64,000 nt of DNA, from the NCBI GenBank assembly GCA_024637315.1, contig JAGXFH010000078.1, forward strand, positions 1 through 64,000, in the 5' to 3' direction. Source of the DNA: Brevirhabdus sp. (GTDB lineage Bacteria > Pseudomonadota > Alphaproteobacteria > Rhodobacterales > Rhodobacteraceae). A program made the translations under genes and the position numbers. The notes under the pieces were generated by a model. That model was given only the letters and a program-made list of their open reading frames with translations, was not told where the DNA came from and searched no databases. Shown one piece after another: positions 1-64,000 of this stretch (position 1 is its first letter; every line of letters starts with the position of its first letter).

Positions 1-675
1 CCGAGCGTAATACCAGCCCGCATCTACGCTGGCCCGGAGCCGCTGCGTTAATTGGTGACTACGCAGCCCCGGGCCAACTCAACACCAAAGGGGTCAATCT
101 TGCGCGCCGATAAGGGGCCAACATTGGATGCCGATTGACATTGATTGTTTCGAGCCTGTCGTCTTGCCGCGCTTTCTGATCACATAAACCCCGGAATTGC
201 AGATTCGTTACGTTATAAAATAACAATTCCAGCGCCCACCGCAAGCCACCAATGCCGCACCCGCAAGGCTACAGTGGAATTTCCGCCAAGGAACCCGTCG
301 CGGCGAGACTTCGCCACCGTCAATCCGACTTATGGTGGGTACCTCCGTCAGCACAGGGTTGTTGATGTGGGGGGCATGGTGGATCGAAGGACCAGTCCCG
401 GAGTCACCAGACTTGCCTGGCATTCGTGCTTTGCGACGCGCTTGGAACAAGGGGTGGATTGACGTCAAGAAGCGACCTCTCAAGCCGAAACGCTCGTCTG
501 TCCCGCAAAGCGAGACTCAGAAACCGGTGAGGTTCGAGGTGTCCATTTCTGTACTTGATTGAAAGAGTGGACCTTCAATCGTGAAGGCGCGAACGACCGC
601 TCTCTTTCCTGTGCGACGCTCGATCAGGCTGAAGCGTTTCGTCCGCATAGGCCCCAACGACCGATGCATGCAGCA
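1..675. other. no supported gene at left edge
   Basis: Several short open frames on both strands overlap one another here. None has a convincing ribosome binding site or a recognisable domain. The stretch may hold the upstream or downstream part of a gene lying outside the window, or degraded sequence. I see no tRNA, repeat or clear terminator in it. Confidence 0.5.
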
Positions 676-2202
676 TCAGTCCACCACGGGATCCAGGCCC
701 ATAAGATGGGTCAACGGCGCGTGGTCGTCTGTCAGAATCTGCGCATTCTTCTGACGAAGAATGGTGTCAACGAACCCGGGATCCAACACTTGAAACCGGG
801 TCATGTCCGGGGCTGGCGTCTCGATCGCCGATACAGGGCTGTCTTGGGCGCTGGCCAGCAAAACGAAGACGCGGCGCTCACCAGCCCGGGGAGGGTTTGC
901 TGCGGTCCAGACCTCGACGCTTGGGAAGACCTCGCGCAATGTCACGACGACCGCTGCCAGCGCGTCAAGTCTGTCCGTGCTATCAATAAGGTTCATGGCA
1001 AAGACCCCGCCTGATGCCAGCCGATTGGACACCAATGCGAAAAATTCCAGCGTTACCAGATGTTCCGGAACTGCGATGTCGGTGAAGGCATCGCCAACGA
1101 TGACGTCAAACTGTTGAGTGCTGTTTCGAAGTGCCAGTCGGGCATCCCCGTGCAGGATCGTCGCGATCTTGGGATCAAACCAGAACCGGTCGACAGCCAC
1201 TGCCGTGACTTCGGGATCGATCTCGGCGATCGTGATGCCCGAGATGCCTCGATCCGACCACGCCCGGGGCACCGAGTAGGATCCCCCGCCAATATGAAAC
1301 GAGGTGAATCCCGTCCGGCTCATACGCATCCGGGGCAGCGCATCCAGCATTGCCGCATGTTCCGTGAACATGACCCTCGGCGTCTCTCGTCCGCTGATCC
1401 CGTGCGCAAGATGATCAACGACCATCAGATTGACCGGCGCCTGCGGATCGTCCGACATGGCGACAGTCCGTATGCAATAGTAGCTGCTTTCCCGATCGCA
1501 AACCGATGGCAGGCCAAAAGCACCAAGGCCGATCAGAAAGGCAAGGCCAATCCCTGAGGCCGCGAGCGCGGATTCGCGCCGCGACGCGCTTCCCAGCCAG
1601 AAGCAAATACCTGCGGCAATGGCATAGGTCGAGGCGATCACAAGCAGTGTTGCGACCGAGCCTATCCAGGGGACAAACAGGAAGCCCGCCAGTAGTGTCC
1701 CGGCAATTGCGCCAATAGCGCCCGCCGCAAACATCGCACCTAGCGCACGCTCGGATTGGTCGCGGCCGCGCATCGCAGCTACGGTCAGGACGGGTGCTGG
1801 TACGCCCGCGAAAAGCGAGGGCAGGAAGAACGCAAGCGCGCTGAGGGTAGTGATCGCCGCCAAGGGATGCAGGAGAACTTCAAGCACCGGACCTGCGACG
1901 GCCCGCAAGAGAAGCGTAGCACCGGCAGTCGCCCCGGCGGCCGCGATCATCGTCCAGCCGGTAATCCGCAATGCGCGACCGGTGTCGAGACCGGCGATAC
2001 GTCCGCCCCACCAATGACCGACGGAAAACCCTGCGAGCACGACCGCGATGATCGACGTCCAGGTGTAGAGGCTCATGCCGACATAGGGTGCAATCATGCG
2101 CCCGGCCACGATCTCGACCACAAGGCTCGACGCCGAAATGCCAGCCTGAAGGAAGATCAGCAGCCAAAGCGGCGTCAGTTTGGGATCGAGGGTGTTTCTC
2201 AT
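676..2202 (-). CDS. membrane-anchored spermidine-synthase-like protein
   Basis: 508 residues. About the first 230 are hydrophobic, with roughly six or seven predicted membrane helices. The rest is a Rossmann-type domain of the spermidine synthase/SAM methyltransferase class: a glycine-rich loop HIGGGSYS at 303-310, an acidic ribose-binding stretch EIDP at 327-330, HGDAR at 351-355 and VGDAF at 369-373. This is the layout of the 'fused MFS/spermidine synthase' family, whose substrates are mostly unknown. The acidic residue of GDAF is retained, so aminopropyl or methyl transfer is possible, but polyamine synthesis is not shown. No speD lies nearby. The start codon has no obvious Shine-Dalgarno, so the exact N-terminus is uncertain. 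It is transcribed away from the EamA gene to its right. Confidence 0.8.
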   Translation of the reverse strand: MRNTLDPKLTPLWLLIFLQAGISASSLVVEIVAGRMIAPYVGMSLYTWTSIIAVVLAGFSVGHWWGGRIAGLDTGRALRITGWTMIAAAGATAGATLLLRAVAGPVLEVLLHPLAAITTLSALAFFLPSLFAGVPAPVLTVAAMRGRDQSERALGAMFAAGAIGAIAGTLLAGFLFVPWIGSVATLLVIASTYAIAAGICFWLGSASRRESALAASGIGLAFLIGLGAFGLPSVCDRESSYYCIRTVAMSDDPQAPVNLMVVDHLAHGISGRETPRVMFTEHAAMLDALPRMRMSRTGFTSFHIGGGSYSVPRAWSDRGISGITIAEIDPEVTAVAVDRFWFDPKIATILHGDARLALRNSTQQFDVIVGDAFTDIAVPEHLVTLEFFALVSNRLASGGVFAMNLIDSTDRLDALAAVVVTLREVFPSVEVWTAANPPRAGERRVFVLLASAQDSPVSAIETPAPDMTRFQVLDPGFVDTILRQKNAQILTDDHAPLTHLMGLDPVVD

Positions 2203-2503
2203 CGGCGCGCCACTATCTCACCACCCGAAAACCAGTCAAGTGGCGTTGAATGAATCCCGGGAAATATGGCGGAGCGATCCGCTGCAGCGCGAAGCTGCCA
2301 GTCTTGTCGATCGCAGAAGGAACCCGATTTTCCGCCCCTCTTGTTAAGCCGGAAAGAAGGCCGAGCGTTGATTTCTCATCTGCAGGGAATGGCCGGATGG
2401 TCGGCCCATAGCAGGCACTGCCCAGCCGCCCAAAGGGCCGCGTGTCCTTCACGATCGTAGCGAAATGGCTTTACCGTGACGCCAGGCAGGGGCAGGATTT
2501 GCC
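2203..2503. other. intergenic region between divergent genes
   Basis: About 300 bases separate the spermidine-synthase-like gene (minus) from the EamA gene (plus), so promoters for both probably lie here. Short open frames on both strands lack ribosome binding sites and protein-like composition. I saw no clear operator or hairpin. Confidence 0.4.
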
Positions 2504-3334
2504 ATGCGACTCTTCCTTCTCACCGCCCTTGTCATGCTGGCTTTTGCCGGCAATTCGCTGTTGAACCGCGCCGCGCTGGCTGGGGATGACGGAACCGGAC
2601 CGGCGGCCTTTGCCTTGCTGCGGCTGGTCTCGGGCGCGATCGTGCTGCTGGGCATTACGGCGTTGCGGCGCCCGGCCACCGACTGGACCGGGCTGGTGCG
2701 GCCATGGGGGGCGCTGACACTGGCGCTTTATGTGCAGGGGTTTTCATTTGCCTATGTCTCATTGGCCACCGGGGTCGGGGCGCTGATCCTGTTTGGCGGC
2801 GTACAAATCACCATGTTCCTGGGCGCGGTCGTGCAGGGCGAGCGGATCGAACCGCGCCGCTGGCTGGTGGCCGGGGTCGCCTTTGCCGGGCTTGTCGTGC
2901 TGCTTTGGCCCGCCGGGGCGGCGGTACCGGACGGCGCTGGTGCAGTGCTAATGGCGGCGGCGGCGCTGGGCTGGGGACTGTATTCGCTTCTGGGGCGCGG
3001 TGCGCGCGATCCCCTGGGCAAGACGGCGGTGAACTTTGCGCTGGCGGTGCCGCTGGGCGCCGTCTGCTACTGGTGGGTGCCGGACGGGATCGGGACGCGC
3101 GGGGCGGTGCTGGCAGTGGTCAGCGGCGGGCTGACCTCGGGGGTTGGCTATGCGCTTTGGTATACGGTCCTGCCCCGGCTTGCCTCGTCGGCCGCAGCGG
3201 TGGCGCAACTGACCGTTCCGCTGATTGCCGCGGCGGGCGGTCTGCTGCTGCTGGGCGAGGTGCCGGGACTGCGCTTCGCACTAGCAGCCGTGCTGGTGCT
3301 GGGCGGTGTCGCGCTGTCGCTGATCCGCCGATAA
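2504..3334 (+). CDS. EamA/DMT-family transporter
   Basis: 276 residues that are almost wholly hydrophobic, with about ten predicted helices arranged as two EamA repeats (roughly 1-130 and 140-276). This is the usual size for drug/metabolite exporters of the inner membrane. The substrate cannot be read from sequence. The ATG follows a purine-rich stretch (AGGGGCAGGA) about 10 bases upstream. It stands alone between a divergent gene and a convergent DUF2585 gene, so context gives no substrate hint. It is a conventional stand-alone EamA protein, unlike the receiver-domain fusions near the right end of the window. Confidence 0.9.
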   Translation: MRLFLLTALVMLAFAGNSLLNRAALAGDDGTGPAAFALLRLVSGAIVLLGITALRRPATDWTGLVRPWGALTLALYVQGFSFAYVSLATGVGALILFGGVQITMFLGAVVQGERIEPRRWLVAGVAFAGLVVLLWPAGAAVPDGAGAVLMAAAALGWGLYSLLGRGARDPLGKTAVNFALAVPLGAVCYWWVPDGIGTRGAVLAVVSGGLTSGVGYALWYTVLPRLASSAAAVAQLTVPLIAAAGGLLLLGEVPGLRFALAAVLVLGGVALSLIRR

Positions 3335-3601
3335 GGACAGGTCCGGCCGCAGAAGGGTGGATGCTGCTCGGCAGGAGACAAACGGGGGAAGGGCGTTCGC
3401 AACGGACGGCCTGTTGCTTTGCGGGGGTTCCGTCACTGGATGTAACCATTTCCATTTGCCAAGACTCCATTATCGCGATGAGTTGACGAACTGGACTTTA
3501 CGGAACCGGCCGAGATTCCGGATGCGATGCAGTATGACATAAAACGCTGGCTTCGTCCGCACCCCCGACTTGTTCTTTCGTCAAGAAAGTCGGCCGCGGC
3601 C

Positions 3602-4162
3602 TCAGCCGCCCTGCCATTCCATCACCGGCTCCAGCGGGTAAAGCAGCATCAGGATGTTAAGGCCGAGGCCGTCGCGGATGATGACGGCCGTGAGGGCTTC
3701 GAAGCCGATCACGATCGCCACGCTTGCCCAGACCGGGATGCGGCGGGCGAGCCAGAAGCCGAGGATCATCGTCAGGATGTCGAAGACCGAGTTGATCACG
3801 CTGTCGCCGAAGTAATCGAGCGAAATCGTGACCTCGCGGTAGCGCTGGATCACCGCGTCGGTGTTCTCGATGATTTCCCAGGCACATTCCAGAACTGTCG
3901 CGATGACCAGCCGCCAACCAAACGCCACCCGGCGCGCCACCAGCCAGAAGAAGCCGTAGAACAACAAGCCGTGCAGCAGGTGCGACGGCGTGTACCAGTC
4001 CATCAGGTGCTGCGAATTCTCGCTGCTCATGGTCTCGCCGTGCCAGAGTTTGACATAGCCGCAGGTGCAGATCGGCACACGGCCCATGGCCAGAAGCGTG
4101 GCCGCCGTGGCAAGGACAAGGGCGGCAGTCAGCCAATAGGGAAGTGTCTGACGGGACATCAC
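3602..4162 (-). CDS. DUF2585 (UPF0314) membrane protein
   Basis: 186 residues with about five hydrophobic segments. The recognisable family features are CTCGYVKLWHGE near residue 32, DWYTPSHLLHGLLFY in the middle and CAWEIIENTD followed by DSVINSVFD. These match DUF2585, a conserved alphaproteobacterial inner-membrane family of unknown function. The conserved His, Glu and Asp residues resemble a metal or catalytic site, but no activity is established. Two adjacent Met codons open the frame, so the first or second could be used. The upstream neighbour on the same strand is a cytochrome c remnant whose 3' end overlaps the start of this gene by 4 bases. Confidence 0.85.
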   Translation of the reverse strand: MMSRQTLPYWLTAALVLATAATLLAMGRVPICTCGYVKLWHGETMSSENSQHLMDWYTPSHLLHGLLFYGFFWLVARRVAFGWRLVIATVLECAWEIIENTDAVIQRYREVTISLDYFGDSVINSVFDILTMILGFWLARRIPVWASVAIVIGFEALTAVIIRDGLGLNILMLLYPLEPVMEWQGG

Positions 4163-4323
4163 GAATCGACAACATCATGGGCTGGCCCGTCCGGTCCAAG
4201 TGGCGTTTGGCAGTTGCCACAGTCCGCCGGGCCATTCACCAGATAATCGCCGCGTTCGACTGGCGGCCCTGCAAAGGCCGTATCCGCCGCGCAGGCGGCT
4301 GCTATCAGCAATACCGATCTCAT
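4159..4323 (-). pseudogene. cytochrome c gene remnant (N-terminal 54 residues)
   Basis: An ATG at 4323 is preceded closely by AGGA. It encodes an export signal ending near AFA, then PPVERGDYLVNGPADCGNCQ and TPLGPDG. This is the start of a membrane-bound dehydrogenase-associated cytochrome c, where the usual heme site is C-x-x-C-H. Here the axial His codon reads Gln, and the frame stops after about 54 residues, so the protein cannot bind heme normally. The rest of the gene is absent: the next sequence is the DUF2585 gene. I read it as decay or deletion of a former cytochrome gene. A sequencing error at the His codon would not explain the early end. Confidence 0.55.
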
Positions 4324-4447
4324 TTCCTGATCCCTCGATCCAATTTGCAAGGCCCCCGCAACAGCGAGGACGATGCGACAAATTCGCATAGATTTCCGGT
4401 CTGTGTCAGCGTGAATCTGAAGGCCGCCCTGCGGTGCGGGAAATGAC

Positions 4448-6805
4448 CTATTCGCCGTAGGGAACCCAGATCGTCCTGGTCTCGGTGGCGTGGGCCAGGA
4501 ACTCGCGCCCCTCGCCCGCGGGACCCGTCCAGTCACGCGTTCGGCGGTTATTGACCCAGCTGCGCTTCAGGTTTCGGGCCGACTCCTTTTCGATCACTGT
4601 CGACAGGTTCGAGGACGAAAAGCTCCAGACCGCATCGACATCCATGTGGCCCGCCAGTTGCGGCGCAAGGTCGGCATGACTGCCGGTCAGGATGTTGACG
4701 ACGCCAGCCGGGACATCCGAGGTTTCGAGCACCTGGTAGAAATCGGTGGCGGCAAGCGGAAAGGGTGCCGAGGCCACGGTGACGGTGCGGTTGCCCATCG
4801 CGATGGCGGGCGCGATGACCGAGATCAGGCCAAGCAGCGGCGCGTCATCGGGGGCGAACTGGCCGATCACGCCGACGGGTTCGTTCATCGCCAGCGCGAT
4901 GCCCCGGATCGGCACACCCTTGACGGCGCCGTCCAGCTTGTCGGCCCAGGCGGCATAGGTGAACAGGCGGCTGATCGCGGTGTCGACCTCGTCGCGCGCG
5001 CTCGTCGCATGGACGCCGGTCAGGTCATGCAGACGATCGGCGAATTCCTCGGCACGGGCGGAAAGGTTTTCGGCGATGTAGTAAAGGATCTGCGCCCGCA
5101 GATGCCCGGTCGTCTTCGACCAGCCGCGGGCCGCCTGCGCCGCCTCCACAGCGTTGCGGACATCCTTGCGGTTGGCCAGCGATGCATGGCCGAGCAGCTT
5201 GCCGCGTGGACTGTGGACAGCACGCGAATAACCGCCGTCGGGTCGCGCCTGCTTGCCGCCGATGTAAAGCTTGGCGGTGCGGTCAAGGCCGCTGACCTCG
5301 GCGCTGTCCGGCGGGTCGGCGGCGGCGATCTGCTTGAGCGGCCTGGTCGCGACCCTTGGCCTGGTATAGGCGCGCAAGCCTTCCCAACCGCCCTCGCGGC
5401 CAAAGCCGCTTTCGCGCACCCCGCCGAACCCGGCCGCGGCATCGAAAAGGTTGGTTGCATTCACCCAGACCACGCCCGCGGCCAGTTTCGGCGCGATGTC
5501 GAGTGCGAGGTTGATGTTCTCGCTCCAGAGTGTCGCGGCCAGCCCGTAGCGAGTGTTGTTGGCCAGGTCCACCGCCTCGGCGGGGGTGCGGAAGGTCGTG
5601 CCGACAAGGACCGGGCCGAAGATCTCTTCCTGCATCAGCATCGCGGCGGGCTGCAAACCGGTGATCAGCGTCGGCGGGTAGTAGCAGCCGCCCGCGGGCA
5701 GCGGCGTCGCGGCGTGATAGACGGTGCCCTCATGGCCGCCGGCATCGACCAGATCGCGGACGGTTTTCAGTTGCACCGGGTCGACCATCGCGCCCACGTC
5801 GATGCACTTGTCCAGCGGATCGCCAAGCCGCAGCTTGTCCATCCGGGCGCGGAGGCGGGCATAGAAGGTCTCGGCAATGCCTTCCTGCACCAAAAGCCGC
5901 GATCCGGCGCAGCAGACCTGGCCCTGGTTGAACCAGATCGCGTCCACCAGCCCTTCGACCGCCGAGTCGATATCGGCGTCGTCGAAGACGATGTAGGGCG
6001 ACTTGCCGCCCAGTTCGAGGGTCAGCGACTTGCCTGAACCGGCGGTCGCCTCGCGTATCCGGCGACCGACAGAGGTCGAGCCGGTGAAGGCGATCTTGTC
6101 GATATCCTCATGCCCCACGATCATCTCGCCCACCGCGCCGTCGCCGGTGACGATGTTGACGACGCCCTTGGGCAGCCCGGCCTCCTGACAGATCTGCGCG
6201 AACAGCAACGCCGTCAGGCTGGTATATTCCGCCGGTTTCAGCACCACGGTGTTGCCCATCGCGATGGCGGGCGCGATCTTCCACGACAGCATCAAGAGCG
6301 GGAAGTTCCAGGGGATGATCTGGCCGCAGACGCCAAGCGGTTCGACGCCCGGCAATTCGGCGTCCATCAGCTGCGCCATGCCGGCGTGATAGTAGAAATG
6401 CCGGGCGACCAGCGGGATGTCGATGTCGCGGCTCTCGCGGATCGGCTTGCCGTTGTCGAGCGTCTCCAGCACCGCGAACAGCCGCGAATGCTTTTGCACC
6501 AGCCGCGCCAGCGCGTAGAGGTATTTCGCCCGCTCGTGTCCCGAGCGTTTCGCCCATTTGCCCTGCGCCTTGCGGGCCGCCGCGACCGCGGCATCGACGT
6601 CCTTGCTGGTTGCCTGCGTCACCTGCGCCAGCAGATCGCCGGTCGCCGGGTTGCGGCTGTCGAACCCCTTGCCGGGTCGGGTGAACGCGCCGTCGACGAA
6701 CAGGCCCAGCTTGCGACCGTGGCCCTCAAGCCAGGCCATCGCCTCGGCGGCGCTTTCCGGGGCGGGGCCATACTCCATCGTTTCGAAGATTTCAGAGACG
6801 TTCAT
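4448..6805 (-). CDS. ALDH16-type two-domain aldehyde dehydrogenase
   Basis: 785 residues, far longer than the roughly 500 of an ordinary aldehyde dehydrogenase. Residues about 30-490 form a complete catalytic ALDH unit: PWNFP (Asn167), LELGGKSP (Glu264) and [11 protein letters not shown] with the nucleophile at about Cys298. Residues about 505-785 repeat the ALDH fold but lack the Cys/Glu set, so this half is probably structural. That architecture defines the ALDH16 family, which has been studied structurally from a Rhodobacteraceae species. The reaction would be NAD(P)-dependent oxidation of an aldehyde to the acid. It follows deoC with about 40 bases between them, so acetaldehyde, or an aldehyde made in deoxyribose breakdown, is a plausible substrate (inference). 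Confidence 0.88.
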
Positions 6806-6847
6806 GGCTTCTTCTTCCTGAAAATATCCAGATCCGACGCTGCCCGG

Positions 6848-7846
6848 TCAGGCCCGCGGATGCCGGTAGGACGCCGAGTAGCGCCCGGTGACATGATGCT
6901 CCAACTGCCGCTCGATATCGCCCAGCAACGATGACGCGCCGAACCGGAAGAGGTCGGGCTGCAGCCAGCGGTCGCCCAACTCGTCCTTCATCAGCGCAAG
7001 GTAAACCAGCGCATCCTTGGCCTTGGATATGCCGCCGGCGGGTTTGTAGCCGACCCGGTGGCCGGTACGCTGGTGATAGTCGCGGATCGCGCGGATCATC
7101 GTCAGCGATACCGGCAGGGTGGCGTTGACGCTTTCCTTGCCGGTCGAGGTCTTGATGAAATCTGCCCCCGCCATCATGCAGACATAGCTGGCACGGGCGA
7201 CGTTCCTGAGCGTCTGCAACTCTCCGGTGGCCAGGATCGCCTTGACATGGGCATCGCCGCAGGCGGAGCGAAATTCCCGCATCTCGTCGTAGAGCGCCCG
7301 CCAATTGCCGGTCAGGACATGGCGGCGTGAAATCACGATGTCGATCTCGGACGCCCCGGCCTTGACGCTTTCGCCGATCTCGGCGACGCGCAGGCGATAG
7401 GGCGACAGCCCCGCCGGAAATCCGGCGGACACGGCGGCGACCGGGATGCCGCTGCCGCGCAGGGCCGCCACGGCGGTTTCGACCATCTCATGATAGACGC
7501 AGACCGCACCCGTATGGATCGGCCCGACCCCCAGCGCGTCGAGGATGTCCCGCCGCACCGGGTTCGCCGCCTTGGCGCATAGCCGCTGCACCCGGCCAGG
7601 CGTGTCGTCGCCCGACAGGGTGGTGAGGTCGATCAGCGTGATCGCCTTCAACAGCCACGCCGCCTGATATTCCTTCTTCACCGATCGTCGCCCCGGCAGG
7701 GTGGCGGCGCGTCGTTCGATCGCCGAGGTGTTGGCCTGCACCGAGGCGACCCAGTCCATGTCCAGATCCATCCCCGGATTTCGGGTTTCGTGGACTTGCG
7801 GCAATTGTGCTGCGGTGGTCTTGATCTGGGTGCTGGTGCCGGTCAC
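6848..7846 (-). CDS. deoC: deoxyribose-phosphate aldolase
   Basis: About 332 residues, cleaving 2-deoxyribose-5-phosphate to glyceraldehyde-3-phosphate and acetaldehyde. Visible family features are LIDLTTLSGDDTP near the N-terminus, HVKAILATGEL, ADFIKTSTGKE with the Schiff-base lysine, and VGYKPAGGIS. The protein is of the longer DeoC type rather than the roughly 220-residue bacterial form. I chose the GTG at 7846 because AGGGAGGT lies directly before it. A longer frame reaches 7900 but has no such site. It sits between an AraC-type regulator and an ALDH16 enzyme on the same strand, forming a likely deoxynucleoside or deoxyribose catabolic operon. Confidence 0.9.
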   Translation of the reverse strand: MTGTSTQIKTTAAQLPQVHETRNPGMDLDMDWVASVQANTSAIERRAATLPGRRSVKKEYQAAWLLKAITLIDLTTLSGDDTPGRVQRLCAKAANPVRRDILDALGVGPIHTGAVCVYHEMVETAVAALRGSGIPVAAVSAGFPAGLSPYRLRVAEIGESVKAGASEIDIVISRRHVLTGNWRALYDEMREFRSACGDAHVKAILATGELQTLRNVARASYVCMMAGADFIKTSTGKESVNATLPVSLTMIRAIRDYHQRTGHRVGYKPAGGISKAKDALVYLALMKDELGDRWLQPDLFRFGASSLLGDIERQLEHHVTGRYSASYRHPRA

Positions 7847-7915
7847 GCTGACCTCCCTGAGACGAAGTCTTATCGTGGCATGGGCCGAGGCGCTTGGCAA
7901 GATTTTACCAAATGG

Positions 7916-8758
7916 TCAAACCGGTTGGATGACGTTCCTCTGGAACTTGCGGCGGTAGTCGGCCGGGGTCAGCCCGTGATGGGCGCGGAACAGCCGGTGG
8001 AAATGCGACAGGTTGGGCAAGCCGCACTCCGCCGCGATCTCGGACAGCGGGTCGGATGTTCCGGTCAACGCCATCGCGGCATGGGCCATGCGGATCCGGT
8101 TGACATAGTCCGAAGGCGTCTCGTTGAAGTAGCGCTGCATCATCCGGCTGACATGGGCATGGGCGCGCCCCGCCACGCGCACGAGGCCCGCCGCGCCGTC
8201 ATGGAATACCGGCTGGTCATGCGCGGCGGCGCAGGCGCGGGCCAGCCAGTCGGGCAGGGTTTCGGGCATCGGGCCGGTATTGCTCTGCAGGTCGGCGAGG
8301 ATCGGCAACAGGAACGCCTCGGCAGCAAGACCCGAGCGGATGCCGTTTTCCAGCCGAAGCGCGGAGCGGGACAGATCAGCGAGCTGGCGGATCTCGCGGT
8401 GCGCCTTGTCCGGCTGAGGCGCGACGGACCAGAAAAGCCTGCCGCGCATGTCGTGGCGCTCTGCGATGCTGTGAATCAGCGCGGCCCGGAAGGCGATGTT
8501 GACCAGATGGGTTTCCTCGCCCATCCCTTGAAGGGCATGACTGTCGGCGGGTCGAATGAAAACCATATCGCCTTCGCTCAGCACTTCTTTCACGCCGTTG
8601 ATCAGATGCCGGGCGCGACCGTGATGCAGCCAGAAGAGTTCGTAATAATCGTGATCATGGACCGCCCGGATCGGCTTTTTCGACAGGACCGCGCGGGTGA
8701 AGTGCACGGCACTGCCCGGTTGGAAGATGTCGCCCGAATTCAGCCGAAGGGTTTTCAT
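7916..8758 (-). CDS. AraC-family transcriptional regulator
   Basis: 280 residues. The N-terminal half is a cupin-like sensing domain (HDHDYYELFWLHHGRARHL, then GDMVFIRP). The C-terminal 100 residues carry the double helix-turn-helix of AraC regulators, with ISEIAAECG-like LSEIAAECGLPNLSHFHRLF and the closing GLTPADYRRKF. The gene is first in a same-strand series with deoC and the ALDH16 gene and ends 69 bases before the chosen deoC start. It is therefore the obvious candidate regulator of that unit. The inducer is unknown; an aldehyde, deoxyribose or its phosphate are possibilities. Its own promoter must lie in the 130 bases shared with divergent rpe. Confidence 0.9.
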   Translation of the reverse strand: MKTLRLNSGDIFQPGSAVHFTRAVLSKKPIRAVHDHDYYELFWLHHGRARHLINGVKEVLSEGDMVFIRPADSHALQGMGEETHLVNIAFRAALIHSIAERHDMRGRLFWSVAPQPDKAHREIRQLADLSRSALRLENGIRSGLAAEAFLLPILADLQSNTGPMPETLPDWLARACAAAHDQPVFHDGAAGLVRVAGRAHAHVSRMMQRYFNETPSDYVNRIRMAHAAMALTGTSDPLSEIAAECGLPNLSHFHRLFRAHHGLTPADYRRKFQRNVIQPV

Positions 8759-8889
8759 GGCCGTTGACTAGCACGGTCCGGGGGCAAGGAACATCCGGGC
8801 TGCGGCGCAGCGGCGTCCTGCCGCCACCCCTGACCGTGACGGGCGCGTCGATACGCGCTAGAGACGGGTGAGCAACAAGGGAATCGCTT

Positions 8890-9570
8890 ATGTCCTTCGA
8901 CCGTTCGGTAAAGATCGCCCCCTCGATCCTGTCCGCCGATTTCGCCAATTTTGGGGAAGAGATCGAGGCCGTCGAGGCGCAAGGGGCCGATTGGATCCAT
9001 GTCGATGTGATGGACGGGCATTTCGTGCCGAACATCACCTTCGGTCCGGCCACCTGCAAGGCGATCCGGCCACATGTAAAGACGGTCATGGACGTTCATC
9101 TGATGATCGCGCCGGTCGATCCCTATATCGAGGCCTTCGCCGAGGCCGGCGCCGATATCCTGACCGCGCATGTCGAAGCCGGGCCGCATATCCACCGGAC
9201 GCTACAGGCGATCCGCGGCGCGGGATTGAAGGCCGGGCTGGCGATCAACCCCGGAACTCCGCCAGAGGTTTTGGCACCTGTCCTCGATATGGTCGATCTG
9301 GTTTGTGTGATGACGGTAAATCCCGGTTTTGGTGGCCAGAAATTCATCCCCTCCTGTGTCGACAAGGTGCGCACGATCCGTGCGATGATCGGCGACCGGC
9401 CGGTGCATATCGAAATCGACGGCGGCGTCGATCCGACAACCGCGCCGCTGGTTGTGGCAGCCGGGGCGGATGTTCTGGTGGCCGGATCGGCAGTGTTCAA
9501 GGGCGGCTCTGTCAGCGATCCCGCCCCCTATGGCGCCAATATCAGGGCGATCCGGGCGGCAGCCAGCTGA
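8890..9570 (+). CDS. rpe: ribulose-phosphate 3-epimerase
   Basis: 226 residues, the usual size. It interconverts ribulose-5-phosphate and xylulose-5-phosphate in the pentose phosphate pathway and Calvin cycle. Clear family motifs: [15 protein letters not shown], the metal and catalytic stretch [34 protein letters not shown] and the phosphate-binding IDGGVDPTT. The gene is divergent from the AraC regulator. Its 3' end overlaps the 3' end of the convergent Wzy-type gene by 29 bases. Confidence 0.95.
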
Positions 9571-10813
9571 GCCTTGGCGTTTTTCGCGGCGGGTCGGTCG
9601 GGGTACCGGCCACGGCCAGCAAGGTGAGGTAGAGGAGCACCGTCATCAGTTGATCGACGAGGCTGGTCGAGAACAGCACCGCCAGAAACAGTGCCAGGCC
9701 GAAGCCGTTGGCAAGCCTCCGGGCCTGCCTGTCGGCAGCGGTCGCGACCGGCAGTCGGTGATGGATGCGCAGCAGCCCGGCCAACGTGATCAGCAAGGCG
9801 ACAAAGCCAAGAATGCCGCCCTCGAAAAAGCCTTCCAGCACCAGGTTGTGCATCTCGAGGCTGAACTGGCTGGCATGAGCCGATTGGCCGGGGCCAAAAC
9901 CAAGCAGCGGCTGCTGCATCGCCTGTCGCAATCCATAGGACCAGTTGACGATCCGCCAGCTGACGGAATTGTCGATATAGCGGTGATCGAAGACGGTCTC
10001 GACAAAGCTGAAATTCTGCCAGAACAGCGGCAGACTGGCCAGATCGGCGAAGCGGTCGGACAGCGCCAGCCCAGCCAGCCCAAGCGGCAGGGCGAGTGCG
10101 ACGAGGCCGAGCCGCTGCGCCGCACTTCCGCGCTGCCAGAGCGCCAGCGCCACGACCATCAGCGCCATCACCCAGGCGGTGCGGGCGAAGGTGAGGTAGA
10201 GCGCCAGTGCGCCGAGCATCAGCAGGGCGAGATGGACGGCCCCGGCCCGCGCGCCGGTCTTCAGGCGGATCACCTCGAGCGCCAGCAGCGCGGCGAGGAT
10301 CTGGATCGCGAACGAGACCGGATGCACATCACTGCCGAAGGCCCGGATCACACCGGGTTTGCCGGGATCGATGAAGCCGCTGCCCGAAACGCACTGCCAA
10401 AGCGACAGCGTCGCGCCGAGGGCGATGAAACCGGTCAGGAGGCGGCGAGGGGCGGCGAGGGCGGCAACAGAGCGCCAGTGGCCCAGGGCGGCATTTGCGA
10501 AAAGCGCGTAGAGCAGGAGGAGCGCGAGAAGCGCAACCGCCTCGACCGGACGCGGCATGTCGGTGGCCAGCGCCGACAGCGCGCCGGTGAAAAGCCAGGC
10601 CAGGAGGCCGGTGACCAGAAGCGATGCGTCGCGGGTCAGTTGCATCCGGTTCAGGAACATCAGCCCGAGTGCGGCCAGCATCACCACCGCGGCGACTTCT
10701 GATCCCGCGCGCAGACCGGAGTTGTCGGCGACCCCGGCTAGCCAGCGCAGCCCCAGAAGTGCCACCAGCAGGCGGGCGGGATGGGCGGGGGCAAGACCGG
10801 CGCTGGCGGTCAT
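9542..10813 (-). CDS. O-antigen ligase/Wzy-type polysaccharide protein
   Basis: 423 residues with about ten to twelve hydrophobic segments and a larger soluble loop in the second half (about 265-320). That loop ends in [19 protein letters not shown], the type of sequence found in the Wzy_C/O-antigen ligase family. Members either polymerise or ligate surface polysaccharide at the outer face of the inner membrane. The start codon overlaps the stop of the flippase gene by four bases (ATGA), so the two are translationally coupled. A second protein of the same class lies about 5 kb away at 15541-16851. Polymerase versus ligase roles cannot be assigned from sequence. Confidence 0.82.
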
Positions 10814-12123
10814 GTCAGGCCTCCCGCAAGCGGCGGCGGGGGCGCGAAGACATCGCTGCGCAGTCCCATGACCCGGCGCAGCACCACCCAGAACATTGCC
10901 TTGCGGGCGGCCGTGGCGGCCAGCACCGACAGCGCCACGCCGAAGCCGCCGCCAAGCGCCGCGCCCAGACCCAGCGCCAGCGTTGCCACACCCAAATTGA
11001 CCGCGCTGACCCGCATCGCGGCGCGGTCATGGCCGCACATGTTCAGCGCGATATCGGCTGGTCCGGTCGCGGCATTCACCACGCTGGCCAGCACCAGCAC
11101 CTGCAGCATTGGCGAGGCCGGGCCGAAATTCGGCCCGAAAAGACCCAAAAGCCAGGGCGCACTGGCCAGCATCGCGACCCCCAGCGCCACTGTCGGCACG
11201 GTCGTGGCGCGGGTCGTGCGGCGCAGGAGCGCGGCGATGGCGGCGGGATCTCGTGGCGCCCAGGCCTGCGCAAGCTGCGGACCTATCACGATGTTCTGGC
11301 TGATCACGAAGAGCGCCAGCAACTGCGCCAGCCGGTTGGCGGCGAAATAGATGCCGGCCTCGGCCGGTCCGACGTAGAGCGCGACGGCGATCACGTCGGC
11401 ATTGGCCAGGAAGACATTCGAGACCGAGGTGATCCAGAACGGCACCGTCGTGGCGCGCCACTCGGCCGCTTCCTCGCGTCCGCAGCCCCAGCGGAAATGC
11501 GGCCGCAGGCCGGTCAGGTGCTGCAGCACCGCGCCCTGCGCCAGCGCCACCAGCAACAGCACCGTTAGCAGCGCCGCCAATACGCCCGGCGCGCCAAGTT
11601 GTGCCCTGCCCGATGTCAGCACGATGCCAAGGATGAGCAGGCCCGAGATTCCGCGCCATGCCACCTCTTTCGGGATCAGTGACAATGGCAGGCGTTGTAC
11701 AGAGCGTGCGAAATGTGACTGGATGTCGATCCAGCCCATCGCCGGGATCAGCGCAAAGCCGGTGGCGGCCAGAAGTGGGTCGACCCCCGGCAGCAGGCCG
11801 CAAAGCGCCAGCCCCACCGCCAAGGCATAAAGCAGCGCCGCGCCAAGGATCGCGCGGAAATAGGCCAGGCCAACGAAGTCGGGCAGCGCCTGCTTGCGGT
11901 CGCCCCAAGCCAGAAGCGGCGGCACGAAACGCACCATCGCGATCTGCTGGCCGCAGGCGCCCAAAACCGACAGCAAGAGCGCGGCGTTGAGGAAAAAGGC
12001 GACCTGGCCGAACCCCTCGACCGTCATCACCCGCGCCAGGAGAATCGCGAAGCCATAACTGACGGCGGCAGCCAGAACCTTGATCGCGAAGGTCGCCGTT
12101 GCCTGAACGCGGATACTGATCAT
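10810..12123 (-). CDS. lipopolysaccharide/exopolysaccharide flippase (PST/Wzx-type)
   Basis: 437 residues with about twelve to fourteen predicted membrane helices and no large soluble domain. The start (ATFAIKVLAAAVSYGFAILLARVMTVEGFG) has the N-terminal pattern of the polysaccharide transporter family within the MATE/MOP superfamily: a helix, then LLAR and a glycine pair. Such proteins move lipid-linked oligosaccharide units across the inner membrane. It is the first gene of a two-gene unit with the Wzy-type gene downstream and is divergent from the glycosyltransferase gene at 12271. Confidence 0.85.
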   Translation of the reverse strand: MISIRVQATATFAIKVLAAAVSYGFAILLARVMTVEGFGQVAFFLNAALLLSVLGACGQQIAMVRFVPPLLAWGDRKQALPDFVGLAYFRAILGAALLYALAVGLALCGLLPGVDPLLAATGFALIPAMGWIDIQSHFARSVQRLPLSLIPKEVAWRGISGLLILGIVLTSGRAQLGAPGVLAALLTVLLLVALAQGAVLQHLTGLRPHFRWGCGREEAAEWRATTVPFWITSVSNVFLANADVIAVALYVGPAEAGIYFAANRLAQLLALFVISQNIVIGPQLAQAWAPRDPAAIAALLRRTTRATTVPTVALGVAMLASAPWLLGLFGPNFGPASPMLQVLVLASVVNAATGPADIALNMCGHDRAAMRVSAVNLGVATLALGLGAALGGGFGVALSVLAATAARKAMFWVVLRRVMGLRSDVFAPPPPLAGGLT

Positions 12124-12270
12124 GCCGGCCCCCTCGCCGTCCCTCCTGCCCCGTCAGCTAAGTCCGGTTAGGTTAACCCGCCGTTAATCGGTTCGGATTT
12201 TAGATGAATGCGACATGTCCCCAACCCACCGTTTCGGCAGGGACCACCACGCCAGCGCCGGAGACGCATC

Positions 12271-13404
12271 ATGCAGGCCAGACCCCATCTGAACATCCTC
12301 GGCACCCGCGGCATTCCGGCTGCGCATGGCGGGTTCGAGACCTTTGCCGAGCGGCTGGCGCTGTACCTCACCTCGCGCGGGGTGTCGGTAACGGTCTATT
12401 GCCAATCCGACGATCCCGCCGACCTCGAGGGCCGCGAGGATCACTGGCACAGTATTCACCGGGTGCATTTTTGTCCCGGAAGGGGCGGTGTAGCGGGCAC
12501 GATGCAGTTCGATCTGGCCTGTGTCCGCCATGTCCTCGGCCAGCCCGGCAGCGATCTGGTTCTGGGCTACAACACCGCGATCTTCAATGTGTTGCAACGG
12601 CTGAACGGCCGGCAGGTTTTCATGAACATGGACGGGATCGAGTGGAAGCGGAAAAAATGGTCGAAGCCAGCAAAGCTGTGGCTGTTTTTGAACGAGGTCA
12701 TCGGCTCGAATCTCGCGTCCACGCCGATCGCCGACCATCCCGAGATTACGCGCCATGTCGAAAAGCGCTGCCGGAACAAGGCGATCATGATCCCCTACGG
12801 ATCCGACATCATCGGCGCGGCCTCTGATCAGCCGGTGCGGGATCTGGGGCTGTTGCCGGGACGATACTTTGTGTCGATCGCGCGGATCGAGCCGGAAAAC
12901 TCGATATTGGAGATCGTGCAGGCGCATCGTGCGGCGAACACCGATACCGATCTTGCGGTTCTGGGGCGGCTTGACTCGACCAACGCCTACCACCGCACAG
13001 TCCGGACGGCGGGCGGCAACCGGACGCTCTATCCGGGTGCGATCTACGACGAAGAGGCCGTGCGTTCGCTGCGATTCCATGCGCGGGGTTACATGCATGG
13101 GCACCAGGTCGGCGGCACCAACCCCTCGCTGGTCGAGGCCCTTGGCGCGGGTAACGCCGTTATCGCGCATGACAATCCGTTCAACCGCTGGACGGCGGGC
13201 GAGGATCAGCGCTTCTTTACCGATCGTGAAAGTTGCTCCAGGCATATCCGCGCCTTCGCCAGCAACGATCTGATCCACTTCACCGCCCGGATGGGCGCGA
13301 GAGAACGCCATGCCCGCGATTTCCGCTGGGCCAAGGTGCTGGCCAGCTATGAGCGGCTGTTCTTCGGGCGGCAGGCGCAGGCGGCTCAGATCGCCGCCGA
13401 GTAG
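12271..13404 (+). CDS. DUF1972/GT4-type glycosyltransferase
   Basis: About 377 residues. It opens with LNILGTRGIPAAHGGFETFA, the signature of the DUF1972 N-terminal domain found in rhamnosyltransferase-like enzymes. A GT-B C-terminal half carries ISIARIEPENSILEIVQAHR and NPSLVEALGAGNAVIAHDNP, the donor-binding region with its Glu. I chose the ATG at 12271, where the recognisable protein begins; the frame continues upstream to 12208 without family sequence. The enzyme probably adds a sugar to the lipid-linked repeat unit in the cytoplasm. Its stop overlaps the convergent tyrosine kinase gene by 19 bases. Confidence 0.87.
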   Translation: MQARPHLNILGTRGIPAAHGGFETFAERLALYLTSRGVSVTVYCQSDDPADLEGREDHWHSIHRVHFCPGRGGVAGTMQFDLACVRHVLGQPGSDLVLGYNTAIFNVLQRLNGRQVFMNMDGIEWKRKKWSKPAKLWLFLNEVIGSNLASTPIADHPEITRHVEKRCRNKAIMIPYGSDIIGAASDQPVRDLGLLPGRYFVSIARIEPENSILEIVQAHRAANTDTDLAVLGRLDSTNAYHRTVRTAGGNRTLYPGAIYDEEAVRSLRFHARGYMHGHQVGGTNPSLVEALGAGNAVIAHDNPFNRWTAGEDQRFFTDRESCSRHIRAFASNDLIHFTARMGARERHARDFRWAKVLASYERLFFGRQAQAAQIAAE

Positions 13405-15536
13405 CCGTCGCCGTAAGGGTCGTATTTTGCCGACAACGGCTCCGCCCGCTGCTGATTCAGAACCGGGATCAGCGCCGCCTCTGGCCGCATCGCGGCGCGC
13501 AATGGTTCGACGGCTGCGCGCAGATCGCTCTGGCTGGTCGCGGCCCAGCGGACCACCAGCACCACGGCATCGGCATTGTGCGCAATGTAGCGGGCATCGA
13601 CGATCGGCAGAAGCGGTGGCGAGTCGATGATCACGATGTCATAGACGTCGCGGGCCTGATCCAGAAGTGCCTCGAACGTGCTGGAATTCAGCAACTGATC
13701 GGTGGGGATATCGCTGCGCCCGGCACCCATGATCAGCGCCAGTGGGCTGGCAGGGTCGCGGGCGTAGAAGCTGCCGGAAATCTCGGCTGCGCCGGGATTG
13801 CGCAGGTAGTCCAGAAACCCGACATCCGGCGCGAAACCGAGTTGCCGGTGCACTGCTGGCTTGCGCAGATCGGCGTCGATCAGCAGTGTCCGCTTGCCCG
13901 CCAGCGCATAGGTCCGCGCCAGCGCCAGCGCGGTGGTGGTCTTGCCCTCGCCGGCCTGGGCCGAGCTTAGCAGGATGATCCGCCCGCGGGCCATGCTGCC
14001 TGGCAGCGCGGTCGCGCGGAACGCCTGATCGATGGCGGCGCGCAGCTTGCGCACCGATTCGGCGTAGTTTGACAGCGGCGCGTCGATGATGCGTTCGGCG
14101 ATGCTCAGCCGGCCTTCATTGCGCTCTGGCGCGAACGGCAGCGCGGCGGCGGTCGGCAATTGCAGAAGGTCGCTGAGTTGCCTCGCCGAGGTGACGCCGC
14201 CGATATAGTATTCCTTGAGGAACGCAGTACTGACGCCAAGGCCGGTTGCCAGCCCAAGCGCGGCCAGAAGAACCAGTGCCTTGTTGGGGAAACTGGCCGA
14301 GGCGGGGGCGAGAGCGGGCGAGACGATGCGGGCATCGGCCAGCTGCATCCGGGCCTGCGCCTCGACCTCGCGAAGCCGCGACAGCAATGTCTGGTACTGG
14401 GCGCGGGCGATCCCGGCCTCTTGCTGCACAGCATAGATCCCGGCCAGCAGGTCGGGCGACAGATCGGTCTGCATCAGCCGCTCGCGCAGATCGGCGCGAG
14501 TCTGGGCGGTATCGCGGTCAAGCGATCCGATCCGCTCGCCCAGCGCCGCCAGCGCCGCCAGCGCCGCCGCCGAGCGGTTCTGCATCTGACTGTCGAGTCG
14601 CGCCAATTCGGTTCGCAGATCGGCCGCGCCGGTATCGGCGACCGGCAGTCCCGCGAGGCGATCAGCCAACGCCTGACGTTCGGCGCCGACCTTCGCCAGC
14701 GCTTGATCGCCGAGCGCCTCGGTCAGTGCCTGCCAGTCCTGCGCCTCGGCGAAGGATTGCAGATCGCTGCGCAACGCCGCCTGCGCGCGCAGTTCGGCGC
14801 GAAGCCCGGTCAGATCACGGTAGAGCCCGGCAATGTCCGCGCGGCCGGATTCCCCCTCGATCCGACCGATGTTGCTGTCGAGAAAGGTCTCGAACGCGGC
14901 CTCGGTCTGGCCAAGCGCGCCGCGCGCGGCGGCGATCTGGTCTTGCATTGCGTCCCGGGCGGCCAGCGAACCGGCGATTTTCGCTTGTAATTGCTGCTGG
15001 ATGTAGCTTTCGGCCAGCGCATTGGCGAGGTCCGCGGCGCGGACCGGATCCGTGGACGTGGCGCCGACCGAGATCAGGTAGGTCAGCCCGCGTCGCCGGA
15101 TGCTGACCGCATCGCGGAACCGCGCAAGGGTGCCGGCAACCATCGTCGATGCCGCGGCCTCGGCGGCATGAGCGATGCCGATGGCACGGACCAGTTTCTC
15201 GGACAGGGCCAGACGCGGGCCGAATTCAGCATCGGCGATCAGGTTCTCTGCGGCAATGACGGCAAGCGCCACGGCGTCTGAACGCAGGATCTCGACCTCG
15301 CTGTCGACGCGAGCATTGTCGCTGCCGGCCGAGCCCGCCTGCCCCTGCGATGGGTCCAGAAGGTTCTTTTGCAACGGATCGACCAGCAAGAGTGCGGTGG
15401 CGGTATAGGTTGGCGTGACCGTAACCAGATAGAGCAGTGCCAGCCCGATGATCAGTGAAAAGGTCAGACCGATCACCCGGATTTGGCGCCTGAGCACGGT
15501 CAGGACGTTGCGCAATTCGATATCTGTAGCGTCCAT
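13386..15536 (-). CDS. Wzz/BY-kinase polysaccharide co-polymerase
   Basis: 716 residues. The Wzz chain-length domain has helices at about 18-40 and 418-440, flanking a long coiled-coil periplasmic region. A cytoplasmic bacterial tyrosine kinase follows: Walker A SAQAGEGKTT at 525-534, Walker A' LLIDADLRKP at 551-560 and Walker B IVIIDSPP at about 634-641. The C-terminus has a short tyrosine cluster, KYDPYGDGYSAAI, suited to autophosphorylation, although with only three Tyr. Proteins of this class set the chain length and export of exopolysaccharide. The ATG at 15536 begins the Wzz homology; the frame extends about 70 residues upstream in sequence that is the shadow of the neighbouring gene. 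It follows the ligase-type gene by 4 bases. Confidence 0.92.
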   Translation of the reverse strand: MDATDIELRNVLTVLRRQIRVIGLTFSLIIGLALLYLVTVTPTYTATALLLVDPLQKNLLDPSQGQAGSAGSDNARVDSEVEILRSDAVALAVIAAENLIADAEFGPRLALSEKLVRAIGIAHAAEAAASTMVAGTLARFRDAVSIRRRGLTYLISVGATSTDPVRAADLANALAESYIQQQLQAKIAGSLAARDAMQDQIAAARGALGQTEAAFETFLDSNIGRIEGESGRADIAGLYRDLTGLRAELRAQAALRSDLQSFAEAQDWQALTEALGDQALAKVGAERQALADRLAGLPVADTGAADLRTELARLDSQMQNRSAAALAALAALGERIGSLDRDTAQTRADLRERLMQTDLSPDLLAGIYAVQQEAGIARAQYQTLLSRLREVEAQARMQLADARIVSPALAPASASFPNKALVLLAALGLATGLGVSTAFLKEYYIGGVTSARQLSDLLQLPTAAALPFAPERNEGRLSIAERIIDAPLSNYAESVRKLRAAIDQAFRATALPGSMARGRIILLSSAQAGEGKTTTALALARTYALAGKRTLLIDADLRKPAVHRQLGFAPDVGFLDYLRNPGAAEISGSFYARDPASPLALIMGAGRSDIPTDQLLNSSTFEALLDQARDVYDIVIIDSPPLLPIVDARYIAHNADAVVLVVRWAATSQSDLRAAVEPLRAAMRPEAALIPVLNQQRAEPLSAKYDPYGDGYSAAI

Positions 15537-15540
15537 GATG

Positions 15541-16851
15541 TTATCCTTTCGCGGGGATCGCGGCCCCAAGGCCCAACCCGACCAGGGCCAGAAGTAGAAA
15601 GAGGTTGGCCGAGATCTCGAGGCTGAAATCGAAGACCGAATGCAGCGCGGCCAGCACGAGCGCCGCCATCGCGGCCGCCGCAAACGGGTCGGCCCTGCGG
15701 CGGTAAAGCAGGACCAGCGCGAGAGCGCCGGCCAGCGGCGGCAGCGAGCCAAACAGCAGCCCGGCCTCGGCCCAGAGAGTCAGATAGGTCGAATGGGCGC
15801 GGTCCCAGACCACCTCGGAGGGAACCGGCGGGCGGTGAAAGATCTCGAATGCCAGCGGGAACGCATCAAGACCGAACCCGGTCAGGGGTCGCGCCGCGAT
15901 GATCTGCCAGACCTGCGCGTATAGCTCGGCCCGCGTGTCCCATGCCGAAGCCAGCCAGACGATTCGTTCGGCAAGACCCTGCCCGAACATCGCCAGCCCC
16001 AGCGTTGCCGCCAGCGCCAGCGCCATCCCGGAGCGCCAGCCGGGACGGCGGTTGAGCAGAATCACCAGCGCCCCGGCCGCGGCGGCCACGACACCCATCC
16101 GCGATTGCGTGGACAATAGCGCCATGCCGATGATCGCCAGCCCGACCCAAAGCACCGGCGCTTGCCGTCCGGGCAGCACCGCCAGGCCCAGAACCAGCCC
16201 GATGCCCAGATGCGTGGCCAGCGCGTTGCGGCCAATGAACGTGCCGACCGCCGAGCCGGGATAGGCCGAGATGTGGCGCTCTCCCAGCGGGCCAAGCATC
16301 ATCAGCGCCCAGACCGCCTGCGCGACGATACCGGCGAAAAGCGCAAGTCCGACGGCCCGCCGTCGCGCCGGGTTGCCTGACACGCATAGCATCAGCCACA
16401 GGATCATCAGCGCCGCTGCGCCGCGCAGCACCGCCATCAGCGTGGCGTCAGGCGAAAGGCTGCCGGGGCGCAGCATCAGGCTGCGATCGGGCATATGCAG
16501 CGATGCGACGGGCAGATGTGTTGCGGCGACCTGAAGCAGCCCGTAGACGAGCGGCAGTGCGCCGCAGAGCAGAATGACGGCGATGCCCGGTCTCACCGGT
16601 TTGCGGCCCGCCGGTATGCCGAAGGCCGCGACAAGGCCTATCGCCCCGGTTGCGACGGCCAGAACGGGCCAGAGCAGCGGCACCGTTCCACCCGCTGCAA
16701 TCGCCGAAAGCGGGATCAGCGCGACCAGTGCGGCGGCAATCGCGTTCTTGCGCGCCGACACCCCGCGCGACCTCAACGCACGACCGCGGCGCGGATCTAC
16801 TGCCGCGACTCCGTCCGAAAGAGCGCCAAAGATCGGGGCCGGACCGCTCAT
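15541..16851 (-). CDS. second O-antigen ligase/Wzy-type membrane protein
   Basis: 436 residues with about ten or more hydrophobic helices and a soluble loop near 290-345 that includes IIAARPLTGFGLDAFPLAFE. This is the typical Wzy_C loop of O-antigen ligases and exopolysaccharide polymerases. It lies between an unknown gene (4-base overlap) and the Wzz/tyrosine kinase gene (4-base gap), so the three probably form one mRNA. A polymerase paired with a Wzz kinase is the usual arrangement, which makes this one the better polymerase candidate and the 9542 protein the better ligase candidate (inference). Confidence 0.82.
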   Translation of the reverse strand: MSGPAPIFGALSDGVAAVDPRRGRALRSRGVSARKNAIAAALVALIPLSAIAAGGTVPLLWPVLAVATGAIGLVAAFGIPAGRKPVRPGIAVILLCGALPLVYGLLQVAATHLPVASLHMPDRSLMLRPGSLSPDATLMAVLRGAAALMILWLMLCVSGNPARRRAVGLALFAGIVAQAVWALMMLGPLGERHISAYPGSAVGTFIGRNALATHLGIGLVLGLAVLPGRQAPVLWVGLAIIGMALLSTQSRMGVVAAAAGALVILLNRRPGWRSGMALALAATLGLAMFGQGLAERIVWLASAWDTRAELYAQVWQIIAARPLTGFGLDAFPLAFEIFHRPPVPSEVVWDRAHSTYLTLWAEAGLLFGSLPPLAGALALVLLYRRRADPFAAAAMAALVLAALHSVFDFSLEISANLFLLLALVGLGLGAAIPAKG

Positions 16852-17495
16852 CCGCCGTTCGCCTGCCGTTTGAGCAGGGTAATAAGCCGCTGTCGGTCGG
16901 GCGCACTGGCCGTCGCCGCCCGGTCGAGCAAGATGTCGCGCAGCGGTGTCGGGGTGGACATCGCGCGGGCCAGCATTTCGGCGCCGGTCTGGGTGGTCAG
17001 CAGCGAGCCGATCTCTGCGGAAAGAAGCCGCGTCCGACGCGCCGGGGCGGCCCGGTCGATGAGCGAGAAGCGCCGCTCTGCGAGCCAGCCCTCTTGCGGC
17101 GCGAAGGCTTGCGATGCGGCCAGATGATGGGCCATGCCGGTTGCGTCGCCCGCCGCATCGGCGGCAAGGGCGGCGATCACATGCGCGAAACCGTGGCTGG
17201 GCGCGTCATCCAGCACCAGCTGCGCGAGATCGGCGCAGGTCAGTGCGATCCGCTGGCGCGTCACGGCACCCTGCACCGGGAAACCGGGCGCGGCCATCGC
17301 GCGGTCGCACCGCATCAGCGTCGCATTCCGGGATTCGGCTGCCAATCCAGCATGAAGCGGCGCCGAGGGCAGTCCGGGCGCGCGGGCCGCGACCAGCGCC
17401 CGCGACTCGGACAGGCCATCGCCAAGGCCCGCCACGATCAGCGCGACGGCAATCAGGATCTCGGTCAGGCGTCTTCCTGGCAAGGGGCGTTCCAT
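16848..17495 (-). CDS. unknown protein of the exopolysaccharide operon
   Basis: About 215 residues from the ATG at 17495; the frame is open to 17534. One hydrophobic segment lies near the N-terminus (LTEILIAVALIVAGLGDGLS), so it is probably membrane-anchored with an exported alanine-rich, helical domain. The Cys residues in LMRCDRA and LTCADL could form a disulfide outside the cytoplasm. I do not recognise a family. The coupling to the Wzy-type and Wzz-kinase genes downstream suggests an accessory role in polysaccharide assembly. The start is uncertain because neither candidate has a clear ribosome binding site. Confidence 0.6.
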   Translation of the reverse strand: MERPLPGRRLTEILIAVALIVAGLGDGLSESRALVAARAPGLPSAPLHAGLAAESRNATLMRCDRAMAAPGFPVQGAVTRQRIALTCADLAQLVLDDAPSHGFAHVIAALAADAAGDATGMAHHLAASQAFAPQEGWLAERRFSLIDRAAPARRTRLLSAEIGSLLTTQTGAEMLARAMSTPTPLRDILLDRAATASAPDRQRLITLLKRQANGG

Positions 17496-17604
17496 TCTGC
17501 GAACCGGTCCGGGATCACCGGACGCGGCCATCAAAACCGGAACAGCGTTAATTTAGGCTTAATCATTCTCTGGCCGATATGGACAGAACTGGCAGGAGAA
17601 CGCG

Positions 17605-18117
17605 ATGCGAGAGTTTCCGACCCGATTTCCGTGGGGCTGGCTTGCCCCGGCGATGCTGATTGCGCTTGCCGGGCAAGTTGGGGCGCAGACCGCGCTGTTC
17701 GACGAGTTCGCCCTGACTTCCGCCTGCGATCAGCAACGCTGCGTCGCCGAGGTCGAGGCCGTCGTTCAGAGCCTTCGCGACCGCATCCTGCCAGAGCCGG
17801 ATTTCAACAGCCAGATCGGCTTTCTGGCGGCGATCCTGCTGCAAAGGGCCGAAACCGCCGATCCGGCCATTCTGCCGCAACTTGGCGCTGCTTTGGGCGT
17901 GCTGGGCGAAAGCTCCAGCGATGCGCGGCAGGGCGCGGCGATTGCCGAGGTTGCCGAGGCCGTGGCCGGCGGGCACGCCGGAAATCTGGCGGTCTCCGCT
18001 CCATATGCGGCCAGCCCGTCGCGTCCGCCAGGCCTCAACAGGCCGCCACCCCCATTTCGATCAGGTCCTGGCCCCGGACGGAATAGAAGCCCATGGTCCG
18101 ATTTCTGGCAACGCTGA
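17605..18117 (+). CDS. small secreted protein of unknown function
   Basis: 170 residues. AGGAG stands just before the ATG. Residues 1-27 form a good signal peptide ending VGAQ. The mature part is helical, with one Cys pair (SACDQQRCVAEVE). From about residue 133 the composition changes to Pro/Arg/Ser-rich, and this part overlaps the convergent gene at 18035-18511 by about 80 bases. The true protein may therefore have lost its original end and read through into neighbouring sequence. No family recognised. It is divergent from the exopolysaccharide operon and may share its promoter region. Confidence 0.55.
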   Translation: MREFPTRFPWGWLAPAMLIALAGQVGAQTALFDEFALTSACDQQRCVAEVEAVVQSLRDRILPEPDFNSQIGFLAAILLQRAETADPAILPQLGAALGVLGESSSDARQGAAIAEVAEAVAGGHAGNLAVSAPYAASPSRPPGLNRPPPPFRSGPGPGRNRSPWSDFWQR

Positions 18118-18511
18118 GATACCATGACCGGATCGGTTCGGGGTAATGTCGCGCCATGACGCGGGACCAGTGTTCGAACGCCGCAGGCGTCAGCCCGATC
18201 CCGTAGACCTCCGAAGCGGGGCCGTGAAACCCGAACACGGTCTGTGGCGTGGTGCAAATATCGGTCAGCGCCAGATACATTGTGCAGGCCGACAGGCAGT
18301 ACCCGCCCCGGATCTCGACCCGTGTGCCGCTTTCCTGCAATTGCCGCACTGCCGCGACTCGTGCCTCGACCGAGCCGCCGCCATCATTGCCGACGACAAG
18401 CGTCGCCTGCCGCGCCAGCGCGGGTGACGCAATGAAAGCGCCGACAACGAATGCCCGGACCAAAGCGATACAGGGCCGCGAGCGGCGAAGATGTCGTAAC
18501 CGGGCCATCAT
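18035..18511 (-). CDS. periplasmic ClpP-fold-like (COG3904-type) protein
   Basis: About 158 residues from the tandem Met codons at 18511/18508. A signal peptide (LVRAFVVGAFIASPALA) precedes a domain with VEIRGGYCLSACTMYLAL and FGFHGPASEVYG. The small residues around a Ser in GGYCLSACT and the following FHGP resemble the predicted periplasmic ClpP-like proteins of COG3904, where the Ser would be the nucleophile. At this length it is a short member, and no activity is established. It lies between the exopolysaccharide genes and the ExoY gene, so an envelope role is plausible. Confidence 0.6.
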   Translation of the reverse strand: MMARLRHLRRSRPCIALVRAFVVGAFIASPALARQATLVVGNDGGGSVEARVAAVRQLQESGTRVEIRGGYCLSACTMYLALTDICTTPQTVFGFHGPASEVYGIGLTPAAFEHWSRVMARHYPEPIRSWYLSVARNRTMGFYSVRGQDLIEMGVAAC

Positions 18512-18764
18512 ATGCCCCCACCAGATGACAGCGCCAACCCCCGTGGCGCGCGACTCACCCCGAGCCACTGAACAGATCTTAGCTCAGGGAATTGACGATT
18601 TTCTTATGTCACCGGCGAAATCCTGACGCACGACGGTTAAATCACGGAAAAAGCCGCGAAATTTCACTAGAATTTTAATCCAAATTAAATGAACCGGCCT
18701 TCAAATCGGGCAGGATGGAGCGGAATTGTCTGTGCTCCTCGCCATGAAGGGAGAGTTCCGTCCA

Positions 18765-19442
18765 ATGAATACCGGCCTGTTTGATGACCTCGCTGCGGGG
18801 CCCATGCGCCCGGCGCCCGATTTGTTCGGATATGCGCGTTGGGGAAAACGCGCGATGGATATTGCGATCATTCTGGCGATGCTGCCAATTGCGTTGCCGA
18901 TCATTGCTCTGGCCTGGGCGTTGACTGCCTGGAAGGGCGGTCGGGGCTTCTTTTGCCAGGATCGGGTTGGCAGAGAGGGTCAGCTGTTCAGCTGCTGGAA
19001 GATCCGTACAATGGTTCCGGATGCCGATGCGGCGCTGGCCCGACTCGTTGAAGGAAACGCGGCCCTTGGAGCAGAATGGCACCGGACGCAGAAACTCGAC
19101 CGCGATCCCCGGATCACCCGGTTGGGGCGGATTCTGCGCAAGACCAGCATCGATGAATTACCGCAACTCTGGAACGTGCTCATCGGCGACATGAGCCTGG
19201 TCGGCCCGCGGCCCTTTACCCCAGCGCAAAAGGCGCTTTACGACCGGTTGCCGAATTCCGAGGCGTATTACACGCTGCGGCCCGGCATTTCCGGGCTGTG
19301 GCAGGTGGCGCGGCGCAATAGTGGTGATTTCAGCGAACGTGCGCGCTATGATCACATCTATGCCAACAACCTGACGCCGGGCCAGGATCTGCGCATCCTC
19401 GGGCGTACCTTCCGCGCGGTGGTGGGCGCGACCGGCAAATAG
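18765..19442 (+). CDS. ExoY/WbaP-type sugar-phosphate transferase
   Basis: 225 residues. One membrane segment (AMDIAIILAMLPIALPIIALAWAL) is followed by the polyprenyl-phosphate hexose-1-phosphate transferase core: KIRTMVPDAD, KTSIDELPQLWNVLIGDMS, LVGPRPF and RPGISGLWQV. This class starts a repeat unit by moving hexose-1-phosphate from a UDP-sugar to undecaprenyl phosphate on the cytoplasmic face. The short single-helix form is the ExoY-like type. I chose the ATG at 18765 with GGGAGAG upstream; the frame reaches a TTG at 18726. The AT-rich 195 bases upstream probably carry the promoter. It is the likely priming enzyme for the cluster at 9.5-17.5 kb. Confidence 0.9.
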   Translation: MNTGLFDDLAAGPMRPAPDLFGYARWGKRAMDIAIILAMLPIALPIIALAWALTAWKGGRGFFCQDRVGREGQLFSCWKIRTMVPDADAALARLVEGNAALGAEWHRTQKLDRDPRITRLGRILRKTSIDELPQLWNVLIGDMSLVGPRPFTPAQKALYDRLPNSEAYYTLRPGISGLWQVARRNSGDFSERARYDHIYANNLTPGQDLRILGRTFRAVVGATGK

Positions 19443-19445
19443 CCG

Positions 19446-19487
19446 GGTTCAGTCTATCGGTAAAAAGGTTCAGTCTATCGGTAAAAA
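19446..19487. repeat. perfect 21-bp tandem duplication
   Basis: Bases 19446-19466 and 19467-19487 are identical, head to tail. The second copy contains the stop codon (19470-19472, read on the minus strand) and last codons of the glutamate-synthase-like gene. The first copy lies just beyond it, 4 bases after the ExoY stop. The duplication therefore repeats the 3' end of the gene without altering the protein. Confidence 0.9.
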
Positions 19488-21077
19488 ACTGTCCGCCCGC
19501 GCGCGGTTCCAGCGCGGCAGGTAGCCGAAAGTATCGGCCTTGCCCTCGGTCAGGAAGTTCATCGGCAGATACGGAAAGACATCGTCGCCGGTGATCATCT
19601 CGCCGCCGGCATCGCGCATCATGAAATGCCGCGGCAGGAAGCTACTGGGATCACTGAGACCGGCTGCACCGGTCATCTCGGCCAAGGCCTTCATCGTATT
19701 GGCATGGAACCGTGCGACGCGCTCGGACTTCTCGGGCACGACCAGCGCGCGCTGTCGAAGCTTGTCTTGTGTGGCGACGCCGACGGGGCAGTGATTGGTG
19801 TGGCAGGCCTGCGCCTGAATGCAGCCGATAGCGAACATGAAGCCTCGCGCCGAGTTCGCCCAATCGGCGCCCAACGCAAGCGCGCGCGCGATATCGAAGG
19901 CCGTCACCAGTTTGCCCGCCGCGCCGATCTTGACCTGGTCACGGATGCCAGCGCCACGAAGGGTGTTGTGGACGAAGGTCAGCCCCTCGACCAGCGGCAT
20001 CCCGACATGGTTGGCGAATTCCAGCGGCGCCGCGCCGGTGCCGCCCTCTTTGCCATCCACCACGATGAAATCCGGAATGATTCCGGTTTCCAGCATCGCC
20101 TTCACCATGCACATGAATTCGCGCCGGTGGCCGATGCAGAGCTTGAACCCGACGGGCTTGCCGCCGGAAAGCTCTCTTAGCCGGCCAAGAAACTGCATCA
20201 TCTCCAGCGGAGTCGAAAACGCGCCGTGCCGCGCCGGAGAGATGCAATCGACGCCCAGCGGAATGCCGCGCGCCTCGGCAATCTCTGCGGAGATTTTCGA
20301 GGCGGGCAACATGCCGCCATGCCCCGGCTTCGCACCCTGACTGAGCTTCAGCTCGATCATCTTGACCTGGGCGTCGGCGGCCTGTTGGCGGAACTTGTCA
20401 TCGCTGAACGTGCCGTCCTCGTTTCGGCAGCCGAAATAGCCAGAACCGATTTCCCAGATCAGATCACCGCCGCCGGAGCGGTGATAGCGGCTGATACTGC
20501 CCTCGCCGGTATCATGCGCAAAACCGCCGATCCGCGCGCCGTTGTTCAGCGCCGAAATCGCGTTGGCCGACAGTGCGCCGAAACTCATCGCCGAAATGTT
20601 GTAGATCGAGGCGGAATAGGGTTGTTTGCAGGCCGAACCGCCGATAGTGATGCGGAAATCGAAATCGGCGATATGAACCGGCTGAATCGAGTGGGTCAGC
20701 CAGGCGTAGCCCGCGTCATAGACCCTCTGGCGCGTGCCGAAGGGCCGCTTGTCCTCGACCCCCTTGGCGCGCTGGTAGACGATCGAGCGGTCGTCGCGGC
20801 TGAAGGGTTCTTCATCCTGATCGCTTTCGATCAGGTACTGCCGGATCTCGGGGCGGATGCCTTCGAACATGAACCGCATGTGACCCAGAACCGGATAGTT
20901 GCGCAGGATCGCGTGGCGGGTCTGGGTCACGTCGTAAATGCCCAGCAGGGTGAGCCAGGCAAACAGGATCAGCGGCAGCACAGCCCAGCCGGACACCGAA
21001 AGCATGAACACCGAAACCAACGTCAGCACCGCCGACAGCCCGAAGACACTGAACCGCACCATCTTGTCCCTTCCCAT
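19470..21077 (-). CDS. FMN-binding glutamate-synthase-family protein
   Basis: 535 residues. Two hydrophobic segments occupy the first 50 residues, then comes a barrel of the glutamate synthase central/FMN type. Evidence includes YNISAMSFGALSANAI, the glycine-rich KPGHGGMLPASKI, FIVVDGKEGGTGAAP and the cysteine cluster GCIQAQACHTNHCPVGVAT, which fits the 3Fe-4S ligands of glutamate synthase. There is no glutaminase domain, so this is the short membrane-anchored 'glutamate synthase-related' class; its electron donor and substrate are not established. It follows the unknown 21138-22001 gene on the same strand with a 60-base gap. Confidence 0.85.
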   Translation of the reverse strand: MGRDKMVRFSVFGLSAVLTLVSVFMLSVSGWAVLPLILFAWLTLLGIYDVTQTRHAILRNYPVLGHMRFMFEGIRPEIRQYLIESDQDEEPFSRDDRSIVYQRAKGVEDKRPFGTRQRVYDAGYAWLTHSIQPVHIADFDFRITIGGSACKQPYSASIYNISAMSFGALSANAISALNNGARIGGFAHDTGEGSISRYHRSGGGDLIWEIGSGYFGCRNEDGTFSDDKFRQQAADAQVKMIELKLSQGAKPGHGGMLPASKISAEIAEARGIPLGVDCISPARHGAFSTPLEMMQFLGRLRELSGGKPVGFKLCIGHRREFMCMVKAMLETGIIPDFIVVDGKEGGTGAAPLEFANHVGMPLVEGLTFVHNTLRGAGIRDQVKIGAAGKLVTAFDIARALALGADWANSARGFMFAIGCIQAQACHTNHCPVGVATQDKLRQRALVVPEKSERVARFHANTMKALAEMTGAAGLSDPSSFLPRHFMMRDAGGEMITGDDVFPYLPMNFLTEGKADTFGYLPRWNRARADSFLPID

Positions 21078-21137
21078 CCAGAGGCGCCATCCAACCCGTT
21101 TGGGCCGCCTGATTGCAAACTGTTTTCGCAGTGCGGA

Positions 21138-22001
21138 TCAGAACCACTGCCCCGGTTCCATCAGCCCCAGATCTAGCAATTGCTGCGAGCGCCAGGAGAA
21201 TTCCACCGAATTGTGCCATTTGAAAGTATGGATATCGAAAGTGGAACCGGCATTGCTTTTCAAGGCCTTGGCAGTACGGAACGACGCGATCGCGAGCGTG
21301 ATGTTGTGGTGCCAGGGACAGGCATAGGTGTTGTATTCCTCTACGTTGAACAGGTGGCCGGGCAGCAGCCTCAGCCCCGGCTTTGCGCGGAACACCGCGA
21401 TCCGGTCGATCCGCCGGCGCGGTTCGGGGATGTGCTCTTCATACCGCCAGCGCAGTCCGCCGAAGAAGTTGAGCTGCCGCTCTTTTGGATGAAGGTTGGC
21501 GTCGTTGCGGGCCAGTGCATAATAGCCGGACCTGTCCAACCAAGCATCCTCCAGCGATACGGCGGTCGGGAACTCTTCCAGATCGCCGGCATAAAGATCG
21601 ACGACGTATGTCAGCACCGCGTTGCGGCGTTCCTCGGTATGAAAGGCCAGCAATTCACCGATGCTGCGGTGTTCGCAGAACGGGTGGAACAGGTATTCGG
21701 CGTTGTAGCAGTAGTAGAACCACAGCCCCGGAGCAGCATCGCTGATCGCGTTCACCACTGCTTCGACAGCACCGGGCTGGGTCACGTCGTGGCTGACCCG
21801 GTGCACCGAGGCTTCCAGCGCTTCTGGCAGGTCCAGTTCCGGCGGCGCAAAGACGATGAGCGCGGCAAAGCCTGCCTTCTGGTGATGGAGGATCGTGCTG
21901 GCAACCTCGATCAGGTCCTCGACCATGATCAGCGCGACGGGCCCCTTGGCCAGCGCGGCGCTGCAGGTACTCATAAAATCTGCCAGACTGTCGTAGCGCA
22001 T
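21138..22001 (-). CDS. conserved-looking protein of unknown function
   Basis: 287 residues, soluble, with no signal peptide. It is rich in aromatic and His residues (LWFYYCYNAEYLFHPFCEHRS, then YACPWHHNITLAI). The N-terminal 90 residues look like an alpha/beta domain (VALIMVEDLIEVASTILHHQ, AALIVFAPPEL, VHRVSHDV). The middle RRNAVLTYVVDLYAGDLEEFP and VSLEDAWLDRSGYYAL recall glycosyltransferase-2-like sequence, where a D-x-D-like acidic patch binds the donor, but I cannot confirm a family. It lies upstream of the glutamate-synthase-like gene on the same strand. Confidence 0.65.
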   Translation of the reverse strand: MRYDSLADFMSTCSAALAKGPVALIMVEDLIEVASTILHHQKAGFAALIVFAPPELDLPEALEASVHRVSHDVTQPGAVEAVVNAISDAAPGLWFYYCYNAEYLFHPFCEHRSIGELLAFHTEERRNAVLTYVVDLYAGDLEEFPTAVSLEDAWLDRSGYYALARNDANLHPKERQLNFFGGLRWRYEEHIPEPRRRIDRIAVFRAKPGLRLLPGHLFNVEEYNTYACPWHHNITLAIASFRTAKALKSNAGSTFDIHTFKWHNSVEFSWRSQQLLDLGLMEPGQWF

Positions 22002-22117
22002 CGCCTGTCCTTATGCCCCATGCAACGTGAAAATCACATGAAACGTGAGAATTGCAAGCGTTGCAGGACGCGACGGTTCACGGTAGGACCCGCTTGAGCG
22101 TGACAAGGACCGGGGCG

Positions 22118-23425
22118 ATGGCCGAAAGAAAGCTGTTCATCAAGACCTATGGCTGCCAGATGAACGTCTATGACAGCGAGCGCATGGCCGAGGCCATGGG
22201 CGTGCAAGGCTACGTCACCACCGACCGCGCCGATGACGCCGACCTGATCCTGCTGAACACCTGCCACATCCGCGAAAAGGCCGCCGAGAAGGTCTATTCC
22301 GAACTTGGCCGGCTGAAGGAACTGAAGCTTGCCAACCCACAGTTGAAGATCGGAGTTGCCGGCTGTGTGGCCCAGGCCGAAGGCGCCGAGATCATGCGCC
22401 GCCAGCCCGCCGTCGATCTGGTGGTTGGCCCGCAAAGCTATCACCGCCTGCCCGAGATGGAGGCGAAGGTGCGCAAGGGCGCCAAATCGCAGGAGACCGA
22501 ATTTCCGGAAGAGGACAAGTTCGACCACCTTGCTGCCCGGCCCAAGGCCGTCCGCGGACCGACCGCGTTCCTGACCGTGCAGGAGGGTTGCGACAAGTTC
22601 TGCGCCTTCTGTGTCGTCCCCTATACCCGAGGCGCCGAAATGTCCCGCCCCGCCGATCGCATTTTGACCGAGGCCCGCGATCTGGTGGAACGCGGCGTGC
22701 GCGAAATCACCCTGCTGGGCCAGAACGTCAACGCCTACAATGGCCATGACGCGGGTCTTGCCGGCCTTATCGGCGCATTGGCGAAAATCGACGGACTGGC
22801 GCGCATCCGTTACACGACCAGCCACCCCAACGACATGGACGCGGCGCTGATCGCGGCGCATGGGGGCTGCGACAAGCTGATGCCCTATCTGCACCTGCCG
22901 GTGCAGTCGGGGTCCGACAGGATCTTGAAGGCGATGAACCGCAAGCATACCGCCGAGACCTATCTGCGGCTGGTTGAACGCATCCGCGCCGCGCGTCCCG
23001 ATATCCTGCTGTCGGGCGATTTCATCGTCGGCTTCCCCGGCGAGGCCGAGGCGGATTTCGAGGCGACGATGGAATTGGTCCGGGAGGTGAATTACGGCCA
23101 GGCCTATTCGTTCAAGTATTCGTCCCGCCCTGGCACCCCGGCGGCGGAGCGCGAACAGGTTGCCGAGGATGCCAAATCCGACCGGCTGGCCCGCCTGCAG
23201 GCGCTGCTCAGCCGACAGCAACATGCCGCGCAAGAGGCGATGATCGGACGCGAGGTGGATGTGCTGTTCGAGAAACCCGGTCGGTTGACGAACCAGATGG
23301 TCGGCAAATCCGGCTACTTGCACGCCGTCCATGTGACCGGCTCGGGCGCTGTTCCCGGCGACATCGCCCGCATCCGGATTCTGCGCAGCGAAGCGAATTC
23401 GCTTGCTGGCGAGGCACTGGCCTGA
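22118..23425 (+). CDS. miaB: tRNA-2-methylthio-N6-dimethylallyladenosine synthase
   Basis: About 435 residues. This radical-SAM methylthiotransferase makes ms2i6A at position 37 of tRNAs. The N-terminal UPF0004 domain has its three cluster cysteines in [17 protein letters not shown] and VAGCVAQ. The radical SAM core has CDKFCAFC, followed by [19 protein letters not shown], and the C-terminus has a TRAM domain ([10 protein letters not shown]...[14 protein letters not shown]). I chose the ATG at 22118, where homology starts and AAGGA lies upstream; the frame itself extends to 22052. It heads the miaB-phoH-ybeY-CBS-lnt-metK series. Confidence 0.96.
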
Positions 23426-23501
23426 CGCGGTCGCCGCGGGCAACCTCTGGCGTCACTCTTCGCTGCAAGACCCGGCCTGAAGCCCCCTAGATACAGTATG
23501 G

Positions 23502-23549
23502 GTTGCTGCAAAAAGCGACGTCTTTGGCGGCCCAGCAACGCTTTTTTGT
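23502..23549. promoter_or_regulatory. nested inverted repeats between miaB and phoH
   Basis: GTTGCTG at 23502-23508 can pair with CAGCAAC at 23533-23539, and the adjoining CAAAAAGCG can pair with CGCTTTTTTG directly after it. The two pairings share bases and cannot both form fully. This looks like a terminator or a switchable leader of phoH; the T-run after the last arm favours a terminator on the plus strand. It is a visual assignment only. Confidence 0.4.
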
Positions 23550-23640
23550 ATCATTTCTGTGAACATTGCGCCATGGAACTTGCGCTGCCGGTTCAGAGTT
23601 GGCACCATGTTTCGAAGGGCACTCTGATACGGAGACTTTA

Positions 23641-24654
23641 TTGGGATTTAGCGCACTGACCCCGCCGCCATCGCCAGACGACGTTCACGAAACGCTGCTG
23701 GAATTCCCTGACAATCGCCTGTTGATCGACCTCTGCGGAGAGCACGATCGCAATCTGGCCCAGATCGAACAGAAGATGGGGGTGCAGATCGTGCATCGCG
23801 GCAATCTGCTGGCCATCGGCGGAGAGGCCGAGGCTCGCGACAAGGCCGCCGATGTGTTGCAGGCGCTTTACGCCAAGCTCGAATCCGGACGCGCCGTCGA
23901 TGCCGGCGAGATCGATGGAGAGATCCGGATGGGCCGCTCGGGTGTCGAAACCGGTACTTTGGACGGCGATCAGATCGAACTGTTCCAAAGCGGCCGGATC
24001 GAGATCAAGACCCGCAAGAAAACCGTTGAGCCGCGCACCAAGGCGCAAAGGGCCTATGTGCAGTCGCTCTACCAGAACGAACTGGCCTTCGGCATCGGCC
24101 CGGCGGGTACTGGCAAGACCTATCTTGCGGTGGCGGTCGGCGTGAACATGTTCATCGGCGGCCATGTCGACAAGATCATCCTGTCGCGCCCTGCGGTCGA
24201 GGCGGGCGAACGGCTGGGGTTCCTGCCCGGTGACATGAAGGACAAGGTGGATCCCTACATGCAGCCGCTTTACGACGCGCTGAACGATTTTTTGCCGGGC
24301 AAGCAGGTGGCGAAGCTGATCGAGGAAAAGAAGATCGAGATCGCGCCCCTGGCCTTCATGCGGGGTCGCACTCTGGCCAATGCCTTTGTCGTGCTCGATG
24401 AGGCGCAGAACGCCACCACGATGCAGATGAAGATGTTCCTGACCCGTCTGGGCGAGGGCAGCCGCATGGTCATCACCGGCGACCGCACCCAGGTCGATCT
24501 GCCGCGCGGTGTGTCCAGTGGTCTGGCGGATGCCGAGCGGCTGCTCAAAGGCATTCAGAAGATCGGCTTCAACTATTTCACCGCCAAGGATGTCGTCCGC
24601 CATCCGCTGGTTGCCAGAATCATCGAGGCATACGACGCCGACGACAATGTCTGA
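23641..24654 (+). CDS. PhoH-family ATPase
   Basis: About 337 residues. A small KH-like N-terminal domain (LLIDLCGEHDRNLAQIEQKMGVQ) precedes a RecA-like ATPase with Walker A GPAGTGKTYLAVAVG and Walker B AFVVLDEAQNAT, then ITGDRTQVDLP. PhoH-like proteins pair with YbeY in RNA metabolism in many bacteria, and ybeY follows with an 8-base overlap. The start is a TTG at 23641 (LGFSALTPPPS) with GGAG about 10 bases before it; another in-frame TTG at 23566 is less likely. Confidence 0.93.
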   Translation: MGFSALTPPPSPDDVHETLLEFPDNRLLIDLCGEHDRNLAQIEQKMGVQIVHRGNLLAIGGEAEARDKAADVLQALYAKLESGRAVDAGEIDGEIRMGRSGVETGTLDGDQIELFQSGRIEIKTRKKTVEPRTKAQRAYVQSLYQNELAFGIGPAGTGKTYLAVAVGVNMFIGGHVDKIILSRPAVEAGERLGFLPGDMKDKVDPYMQPLYDALNDFLPGKQVAKLIEEKKIEIAPLAFMRGRTLANAFVVLDEAQNATTMQMKMFLTRLGEGSRMVITGDRTQVDLPRGVSSGLADAERLLKGIQKIGFNYFTAKDVVRHPLVARIIEAYDADDNV

Positions 24655-25150
24655 TCTGGTCGATACGCTGACCGAGGATCAACACTGGAACGAGATCGGG
24701 CTGGAAAAGCTGGCCGAAGCCGCTTGCCGTACGACACTGTCCCATCTGGGCGTTCGCCCCGACCGATTCGAAATCAGCCTGTTGGGCTGCAATGATGCCC
24801 GCATCGCCGCACTCAACGCCGACTTTCGCGGCAAGCCGCAGCCCACGAACGTCTTGTCCTGGCCAGCCGAAGATCGCGCGGCCGCGACCCCCGGTGGCCA
24901 GCCGGGTTTGCCGAATGTGGATGCCGAAGGGCCGCCACAGGAGCTTGGCGACATCGCCATCGCCTTTGAAACCTGCCGCCGCGAGGCCGAGGCGGCGGGA
25001 AAACCGCTTAACGACCATGTGTCGCACCTGCTGGTTCATGCAACGTTGCATCTGTTGGGATATGATCACATTCGCGACGAAGATGCCGCGGTAATGGAAG
25101 GAATCGAGGTCGGCGTACTTGCCCTGATGGGCCTACCCGACCCATATTAG
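24647..25150 (+). CDS. ybeY: endoribonuclease YbeY
   Basis: About 167 residues. This metal-dependent single-strand endoribonuclease acts in 16S rRNA maturation and ribosome quality control. The zinc site HATLHLLGYDH (H-x3-H-x5-H) is complete, and RGKPQPTNVLSWPAED marks the conserved N-terminal region. The ATG at 24647 overlaps the end of the phoH frame, which implies translational coupling. An Ala/Pro/Gly-rich loop (about 80-102) is slightly longer than in the E. coli protein. Confidence 0.95.
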   Translation: MSDLVDTLTEDQHWNEIGLEKLAEAACRTTLSHLGVRPDRFEISLLGCNDARIAALNADFRGKPQPTNVLSWPAEDRAAATPGGQPGLPNVDAEGPPQELGDIAIAFETCRREAEAAGKPLNDHVSHLLVHATLHLLGYDHIRDEDAAVMEGIEVGVLALMGLPDPY

Positions 25151-25193
25151 AATGATTGGGGCCGTTTGCGGCCCGGCATTTTGGAAAGGACCT

Positions 25194-26081
25194 ATGGGCG
25201 ACGCAGAAGGCGGGTCTAACGCAGCGCAAGGCGCGCGGGACCCTGGAAGTACATGGCACCGCGGCTTTTTTGGCCGCATCATCGGTGCCTTAACGCCCTC
25301 GGACAGTCACGAGGATCAAGTCAACGACAAGCCTCCCGCGGGTAAACGCCCGGTGCCGGGGCTGTCGGCGCTTGGCATGGCGAACCTGCGCCGGATGCGG
25401 CTTGATGACGTGGCGGTCCCGACGGCAGATATCGTGGCGGTACCAACCGACATCAGGAAGGACGATCTGGTAGAGGTGTTCCGCAAAAGCGGCATGACCC
25501 GGCTGCCGGTCTACAAGGGCACACTCGATACCCCGATCGGACTGATCCACCTCAAGGATTTCGCGCTGAAACACGGCTTCAACGGCAAGGGAGAGCGGTT
25601 CTCGCTGAAAAGCATGATTCGCCCGCTGCTGTTTGCGCCGCCCTCGATGCCGATCGGCATCCTGCTGCAGAAGATGCAGAGCGAGCGGATGCACATGGCG
25701 CTGGTGATCGACGAGTATGGAGGGGTGGACGGGCTTGTGACCATCGAGGACCTGATCGAACAGGTCGTCGGCGAGATTGAGGATGAGCACGACACCAATG
25801 ACGATCAGCTCTGGGTGCAGGAGAAGCCGGGCTGCTATCTGGTGCAATCCAAGGCCCCTCTGGAAGAGTTCGAGGCCGAGATCGGCATGAAGCTTTCCCA
25901 CGCAGACGAGGATGAAGAGGTCGACACTTTGGGTGGCCTGGTCTTCGTTCTGATGGGACGGGTTCCGGCCCGCGGAGAAGTGGTGCAGCACCCGGATGGC
26001 GTCGAGATCGAAGTCGTCGAGGCCGATCCCCGCCGCATAAAGCGGTTGCGGGTGCGGCTTCCAGGATTCGCCAAGAAATGA
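25194..26081 (+). CDS. CBS-pair hemolysin/CorC-family protein
   Basis: About 295 residues. Two CBS domains (about 75-200: DDVAVPTADIVAVP to LVTIEDLIEQVVGEIEDE) are followed by a CorC_HlyC domain (PLEEFEAEIGMKLS...DTLGGLVFVLMGRVPARGE). The transmembrane DUF21 domain is absent, as in CorC/YbeX, so it is a soluble protein linked to magnesium handling or ribosome maturation; the exact role is unsettled. The ATG at 25194 has GGAAAGGA upstream. Its stop overlaps the lnt start (ATGA). Confidence 0.9.
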   Translation: MGDAEGGSNAAQGARDPGSTWHRGFFGRIIGALTPSDSHEDQVNDKPPAGKRPVPGLSALGMANLRRMRLDDVAVPTADIVAVPTDIRKDDLVEVFRKSGMTRLPVYKGTLDTPIGLIHLKDFALKHGFNGKGERFSLKSMIRPLLFAPPSMPIGILLQKMQSERMHMALVIDEYGGVDGLVTIEDLIEQVVGEIEDEHDTNDDQLWVQEKPGCYLVQSKAPLEEFEAEIGMKLSHADEDEEVDTLGGLVFVLMGRVPARGEVVQHPDGVEIEVVEADPRRIKRLRVRLPGFAKK

Positions 26082-27601
26082 CCATGGCAGAGCGGTTTTC
26101 GGCCGCAGAGCAAGGCTGGCGCGGCGTCGGCCTGGCACTGCTGACTGGGATCGGCATCGGATTAGGGCAGGTGCCGTTCGCGCTGCCGGTGCTGGCGCTG
26201 CCTGCGCTGCTTCTTGCCGTCGCCCTTTTTCAGCGCAGTGCAACCCCGCGCACCGCATTTCGGCGCGGCTGGGTCATTGGCGCCGGTTATGCGCTGATCG
26301 TGATGTTCTGGATCGTCGAGCCGTTCCTGATCGACTTCGCCCGCCACGGCTGGATGGCGCCCTTCGCGCTGGGTTTCATGGCCGCAGGGTTCGGTGTCTT
26401 CTGGGGCGCGGCATTCTGGGCCGCGCGTTGTCTGGTGCCGGTGGAGGGCCGGGGCGCGTTGGTGCTTGCGCTGGCATGGGCCGCGGTCGAGATGTTGCGT
26501 AGTTATGCGCTGACCGGCTTTCCATGGGCACTGGTCGGCTACATCTGGACCGAGACCCCGATCCTGCAACTCTCGGCCTATGCCGGCCCGCATGGCCTGA
26601 CGCTGCTCACGTTGGTCTTCGCCGCTGGACTGGTGATCGCGTGGGCCAGCCGGCAGCGCGTTGCCGCCGTCGCGGGAATGGGCGCCGTCGGCCTTGGTCT
26701 GTTCAGCGCGGGCTATAAGCTGCAAACCGCGCCAGTCCCCGGCAGCGCCGAAACCAGGCCGATCATCCGCCTGATCCAGCCCAACGCCGATCAGCGCCAG
26801 AAATGGGACCCGGCGATGGCCCCGGTCTTCTACCAGCGGCAACTTAGCCTGACCGCCGAGGCAACCGCACTGCCGCCCGATCTGGTGGTGTGGCCAGAAG
26901 TCGCGGTGCCCTTCCTGATCAACGACCCAGACGCGCCGTTGCGGGAAATCGCAGGCGCGACCGATGCTACCGTCATACTTGGCGCACAACGGCTGGAAGG
27001 GGACCGCGCGTATAACAGCATCGCGGTGCTCGACCGCGCTGGCGACGTCACGGCGCTCTACGACAAGTCGCATCTGGTGCCGTTCGGCGAATACCTGCCG
27101 CTGACCGGGATCATGGCCCGCTTCGGCCTGTCGGCGCTCGCCGCGCAATACGGACTGGGCTACACGCCTGGCGACAGCGCGCAGATGCTCGATCTCGGCG
27201 GACTTGGCACCGCGCTGCCACTGATTTGCTACGAAAGCATCTTTCCGCACGAGGTTCGCAGCGCCGAACGCCCGGACTGGCTACTGCTGGTGACGAATGA
27301 TGGCTGGTTCGGCACCTTTTCCGGTCCTTACCAGCATTTCGCCCAGGCGCGCGCCCGCAGCGTCGAGCTTGGCCTGCCGATGGTGCGCGTTGCCAATACC
27401 GGGATATCGGCGATGATCGACGCGCGGGGCCGCGTGACCGGCAGCCTGCCGCTGGGTGTTTCAGGGCGACTCGACGCGGCGCTGCCGCCGGCTTTGCCGC
27501 CGACGCCCTATGCCCGCGCTGGCGATCTGCCCGTCCTTCTACTATTGGCTGCCAGCCTTGCCATTGTTTCCATTCGTAGAATCCGATTGACCCGGTCCTG
27601 A
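26078..27601 (+). CDS. lnt: apolipoprotein N-acyltransferase
   Basis: 507 residues. It transfers the third acyl chain from phospholipid to the N-terminal cysteine of lipoproteins, at the periplasmic face of the inner membrane. About six N-terminal helices (to about 215) precede a nitrilase-fold domain with all three catalytic regions: Glu in VVWPEVAVPF, Lys in YDKSHLVPFGEYLP and Cys in PLICYESIFP. A final helix lies at the C-terminus. The start overlaps the previous stop; a second ATG two codons later could also serve. Confidence 0.95.
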   Translation: MTMAERFSAAEQGWRGVGLALLTGIGIGLGQVPFALPVLALPALLLAVALFQRSATPRTAFRRGWVIGAGYALIVMFWIVEPFLIDFARHGWMAPFALGFMAAGFGVFWGAAFWAARCLVPVEGRGALVLALAWAAVEMLRSYALTGFPWALVGYIWTETPILQLSAYAGPHGLTLLTLVFAAGLVIAWASRQRVAAVAGMGAVGLGLFSAGYKLQTAPVPGSAETRPIIRLIQPNADQRQKWDPAMAPVFYQRQLSLTAEATALPPDLVVWPEVAVPFLINDPDAPLREIAGATDATVILGAQRLEGDRAYNSIAVLDRAGDVTALYDKSHLVPFGEYLPLTGIMARFGLSALAAQYGLGYTPGDSAQMLDLGGLGTALPLICYESIFPHEVRSAERPDWLLLVTNDGWFGTFSGPYQHFAQARARSVELGLPMVRVANTGISAMIDARGRVTGSLPLGVSGRLDAALPPALPPTPYARAGDLPVLLLLAASLAIVSIRRIRLTRS

Positions 27602-27623
27602 CCCGCCGGTAACGCTGATCCGA

Positions 27624-27677
27624 ACTCCTGTCACAACGGCTTCCTGACGTGGCAGGCAACCCCCCAATGGAGCACTT
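27624..27677 (+). promoter_or_regulatory. SAM/SAH-type riboswitch in the metK leader
   Basis: In the 79 bases between lnt and metK, CCTGTCAC (27627-27634) pairs with GTGGCAGG (27649-27656) in an 8-bp stem. The enclosed loop contains GGCTTCC. Bases 27667-27674 (ATGGAGCA) hold the metK Shine-Dalgarno GGAG and are partly complementary to that loop, so a pseudoknot would hide the ribosome site. This arrangement, its small size and its position before metK match the SAM/SAH riboswitch class described from Rhodobacterales. It would reduce metK translation when SAM is plentiful. No covariance search was possible. Confidence 0.8.
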
Positions 27678-27680
27678 TTC

Positions 27681-28847
27681 ATGGCCCGACAGAACTATAT
27701 CTTCACCTCGGAATCCGTTTCCGAGGGCCACCCCGACAAGGTCTGCGACCGGATCTCTGACGCGATCCTTGACGCCTTTCTGGCCGAGGATCCCGAGGCG
27801 CGGGTAGCGTGCGAAACCTTCGCCACCACCGACCGCGTCATCGTCGGCGGCGAGGTCCGGGGCCCAGCCACCGTTATCCAGCGGGTCGAGGACATCGCCC
27901 GCGACTGCGTTCGGGATATCGGGTATGAGCAGGAGGGCTTTCACTGGGCCAATCTGAAGGTCGACAGCTATCTGCACGCGCAATCGGCCGATATCGCCCA
28001 AGGCGTCGATGGCGGTGGCAACAAGGATGAAGGCGCCGGCGATCAGGGGATCATGTTCGGCTACGCGGTGAACGAGACGCCGGAACTGATGCCCGCGCCG
28101 ATCCTGTTCGCCCATGCGATCCTGCGCCGGCTGGCAAAGGTTCGCAAGGATGGCAGCGAGCCTGCGCTCGGTCCCGACGCAAAATCACAACTGACCGTCC
28201 GCTACGAGGCCGGTCGACCCGTTGGCATCAGTTCGATCGTTCTGTCCACCCAGCATACCGACCCTTCGCTCACTTCCGAAGATGTGCGCGCCATCGTCGA
28301 GCCCCATATCCGCGACGAACTGCCCGAGGGCTGGCTGATCGACGACACCGAGTGGTGGGTGAACCCGACCGGCAAGTTCGTGATCGGCGGGCCGGATGGT
28401 GATGCCGGTTTGACCGGGCGCAAGATCATCGTCGACACCTATGGCGGTGCCGCGCCGCATGGCGGCGGCGCGTTTTCCGGCAAGGATCCGACCAAGGTCG
28501 ACCGCTCGGCGGCCTATGCCGCGCGCTATCTGGCCAAGAACGTCGTGGCGGCTGGTTTGGCAGAGCGTTGCTTGATTCAGCTTTCCTACGCCATCGGCGT
28601 GGCCAAGCCGCTGTCGATCTATGTCGACACCTACGGCACCGGCGATATCGACGCCACCAGTATCGAGCGTGCAGTCGCCAAGGTCATGGACCTGACGCCG
28701 CGTGGCATCCGACAGCATCTGCAAATGAACAAGCCGATCTACCAGCGCACCGCCGCCTATGGGCATTTCGGCCGCGCGCCCGATGCGGATGGCGGCTTCA
28801 GCTGGGAGAAGACCGATCTGGTCGATGAGCTGAAGGCGGCGGTCTGA
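27681..28847 (+). CDS. metK: S-adenosylmethionine synthase
   Basis: 388 residues. It makes SAM from methionine and ATP in the cytoplasm. Motifs are complete: [16 protein letters not shown] at the start, [33 protein letters not shown] and [16 protein letters not shown]. It is preceded by a likely SAM/SAH riboswitch and followed by a strong terminator. It closes the miaB-to-metK series. Confidence 0.97.
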
Positions 28848-28875
28848 GCGGCGACGGACCACGTTCCCTACAATG

Positions 28876-28904
28876 AAAAAGGCCCCGCTTGGCGGGGCCT
28901 TTTT
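28876..28904. terminator. rho-independent terminator after metK
   Basis: AAAAAGGCCCCGC and GCGGGGCCTTTTT form a 13-bp perfect stem with a 3-base loop. Because A and T runs flank both sides, it can end metK (plus strand) and the convergent DoxX gene (minus strand). Confidence 0.92.
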
Positions 28905-28923
28905 GGTCTTCCGTGCCTGCGGA

Positions 28924-29349
28924 TTACGCGGCGGGTATGGCCTCGGGTTCCTTGCGGTCGAGCGCAAGTGGACCGGCGCCGAGCGCCACCACCATCAACA
29001 TTCCGCCGGCGATGCTGACATTCTTCATGAAGCTGATCATCTCTGCCTGGGCTTGCATGCCCTCTAGCCCGAGTGACGGGATGAAGTGAAAGAGCAGGCC
29101 GGACAGCAGGCTGAACCCCGCCAGCAGGAAAGCCACCAGCCGGGTCTGCCAGCCGAGGACCAGGGCGATGCCCCCGCCAATCTCGAACAGGATGACCAAT
29201 GGAAGAAACCCGCCGGGCACGCCCATCATCTCCATATAACCTTGGGTGCCCGAATAGCCGGTGATCTTCTGCACCCCGGCGATAACGAAGATAAGCGCAA
29301 GAAGCAGCCGTCCCACAGGAGCGGCATAGGATTGCAGGTGAGTCGTCAT
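28924..29349 (-). CDS. DoxX-family membrane protein
   Basis: 141 residues with four predicted helices. The start GRLLLALIFVIAGVQKITG and FEIGGGIALVLGW are typical of the DoxX family of small inner-membrane proteins, several of which are linked to respiration or thiol stress. The role here is unknown. It lies alone, convergent with metK and divergent from trmB. Confidence 0.87.
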   Translation of the reverse strand: MTTHLQSYAAPVGRLLLALIFVIAGVQKITGYSGTQGYMEMMGVPGGFLPLVILFEIGGGIALVLGWQTRLVAFLLAGFSLLSGLLFHFIPSLGLEGMQAQAEMISFMKNVSIAGGMLMVVALGAGPLALDRKEPEAIPAA

Positions 29350-29539
29350 GGTTTAAGTCCTTTTGTGAATGATCTCTGCCCGGATACGAGCCACATGAAA
29401 GGTTTGCCTGACTCTGTAGCGGCGCACCATTCGGTGAAAACGGACAGTCCATGTGCTTGGTTGCACATATCGGGGCAGTCACGCAGCAGGCTGAACCAAG
29501 GAGTTGATTGCGCGCATCCGCACCGGTAGGGAGACGCGC

Positions 29540-30253
29540 ATGAGCAATGACAGCCATCCTTCCGGGGCGCCGTGGCGCAATTTCTATGGACGCCGCAAGG
29601 GCAAGACTCTCCGCGAGAGTCAGAAAGAGTATCTGGATCAGGATCTTGCCGCCATGTCGCCCGGTCCAGTCGACTGGGACGTAAACCCGAAGCGTGAGCC
29701 GCTGGATCTTGCCGGGCGTTTCGGGGGCAAACCCGTCTGGCTGGAAATCGGGTTCGGCGGCGGCGAGCATCTGGTGCACCAGGCGGCGCTGCACCCAGAG
29801 GTCGAGATCATCGGCTGCGAACCGTTCATCAACGTCGTCGCGATGCTTTTGGGAAAGATCCGGGACGCCGGGGTCTCGAATGTCGCGATCCATCCCGACG
29901 ATGTGCGCGATCTCTTCGACGTGCTGCCGGACGGCTCGATCGAGCGGGCGTTCCTGCTCTATCCCGATCCCTGGCCGAAGAAGAGACATCATCGCAGACG
30001 TTTCGTGACGCCCGAGTTCCTGGAACCACTGTCGCGGGTTCTGGAGCCCGGCGCGATCTTTCGGGTGGCAACGGACATTCCGGATTATGTGCGTCAGGCG
30101 CTGGAAGAGGTACACAAGGCGGGCTTCGACTGGCTGGCAGAGGATCCATCGGACTGGCGCACACCCTGGCCCGACTGGATCGAAACACGCTACGAGGCGA
30201 AGGCCTTGCGGGAAGGCCGGGTGCCGCATTACCTGACGTTCCGACGGCAATAG
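29540..30253 (+). CDS. trmB: tRNA (guanine-N7-)-methyltransferase
   Basis: About 237 residues. It methylates G46 in the tRNA variable loop using SAM. Family motifs: an N-terminal [11 protein letters not shown], the SAM loop [28 protein letters not shown] and the C-terminal region [14 protein letters not shown] chose the ATG at 29540 behind GGGAG; the frame continues 12 codons upstream without homology. Proximity to metK is common in alphaproteobacteria. Confidence 0.95.
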
Positions 30254-30372
30254 CGGCGCAGCCCCCCGGCCGGACGTTCCTGCCGCCGGGCAAGGACCGG
30301 GTGCTGCTTTTCCTGCATGGACCGTCCGAAGAGGCTGCGCTATCAGGGCGCGAGCATCTTGAAGGAGCCCTC

Positions 30373-31722
30373 ATGTCTGACCATGGCGATCCGATTCCAA
30401 TGACATCGCACCGAGCGGCGCCGCTGAACGGCGTGGCCGAAGTGCCAGGGGACAAGTCGATATCTCATCGCGCGCTGATCCTCGGGGCGCTCTCGGTCGG
30501 CGAATCCCGGATCAGCGGCCTGCTGGAAGGGCAGGACGTTCTGGATACTGCCAGCGCAATGCGGGCTTTCGGGGCGGATGTGCAGCAGCACGGCCCCGGA
30601 GAATGGTCGGTTCACGGTGTCGGTGTCGGTGGCTTTGCCGAGCCTGCGCAGGTGATCGATTGCGGCAATTCCGGCACCGGAGTTCGGCTGATCATGGGGG
30701 CGATGGCCACCAGCCCGATCGCCGCGACATTCACCGGTGACGCCAGCCTGCGATCGCGCCCGATGGGGCGGATCACCGATCCGATCTCGCTTTTCGGTGC
30801 GCGCGCCTATGGGCGCTCCGGGGGGCGTCTGCCCATGACGATCCTGGGCGCGGCCGACCCCGTGCCGGTCCGTTACACGGTGCCGATACCCTCGGCGCAG
30901 GTCAAGTCGGCCGTGCTGCTGGCCGGGCTGAACGCCCCCGGTGAAACCATTGTGATCGAACGAGAAGCCACGCGCGACCACACAGAGCGGATGCTGGCAG
31001 GCTTCGGTGCCGAACTGCGCGTTGAGGATAGCGAAGAGGGCCGTGTCATCACCTTGACGGGGCAACCGGAACTCCGCCCTCAAAACGTCGCAGTGCCGCG
31101 CGATCCCTCGTCGGCGGCTTTCCCGGTCTGCGCCGCGCTGATTGTCCAAGGTTCGGAAATCACCGTGCCGGGGGTGAGCCAGAACCCGACGCGGAATGGC
31201 ATCTACACCACGCTGGTCGAGATGGGTGCGGATATCAGTTTCGAGAACCCCCGAGAGGAGGGCGGCGAGCCTGTCGCCGACCTCCGGGTCAGGTTCTCGC
31301 AACTCAGAGGTGTCGAGGTTCCCCCGGGCCGCGCCGCCAGCATGATCGACGAGTATCCGGTGCTCTCCGTCGTCGCGGCCTTTGCCGAAGGCAGGACAGT
31401 GATGCGCGGCGTCAAGGAGTTGCGGGTAAAGGAAAGCGACCGGATCGACGCGATGGCGCGGGGGCTCGAGGCCAATGGCGTGACTGTCGAGGAAGAGGAA
31501 GATACCTTCATCGTGCACGGGCTGGGGCAGGGCGGAGTTCCCGGCGGAGCCCTATGCGCGACCCATCTGGACCATCGCATCGCGATGAGCTTTCTGGTGC
31601 TCGGAATGGCCGCGCAAAAGCCGGTCCGCATCGACGATGCCGGGCCGGTGGCGACCTCTTTCCCGGTTTTCGAGCCGCTGATGACGGATCTTGGCGCGAA
31701 GCTGGAGCGGACCGGGGCATGA
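30373..31722 (+). CDS. aroA: 3-phosphoshikimate 1-carboxyvinyltransferase (EPSP synthase)
   Basis: About 449 residues. This is the sixth step of the shikimate pathway, from shikimate-3-phosphate and PEP to EPSP. Key motifs are present: [63 protein letters not shown] and [12 protein letters not shown]. At the PEP site, residues GNSGTG are followed by VRLIMGAMA rather than the TRLLLG of many class I enzymes, so herbicide sensitivity cannot be judged by eye. The ATG at 30373 has GAAGGAG upstream. Its stop overlaps the cmk start (ATGA). Confidence 0.96.
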
Positions 31723-32339
31723 GGTTCACCGTCGCCATCGACGGCCCCGCCGCTTCTGGAAAGGGTACGATCGCCAAGGCGGTAGCCGCGCATTTCGGCT
31801 TCGCGCATCTCGATACCGGTCTGCTATACCGCGCCACAGGACGGCGTGTCGCTGCGGGCGAACAGCCGTTGGAAGCCGCGCGCGCCTTGCGAGCCGAAGA
31901 TCTCCACCGCGACGATCTGCGGAGTGTCGCGGTGGCGCAAGCCGCTTCCAAAGTGGCCGCAATTCCAGAAGTCCGGGCCGCGCTGGTGGATTTTCAACGC
32001 GACTTTGCCCGCCGCGAAGGCGGCACGGTGCTAGACGGGCGCGATATCGGAACGGTGATCTGCCCGAAAGCGGAGGTAAAGCTTTACGTCACCGCCAACG
32101 ACGACGTGCGCGCCCGACGGCGGCACGCCGAGCTTGCGGGCAATGGCGCCGATGTCACCCTGGATCAGGTTATGGCCGATCTCCGGGCCCGCGATGCCCG
32201 TGACAGCGAACGCGACATCGCGCCGATGAAGCCCGCGCCCGATGCGCTCTTGCTAGACACGACAAACCTCTCTATAGACTCCGCCGTTGAAGAGGCCGTC
32301 AGAGCTGTAAAACAAAAACTTGAGCAGGGTCGGGGTTAA
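31719..32339 (+). CDS. cmk: cytidylate kinase
   Basis: 206 residues. It phosphorylates CMP/dCMP with ATP. Walker [16 protein letters not shown] and [10 protein letters not shown] are at the N-terminus, with [13 protein letters not shown] and the Arg-rich [16 protein letters not shown] lid in the second half. The start overlaps the aroA stop by four bases, the conserved aroA-cmk-rpsA arrangement. Confidence 0.95.
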
Positions 32340-32450
32340 CCACCGGCCCTGATTGTTTTACAGAGATCGCGAGCAGCAGAAACGAAACCCAAAGACCTGC
32401 GGAGACAACCGCATGGCCAGAATAAACGACTGAAAAGGAACTGAACACGC

Positions 32451-34133
32451 ATGTGCGCCAAAGCAACTATGGACGAATTCGAAGCCCTGCTTGAAGAGAG
32501 CTTCGAGATTGACACACCCGAGGAAGGGTCTGTCGTCAAAGGCAAGGTCATCGCAATCGAAGCGGGACAAGCCATCATCGATGTCGGCTACAAGATGGAA
32601 GGCCGCGTCGATCTGAAGGAATTCGCAAATCCGGGCGAAGCCCCCGAAATCGCCGTCGGCGACGAGGTAGAGGTGTTCCTTGACCGGGTCGAGAACGCCC
32701 GTGGCGAAGCCTCGATCAGCCGTGACAAGGCCCGCCGCGAGGAAGCCTGGGACCATCTGGAAAAAGCCTACGAGAAGGAAGAGCGCGTCGAAGGCGCCAT
32801 CTTCGGTCGCGTCAAGGGCGGGTTCACCGTCGATCTGGGTGGCGCTGTCGCCTTCCTGCCCGGCAGCCAGGTCGATGTGCGCCCGGTGCGCGACGCCGGC
32901 CCGCTGATGGGCATGAAGCAGCCCTTCCAGATTCTGAAAATGGACCGCCGCCGCGGCAACATCGTTGTCTCGCGCCGTGCCATCCTTGAAGAATCTCGTG
33001 CCGAGCAGCGCGCCGAGGTGATCGGCAACCTGACCGAAGGCCAGGCGATCGACGGCGTGGTCAAGAACATCACTGAATACGGTGCGTTCGTGGATCTGGG
33101 CGGTGTTGACGGGCTACTGCACGTCACAGACATGGCCTGGCGCCGCGTCAACCATCCCTCGGAGATCCTGTCGATCGGCGAGACCATCAAGGTTCAGGTC
33201 ATCAAGATCAACAAGGAAACCCACCGCATCAGCCTTGGGATGAAGCAACTGCAGGACGATCCGTGGGATACCGTCGAAGCCAAGTTTCCGCTCGGCTCGG
33301 TCCATACCGGTCGGGTAACGAACATCACCGATTACGGTGCGTTTGTTGAACTGGAGGCAGGCGTCGAAGGACTGGTCCATGTCAGCGAGATGTCCTGGAC
33401 CAAGAAGAACGTCCATCCGGGAAAGATCGTGTCGACCTCTCAGGAAGTCGAAGTCATGGTGCTGGAAATCGACACCGCCAAGCGCCGCGTTTCGCTGGGG
33501 CTCAAGCAGACCCAGCGCAATCCGTGGGAAGTCTTCGCCGAAACCCATCCCGCCGGGACCGAAGTCGAGGGCGAGGTCAAGAACATCACCGAATTCGGTC
33601 TGTTCATCGGTCTCGAAGGCGAGATCGACGGCATGGTTCACCTGTCGGACCTTTCATGGGACGAGCGAGGCGAGGATGCGATCCAGAGCTACCACAAGGG
33701 CGACGTGGTGAAGGCCGCCGTCACCGAGGTCGATGTCGAGAAAGAGCGTATCTCGCTCTCGATCAAGGCTTTGGGCGAAGACAGCTTCTCGGAAGCCGTC
33801 GACGGCGTGAAGCGCGGCTCGATCATTACTGTCACTGTGACCAAGATCGAGGATGGCGGGATTGAGGTGGAATATGAAGGTGCGAAATCCTTCATCCGCC
33901 GGTCCGACCTGTCGCGCGACCGTGCCGAACAGCGCCCCGAGCGCTTCGGCGTAGGCGACAAGGTCGATGTCCGCGTGACCAACGTGGATGCCAAGACCCG
34001 CCGTCTGGGCTTGTCGATCAAGGCCCGCGAAATCGCCGAGGAAAAGGAAGCCGTACAACAGTATGGTTCGTCCGATTCCGGCGCCTCGCTGGGTGACATT
34101 CTGGGGGCGGCGCTGAAAGGCGACGACAAGTAA
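32451..34133 (+). CDS. rpsA: 30S ribosomal protein S1
   Basis: 560 residues with six S1/OB-fold repeats. Each repeat is marked by forms of G-x-V-x-x-I-x-x-x-G-x-F-V-x-L, such as [40 protein letters not shown] and [20 protein letters not shown]. The protein brings mRNA to the 30S subunit. The 110-base leader after cmk may carry its own promoter and autoregulatory structure, though I could not define one. A strong terminator follows. Confidence 0.96.
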
Positions 34134-34156
34134 ACCCGGCCCAATTGATGAGTGAC

Positions 34157-34182
34157 AACGGCCCCGCAAGCGCGGGGCCGTT
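34157..34182 (+). terminator. rho-independent terminator after rpsA
   Basis: AACGGCCCCGC (34157-34167) pairs with GCGGGGCCGTT (34172-34182) around a 4-base loop, followed by T-rich TGTTTT. It lies 24 bases after the rpsA stop. Confidence 0.9.
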
Positions 34183-34426
34183 TGTTTTCACGGCCGCGAA
34201 TCAATGGCCGTGCCGCGATCGCGAACTTGGCCGATTTGGCTCATGCCAGCACATCAATCCCTGTGGTCCCCCGGCAATATCACTGAAAATCAGCGCATTA
34301 GCGCCGCTTTTCTTCACCGACAGGCGTGTTGGTGTTTGTACCGACCGCAATTCCGCTTATAGTCTGCGTCGTGCCACAACAAAGCGATTGAACGCTGGCA
34401 TCGTGTCAAACGGGGGGATGGAACGG

Positions 34427-34708
34427 ATGATCCGATCGGAACTGATCCAGAAAATCGCAGACGAGAATCCTCACCTTTACCAGCGCGATGTCGAACGCAT
34501 CGTCAACACGATCTTCGAGGAAATCATCGAAGCCATGGCGCGCGGTGACAGGGTTGAACTGCGGGGGTTTGGTGCGTTCTCGGTGAAGCAGCGAGACGCC
34601 CGGACAGGCCGGAACCCGCGCACCGGTGACAGCGTTATGGTCGAGGAAAAACACGTTCCGTTCTTCAAGACCGGCAAGTTGCTGCGGGATCGCCTGAACG
34701 GGAAATAG
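34427..34708 (+). CDS. ihfB: integration host factor subunit beta
   Basis: 94 residues. The HU/IHF fold is complete: [20 protein letters not shown], then [20 protein letters not shown] and the DNA-contacting arm [11 protein letters not shown] with its Pro. IHF bends DNA for recombination, replication and transcription. The ATG at 34427 starts at the conserved N-terminus; another ATG at 34418 would add three residues. The position after rpsA is conserved in alpha- and gammaproteobacteria. Confidence 0.95.
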
Positions 34709-34717
34709 GACCCGGCC

Positions 34718-35080
34718 ATGATACGCTATATTCGTTACGCCCTACTGGCCGCGCTGGCCATTGTTCTGATCGCGGTCGCCTTGGCGAACCGCGAAGCCGT
34801 CACCTTGCGCCTGATGACAGACGATCTGGCCGATCTCGTGGGTATGAACGCTGCGATCACGCTGCCGCTTTTCGTCGTCATTTTTGGCGGGATCATTGCG
34901 GGTCTGTTGGTCGGGTTCGTCTGGGAATGGTTGCGCGAGCACAAACATCGCGCCGAAGCCGTCCGTCAGCGCCGTGAAAAAGACCGCCTGAAGCGAGAAG
35001 TCGGTCGCTTGCGCGAAACCAGCGCCGAAACCGATGACGACATTCTGGCGCTGCTGGAAAGCTCTGGCGCAAAGCGTTAA
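34718..35080 (+). CDS. LapA-domain (DUF1049) membrane protein
   Basis: 120 residues. Two hydrophobic segments (about 5-23 and 45-68) flank NREAVTLRLM, the hallmark of LapA/DUF1049 proteins. A charged helical cytoplasmic tail of about 45 residues follows. LapA works with LapB (YciM) in controlling lipopolysaccharide synthesis in enterobacteria; here lapB is absent and the role is inferred. It starts 9 bases after ihfB, as in many alphaproteobacteria. Confidence 0.85.
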   Translation: MIRYIRYALLAALAIVLIAVALANREAVTLRLMTDDLADLVGMNAAITLPLFVVIFGGIIAGLLVGFVWEWLREHKHRAEAVRQRREKDRLKREVGRLRETSAETDDDILALLESSGAKR

Positions 35081-35089
35081 GCCTGCCAC

Positions 35090-35734
35090 ATGGCACATGA
35101 CATCCGGGTCAAGATCTGCGGGCTGCGAGAGCCAGAACACATGCGCGCCGCCGTGGCGGCCGGGGCTGGCTATGTCGGCTTGGTGTTTTTCGCCCGGTCG
35201 CCGCGTCACCTGAGCGTTCAGGAGGCGTTCGAATTGGCCGTAGATGTGCCGCCGGGGGTGGCCAAGGTTGCGCTTGTGGTCAATGCAACCGATGCAGTGC
35301 TTGACGATATCGTCGAGACGGTTCCGCTGGACATGCTGCAACTTCACGGCTCTGAAACCGCCGAACGCGTCGCCGAGATCCGCGACCGCTACCGGCTGCC
35401 GGTGATGAAGGCCGTCGGAGTTTCGGATGAGGGCGATCTGGCGGCGCTCGCCGAGTATGGTCGTGTCGCAGACCAGCTTCTCGTCGATGCCAAGCCGCCA
35501 AAAAATGCCGCACTGCCCGGTGGCAACGGCCTTGCTTTTGACTGGAGACTGATCGCTGGCCGGCGTTGGCCGGTGCCATGGATGCTGGCTGGAGGCCTGA
35601 CCGTGGAGAACGTCGCCGAGGCCATCCGGCTGACCGGCGCGCGGCAGGTCGATGTATCCTCTGGCGTAGAAACCGCGCCGGGTGTCAAGGATATCGCGAT
35701 GATCGAAGCTTTTATCCGGGCAGCGCAGGCATGA
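35090..35734 (+). CDS. trpF: phosphoribosylanthranilate isomerase
   Basis: 214 residues. It converts N-(5-phosphoribosyl)anthranilate to the ribulose derivative in tryptophan synthesis. [23 protein letters not shown] carries the general-base Cys. [18 protein letters not shown] with the general-acid Asp, and [18 protein letters not shown] complete the barrel. It starts 9 bases after lapA and overlaps the GNAT gene start by 4 bases. Confidence 0.95.
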
Positions 35735-36177
35735 TCACGTTCCGCGAGGCCACCCGCGAGGATGTACCCGCCGTCGTGACGATGCTGCGCGACGACGCGC
35801 TTGGCGCGGGCCGGGAAACAGCATCCGATGCCGAGTATGCGGCGGCCTTCGACCGGATGCAGACCGAAGCCGCGAACCACATGATCGTCGGAGAGCGGGA
35901 TGGCTGTATCGTGGCGACCTACCAGATCACCTTCATCAGCGGGCTTTCGCTTCGGGCAGCACGCCGCGCCCAGATCGAAAGCGTGCGCGTCGCCAGTGAT
36001 CTGCGGGGCCAGCGCATCGGCGCGGCGCTGTTCGCGGATGCCGAAGCACGCGCCCACGCCGCCGGCTGCAGCCTGATCCAGTTGACCACCAACGCCACCC
36101 GCGACCGGGCGCGGGCCTTCTACGAGCGGCTCGGCTTTACGGCCAGCCATGTTGGATATAAACGCGATCTGGACTGA
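35731..36177 (+). CDS. GNAT-family N-acetyltransferase
   Basis: 148 residues, a single GNAT domain. It opens [15 protein letters not shown]. The acetyl-CoA loop region is [20 protein letters not shown], followed by [24 protein letters not shown]. The substrate is unknown. It is translationally coupled between trpF and trpB (ATGA with trpF, 14 bases before trpB), so it is transcribed with tryptophan genes although no tryptophan-specific role is known. Confidence 0.9.
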
Positions 36178-36191
36178 CAGGAGACGCGACA

Positions 36192-37430
36192 ATGGCCGAT
36201 GATCTTTTCAACAGCTTCATGAACGGACCCGATGAAAACGGGCGGTTCGGAAAATTCGGCGGGCGGTTCGTCAGCGAGACACTGATGCCGCTGATCCTGT
36301 CGCTTGAAGAGGAATACGAGAAGGCCAAGACCGACGAAAGCTTCTGGGCCGAGATGGAAGACCTGTGGAAACACTACGTGGGCCGCCCCAGCCCACTTTA
36401 CTATGCCGACCGGCTGACCAGGCATCTTGGCGGTGCAAAGATCTACCTCAAGCGGGATGAGCTGAACCACACCGGCGCGCACAAGATCAACAACGTGCTG
36501 GGTCAGATCATCCTGGCTCGCCGGATGGGCAAGACCCGGATCATCGCCGAGACCGGGGCCGGGCAGCATGGCGTCGCCACCGCCACCGTCTGCGCCAAGT
36601 TCGGGCTGAAATGCGTTGTCTATATGGGCGCGCATGATGTGGAACGGCAAGCGCCCAATGTTTTCCGTATGCGCCTGCTGGGTGCCGAGGTGCATCCCGT
36701 GACATCTGGCCGCGGCACGCTCAAGGATGCGATGAACGACGCGTTGCGGGACTGGGTGACGAATGTGCGCGACACGTTCTATTGCATCGGCACGGTCGCG
36801 GGTCCGCATCCCTATCCCGCGATGGTGCGCGATTTCCAGTCGATTATCGGCAAGGAAGTCCGTTGGCAGCTGGCTGAGCAGGAGGGCGAGGGCCGTCTGC
36901 CCGACACCGTGATCGCGGCGATCGGCGGCGGCTCGAACGCGATGGGGCTGTTCTATCCGTTTCTGGACGATCCAACCGTGCGGATCATCGGGGTCGAGGC
37001 CGGCGGCAAGGGTGTGAACGACAAGTACGAGCATTGCGCCAGCCTGACCGGCGGGCGTCCAGGTGTGCTGCATGGCAACCGCACTTATCTCTTGCAGGAT
37101 GCGGACGGGCAGATCCTGGAAGGCTTCAGCATCTCGGCCGGGCTCGATTACCCCGGCATCGGGCCGGAACATTCCTGGTTGCACGACATTGGCCGTGCCG
37201 AATATGTCTCGATCACAGATGCCGAGGCGCTGGAAGCGTTCCAGCTGAGCTGCGCGCAAGAAGGCATCATCCCCGCCCTGGAACCCAGCCACGCGCTGGC
37301 CCACGTGATCAAGATCGCGCCAGACCTGCCGGGCGACCATATCATCGTGATGAACATGTGCGGGCGGGGCGACAAGGATATCTTTACCGTCGCCAAACAT
37401 CTGGGATTCGAGATCAATACCGGCGGCTAG
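36192..37430 (+). CDS. trpB: tryptophan synthase beta chain
   Basis: 412 residues. It condenses indole with serine using PLP. The Schiff-base lysine sits in [14 protein letters not shown], the phosphate-binding loop is GGGSNAMG, and [20 protein letters not shown] is the substrate loop. The gene follows trpF and a GNAT gene. Its partner trpA lies about 11 kb downstream on the other strand, so the two subunits are not co-transcribed here. CAGGAGA precedes the ATG. Confidence 0.97.
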
Positions 37431-37516
37431 GATTTTGGGCTTTGAAATGCTGGGAAAGACACCTGCATGCATCAGGGCGGGCGCTCTCTCGCGCGCATAA
37501 ACTTGGGTTTATGTCT

Positions 37517-37559
37517 TTGGGCCACAGGTTTAGGCGGCCGTTTCTAAACCCTTGGCCAA
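37517..37559. repeat. imperfect inverted repeat after trpB
   Basis: A 17-base arm at 37517-37533 (TTGGGCCACAGGTTTAG) faces a 16-base arm at 37544-37559 (CTAAACCCTTGGCCAA) across a 10-base spacer, with one bulge and a mismatch. It could end the trp transcript or form part of the leader of the next gene. There is no T-run, so a rho-independent terminator is unlikely. Confidence 0.5.
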
Positions 37560-37637
37560 TGGATCGACGTGGCGGGCTGGGCAACACTCTGATCAACTCG
37601 GCGCAAATCCGCGGCGGGCAGATCAACGGAGACTGAC

Positions 37638-38159
37638 ATGAAAGCCAAACTGTTCATGGGCGCCGCGGCCGGTGCCATTGCCGCCACAATGGCGTTTGCC
37701 CAATCCTCGACCGACAATCTTGTAGCGCAGCTTCAGGAGCAGGGCTTTACCCGCATCGAAGTCAAACGCGGCCCGACCCAGTTGAAGGTCGAAGCGATCC
37801 GCGGCACCACCAAGCGGGAGCTTGTATATGATCTTGCCACTGGCGAGCTTCTGAAGGCCGAGGAAGAGCGTGTGCGTCCCGGCGAGGATACCAGCCCCGG
37901 CGTGGAGTTCGACAGCCGTGACCGCGATTTCGTCGGCAGTGACCGTAATGACGATGAAGATGACGATGAAGATGACGACGGCGAGAATGACGACGACGAA
38001 CATGACGACGACGAACATGACGACGACGAGGATGATGAAGACGACGATCGTGGTGGTCATGGATCAGATGATGACGAAGATGATGACGAAGATGATCGCG
38101 ACGACGATGAGGACGATGACGACGATGACCGCAGCGGCAGCAACAGCGGGCGCGGCTAA
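37638..38159 (+). CDS. secreted PepSY-like protein with Asp-rich tail
   Basis: 173 residues. A signal peptide (cut after AFA at about 21) is followed by a small PepSY-like domain (about 25-85) with the pattern LQEQGFTRIEVKRGPTQLKV and YDLATGELLKAEEER. From about 100 to 165 the chain is mostly Asp and Glu with some His, Arg and Asn. Such tails bind calcium or other cations weakly and stay unfolded. The protein is predicted to be periplasmic or secreted. A similar but not identical protein follows at 38251. I know no named function. Confidence 0.8.
   Translation: MKAKLFMGAAAGAIAATMAFAQSSTDNLVAQLQEQGFTRIEVKRGPTQLKVEAIRGTTKRELVYDLATGELLKAEEERVRPGEDTSPGVEFDSRDRDFVGSDRNDDEDDDEDDDGENDDDEHDDDEHDDDEDDEDDDRGGHGSDDDEDDDEDDRDDDEDDDDDDRSGSNSGRG
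37949..38136 (+). repeat. GAC/GAT-rich low-complexity tract 1
   Basis: Almost every codon here is GAC, GAT or GAA, making degenerate short tandem repeats that encode the acidic tail. Such tracts can change length by slipped-strand mispairing in steps of three bases without breaking the frame. Confidence 0.8.
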
Positions 38160-38250
38160 TCCCCTGTGGCCGGTTGCCATACGTGATGCTATTTACAATA
38201 GGCGTGGCGGAGCCGGTTCCGCCACGCCTGTTCTGTAGGCGGGTTCGGAG

Positions 38251-38703
<453 letters not shown>

Positions 38704-38822
38704 GGTAACAGTGACAATGACAGTGCCAGCAGCAATCGTGGACGGCTTTGAGTGACGATTGCTTCCAATGAACGGCCCCGGACCGGACCCGACGGGGCGT
38801 CAATTCCAAGGATCGAGCCCTT

Positions 38823-39323
38823 GTGAGGGACGGACTGGTGATCTTTGCCCTTCTGGTGGTGCAGGTCTTCTGCGCCGTCTTTTTCGTATCCGACATCCTG
38901 TTGGGCGTCATCGGCCTGCAAACCGAGCCAATCAGTTGGCAAACCCGCGAACTTCTGGAGATCGGCGCCGCTCTCGGCCTTGTACTGGGCGCGGCCCTCG
39001 GGGCGGTGGCCCTGCGCCGGTCGCTGCGGCTGCGCAGAAAGGTCGAGGGGCAGTTGCGCCTCGCTTCGGGCGCGTTCATGGAAATAATGGAGGAACGGTT
39101 CAGCGAATGGGGGCTGACACCTTCCGAAAAGGACGTGGCGCTGTTCGCAATCAAGGGACTCTCGACCCAGGAAATCGCCGCCCTTCGCGCCACCAGCGAA
39201 GGCACGGTCAAGGCCCAGACCAACGCAATCTACCGTAAGGCTGGGGTCAGCGGCAGGCCGCAGCTTCTGAGCCTGTTCATCGAGGATCTGATGGGCGAGG
39301 GCCTGTTGGTCGAGACGCCTTAG
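38823..39323 (+). CDS. membrane-tethered LuxR-type regulator
   Basis: 166 residues from a GTG at 38823. Two hydrophobic segments (about 4-28 and 44-64) come first. A basic stretch RRSLRLRRKVEG is next, then a LuxR/GerE helix-turn-helix: LTPSEKDVALFAIKGLSTQEIAALRATSEGTVKAQTNAIYRKAGV. There is no receiver or ligand domain, so the membrane part may be the sensor. It lies just after the two acidic-tail proteins on the same strand and could respond to, or control, them. The stop overlaps the convergent DUF2237 stop. Confidence 0.8.
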   Translation: MRDGLVIFALLVVQVFCAVFFVSDILLGVIGLQTEPISWQTRELLEIGAALGLVLGAALGAVALRRSLRLRRKVEGQLRLASGAFMEIMEERFSEWGLTPSEKDVALFAIKGLSTQEIAALRATSEGTVKAQTNAIYRKAGVSGRPQLLSLFIEDLMGEGLLVETP

Positions 39324-39697
39324 CCTTCGGCGTTTTCCCGCAAGACTTCCAGCGACACGATCTCCAATGCCCGCCGGTGGGTGGCGCCTAGCCGGACCTT
39401 CGGCGCGCAGCCTTCGTCATGCCCTTGCAGGAACCGACCGGCGCACAGGCACCAGTTGTCGCCCGCCTTCAGACCAGGAAACCCGAATTCTGGCCGCGGG
39501 GTCGACAGGTCGTTGCCGACATATTTCGAGAAGGCGAGGAACTCGTCCGTCATCACGGCGCAGATCGTATGGCTGCCCTGATCTTCGCGGCAGGTGTCGC
39601 ACGCGCCGTTGCGAAAGAACCCGGTCATCGGGTCGGTCGAGCAGGGCTGCAGCGTTTCGCCCAGCACGTTCAGCGATGGGTCCTTCTCCGGGGTCAT
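39320..39697 (-). CDS. DUF2237-family protein
   Basis: 125 residues, soluble. It has conserved Cys-containing signatures: LNVLGETLQPCSTDPMTGFFRNGACDT, GSHTICAVMTDEFLAFSK and GDNWCLCAGRF. This is the DUF2237 family, of unknown function; the invariant cysteines suggest metal binding or redox chemistry. It follows the serine hydrolase and pth genes on the same strand, with 4 bases before it. Confidence 0.88.
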   Translation of the reverse strand: MTPEKDPSLNVLGETLQPCSTDPMTGFFRNGACDTCREDQGSHTICAVMTDEFLAFSKYVGNDLSTPRPEFGFPGLKAGDNWCLCAGRFLQGHDEGCAPKVRLGATHRRALEIVSLEVLRENAEG

Positions 39698-39701
39698 TGG
39701 T

Positions 39702-40865
39702 CTACATCCATTCCGCGATCTTCCTCAGCATATCTATATTGTCCCCGGAAACACCAGTGTCGCGAAACCTGCGATCGGCGGCGTTGACCGCGATCACGAC
39801 ATTCTCGGACTCGTTGACATAGGTATATTGCCCATAGATACCGTTCGCATAAAATTCCCGGCTGTGGGTATCGGCCGGTATCCACCAGTGATAACCATAT
39901 AGCCGCTTGCCTGGCACGGTCGGGGCTGATGGCGTGGTCGGGGCCAAAACCCAATCGGCAGGCACCACCTGCTGCCCCAGCCACGCGCCGCCTTGCAAGA
40001 ACACCTGTCCCAGCCGCGCAAAATCCCTCGTGCGCAGGTTCAACACGCCCAGAGCGAAGGCAACGCCATGGCCGTCTGTGACGTAATAGGTTGCCTCCTT
40101 CAACTGCAAGGGCCGGATCAGCTTTTCCGACATGAGGTCGGAAATATCACGCCCCGTCGCCCCCCGGATCACCATGCCGATCACATCGGTGTCGATCGAG
40201 ACATATTGCCAAGCCGCGCCGGGCGTGTCGTCGCGCGCGCTCAGTCCGGCGGCGAAATTGTCCATCGAGCGGCCAAGCGCCAGAACCCGTCCCATCCGGT
40301 TGATGTCGGAGTCATAGTCCGGGTAGTCCTCGTCAAACCGCACGCCAGAGGCCTTGTTCAGCACATTTCGGATCGTCGCGCCCCGATAGGCGCTGCCTGC
40401 CAGTTCCGGCGCGTTTTGGGTCACCGGATCGTCGAGCGACGCAATATGCCCCCCGGCCAGTGCGATGCCCATCAGCGCCGAAAGAAAACTCTTGGCGACC
40501 GAACACGAGATCCGCCGATCCTCGGCGGTGGTGCCAAGATAGTAATTCTCGTATGTGATCTGCCCGTCCTTCAGATCGACGATGCCGGTGGCGGCGCGAT
40601 CCTCGATCCATCGCGCGGCGCCGGGCGGTAGATCGCGGGCCGGAGCAAAGGGAAGGCTTTTGGGTGCGCCACCGCCACCCGGCACTTCACGGGTCAGGAA
40701 TGCCACATCCATGTTCGAGAAGTTGAACACGCTGTTGTCTGGCTCGAAGAGCGTCTTGACGGCGACCAACCGCGCGATCCGATCGTGATAGGCAAGCGCC
40801 GCCGCCGACAGCCCAAGGGCTGCAACCAGGAGGGTCAGGGCCGCGACCTTCACGAGCCTCCGCAT
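39702..40865 (-). CDS. serine hydrolase (class C beta-lactamase fold)
   Basis: 387 residues with an N-terminal signal or anchor (VAALTLLVAALGLSAAALA), so it is exported. The S-x-x-K motif is SVAK at 122-125, inside ISCSVAKSFLSALMGIAL. YHWWIPAD and the closing FYANGIYGQYTYVN fit the penicillin-binding/esterase family of COG1680. The substrate is unknown; many members are esterases or D-amino-peptidases rather than true beta-lactamases. It begins 2 bases after pth, forming a pth-hydrolase-DUF2237 unit. Confidence 0.88.
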   Translation of the reverse strand: MRRLVKVAALTLLVAALGLSAAALAYHDRIARLVAVKTLFEPDNSVFNFSNMDVAFLTREVPGGGGAPKSLPFAPARDLPPGAARWIEDRAATGIVDLKDGQITYENYYLGTTAEDRRISCSVAKSFLSALMGIALAGGHIASLDDPVTQNAPELAGSAYRGATIRNVLNKASGVRFDEDYPDYDSDINRMGRVLALGRSMDNFAAGLSARDDTPGAAWQYVSIDTDVIGMVIRGATGRDISDLMSEKLIRPLQLKEATYYVTDGHGVAFALGVLNLRTRDFARLGQVFLQGGAWLGQQVVPADWVLAPTTPSAPTVPGKRLYGYHWWIPADTHSREFYANGIYGQYTYVNESENVVIAVNAADRRFRDTGVSGDNIDMLRKIAEWM

Positions 40866-40867
40866 GG

Positions 40868-41557
40868 TCAGTCCTTCCCGAACCGGTCCAGCAGTCTTTG
40901 CAACCGCGACCTTGTGTCGGGTTTCGGCACTTTTTCGGCCGCCGCCGTGGTTGGTTCGACCTGCTTGGCCGGTATTGAAGCCACCCTGGGAGGGTTCACC
41001 TGCAACGCGACGGCGTTCATGAACCCGCCAGTGTCGCCTTCAGCCAGCTTCGCCGCCCCCTGCGACACACCGCGGATCAGATCATCTAGCCAGTCCTCAT
41101 CCGCCTTGGCGAAATCATGCAAGACATATGTCGCCACCCGGTCCTTGTGGCCCGGATGCCCGATGCCGAGACGTACGCGGTTATAGGCCTCGCCCAGATG
41201 CGAATGCAGCGACCGCAGCCCGTTATGCCCGGCATGGCCGCCGCCGGTCTTGACCCGGCACTTGCCGGGGGCGAGGTCCAGTTCGTCATGGAAAACCGTC
41301 ACCTGCCCGGGGTCGATCTTGTAAAATCTCATTGCCTCGCCGACCGATTGGCCAGAAAGGTTCATGAAGGTCTCGGGCTTCAATAGCACCACCTTCTGGG
41401 TGCCAAGCCGGCCATCGGCCACGACACCGCTGAATTTCGACCGCCACGGCGTGAATCCATGATCCTCGGCGATCCTGTCGACCGCCATGTAGCCGATATT
41501 ATGCCGGTTCCGAGCGTATTTTGCTCCGGGATTACCAAGGCCGACAAAGAGTTTCAT
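40868..41557 (-). CDS. pth: peptidyl-tRNA hydrolase
   Basis: About 229 residues. It recycles tRNA from peptidyl-tRNA that drops off the ribosome. The start is MKLFVGLGNPGAKYARNRHNIGY with the catalytic His, followed by LLKPETFMNLSGQSV, VFHDELDLAPGKCRVK and GGGHAGHNGLRS. A C-terminal extension of about 40 residues rich in Pro, Thr and Lys is common in alphaproteobacteria. I took the ATG at 41557, since a longer frame adds unrelated sequence. Its usual neighbour rplY is 2.6 kb away. Confidence 0.95.
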   Translation of the reverse strand: MKLFVGLGNPGAKYARNRHNIGYMAVDRIAEDHGFTPWRSKFSGVVADGRLGTQKVVLLKPETFMNLSGQSVGEAMRFYKIDPGQVTVFHDELDLAPGKCRVKTGGGHAGHNGLRSLHSHLGEAYNRVRLGIGHPGHKDRVATYVLHDFAKADEDWLDDLIRGVSQGAAKLAEGDTGGFMNAVALQVNPPRVASIPAKQVEPTTAAAEKVPKPDTRSRLQRLLDRFGKD

Positions 41558-41659
41558 TCCCGCATTCCCCGACTGGACCGAGTTGCGCTCAGCCCCTAAC
41601 CTGACACTTGGCGGCAGGATAGGCCGGGGCAGCCGGCGATGCAACGAAGGGCAGGGCAG

Positions 41660-42337
41660 ATGCAGGACTTCATCCTCAAGGGCATTGCGCTTCGCATTCC
41701 TGACCAGTGCCTTGGCCCGACGTTGATCGAGGCGCTGAAATCGGGGCGCTACGAACATTCCGAGGCGGCGGCGCTTGAACGCCATCTTCAACCCGGCGAC
41801 CGGGTGCTCGATCTGGGGGCCGGGGCGGGCTATCTCTCATGCCTCGCTGCCCGGATTGTCGGCGGCGCGAATGTCACGGCGGTCGAGGCAAATCCCGACA
41901 TGATCGCCGCGATCCGTGCCAATCTGGATGCGAACGAGGCGACCGCGACCCGGCTGATCGAAGGTGCGATCGTGCCAGAAAGCCACGCCGGCGACACTGT
42001 CCGGTTCCGCCGCAATGCCGCGTTCTGGGCGGCTGCGCTGGCCGAGGACGGCGCCGGGCCGGGCGGCCGCATCTCGGAGGTCGCCGCCCTCCGGCTTGGC
42101 CCGCTGCTGGCCGAGCACCGCCCCAGCGTGGTGATCATGGATATCGAGGGCGCTGAGGCCCGGCTTGCGGACATGAAATGGCCGGGCCATGTCCGGCTTC
42201 TGGTGATGGAGATCCATACCGGGCGCTATGACGGGCGGGCGCTCAAACGTCTTTTCGACGGATTGTCGGCCTCGGACATGACTTACATGCCCTGGGGATC
42301 ACGCGGCGAAACGCTGGTCTTTCAGCGCGTCGGGTAG
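41660..42337 (+). CDS. FkbM-type methyltransferase
   Basis: About 225 residues. The SAM motif VLDLGAGAGYLSCLAARI is followed by VTAVEANPDMIAAIRANLDAN and the late motif SVVIMDIEGAEARL. This is the pattern of FkbM-family methyltransferases, which often modify sugars or small molecules. The target is unknown. The Met at 41660 fits the homology best; the frame starts 7 codons earlier. It sits alone, convergent with nothing on its right for 580 bases. Confidence 0.85.
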   Translation: MQDFILKGIALRIPDQCLGPTLIEALKSGRYEHSEAAALERHLQPGDRVLDLGAGAGYLSCLAARIVGGANVTAVEANPDMIAAIRANLDANEATATRLIEGAIVPESHAGDTVRFRRNAAFWAAALAEDGAGPGGRISEVAALRLGPLLAEHRPSVVIMDIEGAEARLADMKWPGHVRLLVMEIHTGRYDGRALKRLFDGLSASDMTYMPWGSRGETLVFQRVG

Positions 42338-42916
42338 GTTCGGGAAGGGGGGGCGGAGTTCCGCCGCTGGAACCGATAGGGCGTCCACATGTGGACGCCG
42401 AGGGAAAACCTTCAGGAACAATGGGTTGACGATTTTCGTTTGGACGTTGTTAACCGAATCGATGTGGCGGGCGGTGGGGGTGGACACAAGGGATGGGAAA
42501 CCCGTGCCAAAGTGAAGAAGGAGAACGGACGGGGCGGCGTGCAGCGAAGCCGGGCCATGAGCCGAAAATCGACGCCCGCAATCAGCATCGGGTGGCATTG
42601 CCGGCAAGGCCACAGAACCTTGACAGAATGCAGTGTCAGTGTCCGCCTTGCGAAGACCGTGTCGAAAAAAACCGGCCGCTGAAAATCGCGCGCAAAGTTT
42701 GCAATACCATTCCGCCAGAGGGCGCCTTGGCAAACAGGGTTTCCGAAACAACGCTTCGGTGGGAAGACGTTCTGCCGATTTGACCTTTTTGGTCCGGGCG
42801 CCGAGTTTTTCAATGGTATCCGGACCAAACCGCCATTGGGCGCGGGTCTTTGATGATACCGACATTCGGGTCGCTAAGAGGCAGGACGCGCATTGCGAAT
42901 TGCGCAATCTGAGAGG
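42338..42916. other. 580-base gap without a supported gene
   Basis: Short open frames on both strands have no plausible start sites or protein-like composition. The notable item is a perfect 20-base palindrome at 42380-42399. The right end, just before 42917, carries GAGAGG, the ribosome site of the EamA gene. The gap is long for this otherwise compact chromosome and could hide a small RNA or a decayed gene. Confidence 0.5.
42380..42399. repeat. perfect 20-bp palindrome
   Basis: The two 10-base halves are exact reverse complements, centred on CACATGTG, 43 bases after the FkbM stop. It has no T-run. A dimeric repressor operator or a hairpin are both possible. Confidence 0.6.
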
Positions 42917-43978
42917 ATGGCAGCCTCGTCAGATATAGCCGTACCGCCGCTGTCCCGCACGCTTCAGGGGATTGGCTGTGTGATTGCCGGGATGATCCTG
43001 TTTGTCGGGCAGGATGTCCTGATGAAGGACATGCTGACATACTACCCGGTTTGGATGCTGATCTTCACCCGTTCGGTCATCGCCCTGCTGACCCTGCTTC
43101 CGCTGGTTCTGTGGCTCGGGGCACCGCACCGCATCCTCAGCCCCCTGTGGCCGTGGTATCTGGCGCGGGCCATGCTGTTCGCCTCTGGCTTCTCGATGTT
43201 CTACGCAGCCTTCCCTTTCATGGGACTGGCTGAGGTCACAACGCTGTTCTTCGCTGCGCCTCTCATGACAGCGACGCTTGCAGCGCTGTTCCTGCAGGAG
43301 AAGGTCGGACTGCACCGTGCTGCGGCGCTGCTGGTCGGGTTCGCAGGTGTTGTCATCGCGATGAACCCGACAGGCGACAGGTTCGGCTGGATCGCAGTTC
43401 TGCCGCTTCTGTGCGCACTCACCTACGCAATCAGCCAGATCATCGTCCGCAGGATCGGAGAGCAGGACACCTCGCTGACCATCGGTCTCTATACGATCTC
43501 GTTTTCGGGTGTCCTGATCGTACCGATGGGATTTGCGGTGTCGAAGTTGATCCTGGTCACGCCGGAGCTGAACCACCTGCGGATGGACTGGCCGGTGCCG
43601 GAAGCGGAGGGCATTGCCATGCTTGCCTTGCTGGGAGGCATCGGGACGGTGGCCTACACGCTTGTTTCCCGCGCCTATCAGATCGCCAGTGCCAGCGCGA
43701 TTGCACCTTTCGATTACAGTTATCTGCCTCTGGCGGCGATCATCGCCTATCTGCTGTGGGGAGAGGTGCCGCCCCACACGACTTTCGCAGGGATGGTGCT
43801 GATCGTGGCGAGCGGGATGTACACCGCATATCGCGAACTGCGCGTCCACCGCGCCGCCGATGATCGTCCACCCATCGCCCAGACCGTCTTTACCCCCGGC
43901 GGACCCGCGGCGGTGCTGGCGGATGCGTTGGATGCCGAGGCGGCGGACCTGGACGAGGCTGACGAAAAGCCGAGTTGA
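42917..43978 (+). CDS. EamA/DMT-family transporter
   Basis: About 353 residues. Ten predicted helices in two EamA repeats (about 10-150 and 160-300) are followed by a soluble, acidic C-terminal tail of about 50 residues (ALDAEAADLDEADE). I took the ATG at 42917, with GAGAGG directly upstream. It is an inner-membrane exporter of unknown substrate. The acidic tail is longer than usual for this family. A bidirectional terminator separates it from convergent rplY. Confidence 0.9.
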   Translation: MAASSDIAVPPLSRTLQGIGCVIAGMILFVGQDVLMKDMLTYYPVWMLIFTRSVIALLTLLPLVLWLGAPHRILSPLWPWYLARAMLFASGFSMFYAAFPFMGLAEVTTLFFAAPLMTATLAALFLQEKVGLHRAAALLVGFAGVVIAMNPTGDRFGWIAVLPLLCALTYAISQIIVRRIGEQDTSLTIGLYTISFSGVLIVPMGFAVSKLILVTPELNHLRMDWPVPEAEGIAMLALLGGIGTVAYTLVSRAYQIASASAIAPFDYSYLPLAAIIAYLLWGEVPPHTTFAGMVLIVASGMYTAYRELRVHRAADDRPPIAQTVFTPGGPAAVLADALDAEAADLDEADEKPS

Positions 43979-44045
43979 ACGAGCGGCCGCTGCGGCGCAG
44001 GCCATTGGCCCCTGCGCGCCACCGCATGTCCGGTGTGAAACGAAA

Positions 44046-44068
44046 AACGCGCCCCGTCGGGGCGCGTT
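44046..44068. terminator. bidirectional terminator between EamA gene and rplY
   Basis: AACGCGCCCC (44046-44055) pairs with GGGGCGCGTT (44059-44068) over a 3-base loop. A-rich sequence precedes it and T-containing sequence follows. Confidence 0.85.
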
Positions 44069-44140
44069 CTGGTCTTCCAGAGGTCGCTCGGAGCCGGCAT
44101 TGCGGTGCGGGCCGGACCCTTGGCTGGCCGAATGACCGGA

Positions 44141-44800
44141 TCAGTCGTCGTCGCCCTGCGCGGTCGCTTCGACCTCGTCGGCGGCGACCTCTTCGGTCTC
44201 TTCGGCCTCTTCGTCGTCAGCCGAGCGCAGGCTTGACGGCGCGGCGATGTTGGCGATCACGAAATTCCGCGGGATCGTCTTCTTCGCCCCTTCCGGCAGG
44301 ATGATGTCGTCGACATGCACCACGTCGCCGATATCGAGACCGGTCAGGTCGACCGTCAGGTGATCGGGAATATCCGCCGCGGTCACTTCCAGTTCGACCT
44401 CGGGACGGACCACGACCAATGTGCCGCCACGCTTCAGGCCGGGGGCCTGCTCGTGATTCTCGAAGTTCACATGGATGAACAGCGAGATTTGGCTGGTCCG
44501 GCGTAGGCGCATCAGGTCCAGATGCGTCGGCAGGTCCTTGACCACGTCGCGCTGGACGCTGCGGCAGATCACCCGCACGTCGTCATGGCCGTCAACCTTG
44601 AGGTTGAACAGCGTCGACAGGAAGCGGCCCGCCTTCAGACGCTTGATCAGCGCGTTGTAGTTGATGTTGATCGGCAGCGGGTCAACGCCGCCACCGTAAA
44701 CAATGCCAGGTACGACGCCGGAACGGCGGGCTTGACGGGCGGCCCCCTTGCCTGTCCCCGTCCGTACCGTGGCGACGAGATCCGGGATCTCTCCAGCCAT
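44141..44800 (-). CDS. rplY: 50S ribosomal protein L25 (CTC form)
   Basis: 219 residues, the long CTC form: the 5S-rRNA-binding L25 domain ([30 protein letters not shown], then [16 protein letters not shown]) plus the C-terminal TL5-type domain ([27 protein letters not shown]) and an acidic tail. The ATG at 44800 starts at the conserved N-terminus ([10 protein letters not shown]). In most relatives pth follows directly; here FkbM and EamA genes on the other strand lie between. Confidence 0.95.
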
Positions 44801-44973
44801 GGGTATTCTCCAATGTTAGGGCGGATATCCTCCAAGGGTGCATATCCGCGTGAAGTCGCGCGTATAGGGCAGATGCGCGGGCTTGAAAAGACCGAATCCG
44901 CACCCGCCCGCGCTTGTCAGTCCGCATCCTCGGCGGTATCGCTGACGCCAGACCCACCGGCCAGGACATCCGC

Positions 44974-46122
44974 ATGTCGATCCTCAATGCCATGCGGATT
45001 TCCCGCGCACCGATTGCCTCGCTGACCGCCATTGGCGTGATCTGGGGCGGCCTGGCCGGGTTCGTCCCCGATATCAAGGCCGCGGTCGATGCCAGCGATG
45101 CCGGGCTTGGCGCGGCGCTGGTCATGTCGGCGGTCGGCTCGATCACCTCGATGTATCTTGCCCCCCGCATCGGCGACGCGCTGGGCCGCGTCGCGCTGCC
45201 GGTCCTGGGCGCGCTGCTGTGCCTTGCCTTCTTCTACCCGCTGATGGCCGGCAGCGTCGTGGCGCTCGGGTTGGCGCTGTTCGGCATGGGCGCCAGCGTG
45301 GCGATGCTGGACATCACCGCCAACGTGCGGATTTCCGCGCTGGAGAACCGCCACGGCCTGCATCTGATGAACGTCAGCCACGCGATGTTCTCGGTGGCTT
45401 TCGCACTGACCGCGCTGATCGCGGTCCTGGCCCGCAAGGCCGGGCTGGGGCCGGAAGAGGTCTTTCCGATCCTGGCGCTGATCTGCCTGGCGCTGGTGCT
45501 GCCGATGTGGGAAGGCGGTGGCCGCCTTGCCCCGCCGGCACCGGACGCGAACGACACCCGCTCGAGCGCGACGCCCTGGCCCGCGATCCTGCTGACCGCG
45601 CTGGTCCTGTTCGCCGCCTTCGTCGGAGAGAACGCGACCGAGGCGTGGTCTGCCCTGCATATCGAGCGCACCCTGGGCGGCGCGGCCGGAGAGGGCAGTT
45701 TGGGTCCGTTCATGCTGGGCCTGACGATGGCGTTCGGGCGGTTCTCGGGGCAGTTCGTCGCCGACCGGCTGGGCGAGGCGCGGTTGATCCTGTGGTCGGC
45801 GGTGCTGGGCGTCATCGGCGCGCTGATCATCGCCGCGGCGCCGACCCAGGCCACCGTGCTGGTCGGTGTCGCCATCCTCGGTCTTGGCGTGGCGACGATC
45901 GTGCCCTCGGCCAATTCGATCCTCGGCAAACTGGTGCGCGAGGAACAGCGCAGCCACGCCATATCCCGCGCCTGGATGGCCGGCATGCTGGGCTTCTTTC
46001 TGGGGCCGGCGATGATGGGCGGCCTGGCGGAATTGTTCGGGCTGCGCGTCTCTTTCGCCGCGGTCGCGCTGGTCGTCGCCGCGATCATCCCCGCCGTGCT
46101 GGCGCTGGCGCGACGGCGGTAG
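44974..46122 (+). CDS. major facilitator superfamily transporter
   Basis: About 382 residues with twelve predicted helices. MFS hallmarks are a conserved loop after helix 2 (APRIGDALGRV) and its repeat after helix 8 (GQFVADRLGEAR). The substrate is unknown. I took the ATG at 44974, since earlier codons lack homology. It ends in a strong palindromic terminator. Confidence 0.88.
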   Translation: MSILNAMRISRAPIASLTAIGVIWGGLAGFVPDIKAAVDASDAGLGAALVMSAVGSITSMYLAPRIGDALGRVALPVLGALLCLAFFYPLMAGSVVALGLALFGMGASVAMLDITANVRISALENRHGLHLMNVSHAMFSVAFALTALIAVLARKAGLGPEEVFPILALICLALVLPMWEGGGRLAPPAPDANDTRSSATPWPAILLTALVLFAAFVGENATEAWSALHIERTLGGAAGEGSLGPFMLGLTMAFGRFSGQFVADRLGEARLILWSAVLGVIGALIIAAAPTQATVLVGVAILGLGVATIVPSANSILGKLVREEQRSHAISRAWMAGMLGFFLGPAMMGGLAELFGLRVSFAAVALVVAAIIPAVLALARRR

Positions 46123-46137
46123 AGGGCCGGTCCGGTT

Positions 46138-46161
46138 TCGCCGCGCCCGCGGGCGCGGCGA
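46138..46161. terminator. 24-bp perfect palindrome after MFS gene
   Basis: The 12-base halves (TCGCCGCGCCCG and its reverse complement) are exact. It lies 16 bases after the MFS stop. It is very GC-rich and lacks a T-run, so it may act with the second hairpin that follows. Confidence 0.65.
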
Positions 46162-46166
46162 CAGGC

Positions 46167-46200
46167 AAGGGGGCGCTGCCCCCTTGGACCCCCGGGATAT
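46167..46200. repeat. GC-hairpin intergenic element
   Basis: AAGGGGGC and GCCCCCTT (46167-46174, 46178-46185) form a hairpin, followed by GGACCCCCGGGATATTT. Elements of this shape are scattered between genes in many Rhodobacterales genomes, where they probably end transcripts. The genome-wide repetition is recalled, not tested. Confidence 0.55.
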
Positions 46201-46291
46201 TTATCGACGAATGAGAAGGGCAGGAGGGGTCCTGCCTGGTCGGCTCGCACAGATCCCCGCCGGGCGCATCGCGGTGCGGCCGGGCCGCGGC

Positions 46292-47455
46292 TTACGCCCA
46301 GTCGCCTTCGAACCCCTTGGGCACCAGCAGGATATCCCGCCCGACCCTGGTGATGTCGCGCTGCCCGCAGAGCGCCATCGACACGTCCAGTTCCTTGCGG
46401 ATCACCTCCAGCGCGCGTGTCACCCCGGCCTCGCCCATCGCGCCCAGCCCGTAGACATAGGAGCGTCCGACATAGGTGCCCCTGGCGCCCATCGCGACCG
46501 CCTTGAGCACGTCCTGACCTGACCGGATACCGCTGTCCAGATGCACCTCGATCTTGTCGCCCACGGCATCCATCACCGCAGGCAGGGCGCGGATCGAGGA
46601 CAGCGCCCCGTCAAGCTGTCGCCCGCCGTGGTTCGACACGACGATCGCATCGGCCCCGACATTCAGCGCCTGTTTCGCATCCTCGGGGTCGATGATCCCC
46701 TTCAGGATCACCTTGCCGCCCCACATCTTGCGAAACTCGGCGATCCGGTTCCAGTCGAGCGACGGATCGAAGGCCTCGGCGGTCCAGGAGGACAGCGAGG
46801 ACGGATCCGAGACGCCCCTGGCATGGCCGACGATATTGCCGAAGGACCGCCGCCTGGTGCCCAGCATCTCGAGCCCCCAGCCGACCTTGGTCATCATGTT
46901 GGCGATGGATTTCGCGGTCAGCTTCGGCGGCGCGCTCAACCCGTTCTTCAGATCCTTGTGGCGTTGCCCCAGAACCTGCAGATCGACGGTGATCACGACC
47001 GCCGAGCAGCCCGCCGCCCGCGCCCGGTCGAACAGCCGCCGCATGAAATCGTCGTCCTTCAGCGTGTAGACCTGAAACCAGAACGGCCGGGTCGTGGCCT
47101 CCGCCACATCCTCGATCGAGCAGATCGACATCGTCGACAGGGTGAACGGCACACCTGCCTTCTCGGCGGCGCGCGCGGCCTTGATCTCGCCGTCCGCCGA
47201 CTGCATCCCGGTCAGGCCGACGGGGGCCAGGGCCACCGGCATCGACACATCCTCGCCGATCATCCGGGTCTTCAGGCTGCGCCCGGCCATGTCCATCGCC
47301 ACCCGCTGGCGCAGGCGGATCTTCTGGAAATCGTCGGTATTGTCGCGGAAGGTCTGTTCGGTCCAGCTGCCGCTTTCGCAGTAGTCATAGAACATCTTCG
47401 GAACCCGGCGGCGGTAGATCGCCTTGAGGTCGTCGATATTGGTGATGACGGGCAT
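46292..47455 (-). CDS. lldD: FMN-dependent L-lactate dehydrogenase
   Basis: 387 residues. This alpha-hydroxy-acid dehydrogenase oxidises L-lactate to pyruvate and passes electrons to the respiratory chain. Motifs: YDYCESGSWTEQTF near the N-terminus, WFQVY..KD, IVITVDLQVLGQR-like VVITVDLQVLGQRHKD, KGIIDPEDA and the active-site SNHGGRQLDG with its base His. HLDSGIRSGQDVLKA and MGARGTYVGRSYVYGLGAMG complete the FMN phosphate site. I chose MPVITNIDD at 47455; the frame extends 19 codons upstream. Glycolate or mandelate oxidation cannot be excluded. Confidence 0.88.
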   Translation of the reverse strand: MPVITNIDDLKAIYRRRVPKMFYDYCESGSWTEQTFRDNTDDFQKIRLRQRVAMDMAGRSLKTRMIGEDVSMPVALAPVGLTGMQSADGEIKAARAAEKAGVPFTLSTMSICSIEDVAEATTRPFWFQVYTLKDDDFMRRLFDRARAAGCSAVVITVDLQVLGQRHKDLKNGLSAPPKLTAKSIANMMTKVGWGLEMLGTRRRSFGNIVGHARGVSDPSSLSSWTAEAFDPSLDWNRIAEFRKMWGGKVILKGIIDPEDAKQALNVGADAIVVSNHGGRQLDGALSSIRALPAVMDAVGDKIEVHLDSGIRSGQDVLKAVAMGARGTYVGRSYVYGLGAMGEAGVTRALEVIRKELDVSMALCGQRDITRVGRDILLVPKGFEGDWA

Positions 47456-47581
47456 CGGCGGTCCTTCCCTGACTGGTCCGAAATCCCTACCCTTGGAAGC
47501 TGCGCGTGACAATCATGCAGATGGCCCGGCGCCGCGGTTCGGGTTAGCAGGGGCAGGAACCGGAACGAGGGACAACGGCAC

Positions 47582-48355
47582 ATGGACATCATCCAGATCG
47601 GCATTCTGGCCAGCCTCGGGGCCGGGCTGATGACCGGCGTCGGCGCGATCCCGGTGCTGTTCGGGCGCACGATCTCGCGGCGCGCGAATGATACGCTGCT
47701 GGGGTTCGCCGCCGGGGTGATGATCTCGGCATCCTACTTTTCGCTGATCTTGCCCGGCATCGAAGCGGCGACCGACCAGCATGGCAGCGTGACCATCGCG
47801 GCCTTCATCGCGGCGGGCGGGCTTGCGCTGGGCGCGCTGGCCGTGGCGCTGATGAACGAGATGCTGCCGCACGAGCATTTCATCGCGGGGCGCGAAGGGT
47901 CGGACGCTGTGGCGCTGTCGAAGATCTGGTTGTTCGTGATCGCCATCACGATCCACAATTTCCCCGAGGGCATGGCCGTTGGCATCGGCTTTGGCGGCGG
48001 CAATGTCGCCAACGGAATGACGTTGGCCACCGGCATCGGCCTGCAGAACGCCCCCGAGGGGCTGGCCGTCGCGGTGGCGCTGCGCGGGCAGGGTTATTCC
48101 AGGCTTGCCGCCTTCGGCGTCGCGCTTGCGACCGGGCTGGTCGAGCCTGTGGGCGGCGCCGTCGGTGTCTTGGCGATCCATGCCTCGGAACTCTTGCTGC
48201 CGTGGGGCCTGACCTTCGCCGCCGGCGCGATGATCTACATCATCAGCCACGAGATCATCCCCGAAACCCACCGCCACGGCCACCAGAATGCCGCCACCAC
48301 CGGGCTGGTGATCGGGCTGATCCTGATGATGGTGCTGGACGTAACGCTGGGCTGA
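47582..48355 (+). CDS. ZIP-family metal transporter
   Basis: 257 residues with about eight helices. The metal-binding helices are intact: IAITIHNFPEGMAVGIGFGGG (helix 4 H-N-x-P-E-G) and GIGLQNAPEGLAVAVAL (helix 5), and helix 6-8 contain ISHEIIPETH. Members import zinc, iron or manganese in bacteria. No metal regulator or partner is adjacent. It is divergent from lldD. Confidence 0.9.
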   Translation: MDIIQIGILASLGAGLMTGVGAIPVLFGRTISRRANDTLLGFAAGVMISASYFSLILPGIEAATDQHGSVTIAAFIAAGGLALGALAVALMNEMLPHEHFIAGREGSDAVALSKIWLFVIAITIHNFPEGMAVGIGFGGGNVANGMTLATGIGLQNAPEGLAVAVALRGQGYSRLAAFGVALATGLVEPVGGAVGVLAIHASELLLPWGLTFAAGAMIYIISHEIIPETHRHGHQNAATTGLVIGLILMMVLDVTLG

Positions 48356-48472
48356 AGCGTTTCGGGCAAGGGATTGAATCGGAATTGCCCGGCCTCTCGC
48401 GGCGCTCGAACGCGAAGTCCGTTGCTTTTCCGTCTCAACTGTTTCGCGAACCGCTGCAGGCGCGACGGCGGA

Positions 48473-48570
48473 GTGACGCGCCTCGGGTGAGAGTTTGAGT
48501 GACGCGCCTCAGGCGAGAATTTGGGTGACGCGCCTCAGGCAAGAGTTTGCGTGACGCGCCTCAGGCGCGA
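48473..48570. repeat. 26-bp tandem repeat array, about 3.8 copies
   Basis: Copies start at 48473, 48499, 48525 and 48551, each beginning GTGACGCGCCTC and differing by a few bases. The last is partial. The trpA stop codon (48561-48563) falls inside the last copy, so the array runs from the trpA 3' end towards the ZIP gene. Confidence 0.85.
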
Positions 48571-49352
48571 TGCGCGCCGTCGGCCAGCCCGCGCACGAAG
48601 TCCAGCACCTCGGCCGGTTTCCTGCCCTCGCCGATCATCGCGACGATCGCCGAGCCGACCACCGCGCCATCCGCGACGCTGGCAATCGCCTGCGAGGTTT
48701 CCGGCGTGCGGATGCCGAAGCCGACGATCACCGGCAGATCGGTCTTTGCCTTGATCCGGGCGACTTCCGGGCCGACATCGGCGGCCTCTGCCGCTGCCGC
48801 GCCGGTGATCCCGGTGATCGAGACGTAATAGACGAAGCCCGAGGTGTTGGTCAGAACCTTCGGCAGCCGCTTGTCATCGGTCGTCGGCGTCGCCAGCCGG
48901 ATGAAGTTCAGCCCCGCCTTCTGCGCCGGAATACAAAGCTCGTCGTCCTCCTCGGGCGGCAGGTCGACGACGATCAGCCCGTCGATCCCGGCGGCCTTGG
49001 CGTCGGTCAGGAACCTGTCGACGCCGCGCGAATGGATCGGGTTGTAATACCCCATCATCACGATCGGGGTGACATCGTCGCCGCGGCGGAACTCTGCCGC
49101 CATGTCCAGGGTCTTCTGCAAGGTCTGGCCGCCTTCCAGCGCGCGCTGGCCGGCCAGCTGGATCGTCGGACCATCAGCCATCGGATCGGTGAAGGGCATC
49201 CCCAGCTCGATGATATCAACGCCCGCAGCCGGCAGGCCCTTCACGATCTCAAGTGAGGTCGCGTAATCCGGATCGCCCGCCATCACGTAAGCCACGAAGG
49301 CCTTCTTTCCCTCGGCCCGAAGGGCGGCGAACTTGTCGTCGATGCGTGTCAT
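48561..49352 (-). CDS. trpA: tryptophan synthase alpha chain
   Basis: 263 residues. It cleaves indole-3-glycerol phosphate and channels indole to TrpB. Motifs: [19 protein letters not shown] with the catalytic Glu and Asp, [12 protein letters not shown], and [26 protein letters not shown] for phosphate binding. It is on the opposite strand from trpB and 11 kb away, so the two subunits depend on separate promoters. The 3' end lies inside a 26-bp tandem repeat. Confidence 0.96.
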
Positions 49353-49618
49353 GGCGATCCCTGGTTTGCGGTTCGCCCCGATGTGCAGAAAACCGCGCCG
49401 GAAATCAATGGGCTTGGGCCTCTCGGGGGGGCGAGATCATCCGGTGCGTCCCGAACCGGGCACGGCCCGCGCTGCGAAGAGCCGCGCCGCCGAGCCGGGG
49501 CGAAGGCCGCTATTTGACATAGAACAACGACGCGCCCCCCGATTGCGGGATACCCGTGGATCGGATTTCGACTTGCAGCGAGGCGCTTGGTCCCGACCCC
49601 GAAAACAAGGAGGCCCAG

Positions 49619-50143
49619 ATGAAGGCACTGATCATTTACGCGACCGTCGAGGGACAAACCGGCAAGATCGCCCGTTTCGCCGCCGACCATATCCGGGAGT
49701 TGGGCCACGAGGTTCTGCTGGCCGATGCCGACGATCCGTCAGAGATCGCCTTTGACGGCGTGGATGCGGTCATCCTGGCCGGTCCGGTCCACCAGCGCCG
49801 CCACCCCAAGACCTTCGAGGCGCTCATCGAAGCCTCGAAAACGGATCTGGAGCAGCGCAAGACGCTTGTGATGTCCGTCAGTCTGAGCGCGGCGTTCCCC
49901 GAAGGTCTTGGCGAGGCCCGGGACTACCTGATCGAAATGGAAATGCGCACCGGCTTCAAGCCAGACAGCGAAATGCTGGTGGCCGGTGCCGTACGGATCA
50001 GCCAGTACGATTATTTCGCCACCCAGGTTGTCCGGCATGTCGTCCTTCGGGGCCGGGACCATGATCTGAGTGCAGGAGAGCACGAGTTCACCGACTGGCA
50101 AGCCGTCTCGGCCGCGCTGTCGACGTTCCTTGAAGAGCAATGA
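49619..50143 (+). CDS. flavodoxin-fold protein, HemG-like
   Basis: 174 residues. The N-terminal FMN loop is IIYATVEGQTGKIARFAADH (T-x-E-G-x-T), followed by VILAGPVHQRRHP and a late FMN-ring region. This is the flavodoxin family that includes menaquinone-dependent protoporphyrinogen oxidase HemG. The similarity is at family level only, so an FMN-dependent oxidoreductase is the safe call. AAGGAGG precedes the ATG at 49619. No heme genes are adjacent. Confidence 0.75.
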   Translation: MKALIIYATVEGQTGKIARFAADHIRELGHEVLLADADDPSEIAFDGVDAVILAGPVHQRRHPKTFEALIEASKTDLEQRKTLVMSVSLSAAFPEGLGEARDYLIEMEMRTGFKPDSEMLVAGAVRISQYDYFATQVVRHVVLRGRDHDLSAGEHEFTDWQAVSAALSTFLEEQ

Positions 50144-50317
50144 CCGGGGTGGCGGCCTGGCAGGGGTTGCCCGGCCGACCGATCCCTGGACCCCTGCGAA
50201 ACAAGGTGCCGAGACTGGTCGGACGGGCGGAAGAAGGCCTGCCGGGACAGCCTTCGGCTTGACCCCGCCTGCACTTGCCCCCTAGAAGCGCCCGTCCACC
50301 AGAACTGGAGTTTCGCA

Positions 50318-51415
50318 ATGGGGTTCAAGACCGGGATCGTGGGGCTGCCGAATGTCGGCAAGTCGACTCTGTTCAACGCACTGACGCGCACCGCCGCCGC
50401 GCAGGCCGCGAACTTTCCCTTCTGCACCATCGAACCGAACGTCGGCGAGGTCGCGGTGCCCGATGAGCGGGTTGAAATTCTTGCGAAGATCGCGGGGTCA
50501 AAGCAGATCATCCCGACCCGCATGACCTTCGTCGACATTGCCGGGCTGGTGAAGGGCGCATCCAGGGGCGAGGGCCTCGGCAACCAGTTCCTCGCCAATA
50601 TCCGTGAATGCGACGCCATCGCCCATGTCGTCCGATGCTTCGAGGACGGCGATGTGACCCATGTCGAAGGCCGCGTCGACCCCGTCGAAGACGCCCGCAC
50701 CATCGAGACCGAACTGATGCTGGCCGACATGGAATCCATCGAGAAACGCCTGCAGGGCCTGTCCCGCAAGGTCCGCGGCGGCGACAAGGAAGCGCTGCAG
50801 CAAGAGCGGCTTCTGCAGGCCGCGCTTGCCGCGCTGGAGGACGGAAGGCCGGCACGGACCCTGGAGGTTGCAGACGAGGATTCAAAGGCGTGGCGGATGC
50901 TTCAGCTGCTGACGGCCAAGCCCATTCTCTATGTCTGCAACGTCGATGAGGCGCAGGCCGCCACCGGCAATGCCCATTCGCGGGCGATCGAGAAGATGGC
51001 CGCCGAGGAGGGCGCGGCGGCGGTCGTGATCTCGGCCCGGATCGAGGAGGAGATCAGTCAACTCGACCCCGAAGAGGCCGGGATGTTCCTTGAAGAGATG
51101 GGCCTGAAAGAAGCCGGCCTCGACCGCCTGATCAAGGCCGGCCACAAGCTCTTGGGCCTGCAGACCTACTTCACCGTCGGCCCGAAAGAGGCCCGCGCCT
51201 GGACGATCCGCAAGGGCATGCTGGCTCCGCAGGCAGCGGGCGTCATCCACGGCGACTTTGAGCGTGGGTTTATTCGCGCCGAAACAATATCTTACGAGGA
51301 TTTTGTTGCCGGAAAAGGCGAAGCTGGCGCCAAGGAGGCCGGCAAGATGCGCGTGGAAGGCAAGAATTACGAGGTCAAGGACGGAGACGTCCTGCACTTC
51401 CTCTTCAGCGCCTAG
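50318..51415 (+). CDS. ychF: YchF/Ola1-type ATPase
   Basis: 365 residues. It is an Obg-family P-loop NTPase that prefers ATP and binds ribosomes. G1 is GLPNVGKSTLFNAL, G3 is DIAGLVKGASRGEGLGNQFL, and NVDEAQAATGNAHS includes the altered G4 that gives ATP preference. A C-terminal TGS domain (LQTYFTVGPKEARAWTIRKG) is present. It acts in the translation and oxidative-stress response. The gene is complete and is the last clear chromosomal gene before the IS element. Confidence 0.96.
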   Translation: MGFKTGIVGLPNVGKSTLFNALTRTAAAQAANFPFCTIEPNVGEVAVPDERVEILAKIAGSKQIIPTRMTFVDIAGLVKGASRGEGLGNQFLANIRECDAIAHVVRCFEDGDVTHVEGRVDPVEDARTIETELMLADMESIEKRLQGLSRKVRGGDKEALQQERLLQAALAALEDGRPARTLEVADEDSKAWRMLQLLTAKPILYVCNVDEAQAATGNAHSRAIEKMAAEEGAAAVVISARIEEEISQLDPEEAGMFLEEMGLKEAGLDRLIKAGHKLLGLQTYFTVGPKEARAWTIRKGMLAPQAAGVIHGDFERGFIRAETISYEDFVAGKGEAGAKEAGKMRVEGKNYEVKDGDVLHFLFSA

Positions 51416-51775
51416 TATTCGTGAATGTCGTCTTGACGGCAATTATCATTCGTTTTGCATGGCTTTGGCGGTGTGACAGAGTCTTGCTCATCAACGAGGG
51501 CAAGCGCGAATGCAATTGGCGATGGTAGGGATCGAGGCGGCGAAGTCTGCAAGCGTTGCCGCATTGAAGGTCGGCGGCAGGAACGCCGGCTTTCGGATCG
51601 GCAGCATCAGTCCGGGCCCGGTGGTTCTGGTCAGCGGCTTCGAAGCCTCTGCGACACCGACCTATGATCGTCTGCTTTGCCTGCCTTCCCTCAGAGTTCT
51701 GAAAGGCACACTGTTTCTGGTCTTCTGGAACTGTAATTCATATCATTGACCTGAATTCTGTCAGGAGATGATACG
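51416..51775. other. 360-base gap with possible gene fragment
   Basis: From ychF to the transposase start there is no convincing gene. The plus-strand frame 51510-51749 (79 residues, beginning with an ATG but no clear ribosome site) has fairly protein-like composition to about 51730 and then runs into the IS end. It may be the 5' part of a gene broken by the IS, but I recognise no family. Confidence 0.4.
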
Positions 51776-52867
51776 ATGGCGGGGCGTGTGGCGGACGAGG
51801 TGGTTCTGAGCGATGAGGAGCGAAGCTTTTTGGAGGCGCTGGTGCGGCGGCACAAGGCTGCGCGGTCTCTTTCGGATCGCTGCCGCATGATACTGCTCTG
51901 CGCGGAAGGTTTGCAAAGCAAGGAGGTCGGTGCCCGGCTCGGGGTGCATGAACACACCGTCGGCAAGTGGCGCAGGCGGTTCGTGAAAGATAGGATCGAA
52001 GGGCTCACCGACGAATACCGCCCCGGTCGTCCTCGCACGGTGTCGGACGCACAGGTGGCCGAGGTTATCGAGCGCACGCTGAACACCACACCGAAGGACG
52101 CCACCCATTGGTCGATCCGTTCCATGGCCGCAACGATGGGCCTGTCGCATACGACAATCCGGCGCATCTGGACCGCGTTCGGGCTGCAGCCGCACCGGAG
52201 CGAGACGTTCAAGCTTTCCACCGATCCGCTGTTCGTTGACAAGGTTCAGGATATCGTCGGGCTTTACATGTCGCCGCCGAACAGGGCTATCGTCCTATGT
52301 GTGGACGAAAAGTCCCAGATCCAGGCGCTGGACCGCGAACAGCCGGTGCTGCCGATGGCACCCGGCGTGGCCGAACGCAGAACCCATACCTACATCCGCC
52401 ATGGAACGACGTCGCTGTTTGCTGCGCTCGACATCGCCACGGGGGCGGTGATCGGCAAATGCTACAAGCGCCATCGGGCAACCGAGTTCCTCGACTTCCT
52501 CAAGAAGATCGACACGGCCATGCCGGAAGGACCGGACGTGCATCTGGTGATGGATAATTATGCCACGCACAAGACGCCGAAAATCAAGGCGTGGCTCGCG
52601 CGCCGCCCGCATTGGCACGTGCATTTCACGCCGACCTCGGCGAGCTGGATAAACCAGGTGGAACGCTGGTTCGCCGAACTGACCCGCAAGCAACTGCAAC
52701 GGGGTGTCCACCGAACCACCGCCGAGTTGGAGGCCGACATCACCGCCTTCATCAAGGCGCACAACGAGAATCCCAAACCATACCGGTGGGTCAAATCCGC
52801 CGACGAAATCCTCGCATCCGTCAAGCGGTTCTGCCAGCGGACACAGCAAAACTTATGTACCGAACTT
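51736..52867 (+). mobile_element. IS630-family insertion sequence
   Basis: The element spans about 1.1 kb around a single intact transposase frame. TA dinucleotides at 51734-51735 and 52868-52869 fit the TA target duplication of IS630-type elements. The inverted ends are weak by eye: a shared TTC-N4-CAT core is seen on both sides, so the exact boundaries are approximate. Confidence 0.75.
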
Positions 52868-52870
52868 TAG
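51776..52870 (+). CDS. IS630-family DDE transposase
   Basis: 364 residues in one frame, apparently intact. The N-terminal paired-like helix-turn-helix ([22 protein letters not shown]) binds the ends. The catalytic triad is visible: the first Asp in [11 protein letters not shown], the second in [14 protein letters not shown] and Glu in [13 protein letters not shown]. Many IS630 copies need a frameshift to make the transposase; this one does not. AGGAG precedes the ATG. The stop codon overlaps the right-hand TA. Confidence 0.95.
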
Positions 52871-52880
52871 ATTCGGGTGA

Positions 52881-53120
52881 CTAGGCTGCACGGACCTTTT
52901 GCGGAACGGCGACGAGGATGTCGTGCTGTCAACCGGATCTGCTGGCCATGCAGATGCCGTGCTGTTCCTGCCCTGCATGGATTGCGAAACCATGGAGCAG
53001 GCCGAGGGCCAGGCGGCGATCAACGACACGTATTGGCAGATCCCGGCGCTTTGCGCGAAAGACGGAATGATCTCAGGTCTGGGCATCCCGATCCACAGGT
53101 TGTTTCCGCCCCAACAATGA
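52881..53120 (+). pseudogene. 3' fragment of an unidentified gene
   Basis: About 79 residues lie in an open frame to the right of the IS: DLLRNGDEDVVLSTGSAGHA, then LFLPCMDCETMEQAEGQAAI and a closing GIPIHRLFPPQQ. The composition looks like a real globular C-terminus with a CMDC motif. There is no start codon with a ribosome site, and a TGA stands directly before it at the IS edge. It may be the remains of the gene that the IS interrupted, but joining the two flanks at the TA does not give one continuous frame. Confidence 0.35.
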
Positions 53121-53177
53121 CACGGTAGGAAAGCTTTGCACTTGTCCCCGCGCGGGCCAGCGATTAAACGGGTCGGT

Positions 53178-53267
53178 GGAGACGTGGCCGAGTGGTCGAA
53201 GGCACGCCCCTGCTAAGGGCGCAGACGGGAAACCGTCTCGAGGGTTCGAATCCCTTCGTCTCCGCCA
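53178..53267 (+). tRNA. tRNA-Ser (GCU anticodon), CCA encoded
   Basis: 90 bases with a 7-bp acceptor stem (GGAGACG/CGTCTCC), discriminator G and encoded CCA. The anticodon loop CCTGCTAAG carries GCT, and the long variable arm GACGGGAAACCGTC is typical of serine tRNA. The T loop is GTTCGAATC. It reads AGC/AGU codons. The tyrosine recombinase gene 110 bases downstream suggests its 3' end serves as an attachment site. Confidence 0.97.
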
Positions 53268-53284
53268 CCAACCGCTGTTATATA

Positions 53285-53300
53285 ATTGTTTTCAAACAAT
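53285..53300. repeat. short hairpin downstream of integrase gene
   Basis: ATTGTTT and AAACAAT (53285-53291, 53294-53300) surround a 2-base loop in AT-rich sequence between tRNA-Ser and the integrase stop. It may end the integrase transcript or belong to the attachment region. Confidence 0.4.
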
Positions 53301-53379
53301 AAAATTTCGCCAACATCAAACCGTTCCCACACTTGTTCCCACGCAGCGCAGTTGTCTAGTTGCGCCTCAGTCGCCCCGA

Positions 53380-54432
53380 TCAGTCCTCCAATACATCATC
53401 CCCTGACTCGCCAGTGATTAACGCCCGTTGCCGTTCACGGCTGATTTGGCCGTAGCTGCGCAAGGTTGTCAGAACATCGGTGTGACCAAGATTTTGCGAG
53501 GTGGCCACCAGTTCGGCGACAGAAGTGCAGGTTTTTGCGGCTCGGCGAGCGAGCATGTGTCGGAAGGCGTGCGGGCCGAAGGCAGGTAAGTTTGCAGCCT
53601 TAAAGGCTTGATTGACGATCTTGCGCACAGGTTCAGTGCTTTTCCATTGGCGGCGCTCGAAACCTTCTGCCTTGAATCCAGTGTGGGCGACAGAGGAAAG
53701 CGCCGTTGCGGGGAATAGCGGATCGTCGGGGCCGTAGAGTTCAGCATCGTCCAGATGTTTGATCCATGCAGAGAAGGCAACTTCGGCCTCTTCAAAACCC
53801 TTTGCAAAGAAGGTGTCGATACGCGCGCCGAATTTCGTCGCCACCTGGCGCGGATTCTGGGTCACGGATTTTTCAGCCAGATCGATGTGCCTGATTCGCA
53901 GTGAGACAAGCGCCGCTACGCGAATGCCAGTCAGACACAAAAGCGCGAAAACGGCCTTTTCGCGCATCTGGCGGGCCGTCTTGTCGGGCATCAGGGCCAG
54001 GGCGCGTTTGGCTTGTTTGATGCTTGGTGCCGGGCGCGCGGGTGCTGCACGGGCTTCGGCCTCGTCGCGGCGTGACAGGTTAAAATAATCGGCATCCGCC
54101 GGTTTGATCCGGGTGCGAAAACCATCCTGTTGAGACAGCCACAGGGTGAATTCTCGCATGGTCGCCATAATTGCGCGCGTGGTGGACTTGCCCAGAGGCT
54201 TGCCGGTAGCGCTCTTGGCCTCTTCCAGATGCGTGCGAAAGCCCATGGCCCATTCGATGTGAAACCGTGCGAAATCGTTGCGCCCGTTCCACACATCGAA
54301 ACGCTCCAGCGTGGCAAGTTCCTTGTCGAGCGTCTTGTCCGAAAGCCGCTTTGCATGTTTGCGGTACTCCAGGAAACGGCGCTTGATCCGCTCGTTTTGT
54401 TCATTAGGTCGCTTGCTCATTTCTACCTCCAT
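53380..54432 (-). CDS. tyrosine recombinase/integrase
   Basis: 350 residues. The core-binding N-terminal domain (about 10-125) precedes the catalytic domain with Arg in CLTGIRVAALVSLRIRHIDL, H-x-x-R in GPHAFRHMLARRAA, LGHTDVLTTLRSYG with the His and the Tyr nucleophile in the C-terminal part. It is complete. Its 3' end faces tRNA-Ser, the usual layout for tRNA-targeting integrases. Likely function: integration and, with a directionality factor, excision of the element. Confidence 0.92.
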   Translation of the reverse strand: MEVEMSKRPNEQNERIKRRFLEYRKHAKRLSDKTLDKELATLERFDVWNGRNDFARFHIEWAMGFRTHLEEAKSATGKPLGKSTTRAIMATMREFTLWLSQQDGFRTRIKPADADYFNLSRRDEAEARAAPARPAPSIKQAKRALALMPDKTARQMREKAVFALLCLTGIRVAALVSLRIRHIDLAEKSVTQNPRQVATKFGARIDTFFAKGFEEAEVAFSAWIKHLDDAELYGPDDPLFPATALSSVAHTGFKAEGFERRQWKSTEPVRKIVNQAFKAANLPAFGPHAFRHMLARRAAKTCTSVAELVATSQNLGHTDVLTTLRSYGQISRERQRALITGESGDDVLED

Positions 54433-54513
54433 TTGTGGGTGAAAAACGGATGCCGGAAGCCTGCCAATCGGCTAGGTGGCTAAGTGGAAAATCAAGGGGG
54501 CGCGTGTCCACCA

Positions 54514-54939
54514 TTATAATGTCTTCTCATGCCGTTTGATTGTGAGGTCGAGGGTCCGTGCAATCTCAGGGATGCGGGCCTCGACAATTGGCTTAGAAAC
54601 GACGGTTTCGCAGACCTCGCAGAGCGCTGTGAGCGTGACGTGATTGCCTGTGATGTTGCAGTCGGCAAATCCCCCGGCGGCTTTTTGCGCCTTGCTGCAA
54701 CGGACACAAAAGAACCTGTCGAGCGCGGTCTTGATTTTCCGGCCTTCCCGCTGGCCTTTGATGTAATCGCGCAGATCGTCGCCACGGATCAGCGGCGGGC
54801 GTTCCCCATTCATCACGCGCAAGCCGTTAGCTATCCAGTTGCCGATTGTGCGGGGTGAGACGCCGGAAACCTCCGCCGCCTCTTCGATTTTGTAACACCA
54901 CAAGGATTTGATCCCGCTCAGGCGCGCTTGCTTCGGCAT
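54514..54939 (-). CDS. HTH protein with zinc-ribbon-like cysteines
   Basis: 141 residues. The N-terminus has a MerR/excisionase-like helix-turn-helix (KIEEAAEVSGVSPRTIGNWI) followed by LIRGDDLRDYIKGQREGR. The second half has CVRC and CEVC pairs spaced about 35 residues apart, a likely zinc ribbon. It lies 80 bases upstream of the integrase gene on the same strand and could be a regulator or a directionality factor. No named family recognised. Confidence 0.7.
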   Translation of the reverse strand: MPKQARLSGIKSLWCYKIEEAAEVSGVSPRTIGNWIANGLRVMNGERPPLIRGDDLRDYIKGQREGRKIKTALDRFFCVRCSKAQKAAGGFADCNITGNHVTLTALCEVCETVVSKPIVEARIPEIARTLDLTIKRHEKTL

Positions 54940-54948
54940 GTCGCGCCC

Positions 54949-55164
54949 TCACTCGCCCGTCGTCTGCTCGTTCTGTTTCAACCAAGCACGCAGGGCGTCG
55001 ATGGTGATGAGACGGCGAGTGCCGATCTTGACGCTCTTGAGATTGCCCGACGAAAGGGCAGCGTAGAGCGTGGTCCGCCCGATGCTGCATAGACGCGCGG
55101 CCTCGTTCGGTGAGACGGCAAGGATTTGTGCGGCCTGGGTGAGAAGTTCGGTTGTGTTCGTCAT
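54949..55164 (-). CDS. excisionase-like small HTH protein
   Basis: About 71 residues from the ATG at 55164 with GGAG upstream (AAAGGAGTATG); the frame extends 19 codons further. It is a single helix-turn-helix, ILAVSPNEAARLCSIGRTTLYA, with LKSVKIGTRRLITIDALRAWL, the standard HTH_17/excisionase pattern. It is the best candidate directionality factor for the integrase. It ends 9 bases before the next gene starts. Confidence 0.85.
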   Translation of the reverse strand: MTNTTELLTQAAQILAVSPNEAARLCSIGRTTLYAALSSGNLKSVKIGTRRLITIDALRAWLKQNEQTTGE

Positions 55165-55245
55165 GGCCCATACTCCTTTGTTTGGGTATGGGCGGACGTT
55201 GAGGGATGGCGGGTGGTTCAAAACAGATCGGAGGTTTTGAACCAG

Positions 55246-56064
55246 TTATGAACTGGGTCGAGACTTTCTTAGATGCCGTTTTATGGTCTCCAAGGAAGGG
55301 GCACGTTCGAGGGGGTGGCGTGTCTTGAACTCCGCTAATATCTCCTTGCCTTCGCCATTGACGACCGGAAGCGCTCGGCCCGATTTCTTCCTATCCGAAA
55401 TGATTGCCGCCAGTGCCGCGCCATGTTCGCTTGGTCGCCCGCCTTTGTTCTTGCGGGGAACCCCCACAAGATCGGCAGTTTGGGCGAGAAAACTTAAAGC
55501 GCCGGTTTCAGCGTCCAGTGCAGCCAGATCGTCAAGCCGCACTGTTTGCGCTTCTGCAACCCGCAAGGTTCCAATCGCCGTGACGATCAACCGCCATCGT
55601 GAGCGTACTTCGCGGCTCAGCGCGTGTTCCAGTTCGCGCGCATCCTCTTCGGTTTGTAGCTGTGGGTGGAAATAGAGCATGATTTCGCCTGCATCCGTTT
55701 CGAGCGATCCGATCCGCCAGGTCCGGTCATGAACGGGGGTTTGTTTACGTCGCTTGCAGTCAGTCGCTTCAAACAGGCGGTCAATCAAAAGGCGCGAATC
55801 GGGCAGCACGGCTTGCACGTTCGCCCGATCAAGCGCGACAAAGCCAAACTCCGGGCAATAGTAGCCATAGCGCCCGTCCTCGAACCCGACCGGCGCGGCG
55901 TGCGCCTCGTCACAGTCATTGCATACTACCGAAGCCAAAACTCCGGCTTCGCGAACAAACCCGTGGCGAAGCAGCGGCGCAAAACCGGGATTGTCCCGGA
56001 AGGACACTGCGGCAGCTTTTCCGCCAAGCACGATGATCTCGCACAACAGTGCGAGCGGGGTCAC
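55246..56064 (-). CDS. unknown element protein with Cys-pair N-terminus
   Basis: 272 residues. Residues about 45-75 contain CNDCDEAH and YYCPEFGFV, which could be a zinc site. The middle is helical, and the end (GGRPSEHGAALAAIISDRKKSG, SLETIKRHLRKSR) looks like a basic DNA-binding tail. The start overlaps the preceding gene's stop by 4 bases, so the two proteins are coupled. No family recognised. Confidence 0.65.
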   Translation of the reverse strand: MTPLALLCEIIVLGGKAAAVSFRDNPGFAPLLRHGFVREAGVLASVVCNDCDEAHAAPVGFEDGRYGYYCPEFGFVALDRANVQAVLPDSRLLIDRLFEATDCKRRKQTPVHDRTWRIGSLETDAGEIMLYFHPQLQTEEDARELEHALSREVRSRWRLIVTAIGTLRVAEAQTVRLDDLAALDAETGALSFLAQTADLVGVPRKNKGGRPSEHGAALAAIISDRKKSGRALPVVNGEGKEILAEFKTRHPLERAPSLETIKRHLRKSRPSS

Positions 56065-57281
56065 TCAACAACCTCGAAAAGGTCAGCGGCAGTTGGTGGC
56101 GGGGCCAGTAGCTTCCACCGCTCCAACAGATCAAAAACGAACTGCCGGTCCTTCTCGGTCTTGTTCGGCAGGCTTGTCGTGTTCGGGACGCTCAGAGTCA
56201 CGGTCAGGGTGCGTTTGCTTTTTCCGTCGCGCGCCTCCAGCATTATTCGCAGCGTAGCGGCCAAGATTTGCCAGCCACCAGCACGCAACGGCGAAGCCTG
56301 GCCAAACCTGCGGGCGAGGAAGTGATACAGCGTTTCGTCTTCGCCGCGCTTTTCGACCCGGACAAAGCCGCCGTCCGAAGAACGAAAGGATAGCGATGAC
56401 ACCTCGACCTGTTCGATCCCGTCTGCCGGTTCGGTTTCAAATTCCGGTGCCTTGCGCAGCATGTCCAATTGCACATCCCGGCGAGGCACTTCTACAGGCG
56501 CTTCGGAATGCGGTGCAAAATGCGAGGCAAAAGACTGGAGATACTCATCGCGCAATTTCTTGCCACCCTTTGCGCATATCTCGACCACCCGTTCTTTCGG
56601 GTCGCAAGCGATGCCGACTTCCAGAACTTTCTGAACCGTTCGCCGCTCAAGGCTTTCTTCGCCAAAAGCCAATTCGCTTTGGGCGTGCTCTTCGACGTAG
56701 ATCGTCGCTTGGGTGAGAGTGCTTTCGCTTCCGGTCACCGGATCAAAGCGGACGGATTGATACCAGTCGGCTTCGCGTTTGCGATGCTCGGGCAGTTCCA
56801 AGATCGCGACCGTTTCATTGAGGAAGGCATCACGGGCGCTGGATTGCTCCAATATCCAAGGCTTGCCGTCATCCGGGAACTGAAAGCGCGCCCATTGCCG
56901 TCCACCGTTGCGCCGCATCAGCGAGGTTTGGACAGTGACCCGGTCGATCATGCGGGGATATTGCGTGGCCAGCATCAAGAGCACGTCCTGAACGCCTTCT
57001 AACCCCTCAAGAACAATGCCTTGTCCAGCGCAAACCTGCACCGCGCCCGTCATGCCAGTTTCATCGGCAATGCTGGCTAGATGGTCGAGTTCTGCCTTCA
57101 CTGCATCTTGCTGCCGGTCTGGCAATTCGGCCAGCAATTCTTCGATGGATCGAACCAATGCCGTCCCGCGCCCTTCGCTGGTCCAATCAAATTCGGCAGG
57201 CGCATCAACACCTCGCGCAGCAAAGAACTGCCTGAGACGCTGTGAAGGCGACTTGCGAATGAACCCACTAAAGGACGCCAT
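56061..57281 (-). CDS. unknown large element protein
   Basis: About 406 residues from the ATG at 57281 (MASFSGFIRKSPS); the frame runs to 57335. It is soluble, with no membrane segment. The N-terminal region is helical (LAELPDRQQDAVKAELDHLAS). The middle has VARDAFLNETVAILELPEH-like helices and a VEEHAQSELAFGEES segment, and the end is rich in beta-strand-like sequence (RTLTVTLSVPNTTSLP, then LLERWKLLAPPP). I do not recognise it. It is the first gene of the minus-strand series and divergent from the methyltransferase remnant. Confidence 0.65.
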   Translation of the reverse strand: MASFSGFIRKSPSQRLRQFFAARGVDAPAEFDWTSEGRGTALVRSIEELLAELPDRQQDAVKAELDHLASIADETGMTGAVQVCAGQGIVLEGLEGVQDVLLMLATQYPRMIDRVTVQTSLMRRNGGRQWARFQFPDDGKPWILEQSSARDAFLNETVAILELPEHRKREADWYQSVRFDPVTGSESTLTQATIYVEEHAQSELAFGEESLERRTVQKVLEVGIACDPKERVVEICAKGGKKLRDEYLQSFASHFAPHSEAPVEVPRRDVQLDMLRKAPEFETEPADGIEQVEVSSLSFRSSDGGFVRVEKRGEDETLYHFLARRFGQASPLRAGGWQILAATLRIMLEARDGKSKRTLTVTLSVPNTTSLPNKTEKDRQFVFDLLERWKLLAPPPTAADLFEVVE

Positions 57282-57523
57282 ATCTTGACCTCTGCCGTAA
57301 TGTGCGCGGTAAATATGGTGTTCGGAGATGTTCATTGCAAGTCATCTTGGTTCAGGCGAAGCCGCAGTTTCGGCTGGTCTCATCTCGCCCAAGGTGCAAT
57401 GTAACGGTTGCTGGGGGCGTCTCACGTTGCATTCCCGGTCAAAGGAAATACGCGGCAAGAGCAAGAAGAAGAGCCGAAGCAGAACCAATTCTCGACCAGC
57501 GCTATTTGCAAGGAGCCGCGCCC

Positions 57524-58555
57524 ATGTCTCGCCTGACTGATCTCATTGCACAGGCGAAAGTGAAGGACGTCGACCTGGGGCGGGAATTGGAGCGGGAGTT
57601 CAAGGCGCTCGCCAGCCGCCGGTCCTTCGGACTGAACTTCGAGCGGCACACGCCCGAGACGGTCGAACTGCCCGGACAGCCGATCCGCAAGGGCGACAAG
57701 GTGCGGGTGCTTCCGCCCCGTGGCAGCACGGAGAAGGGCGACAAGCGGCTGTGGAAGGTGGTGCGGACCACCAAGGCCGATGGTCAGCGGGCAGCGCAGC
57801 TTGACCTGATCGGGGCCGATGAGCCGGAGACGCAGACCGTCCGGGTGGAAGACATGATCGTGGTGGCCGAGTTTCGGGACTACATCTACCCTGGCCTTGT
57901 CAGCACCGGAAAGGTCGAACGGGGCGGGGACAAGCCGTTTCATACCGTGATCAACGGAGAAAACTTCCACGCCCTGGAGGCGCTGACCTTTACCCATCGG
58001 GGAAAAGTGGACGTGATCTATATTGATCCGCCCTACAATTCGGGGGCAAGTGACTGGAAATACAACAACAATTACGTCGGGGATGAAGACATCTATCGAC
58101 ACTCGAAGTGGCTGGCGTTCATGGAGAGGCGGCTTCAAGTTGCCAAGGAGTTATTGAAGCCCAGCGGGGCTTTGATTGTGACAATTGATGAGCACGAAGT
58201 TAGACGCCTTGGCCTGTTATTGGAGCAGACCTTGCAATAACACACAATTCAACAGGTCACTATCGTCAACAACCCGAAGGGCGTTACTCAAGGCTATTTG
58301 TCGAGGGTTGAGGAATATGCGTTCTTTTGCTTTGGCCCAACCTGTCAGATTTTTCCGGCTGATGATGACCTATTGACCATAAGGGAAGAAAAAGAAACAG
58401 CGGACGGGCTTTCCCGTCCTAGATGGAAGGGTTTACTCCGATCCGGCGACGAAGCTCAACGAGTAGACAGAGAGCAGATGTTCTATCCGATCTGGATTGA
58501 TCCGAGATCAGGAAAGATCATTAAGGCAGATAAATCGTCGCCACCCACTTTATGA
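57524..58555 (+). pseudogene. type III-like DNA methyltransferase, broken by a stop and truncated
   Basis: The ATG at 57524 follows AAGGAG. The protein matches the N-terminal part of site-specific adenine DNA methyltransferases of the Mod type: VINGENFHALEAL, VIYIDPPYNSGASDW with the catalytic DPPY, and LLKPSGALIVTIDEHEV. An in-frame TAA at 58238-58240 interrupts it. Homology continues in the same frame (TIVNNPKGVTQGYLSRVEEYAFFCF, then YPIWIDPRSGKII) and stops near 58540, with a stop at 58553. The restriction subunit and the C-terminal target-recognition part are missing. It is probably inactive. Confidence 0.8.
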
Positions 58556-58766
58556 CGGCCTCGCGCCAGCCCGTGTGAAGACGCGGGCAGAGGAGACCGG
58601 GCGCATCCTCACCGAAATTCCTCTAACGGCACTTGCGGCAACAATCCGCAGCGGCCTAGACTGCCCGGACGTTGGCCGACAGGTTTGCTACGATAACGTC
58701 GGCGCGGCCGGCAGATCCGACGATGGACATCCGATGGCCGCTGATTTGAGGCGAAGGAGCAGCGGT

Positions 58767-60317
58767 TTGGAAGAAGTTGTGGCCAACCGACTAGTTGTGG
58801 ATGACGCTTCGGTTCTGGTCGTGGATGACAGTCGGGTCAGCGCGATGAAGCTGGCGAAGGCTATGACCGCCCTCGGGCACCGTGTGGAGACGGTGTTCGA
58901 CGGCAGGTCCGCCGTCGATCTCATAAGAAACCGCTCCTTCGATGTGATTCTGCTCGACATCGTGATGCCGGAAATGGATGGCTACGAGGTCCTTGCCCTT
59001 CTCAAGTCCGATCCGGACCTGCGAGACTTGCCGGTAATCGTCATATCTGCGCTCGAAGACGAGGCCGGCAGCGTTGCCAGAGCCCTGGAACTTGGCGCGG
59101 AGGATTTCCTGCCGAAGGATTTCGACCTTGCGATCCTGAAAGCGCGTCTCAAGTCCTCCCTCATCAAGAAGCGCTACCGCGACCGCGAACTCGAATATCT
59201 GCACGACGTCGAAACTTTGACGAAAGCCGCCCAAGTGATTGAAGCCGGAGCGTTCCGCCCTTCGGAGCTTGAAATAGATGACGTGGCCGTCCGAAATGAC
59301 CAATTGGGACGCCTTGCGAATGTGTTTCGAGGCCTTGCCCAGGCGATATACGACCGCGAACGGCGCATGGACCGCAGAACGCGCACCCTGTGGGGCACGA
59401 TCATGGTAATCGTCGCAGGTAGCCTGTTCGCCATCGGACCTTCGCTGAGCAGGCTTGGCGCGGAATTGGGCGCGACCGCTTTCGGACTGGCGGTCTGGTC
59501 GAATGTCGTGGGGGCGGTTGTGTGTCTCGCTATAGGCGCCGCCCGAACGGGATTTCCGCGACTCCGGTTGGCTCACATGCGTTTCTATCTGCTCTGGGCA
59601 CTGGTTTATGGATGTCTTTACAAGCTGTGGCTCGTGGTTGTCGCTGAGAACGTCGAAGCAACGGTGATCGCTCTCGTCGCCAGTTCTCGCGCTTTCATGG
59701 TGTTCGCGCTTGCCGCGCTGATCGCGCTGGAACGTCCAAACCTGCGCCGCCTTCTCGGCTTGGGGATAGGGTTTGCCGCAGTGGCGGTTGTCCTTATTTC
59801 CCGGGGCGCCGACGCGCAGGGAACCGCGGCCATCTGGCTACTGGCCGCACTTGGACTGCCGGCCCTTCTGGCTGTGCACACGCTATTGATGGTCTGGCGG
59901 CCAAGGGAGATCGACGCTTTCATTACGACGGGCATCATGCTGACGATCTCCGTCTTTTTCCTTATCCCGGTTGCGGTGTACACGGACCGGTTGTTCCTTC
60001 CCGATCAGTCGTTCAGTCGGCTAAACGTCATCATTGTCGTTTTCGGTGTCGCGACCGCAATTGCCGTCGCACTGGCTCTGGACCTGGTGGCAAGGGCCGG
60101 GGCCGTCTTTGCGAGCCAGATGTCCTATATTCAGACTCTCGCCGGTATTGCCTGGGGCATGTTACTGCTGAACGAAGAGCTTTCGTACGTCGCCTGGGGG
60201 GCGCTGGCCCTGGTCGTTCTGGGGTTCCTTCTCGTGCAGCCCAAACAGGCCGGCGACGAGTTTTCTGTCACGATCTTGATTGATCCACCGGACCACAGGC
60301 AGGATCCCGCAGCATGA
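58767..60317 (+). CDS. receiver domain fused to EamA/DMT transporter (paralogue 1)
   Basis: About 516 residues from a TTG at 58767 with AAGGAG 7 bases before it; longer ATG starts have no ribosome site. Residues about 14-135 are a complete response-regulator receiver: acidic pair at 20-21, phospho-acceptor Asp64 in LLDIVMPEMDG, Ser94 and Lys117 in FLPKDF. A helical linker (about 136-207) contains IDDVAVRNDQLGRLANVFRG. From about 208 to 495 there are ten predicted membrane helices in two EamA repeats. A short soluble tail follows. This is an inner-membrane protein in which phosphorylation could control transport. Only its domains are recognised; the fusion is unusual. A second copy follows 154 bases downstream. 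Confidence 0.85.
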   Translation: MEEVVANRLVVDDASVLVVDDSRVSAMKLAKAMTALGHRVETVFDGRSAVDLIRNRSFDVILLDIVMPEMDGYEVLALLKSDPDLRDLPVIVISALEDEAGSVARALELGAEDFLPKDFDLAILKARLKSSLIKKRYRDRELEYLHDVETLTKAAQVIEAGAFRPSELEIDDVAVRNDQLGRLANVFRGLAQAIYDRERRMDRRTRTLWGTIMVIVAGSLFAIGPSLSRLGAELGATAFGLAVWSNVVGAVVCLAIGAARTGFPRLRLAHMRFYLLWALVYGCLYKLWLVVVAENVEATVIALVASSRAFMVFALAALIALERPNLRRLLGLGIGFAAVAVVLISRGADAQGTAAIWLLAALGLPALLAVHTLLMVWRPREIDAFITTGIMLTISVFFLIPVAVYTDRLFLPDQSFSRLNVIIVVFGVATAIAVALALDLVARAGAVFASQMSYIQTLAGIAWGMLLLNEELSYVAWGALALVVLGFLLVQPKQAGDEFSVTILIDPPDHRQDPAA

Positions 60318-60471
60318 GATATCCGTGCCAGCGAATACCGACGCGAAAGGAGCAACGGCATGGGGCGGGGGGCGTGGCCGGACAGCCCGGGCAACATGGA
60401 TCCCAAGTCGCCCACTTGGTTGCGGCCCCAGTCCCGTCGCTGTCTGCGCATCGTAAACTGAGCATCGAATA

Positions 60472-61965
60472 ATGGGTGGCGACTGCATACTTGTGGTCGA
60501 CGACGACCGCCTGGCACGCCGCAAGCTGACACTGGCCGCCAAGGCGCTTGGCTACGGAACCGAAGACGTGGATGGCGCCGATGCGGCTTTGGAAAGGTTG
60601 CTGCAACCGGGCATAGACATCGTTCTTCTGGACATCGAGATGCCGGAAAAGAACGGCTACGATGTGCTTGAGGCGCTTCAAGCTTATCCTGCGGATCGCC
60701 GCCCCCCGGTGATCGTCGTATCCAGCCTGGACGACCCCGAAGGAATTGCGCGCGCCATCGAACTGGGGGCGGTGGATTTTCTGCCGAAGTCCTTCAATGC
60801 GGTCATTCTACGGGCCAGGATCTATGCCTGCCTGAGAGAGGCACGGCGCCAGGAAGAAGACAGGCGGACGTTGCATCAGATCGAGCGGCTGACCATCGCC
60901 GCAGAAGCGCTTGATACCGACGAAATGAACCCGCACGATCTGGATATCGACGATCTTGCCGAAAAGGAGGGTGCGCTCGCGGTGCTATCCCGCGTTCTGC
61001 TGAACAAGTCGATCATGGTGTACAACCGTCGACTGAGCCAGTCGCACCAGATCCGGACACTCCGCGGAATCCTTGGGCTGCTGTTCATCGGCGCCAGCTT
61101 TGGCCTGAAGCCCGCCATTGCCAAGCTTAGCTTGGCAGAGGTCAACAGCCCGCTTGCGGTGGCCTTTTACACCATGGGTCTCTCAGCCGTCTTTATTACG
61201 ATTTACGCCATTTCCCAGAGGGCCAAGGTGCCGACAATATCCTTGGGCTCCAGCGGTTTTTTCCTTGTTCTGGCAATTCTGACCTTTCTGCCGCAGGTCC
61301 TGTTATTCTGGGTGGCCGAAGAAGTTCCAGGCGTTCTAATCGCCATTCTCGTCTCGCTGGAATCCTTCATGGTCTTCTTCCTGGCGGCGGCTATCGGGTT
61401 GGAGAAACTGTATTTTCGACGGTTCTTTGGTCTGCTTCTGGGCGTGGTCGGGGTTGTTGTGCTTCTTATTCCGTTCTTTGATGTTGAAAACAGCGCCGTC
61501 GGCATTCACTGGATTCTGATAGCGATGATTATTCCCGCCTGCTTCGCGGGCGAAAGTATTCTTTTGTCGCTATCCAAGGCCGTTGATGCCGATCTGGTTG
61601 CCGTGATTGCCATCATCTTCGGAATCTCGACTGTGGTTCTGTTCGGGGCGGCAATGTATTTTGAAGGCCTGGTTCCGCTTGACCTCCCACCAGGGAAATT
61701 TGAATTGTCTCTCATAGCGTTTTCAATTGCGGATTCCGCGGCGATGATCGCGCTGGCGAAACTGATCGGATATGCAGGGCCGGTCTTCAGTGGTCAGAAG
61801 GCCTATACCGTCGCGACGGGCGGCGTCATCTGGAGTGTTCTGCTGCTGAATGAAGTGGTTTCTGCGACTAGCTTGATCGCGCTGTTTTTGATCCTGACCG
61901 GGTTATATTTCGTGGCAAAAAAGGCGGTAGTCCAGGAATTGATAAGGCGACCACGGCAAATATGA
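60472..61965 (+). CDS. receiver domain fused to EamA/DMT transporter (paralogue 2)
   Basis: 497 residues. The receiver at about 5-125 has the acidic pair at 10-11, Asp54 in LLDIEMPEKNG, Ser84 and Lys106 in FLPKSF, all intact. The linker (about 126-197) again has an IDDLA motif (DIDDLAEKEGALAVLSRVLL). The ten-helix EamA-like domain runs from about 198 to 485 (RTLRGILGLLFIGASFGLKPAIAKL at its start). The two paralogues are clearly related but diverged, especially in the membrane part, so they could carry different substrates or form a heterodimer. The ATG at 60472 is at the natural domain start but has a weak ribosome site. Confidence 0.85.
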   Translation: MGGDCILVVDDDRLARRKLTLAAKALGYGTEDVDGADAALERLLQPGIDIVLLDIEMPEKNGYDVLEALQAYPADRRPPVIVVSSLDDPEGIARAIELGAVDFLPKSFNAVILRARIYACLREARRQEEDRRTLHQIERLTIAAEALDTDEMNPHDLDIDDLAEKEGALAVLSRVLLNKSIMVYNRRLSQSHQIRTLRGILGLLFIGASFGLKPAIAKLSLAEVNSPLAVAFYTMGLSAVFITIYAISQRAKVPTISLGSSGFFLVLAILTFLPQVLLFWVAEEVPGVLIAILVSLESFMVFFLAAAIGLEKLYFRRFFGLLLGVVGVVVLLIPFFDVENSAVGIHWILIAMIIPACFAGESILLSLSKAVDADLVAVIAIIFGISTVVLFGAAMYFEGLVPLDLPPGKFELSLIAFSIADSAAMIALAKLIGYAGPVFSGQKAYTVATGGVIWSVLLLNEVVSATSLIALFLILTGLYFVAKKAVVQELIRRPRQI

Positions 61966-62116
61966 CGCTGGCCCCTTGGCCTATATTCCGCTTGCAGATC
62001 GTACCCCATCGCGGAGTTGTGCCCGCCGCACTGTCACAGCTGTTGCCAGACAACATTACGTCGCGTAACCTTTATTTCGGGCCTATTTTGCGGTCATTTT
62101 TTTGGGGGATGGAGTG

Positions 62117-62872
62117 ATGCACAGACTGTACGTTGTTGTTGCCGTGGCATTGATTGGCGGCGTGACTGTTCCCCCAGTGATGGCGGAAGGCGTGACTGTG
62201 AATACGCTCGAGTGGCCGCCGTACACCTCGGCGGAGTTGCCCAAGGGGGGCGCGACGACCAATGTGGTCGTTCAGGCTTTTGCCGCTGTCGGGATGGACG
62301 CCAGCGTAAACTTCCTGCCTTGGAAACGCGCCATATCCATTGCCAAGGACGACCTGTCGGTTGCGGCCTATTTTCCGGGCTATCATTGCCGCCACGTGGA
62401 TGGTTTTGTCGCCTCGGATCCGATTGGCAACGGACCGCTGGGCTTTGTCGAAAACGTCAATGCTGCCGTGTCCTGGGCAGACATCGACGACATTGGCGAA
62501 CAAAAGCTGAAGGTCGGGACCGTACTGGGATATGCGAACACCGATGAGTTCGACGAGAAGGCCGGGACCGGGTGGATCCGTTCCATCCCCGCACCTGACG
62601 ATTTGACCAATCTGCGGAAACTGGCGCGCCAGCGCATCGATATCGCTGTGATAGACAAGTTGGTTCTGTCCTACATTCTAGCGACAGAACAATCGTTGGC
62701 CGACGACGCGGACAGCCTACGATTCAACGCGAAGCCGTTGGAGGAAAAGACACTTTATTTGTGCTTTACCGACGACGAGAAGGGGCGTGCCCTACGCGAC
62801 GCGTTCAACGCCGGGCTGGCAATGGTGGATGTCGAAAAGTCGGTCGACGAGTACTTTGAAAAAGAATTCTGA
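62117..62872 (+). CDS. periplasmic solute-binding protein (SBP family 3-like)
   Basis: 251 residues. GGATGGAG precedes the ATG. The signal peptide ends near VMA (about 23). The mature protein has the family-3 pattern: NTLEWPPYTSAELPKGGATT, then AAVGMDASVNFLPWKRAISI, VGTVLGYANTDEF and LARQRIDIAVIDKLVLSY. Such proteins bind amino acids or small organic acids, but here no permease or ATPase genes lie beside it. It overlaps the next gene, a sensor (TGATG), so a role as periplasmic input for that sensor is more likely than transport. The ligand is unknown. Confidence 0.82.
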   Translation: MHRLYVVVAVALIGGVTVPPVMAEGVTVNTLEWPPYTSAELPKGGATTNVVVQAFAAVGMDASVNFLPWKRAISIAKDDLSVAAYFPGYHCRHVDGFVASDPIGNGPLGFVENVNAAVSWADIDDIGEQKLKVGTVLGYANTDEFDEKAGTGWIRSIPAPDDLTNLRKLARQRIDIAVIDKLVLSYILATEQSLADDADSLRFNAKPLEEKTLYLCFTDDEKGRALRDAFNAGLAMVDVEKSVDEYFEKEF

Positions 62873-64000
62873 TGACCAGCGACTCCGGCAGCGATTTGCA
62901 TGCCGGTGAGGCAAGCGGTGCAAAGGGTTTGAGACGCCTGCGTGGTGCGCGGTCGGTTCAGGGCAAATTTCTGCTCTATGTTGTCCCCCTGGTTCTGTTT
63001 TCCACACTTCTGGTTTTTGGTGCGTTCGAATGGAACGCCCGCCGGTCCGCCGAACACCAACTTCAGGTGAAACTGGAAAAGATGGTCGCGATCCAGAGTT
63101 CGGTGCTGGCCGAGTCCCTCTGGAACGTGGCTGATGCCCAGATAAAGCTCATTCTGACGGCCCTGATCACTGACCCGGATGTCTTGGCGGCCGCGGTTTA
63201 CGACGAGCGTGAACGGCTGGTTGCCGAAGCCGGCGCGACGGATCAGTTCGACAAAGCACATTACCTTCTGGAAAGTGACATTCAGTACAATAGTGGGGAT
63301 CAGCGGGTTCGCATCGGCTCGCTTCGGATTGCGCTGACCGACGCTCGGCTTTCCCTGCTGGTACGCGAACGGCTGATCCTAGTGGGGTTTCTTGCGGGCA
63401 TTCTGCTGATCGCCGTCGTCGGCGCGACGTTGACCGCGAATCGCCGGATCATCGGTCGCCCCCTTGGGCTGTTGATGGAGTCGATCAACTTGGCCCAAAG
63501 CGATACACCGCGCAGATCGGTCGAATGGACCAGCGACGACGAGATCGGGCGGGTCGTCACTGCATTCAACGAGATGCAGCAGCGCCAGACGGCGTATGAA
63601 CAACAGCTTCGTTCGGCGAACGACGAACTTGAACGACGGGTCTCCGAGCGCACCGCCGAACTGGCCGGAGCGGAACTGACCGCGCGCGAGGCGAGGGGCC
63701 AGCTGACGGATGCCATTGAAAGCATCACCGAAGGATTTGCCCTGTTCGATAGTGAAGACCGCCTGGTCGTGGCGAACGGTCGCTATCGAGAGATCATGCT
63801 GGGCGACGCGGACGCGGATATCGCCATGGGGACGCCCTTTGCCGATATCGCGCGCCGTGCAGCCGAAGCGGGCAGATTTCCGAATGCCTCCACGAGCCGC
63901 GAGACCTGGATAAAACGTCAGATCAACCGCCATCGCACCGCCGGGTCACCCTATATCCAGGAAATTGCCGGGAACTACTGGCAGCAGATTAGCAATCGCC
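62872..64000 (+). CDS. HAMP-PAS sensor protein, incomplete at window end
   Basis: The first 376 residues are visible. TM1 is at about 33-52 (LLYVVPLVLFSTLLVFGAF), a periplasmic sensor region at about 55-165, TM2 at about 167-187 and a HAMP domain to about 240 (DDEIGRVVTAFNEMQQRQ). A coiled coil (NDELERRVSERTAELAGAE) leads into a PAS domain from about 280 (IESITEGFALFDSEDRLVVANGRYREIM). The output domain lies outside the window: a histidine kinase is most likely, but related PAS architectures also end in cyclases. It starts within the stop of the solute-binding gene, so the two are translationally coupled. It is the natural candidate kinase for the receiver domains upstream. Confidence 0.82.
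   Translation, partial: MTSDSGSDLHAGEASGAKGLRRLRGARSVQGKFLLYVVPLVLFSTLLVFGAFEWNARRSAEHQLQVKLEKMVAIQSSVLAESLWNVADAQIKLILTALITDPDVLAAAVYDERERLVAEAGATDQFDKAHYLLESDIQYNSGDQRVRIGSLRIALTDARLSLLVRERLILVGFLAGILLIAVVGATLTANRRIIGRPLGLLMESINLAQSDTPRRSVEWTSDDEIGRVVTAFNEMQQRQTAYEQQLRSANDELERRVSERTAELAGAELTAREARGQLTDAIESITEGFALFDSEDRLVVANGRYREIMLGDADADIAMGTPFADIARRAAEAGRFPNASTSRETWIKRQINRHRTAGSPYIQEIAGNYWQQISNR

Follow-up and report, generated by a model that had tools for sequence, protein, structure and literature searches.

Two-component systems usually control transporters through the expression of transporter genes. Two adjacent genes in the window (the whole 64,000-nucleotide stretch of DNA analysed here) each join a response-regulator receiver to an EamA/DMT membrane domain, which raises the question of what a receiver does when it is part of a transporter-like protein. 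The answer that we favour by a small degree is that both proteins act as the last response regulators in a multistep phosphorelay that has a membrane transporter as its output.

Receiver and membrane domains of the two fusions

The two genes and their parts are located as follows:

58767..60317, + strand: receiver-linker-EamA fusion 1 (P0001), a single open frame with PF00072 and PF00892
58812..59150, + strand: receiver domain of fusion 1 (Pfam Response_reg, residues 12-124, E 2.2e-24)
59151..59375, + strand: helical linker of fusion 1, with a weak resemblance to HAMP (E 0.037, below cut-off)
59376..60248, + strand: EamA/DMT membrane domain of fusion 1 (two PF00892 stretches; model pTM 0.84)
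60472..61965, + strand: receiver-linker-EamA fusion 2 (P0002), with PF00072 and PF00892
60487..60822, + strand: receiver domain of fusion 2 (Pfam Response_reg, residues 6-117, E 5.2e-21)
61048..61926, + strand: EamA/DMT membrane domain of fusion 2 (PF00892; boundaries from alignment A2)

Both frames are genuine, unbroken ORFs. Pfam detected two EamA stretches per protein in both fusions (E 1.3e-16 and 5.1e-14) and, apart from these, Response_reg only, with no SLC5, STAC, kinase or GGDEF domain. The start proposed for fusion 1 in the preliminary description (58767) is plausible, being an in-frame TTG with AAGGAG at 58754-58759; residue numbers of fusion 1 are counted here from the GTG at 58779 (512 aa), the TTG start adding 4. 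Fusions 1 and 2 are 33% identical and so are old paralogues. The nearest relatives of fusion 1 are the fusions of genomes G032 and G276 (58 and 56% identical), and fusion 2 is 75% identical to its counterpart in G320 (L154:9629-11164) over 497 codons.

The acidic pair, phospho-acceptor Asp, Ser and Lys of the receiver are D16, D17, D60, S90 and K113 in P0001. All five are present in both window copies, as had been described before, and they are also unchanged across 12 of 12 full-length fusions; in the wider set the three Asp residues occur in 15 of the 15 rows having that half, and the Ser and Lys in 16 of 16. The fusions thus carry the residues expected of a response regulator (acidic pair, Asp, Ser/Thr, Lys), and this invariance rules out a degenerate receiver. 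PF00072 and PF00892 were each detected in all 12 A2 proteins, with receiver and EamA part in one frame every time.

We used AlphaFold2 models to examine the membrane part. In that of fusion 1 (pTM as listed above) there are ten helices long enough to cross the membrane, and kinks divide two of these into shorter segments. The EamA part was modelled by itself because Foldseek, given the full-length model, listed receiver structures in its best 50 matches. The 36 PDB chains that match the EamA part (E up to 0.001) come from DMT-fold transporters; the triose-phosphate translocator 5y78, LicB 7paf, SLC35B1 9i20 and 5i20 share the fold with TM-scores of 0.77, 0.73, 0.71 and 0.65 but, unlike the window fusions, lack a receiver. 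Searched by sequence alone, the EamA part had no convincing relative among solved structures (best E 0.51). Two EamA repeats, ten helices and a DMT fold together place it structurally in the EamA/DMT group, and the earlier claim of a complete receiver plus a ten-helix EamA/DMT domain in each of the two genes is upheld by Pfam and the model. Residues E318, E466, Q447, Y450 and W459 of this domain are invariant in 15 of 15 rows, dN/dS for the EamA half is 0.05 to 0.20, and purifying selection acts on the receiver half and the EamA half alike.

In the model of fusion 1 the last linker helix (175-229) continues into membrane helix 1. The placement of the receiver relative to the membrane part is of low confidence in the full-length model (pTM 0.61). 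Linkers compared with Pfam HAMP gave a sub-cut-off match in three of five cases, one of which (L158) is not an EamA fusion, and no match in the other two; among full-length fusions HAMP reached E 3e-5 in 1 of 12.

The accompanying kinase and Hpt genes

Downstream of the fusions lie the following genes, the last two past the window end on the same contig (C28):

62117..62872, + strand: exported solute-binding-like protein, its stop overlapping the kinase start
62872..64000 (window end), + strand: hybrid sensor kinase, the gene extending to C28 65682
C28 65723-66082: Hpt gene (PF01627, E 6.7e-13)
C28 66072 to about 67020: third fusion copy, frameshifted and shortened

The kinase comprises CHASE5, HAMP (below cut-off), PAS_7, HisKA, HATPase_c and two receivers, and the phospho-sites of kinase (MSHEIRTP) and Hpt protein (HSLKSN) are both legible. 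In the window genome there are two Hpt domains in total, one of them inside the fusion cassette, and no other kinase of the compared set is closer than 35% to the cassette kinase. Each of the 12 intact-fusion loci has a hybrid kinase (HisKA-HATPase-REC-REC) and, as a gene of its own, Hpt (by Pfam in the window genome and G032, by phmmer or annotation over all 12), and at 11 of these the fusion directly follows Hpt, the frames abutting or overlapping. All parts of a multistep phosphorelay are therefore in place: HisKA/HATPase kinase, internal receiver, Hpt and terminal receiver. The sensor kinase noted earlier near the receivers is thus confirmed, as one member of a whole HK-REC-Hpt relay.

The solute-binding-like protein has no Pfam match and an NCBIfam match to EhuB below cut-off (E 9.7e-5). 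Its homologues adjoin the kinase in G320, G309 and L074, it is related to a PF00497 protein of G375 (E 2e-8), and a binding-protein-like gene adjoins the cassette at 9 of 13 loci.

Because the fusion that follows Hpt is the broken one in the window genome, the two intact fusions are tied to Hpt by neighbourhood. The window kinase may not be the original partner of fusion 1, since the closest relatives of fusion 1 are in G032 and G276, whose kinases lie on a different branch from the window kinase. A remnant kinase-Hpt cassette before fusion 1 was sought by tblastn of C28 56000-58799 (L038:2001-4800), which returned matches at E 0.11 and 0.40 only. The two paralogues may act jointly, as proposed earlier, but two intact copies occur only in the window genome and G320, the other 10 of the 12 intact-fusion loci having a single one.

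Kinase cassettes related to this one end in a receiver-nucleotide cyclase gene (16 of 16 tested). Hpt is separate in 10 of these 16, fused to the kinase in four and not seen in L083, L172 having been left out of the Hpt scan. Since cassettes built alike all end in this way, the third gene appears to be an output slot, filled by a cyclase in one cassette type and by a DMT membrane protein in another. The cassette's own sensor kinase and, at the nine loci, its binding-protein-like gene likewise place the fusion at the output end, and they make the sensor-transporter role raised in the preliminary description less likely. These same features bear on a different role for the EamA part, that of a membrane-embedded receptor and not a carrier, whose ligand would shift the lifetime of receiver phosphorylation and so feed or drain the relay. 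Such a role seems unlikely: transporter-derived sensors are known on the kinase side (SLC5/STAC kinases), and the fused EamA clade is clearly set apart from stand-alone EamA proteins, but input is already provided for, the slot holds an output enzyme in sister cassettes, and neither EamA repeat has been lost, nor has the DMT fold.

In G375 a kinase-Hpt fusion is followed by a receiver-linker protein without an EamA part. A receiver-linker can therefore exist with no EamA part attached, which favours a reading of the EamA part as mainly a membrane anchor, holding the receiver beside the kinase to serve as scaffold or phosphate sink, with transport irrelevant. Ten helices, five residues invariant in every row and the low dN/dS exceed the needs of an anchor, however, and we hold this to be quite improbable. 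There is very little chance that the receiver is an unphosphorylated assembly or localisation module on a constitutive transporter, given that its five active-site residues are invariant and that a kinase and an Hpt gene accompany the fusion at every intact locus.

We propose no substrate for the EamA part because no substrate-related neighbour gene recurs among the loci scanned, where we found YcaO (G032), anthranilate synthase component I (G276), a hydroxyacid dehydrogenase (Mesorhizobium), MFS (Devosia), D-aminopeptidase (G1122) and ShlB (G320).

Distribution and descent

Our searches recovered 14 different full-length fusions, spread over 12 loci, and one more locus in a degraded state. 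They occur in the window's family, in Pseudomonas, Devosia, Geminicoccaceae and Hyphomicrobiales, and on plasmids of Mesorhizobium. Occurrence of the cassette is rare and patchy: it was seen in 7 of 394 genomes of the family, 1 of 385 drawn from the class and 3 of 398 drawn from the phylum, and other species in these genera lack the fusion. In a viral library, just separate EamA-like and receiver proteins appeared among the matches listed. Degraded copies are the third copy in the window genome and that in G309. An integrase gene lies near the fusions in the window, and the Mesorhizobium cassettes are plasmid-borne, that of Mesorhizobium loti NZP2037 lying on pML2037.

An assembly artefact is ruled out by the identical architecture at 12 loci. 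The preliminary description had allowed that relatives might keep receiver and EamA part as separate genes; when checked, the relatives too carried both in one gene. Set against 34 stand-alone EamA proteins, the fused parts group in a single clade (support 100/99); the stand-alone proteins are the best matches from the window's family and class, so that a closer unfused cousin may exist elsewhere. Judged by their sequences, the fused EamA parts are of one old origin and have spread over several orders; repeated independent fusions are unsupported. Kinase distances correlate with those of the fusion EamA part (r 0.81, 0 of 10,000 permutations) and of the fusion receiver (r 0.63, 3 of 10,000 permutations). 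The rarity, the degraded copies, the integrase gene and the plasmid homes would suit a selfish or decaying accessory set spread by mobile DNA with no settled function, but one old origin over several orders, an active site that does not vary, low dN/dS and a kinase-Hpt partner that is always there make this scarcely credible.

Proposed relay and comparison with known systems

Most likely, a phosphorelay controls a small-molecule transporter post-translationally, a reading in which we infer phosphotransfer, gating and the kind of substrate. An outside ligand would be read by the periplasmic binding protein and the sensor part of the kinase. Phosphate would then pass from the kinase His to the kinase's own receiver, then to the His on the stand-alone Hpt protein and finally to the receiver Asp of the EamA protein, an order taken from established phosphorelays, the required residues all being present. 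Phosphorylation may alter receiver pairing or position, and the helical linker running into membrane helix 1 could relay this change to the DMT domain and so alter the transport cycle; in the sister cassettes the transporter's position is occupied by a nucleotide cyclase. So arranged, the system might let an outside signal act on transport itself, without gene activation. We give about even chances to the broader proposal of a response-regulator class whose Hpt-fed receiver directly gates an EamA/DMT carrier, starting or stopping metabolite flux fast and free of transcription in response to an extracellular ligand that the binding protein and kinase read, and which arose by exchanging the relay's output enzyme for a transporter. 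If true, a relay ending on a transporter would control membrane flux quickly and at the post-translational level, and it would offer a design that could be used as it stands for ligand-switched transporters.

No receiver-EamA protein is reported in the literature searched, including passages of PMC5847659, the key output-domain reviews lying outside that search. In SLC5/STAC histidine kinases such as CbrA and CrbS, a transporter domain is joined to a two-component domain (PMC9100948 and PMC5715377); there the transporter is on the kinase, at the input side, whereas the window fusions, which do not qualify as SLC5/STAC sensor kinases, have a different transporter superfamily on the receiver, at the output side. 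Among NCBIfam and PDB entries PleD is closest to the fusion receiver, but PleD produces c-di-GMP and the window fusions have no GGDEF domain. Systems of the TorT-TorS type resemble the cassette in that the gene for a binding protein adjoins that for a hybrid kinase; the TorS sensor domain is matched by the G032 and G290 kinases, and the window kinase matches CHASE5 instead. TorS signals to a DNA-binding regulator, unlike the fusion cassette with its membrane protein. The cassettes of receivers with class III nucleotide cyclases share the gene order, have a related kinase core and contain the nearest relative of the fusion receiver, but their output is a soluble cyclase where the fusion cassettes have a ten-helix membrane domain; because cyclase- and transporter-ended versions coexist, how a receiver can drive such different outputs is testable by domain swaps.

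The two fusion genes and their locus

The preliminary description had proposed two adjacent genes that each join a receiver to an EamA domain, and PF00072 and PF00892 do match within a single uninterrupted frame in each. The two fusions are 33% identical, and the linker is about 75 residues long in both. Contig JAGXFH010000078.1 (C28) continues 7.6 kb beyond the window end, and the genes lie as follows:

58767-60317 (+): fusion 1; PF00072 receiver, helical linker, PF00892 EamA/DMT with both repeats
60472-61965 (+): fusion 2; PF00072 receiver, helical linker, PF00892 EamA/DMT with both repeats
62117-62872 (+): exported solute-binding-like protein; its stop overlaps the start of the hybrid kinase gene
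62872-65682: hybrid kinase, 936 residues; CHASE5, PAS_7, HisKA, HATPase_c and two receivers, with HAMP below cut-off
65723-66082: Hpt protein, 119 residues; PF01627 (E 6.7e-13)
66072 to about 67020 of C28 (L038:12073-13023 in an excised piece of it), past the window: third receiver-EamA gene, broken, directly after the Hpt gene and overlapping it

The third copy changes frame near 66587, its similarity stops near 67020, and its intact counterpart is found in genome G320 (L154:8068-9600). The product of 62117-62872 has no match in Pfam and an NCBIfam EhuB match (9.7e-5) below its cut-off; it resembles a PF00497 protein of genome G375 (2e-8) and is, by itself, a weak candidate for a binding protein. 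The region upstream of fusion 1 may be rearranged and accessory, as suggested by a phage-type integrase gene (53380-54432, -) and a DNA methylase open frame (57302-58240, +) whose match to its Pfam profile is confined to the initial third.

A full-length model of fusion 1, built from 6 aligned sequences (mean pLDDT 83, pTM 0.61), predicts the domains confidently but not their placement relative to each other. In this model the last linker helix runs unbroken into membrane helix 1 (residues 175-229, counted from the GTG at 58779). The receiver is nearest to PleD and other receivers. The EamA part modelled alone (pTM 0.84) resembles 5y78 (TM 0.77), LicB 7paf (0.73), SLC35B1 9i20 (0.71) and 5i20 (0.65), which we take to be DMT-fold transporters; by sequence, its best solved entry stands at E 0.51 only. 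An Arg-rich stretch precedes membrane helix 1, which would fit a cytoplasmic receiver. HAMP matches occur in three of five linkers, all below cut-off.

Distribution, descent and selection

Profile searches of 394 family genomes from 393 genera, with three candidates scored per genome, gave two-part matches in seven (the window's own, G032, G276, G320, G371, G290 and G309). G320 has two copies, the G309 match is truncated, and the remaining matches listed span one part only. Class-wide and phylum-wide draws gave 1 of 385 genomes (the window's own) and 3 of 398 (its own, G276 and G290). Presence is patchy inside genera: one of two genomes for G290, one of three for G371, two of five for G320 and G1122, and one of two for the window's own. 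Receiver patterns only were used to scan 84,980 named genomes, from which at least 80 loci were kept; at least four full-length fusions are among the matches listed (Pseudomonas sp. MMS21 TM103, a Geminicoccaceae MAG, a Hyphomicrobiales MAG and Devosia sp. 66-14). Three of 72,556 plasmid records cover the query, all from Mesorhizobium, and the two plasmid loci examined are near-identical and therefore counted once. On these plasmids (L170, L171) roughly 2 kb separate the cassette from replication genes of the plasmid, and a hydroxyacid dehydrogenase gene directly follows the fusion. The total is at least 14 distinct full-length fusions at no fewer than 12 loci; a further locus, in G309, is degraded. 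Both Pfam families matched in all 12 aligned full-length proteins; the Mesorhizobium and G1122 fusions were recognised by phmmer only.

The 16 fused EamA sequences, among them the two from Mesorhizobium and the truncated one from G309, group together to the exclusion of 34 stand-alone sequences (ultrafast bootstrap 100, SH-aLRT 99), and the fused parts appear to share one origin. The earlier claim that the phosphorylation residues are kept extends to the whole set: all 15 rows that cover that half carry the three Asp, and the Ser and Lys are kept in each of 16 (one Mesorhizobium duplicate omitted, the receiver of the broken third copy included). Values of dN/dS for six pairs, over whole genes and halves, range from 0.05 to 0.23 and are rough because dS is at or near saturation; two receiver comparisons have no value owing to saturated dS. 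Judged from these sequences, the fusion appears to be maintained under selection. Over 10 cassettes, kinase distances correlate with those of the EamA part (r 0.81; 0 of 10,000 permutations as high) and of the receiver (r 0.63; 3 of 10,000), at least partly because the block is inherited together.

The kinase-Hpt cassette and its outputs

All 12 intact-fusion loci also encode a two-receiver hybrid kinase and, as a gene of its own, Hpt, identified by phmmer or annotation. At 11 the fusion is directly 3' of Hpt, and where a start codon was predicted the two frames share a few bases (e.g. 4 in G032, G276 and Devosia). In the window genome this place is taken by the broken copy, with both intact fusions located 5' of the binding-protein-like gene. 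At G309 the kinase is split over two frames, the receiver is truncated and Hpt was not detected at the locus.

Nine of the 13 loci, counting G309, have a binding-protein-like gene next to the cassette: relatives of the window's protein, all lacking a Pfam match, in the window genome, G320, G309 and L074; PF00497 genes in G290, G371 and L073; a PF03480 gene in G032, and its relative in G276. None was seen beside the kinase in the Devosia and Mesorhizobium cassettes, whose kinases are of the GAF type; G1122 has a Tll0287-like gene in its place, and the L075 contig starts within the kinase gene. Large DNA-binding regulators with a LuxR-type (below cut-off in L075) or OmpR-type domain adjoin the cassette at four loci:

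L038:13719-16574 (-)
L157:431-2278 (-)
L075:4959-6770 (-)
L154:11343-13034 (+)

We annotated 18 further loci picked from receiver-only or EamA-only matches. A kinase with a receiver-nucleotide cyclase is present at 15, or 16 with a Sinorhizobium plasmid added, and Response_reg and Guanylate_cyc match in all 16 outputs (7 + 9). Among the 15 of these cassettes other than L172, Hpt is a separate gene in 10 and kinase-fused in 4, and none was seen at L083. The three non-cyclase loci hold a receiver-PAS-GGDEF-EAL protein (L040), a receiver protein without a kinase match (L106) and a stand-alone EamA (L164). Kinases of about 1,780-2,330 aa precede the Hpt and receiver-cyclase genes at L160-L163, L041, L042, L077, L078, L084 and L092; a domain scan of the L160 kinase found eight GAF stretches.

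In a quick kinase-core tree with a midpoint root and three long rows, the 11 EamA-cassette kinases fall on one side of a branch (SH-aLRT 92) among cyclase-cassette kinases. G375 (L158:2527-6046) carries a kinase-Hpt fusion, then a 245-aa receiver-linker protein without EamA, then a ParA-like gene; the receiver-linker protein represents a third output type, alongside EamA and cyclase, among related cassettes. Because cyclase, EamA and receiver-linker outputs stand in related kinase-Hpt cassettes, we read the output module as having probably been exchanged between them, in one direction or the other.

A putative relay and its known counterparts

Domain make-up, conserved residues, gene order and common descent are established here; from established phosphorelays we infer that phosphate would pass from His to Asp to His to Asp, with transfer ending on the Asp of the receiver-EamA fusion. 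The Hpt next door is the likely donor in the window genome, since the only other of its two Hpt domains stands apart on contig C7. Fusion 1 may derive from a different cassette, because its nearest relatives, the G032 and G276 fusions, go with kinases on another branch than the window kinase; this mismatch of fusion and kinase speaks against a simple picture of the relay. Phosphorylation might then, as a putative last step, change transport by the EamA part.

Receivers joined to enzymes are known. Transporters joined to kinases are also known, as described in PMC9100948 and PMC5715377. The literature searched, whose coverage stops short of subscription output-domain reviews, yielded no case of a receiver-transporter protein as the last member of a relay, and plasmid gene tables name the Mesorhizobium fusions merely 'response regulator'. 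We regard the receiver-EamA protein as a variation on the phosphorelay response regulator rather than a new kind of system.
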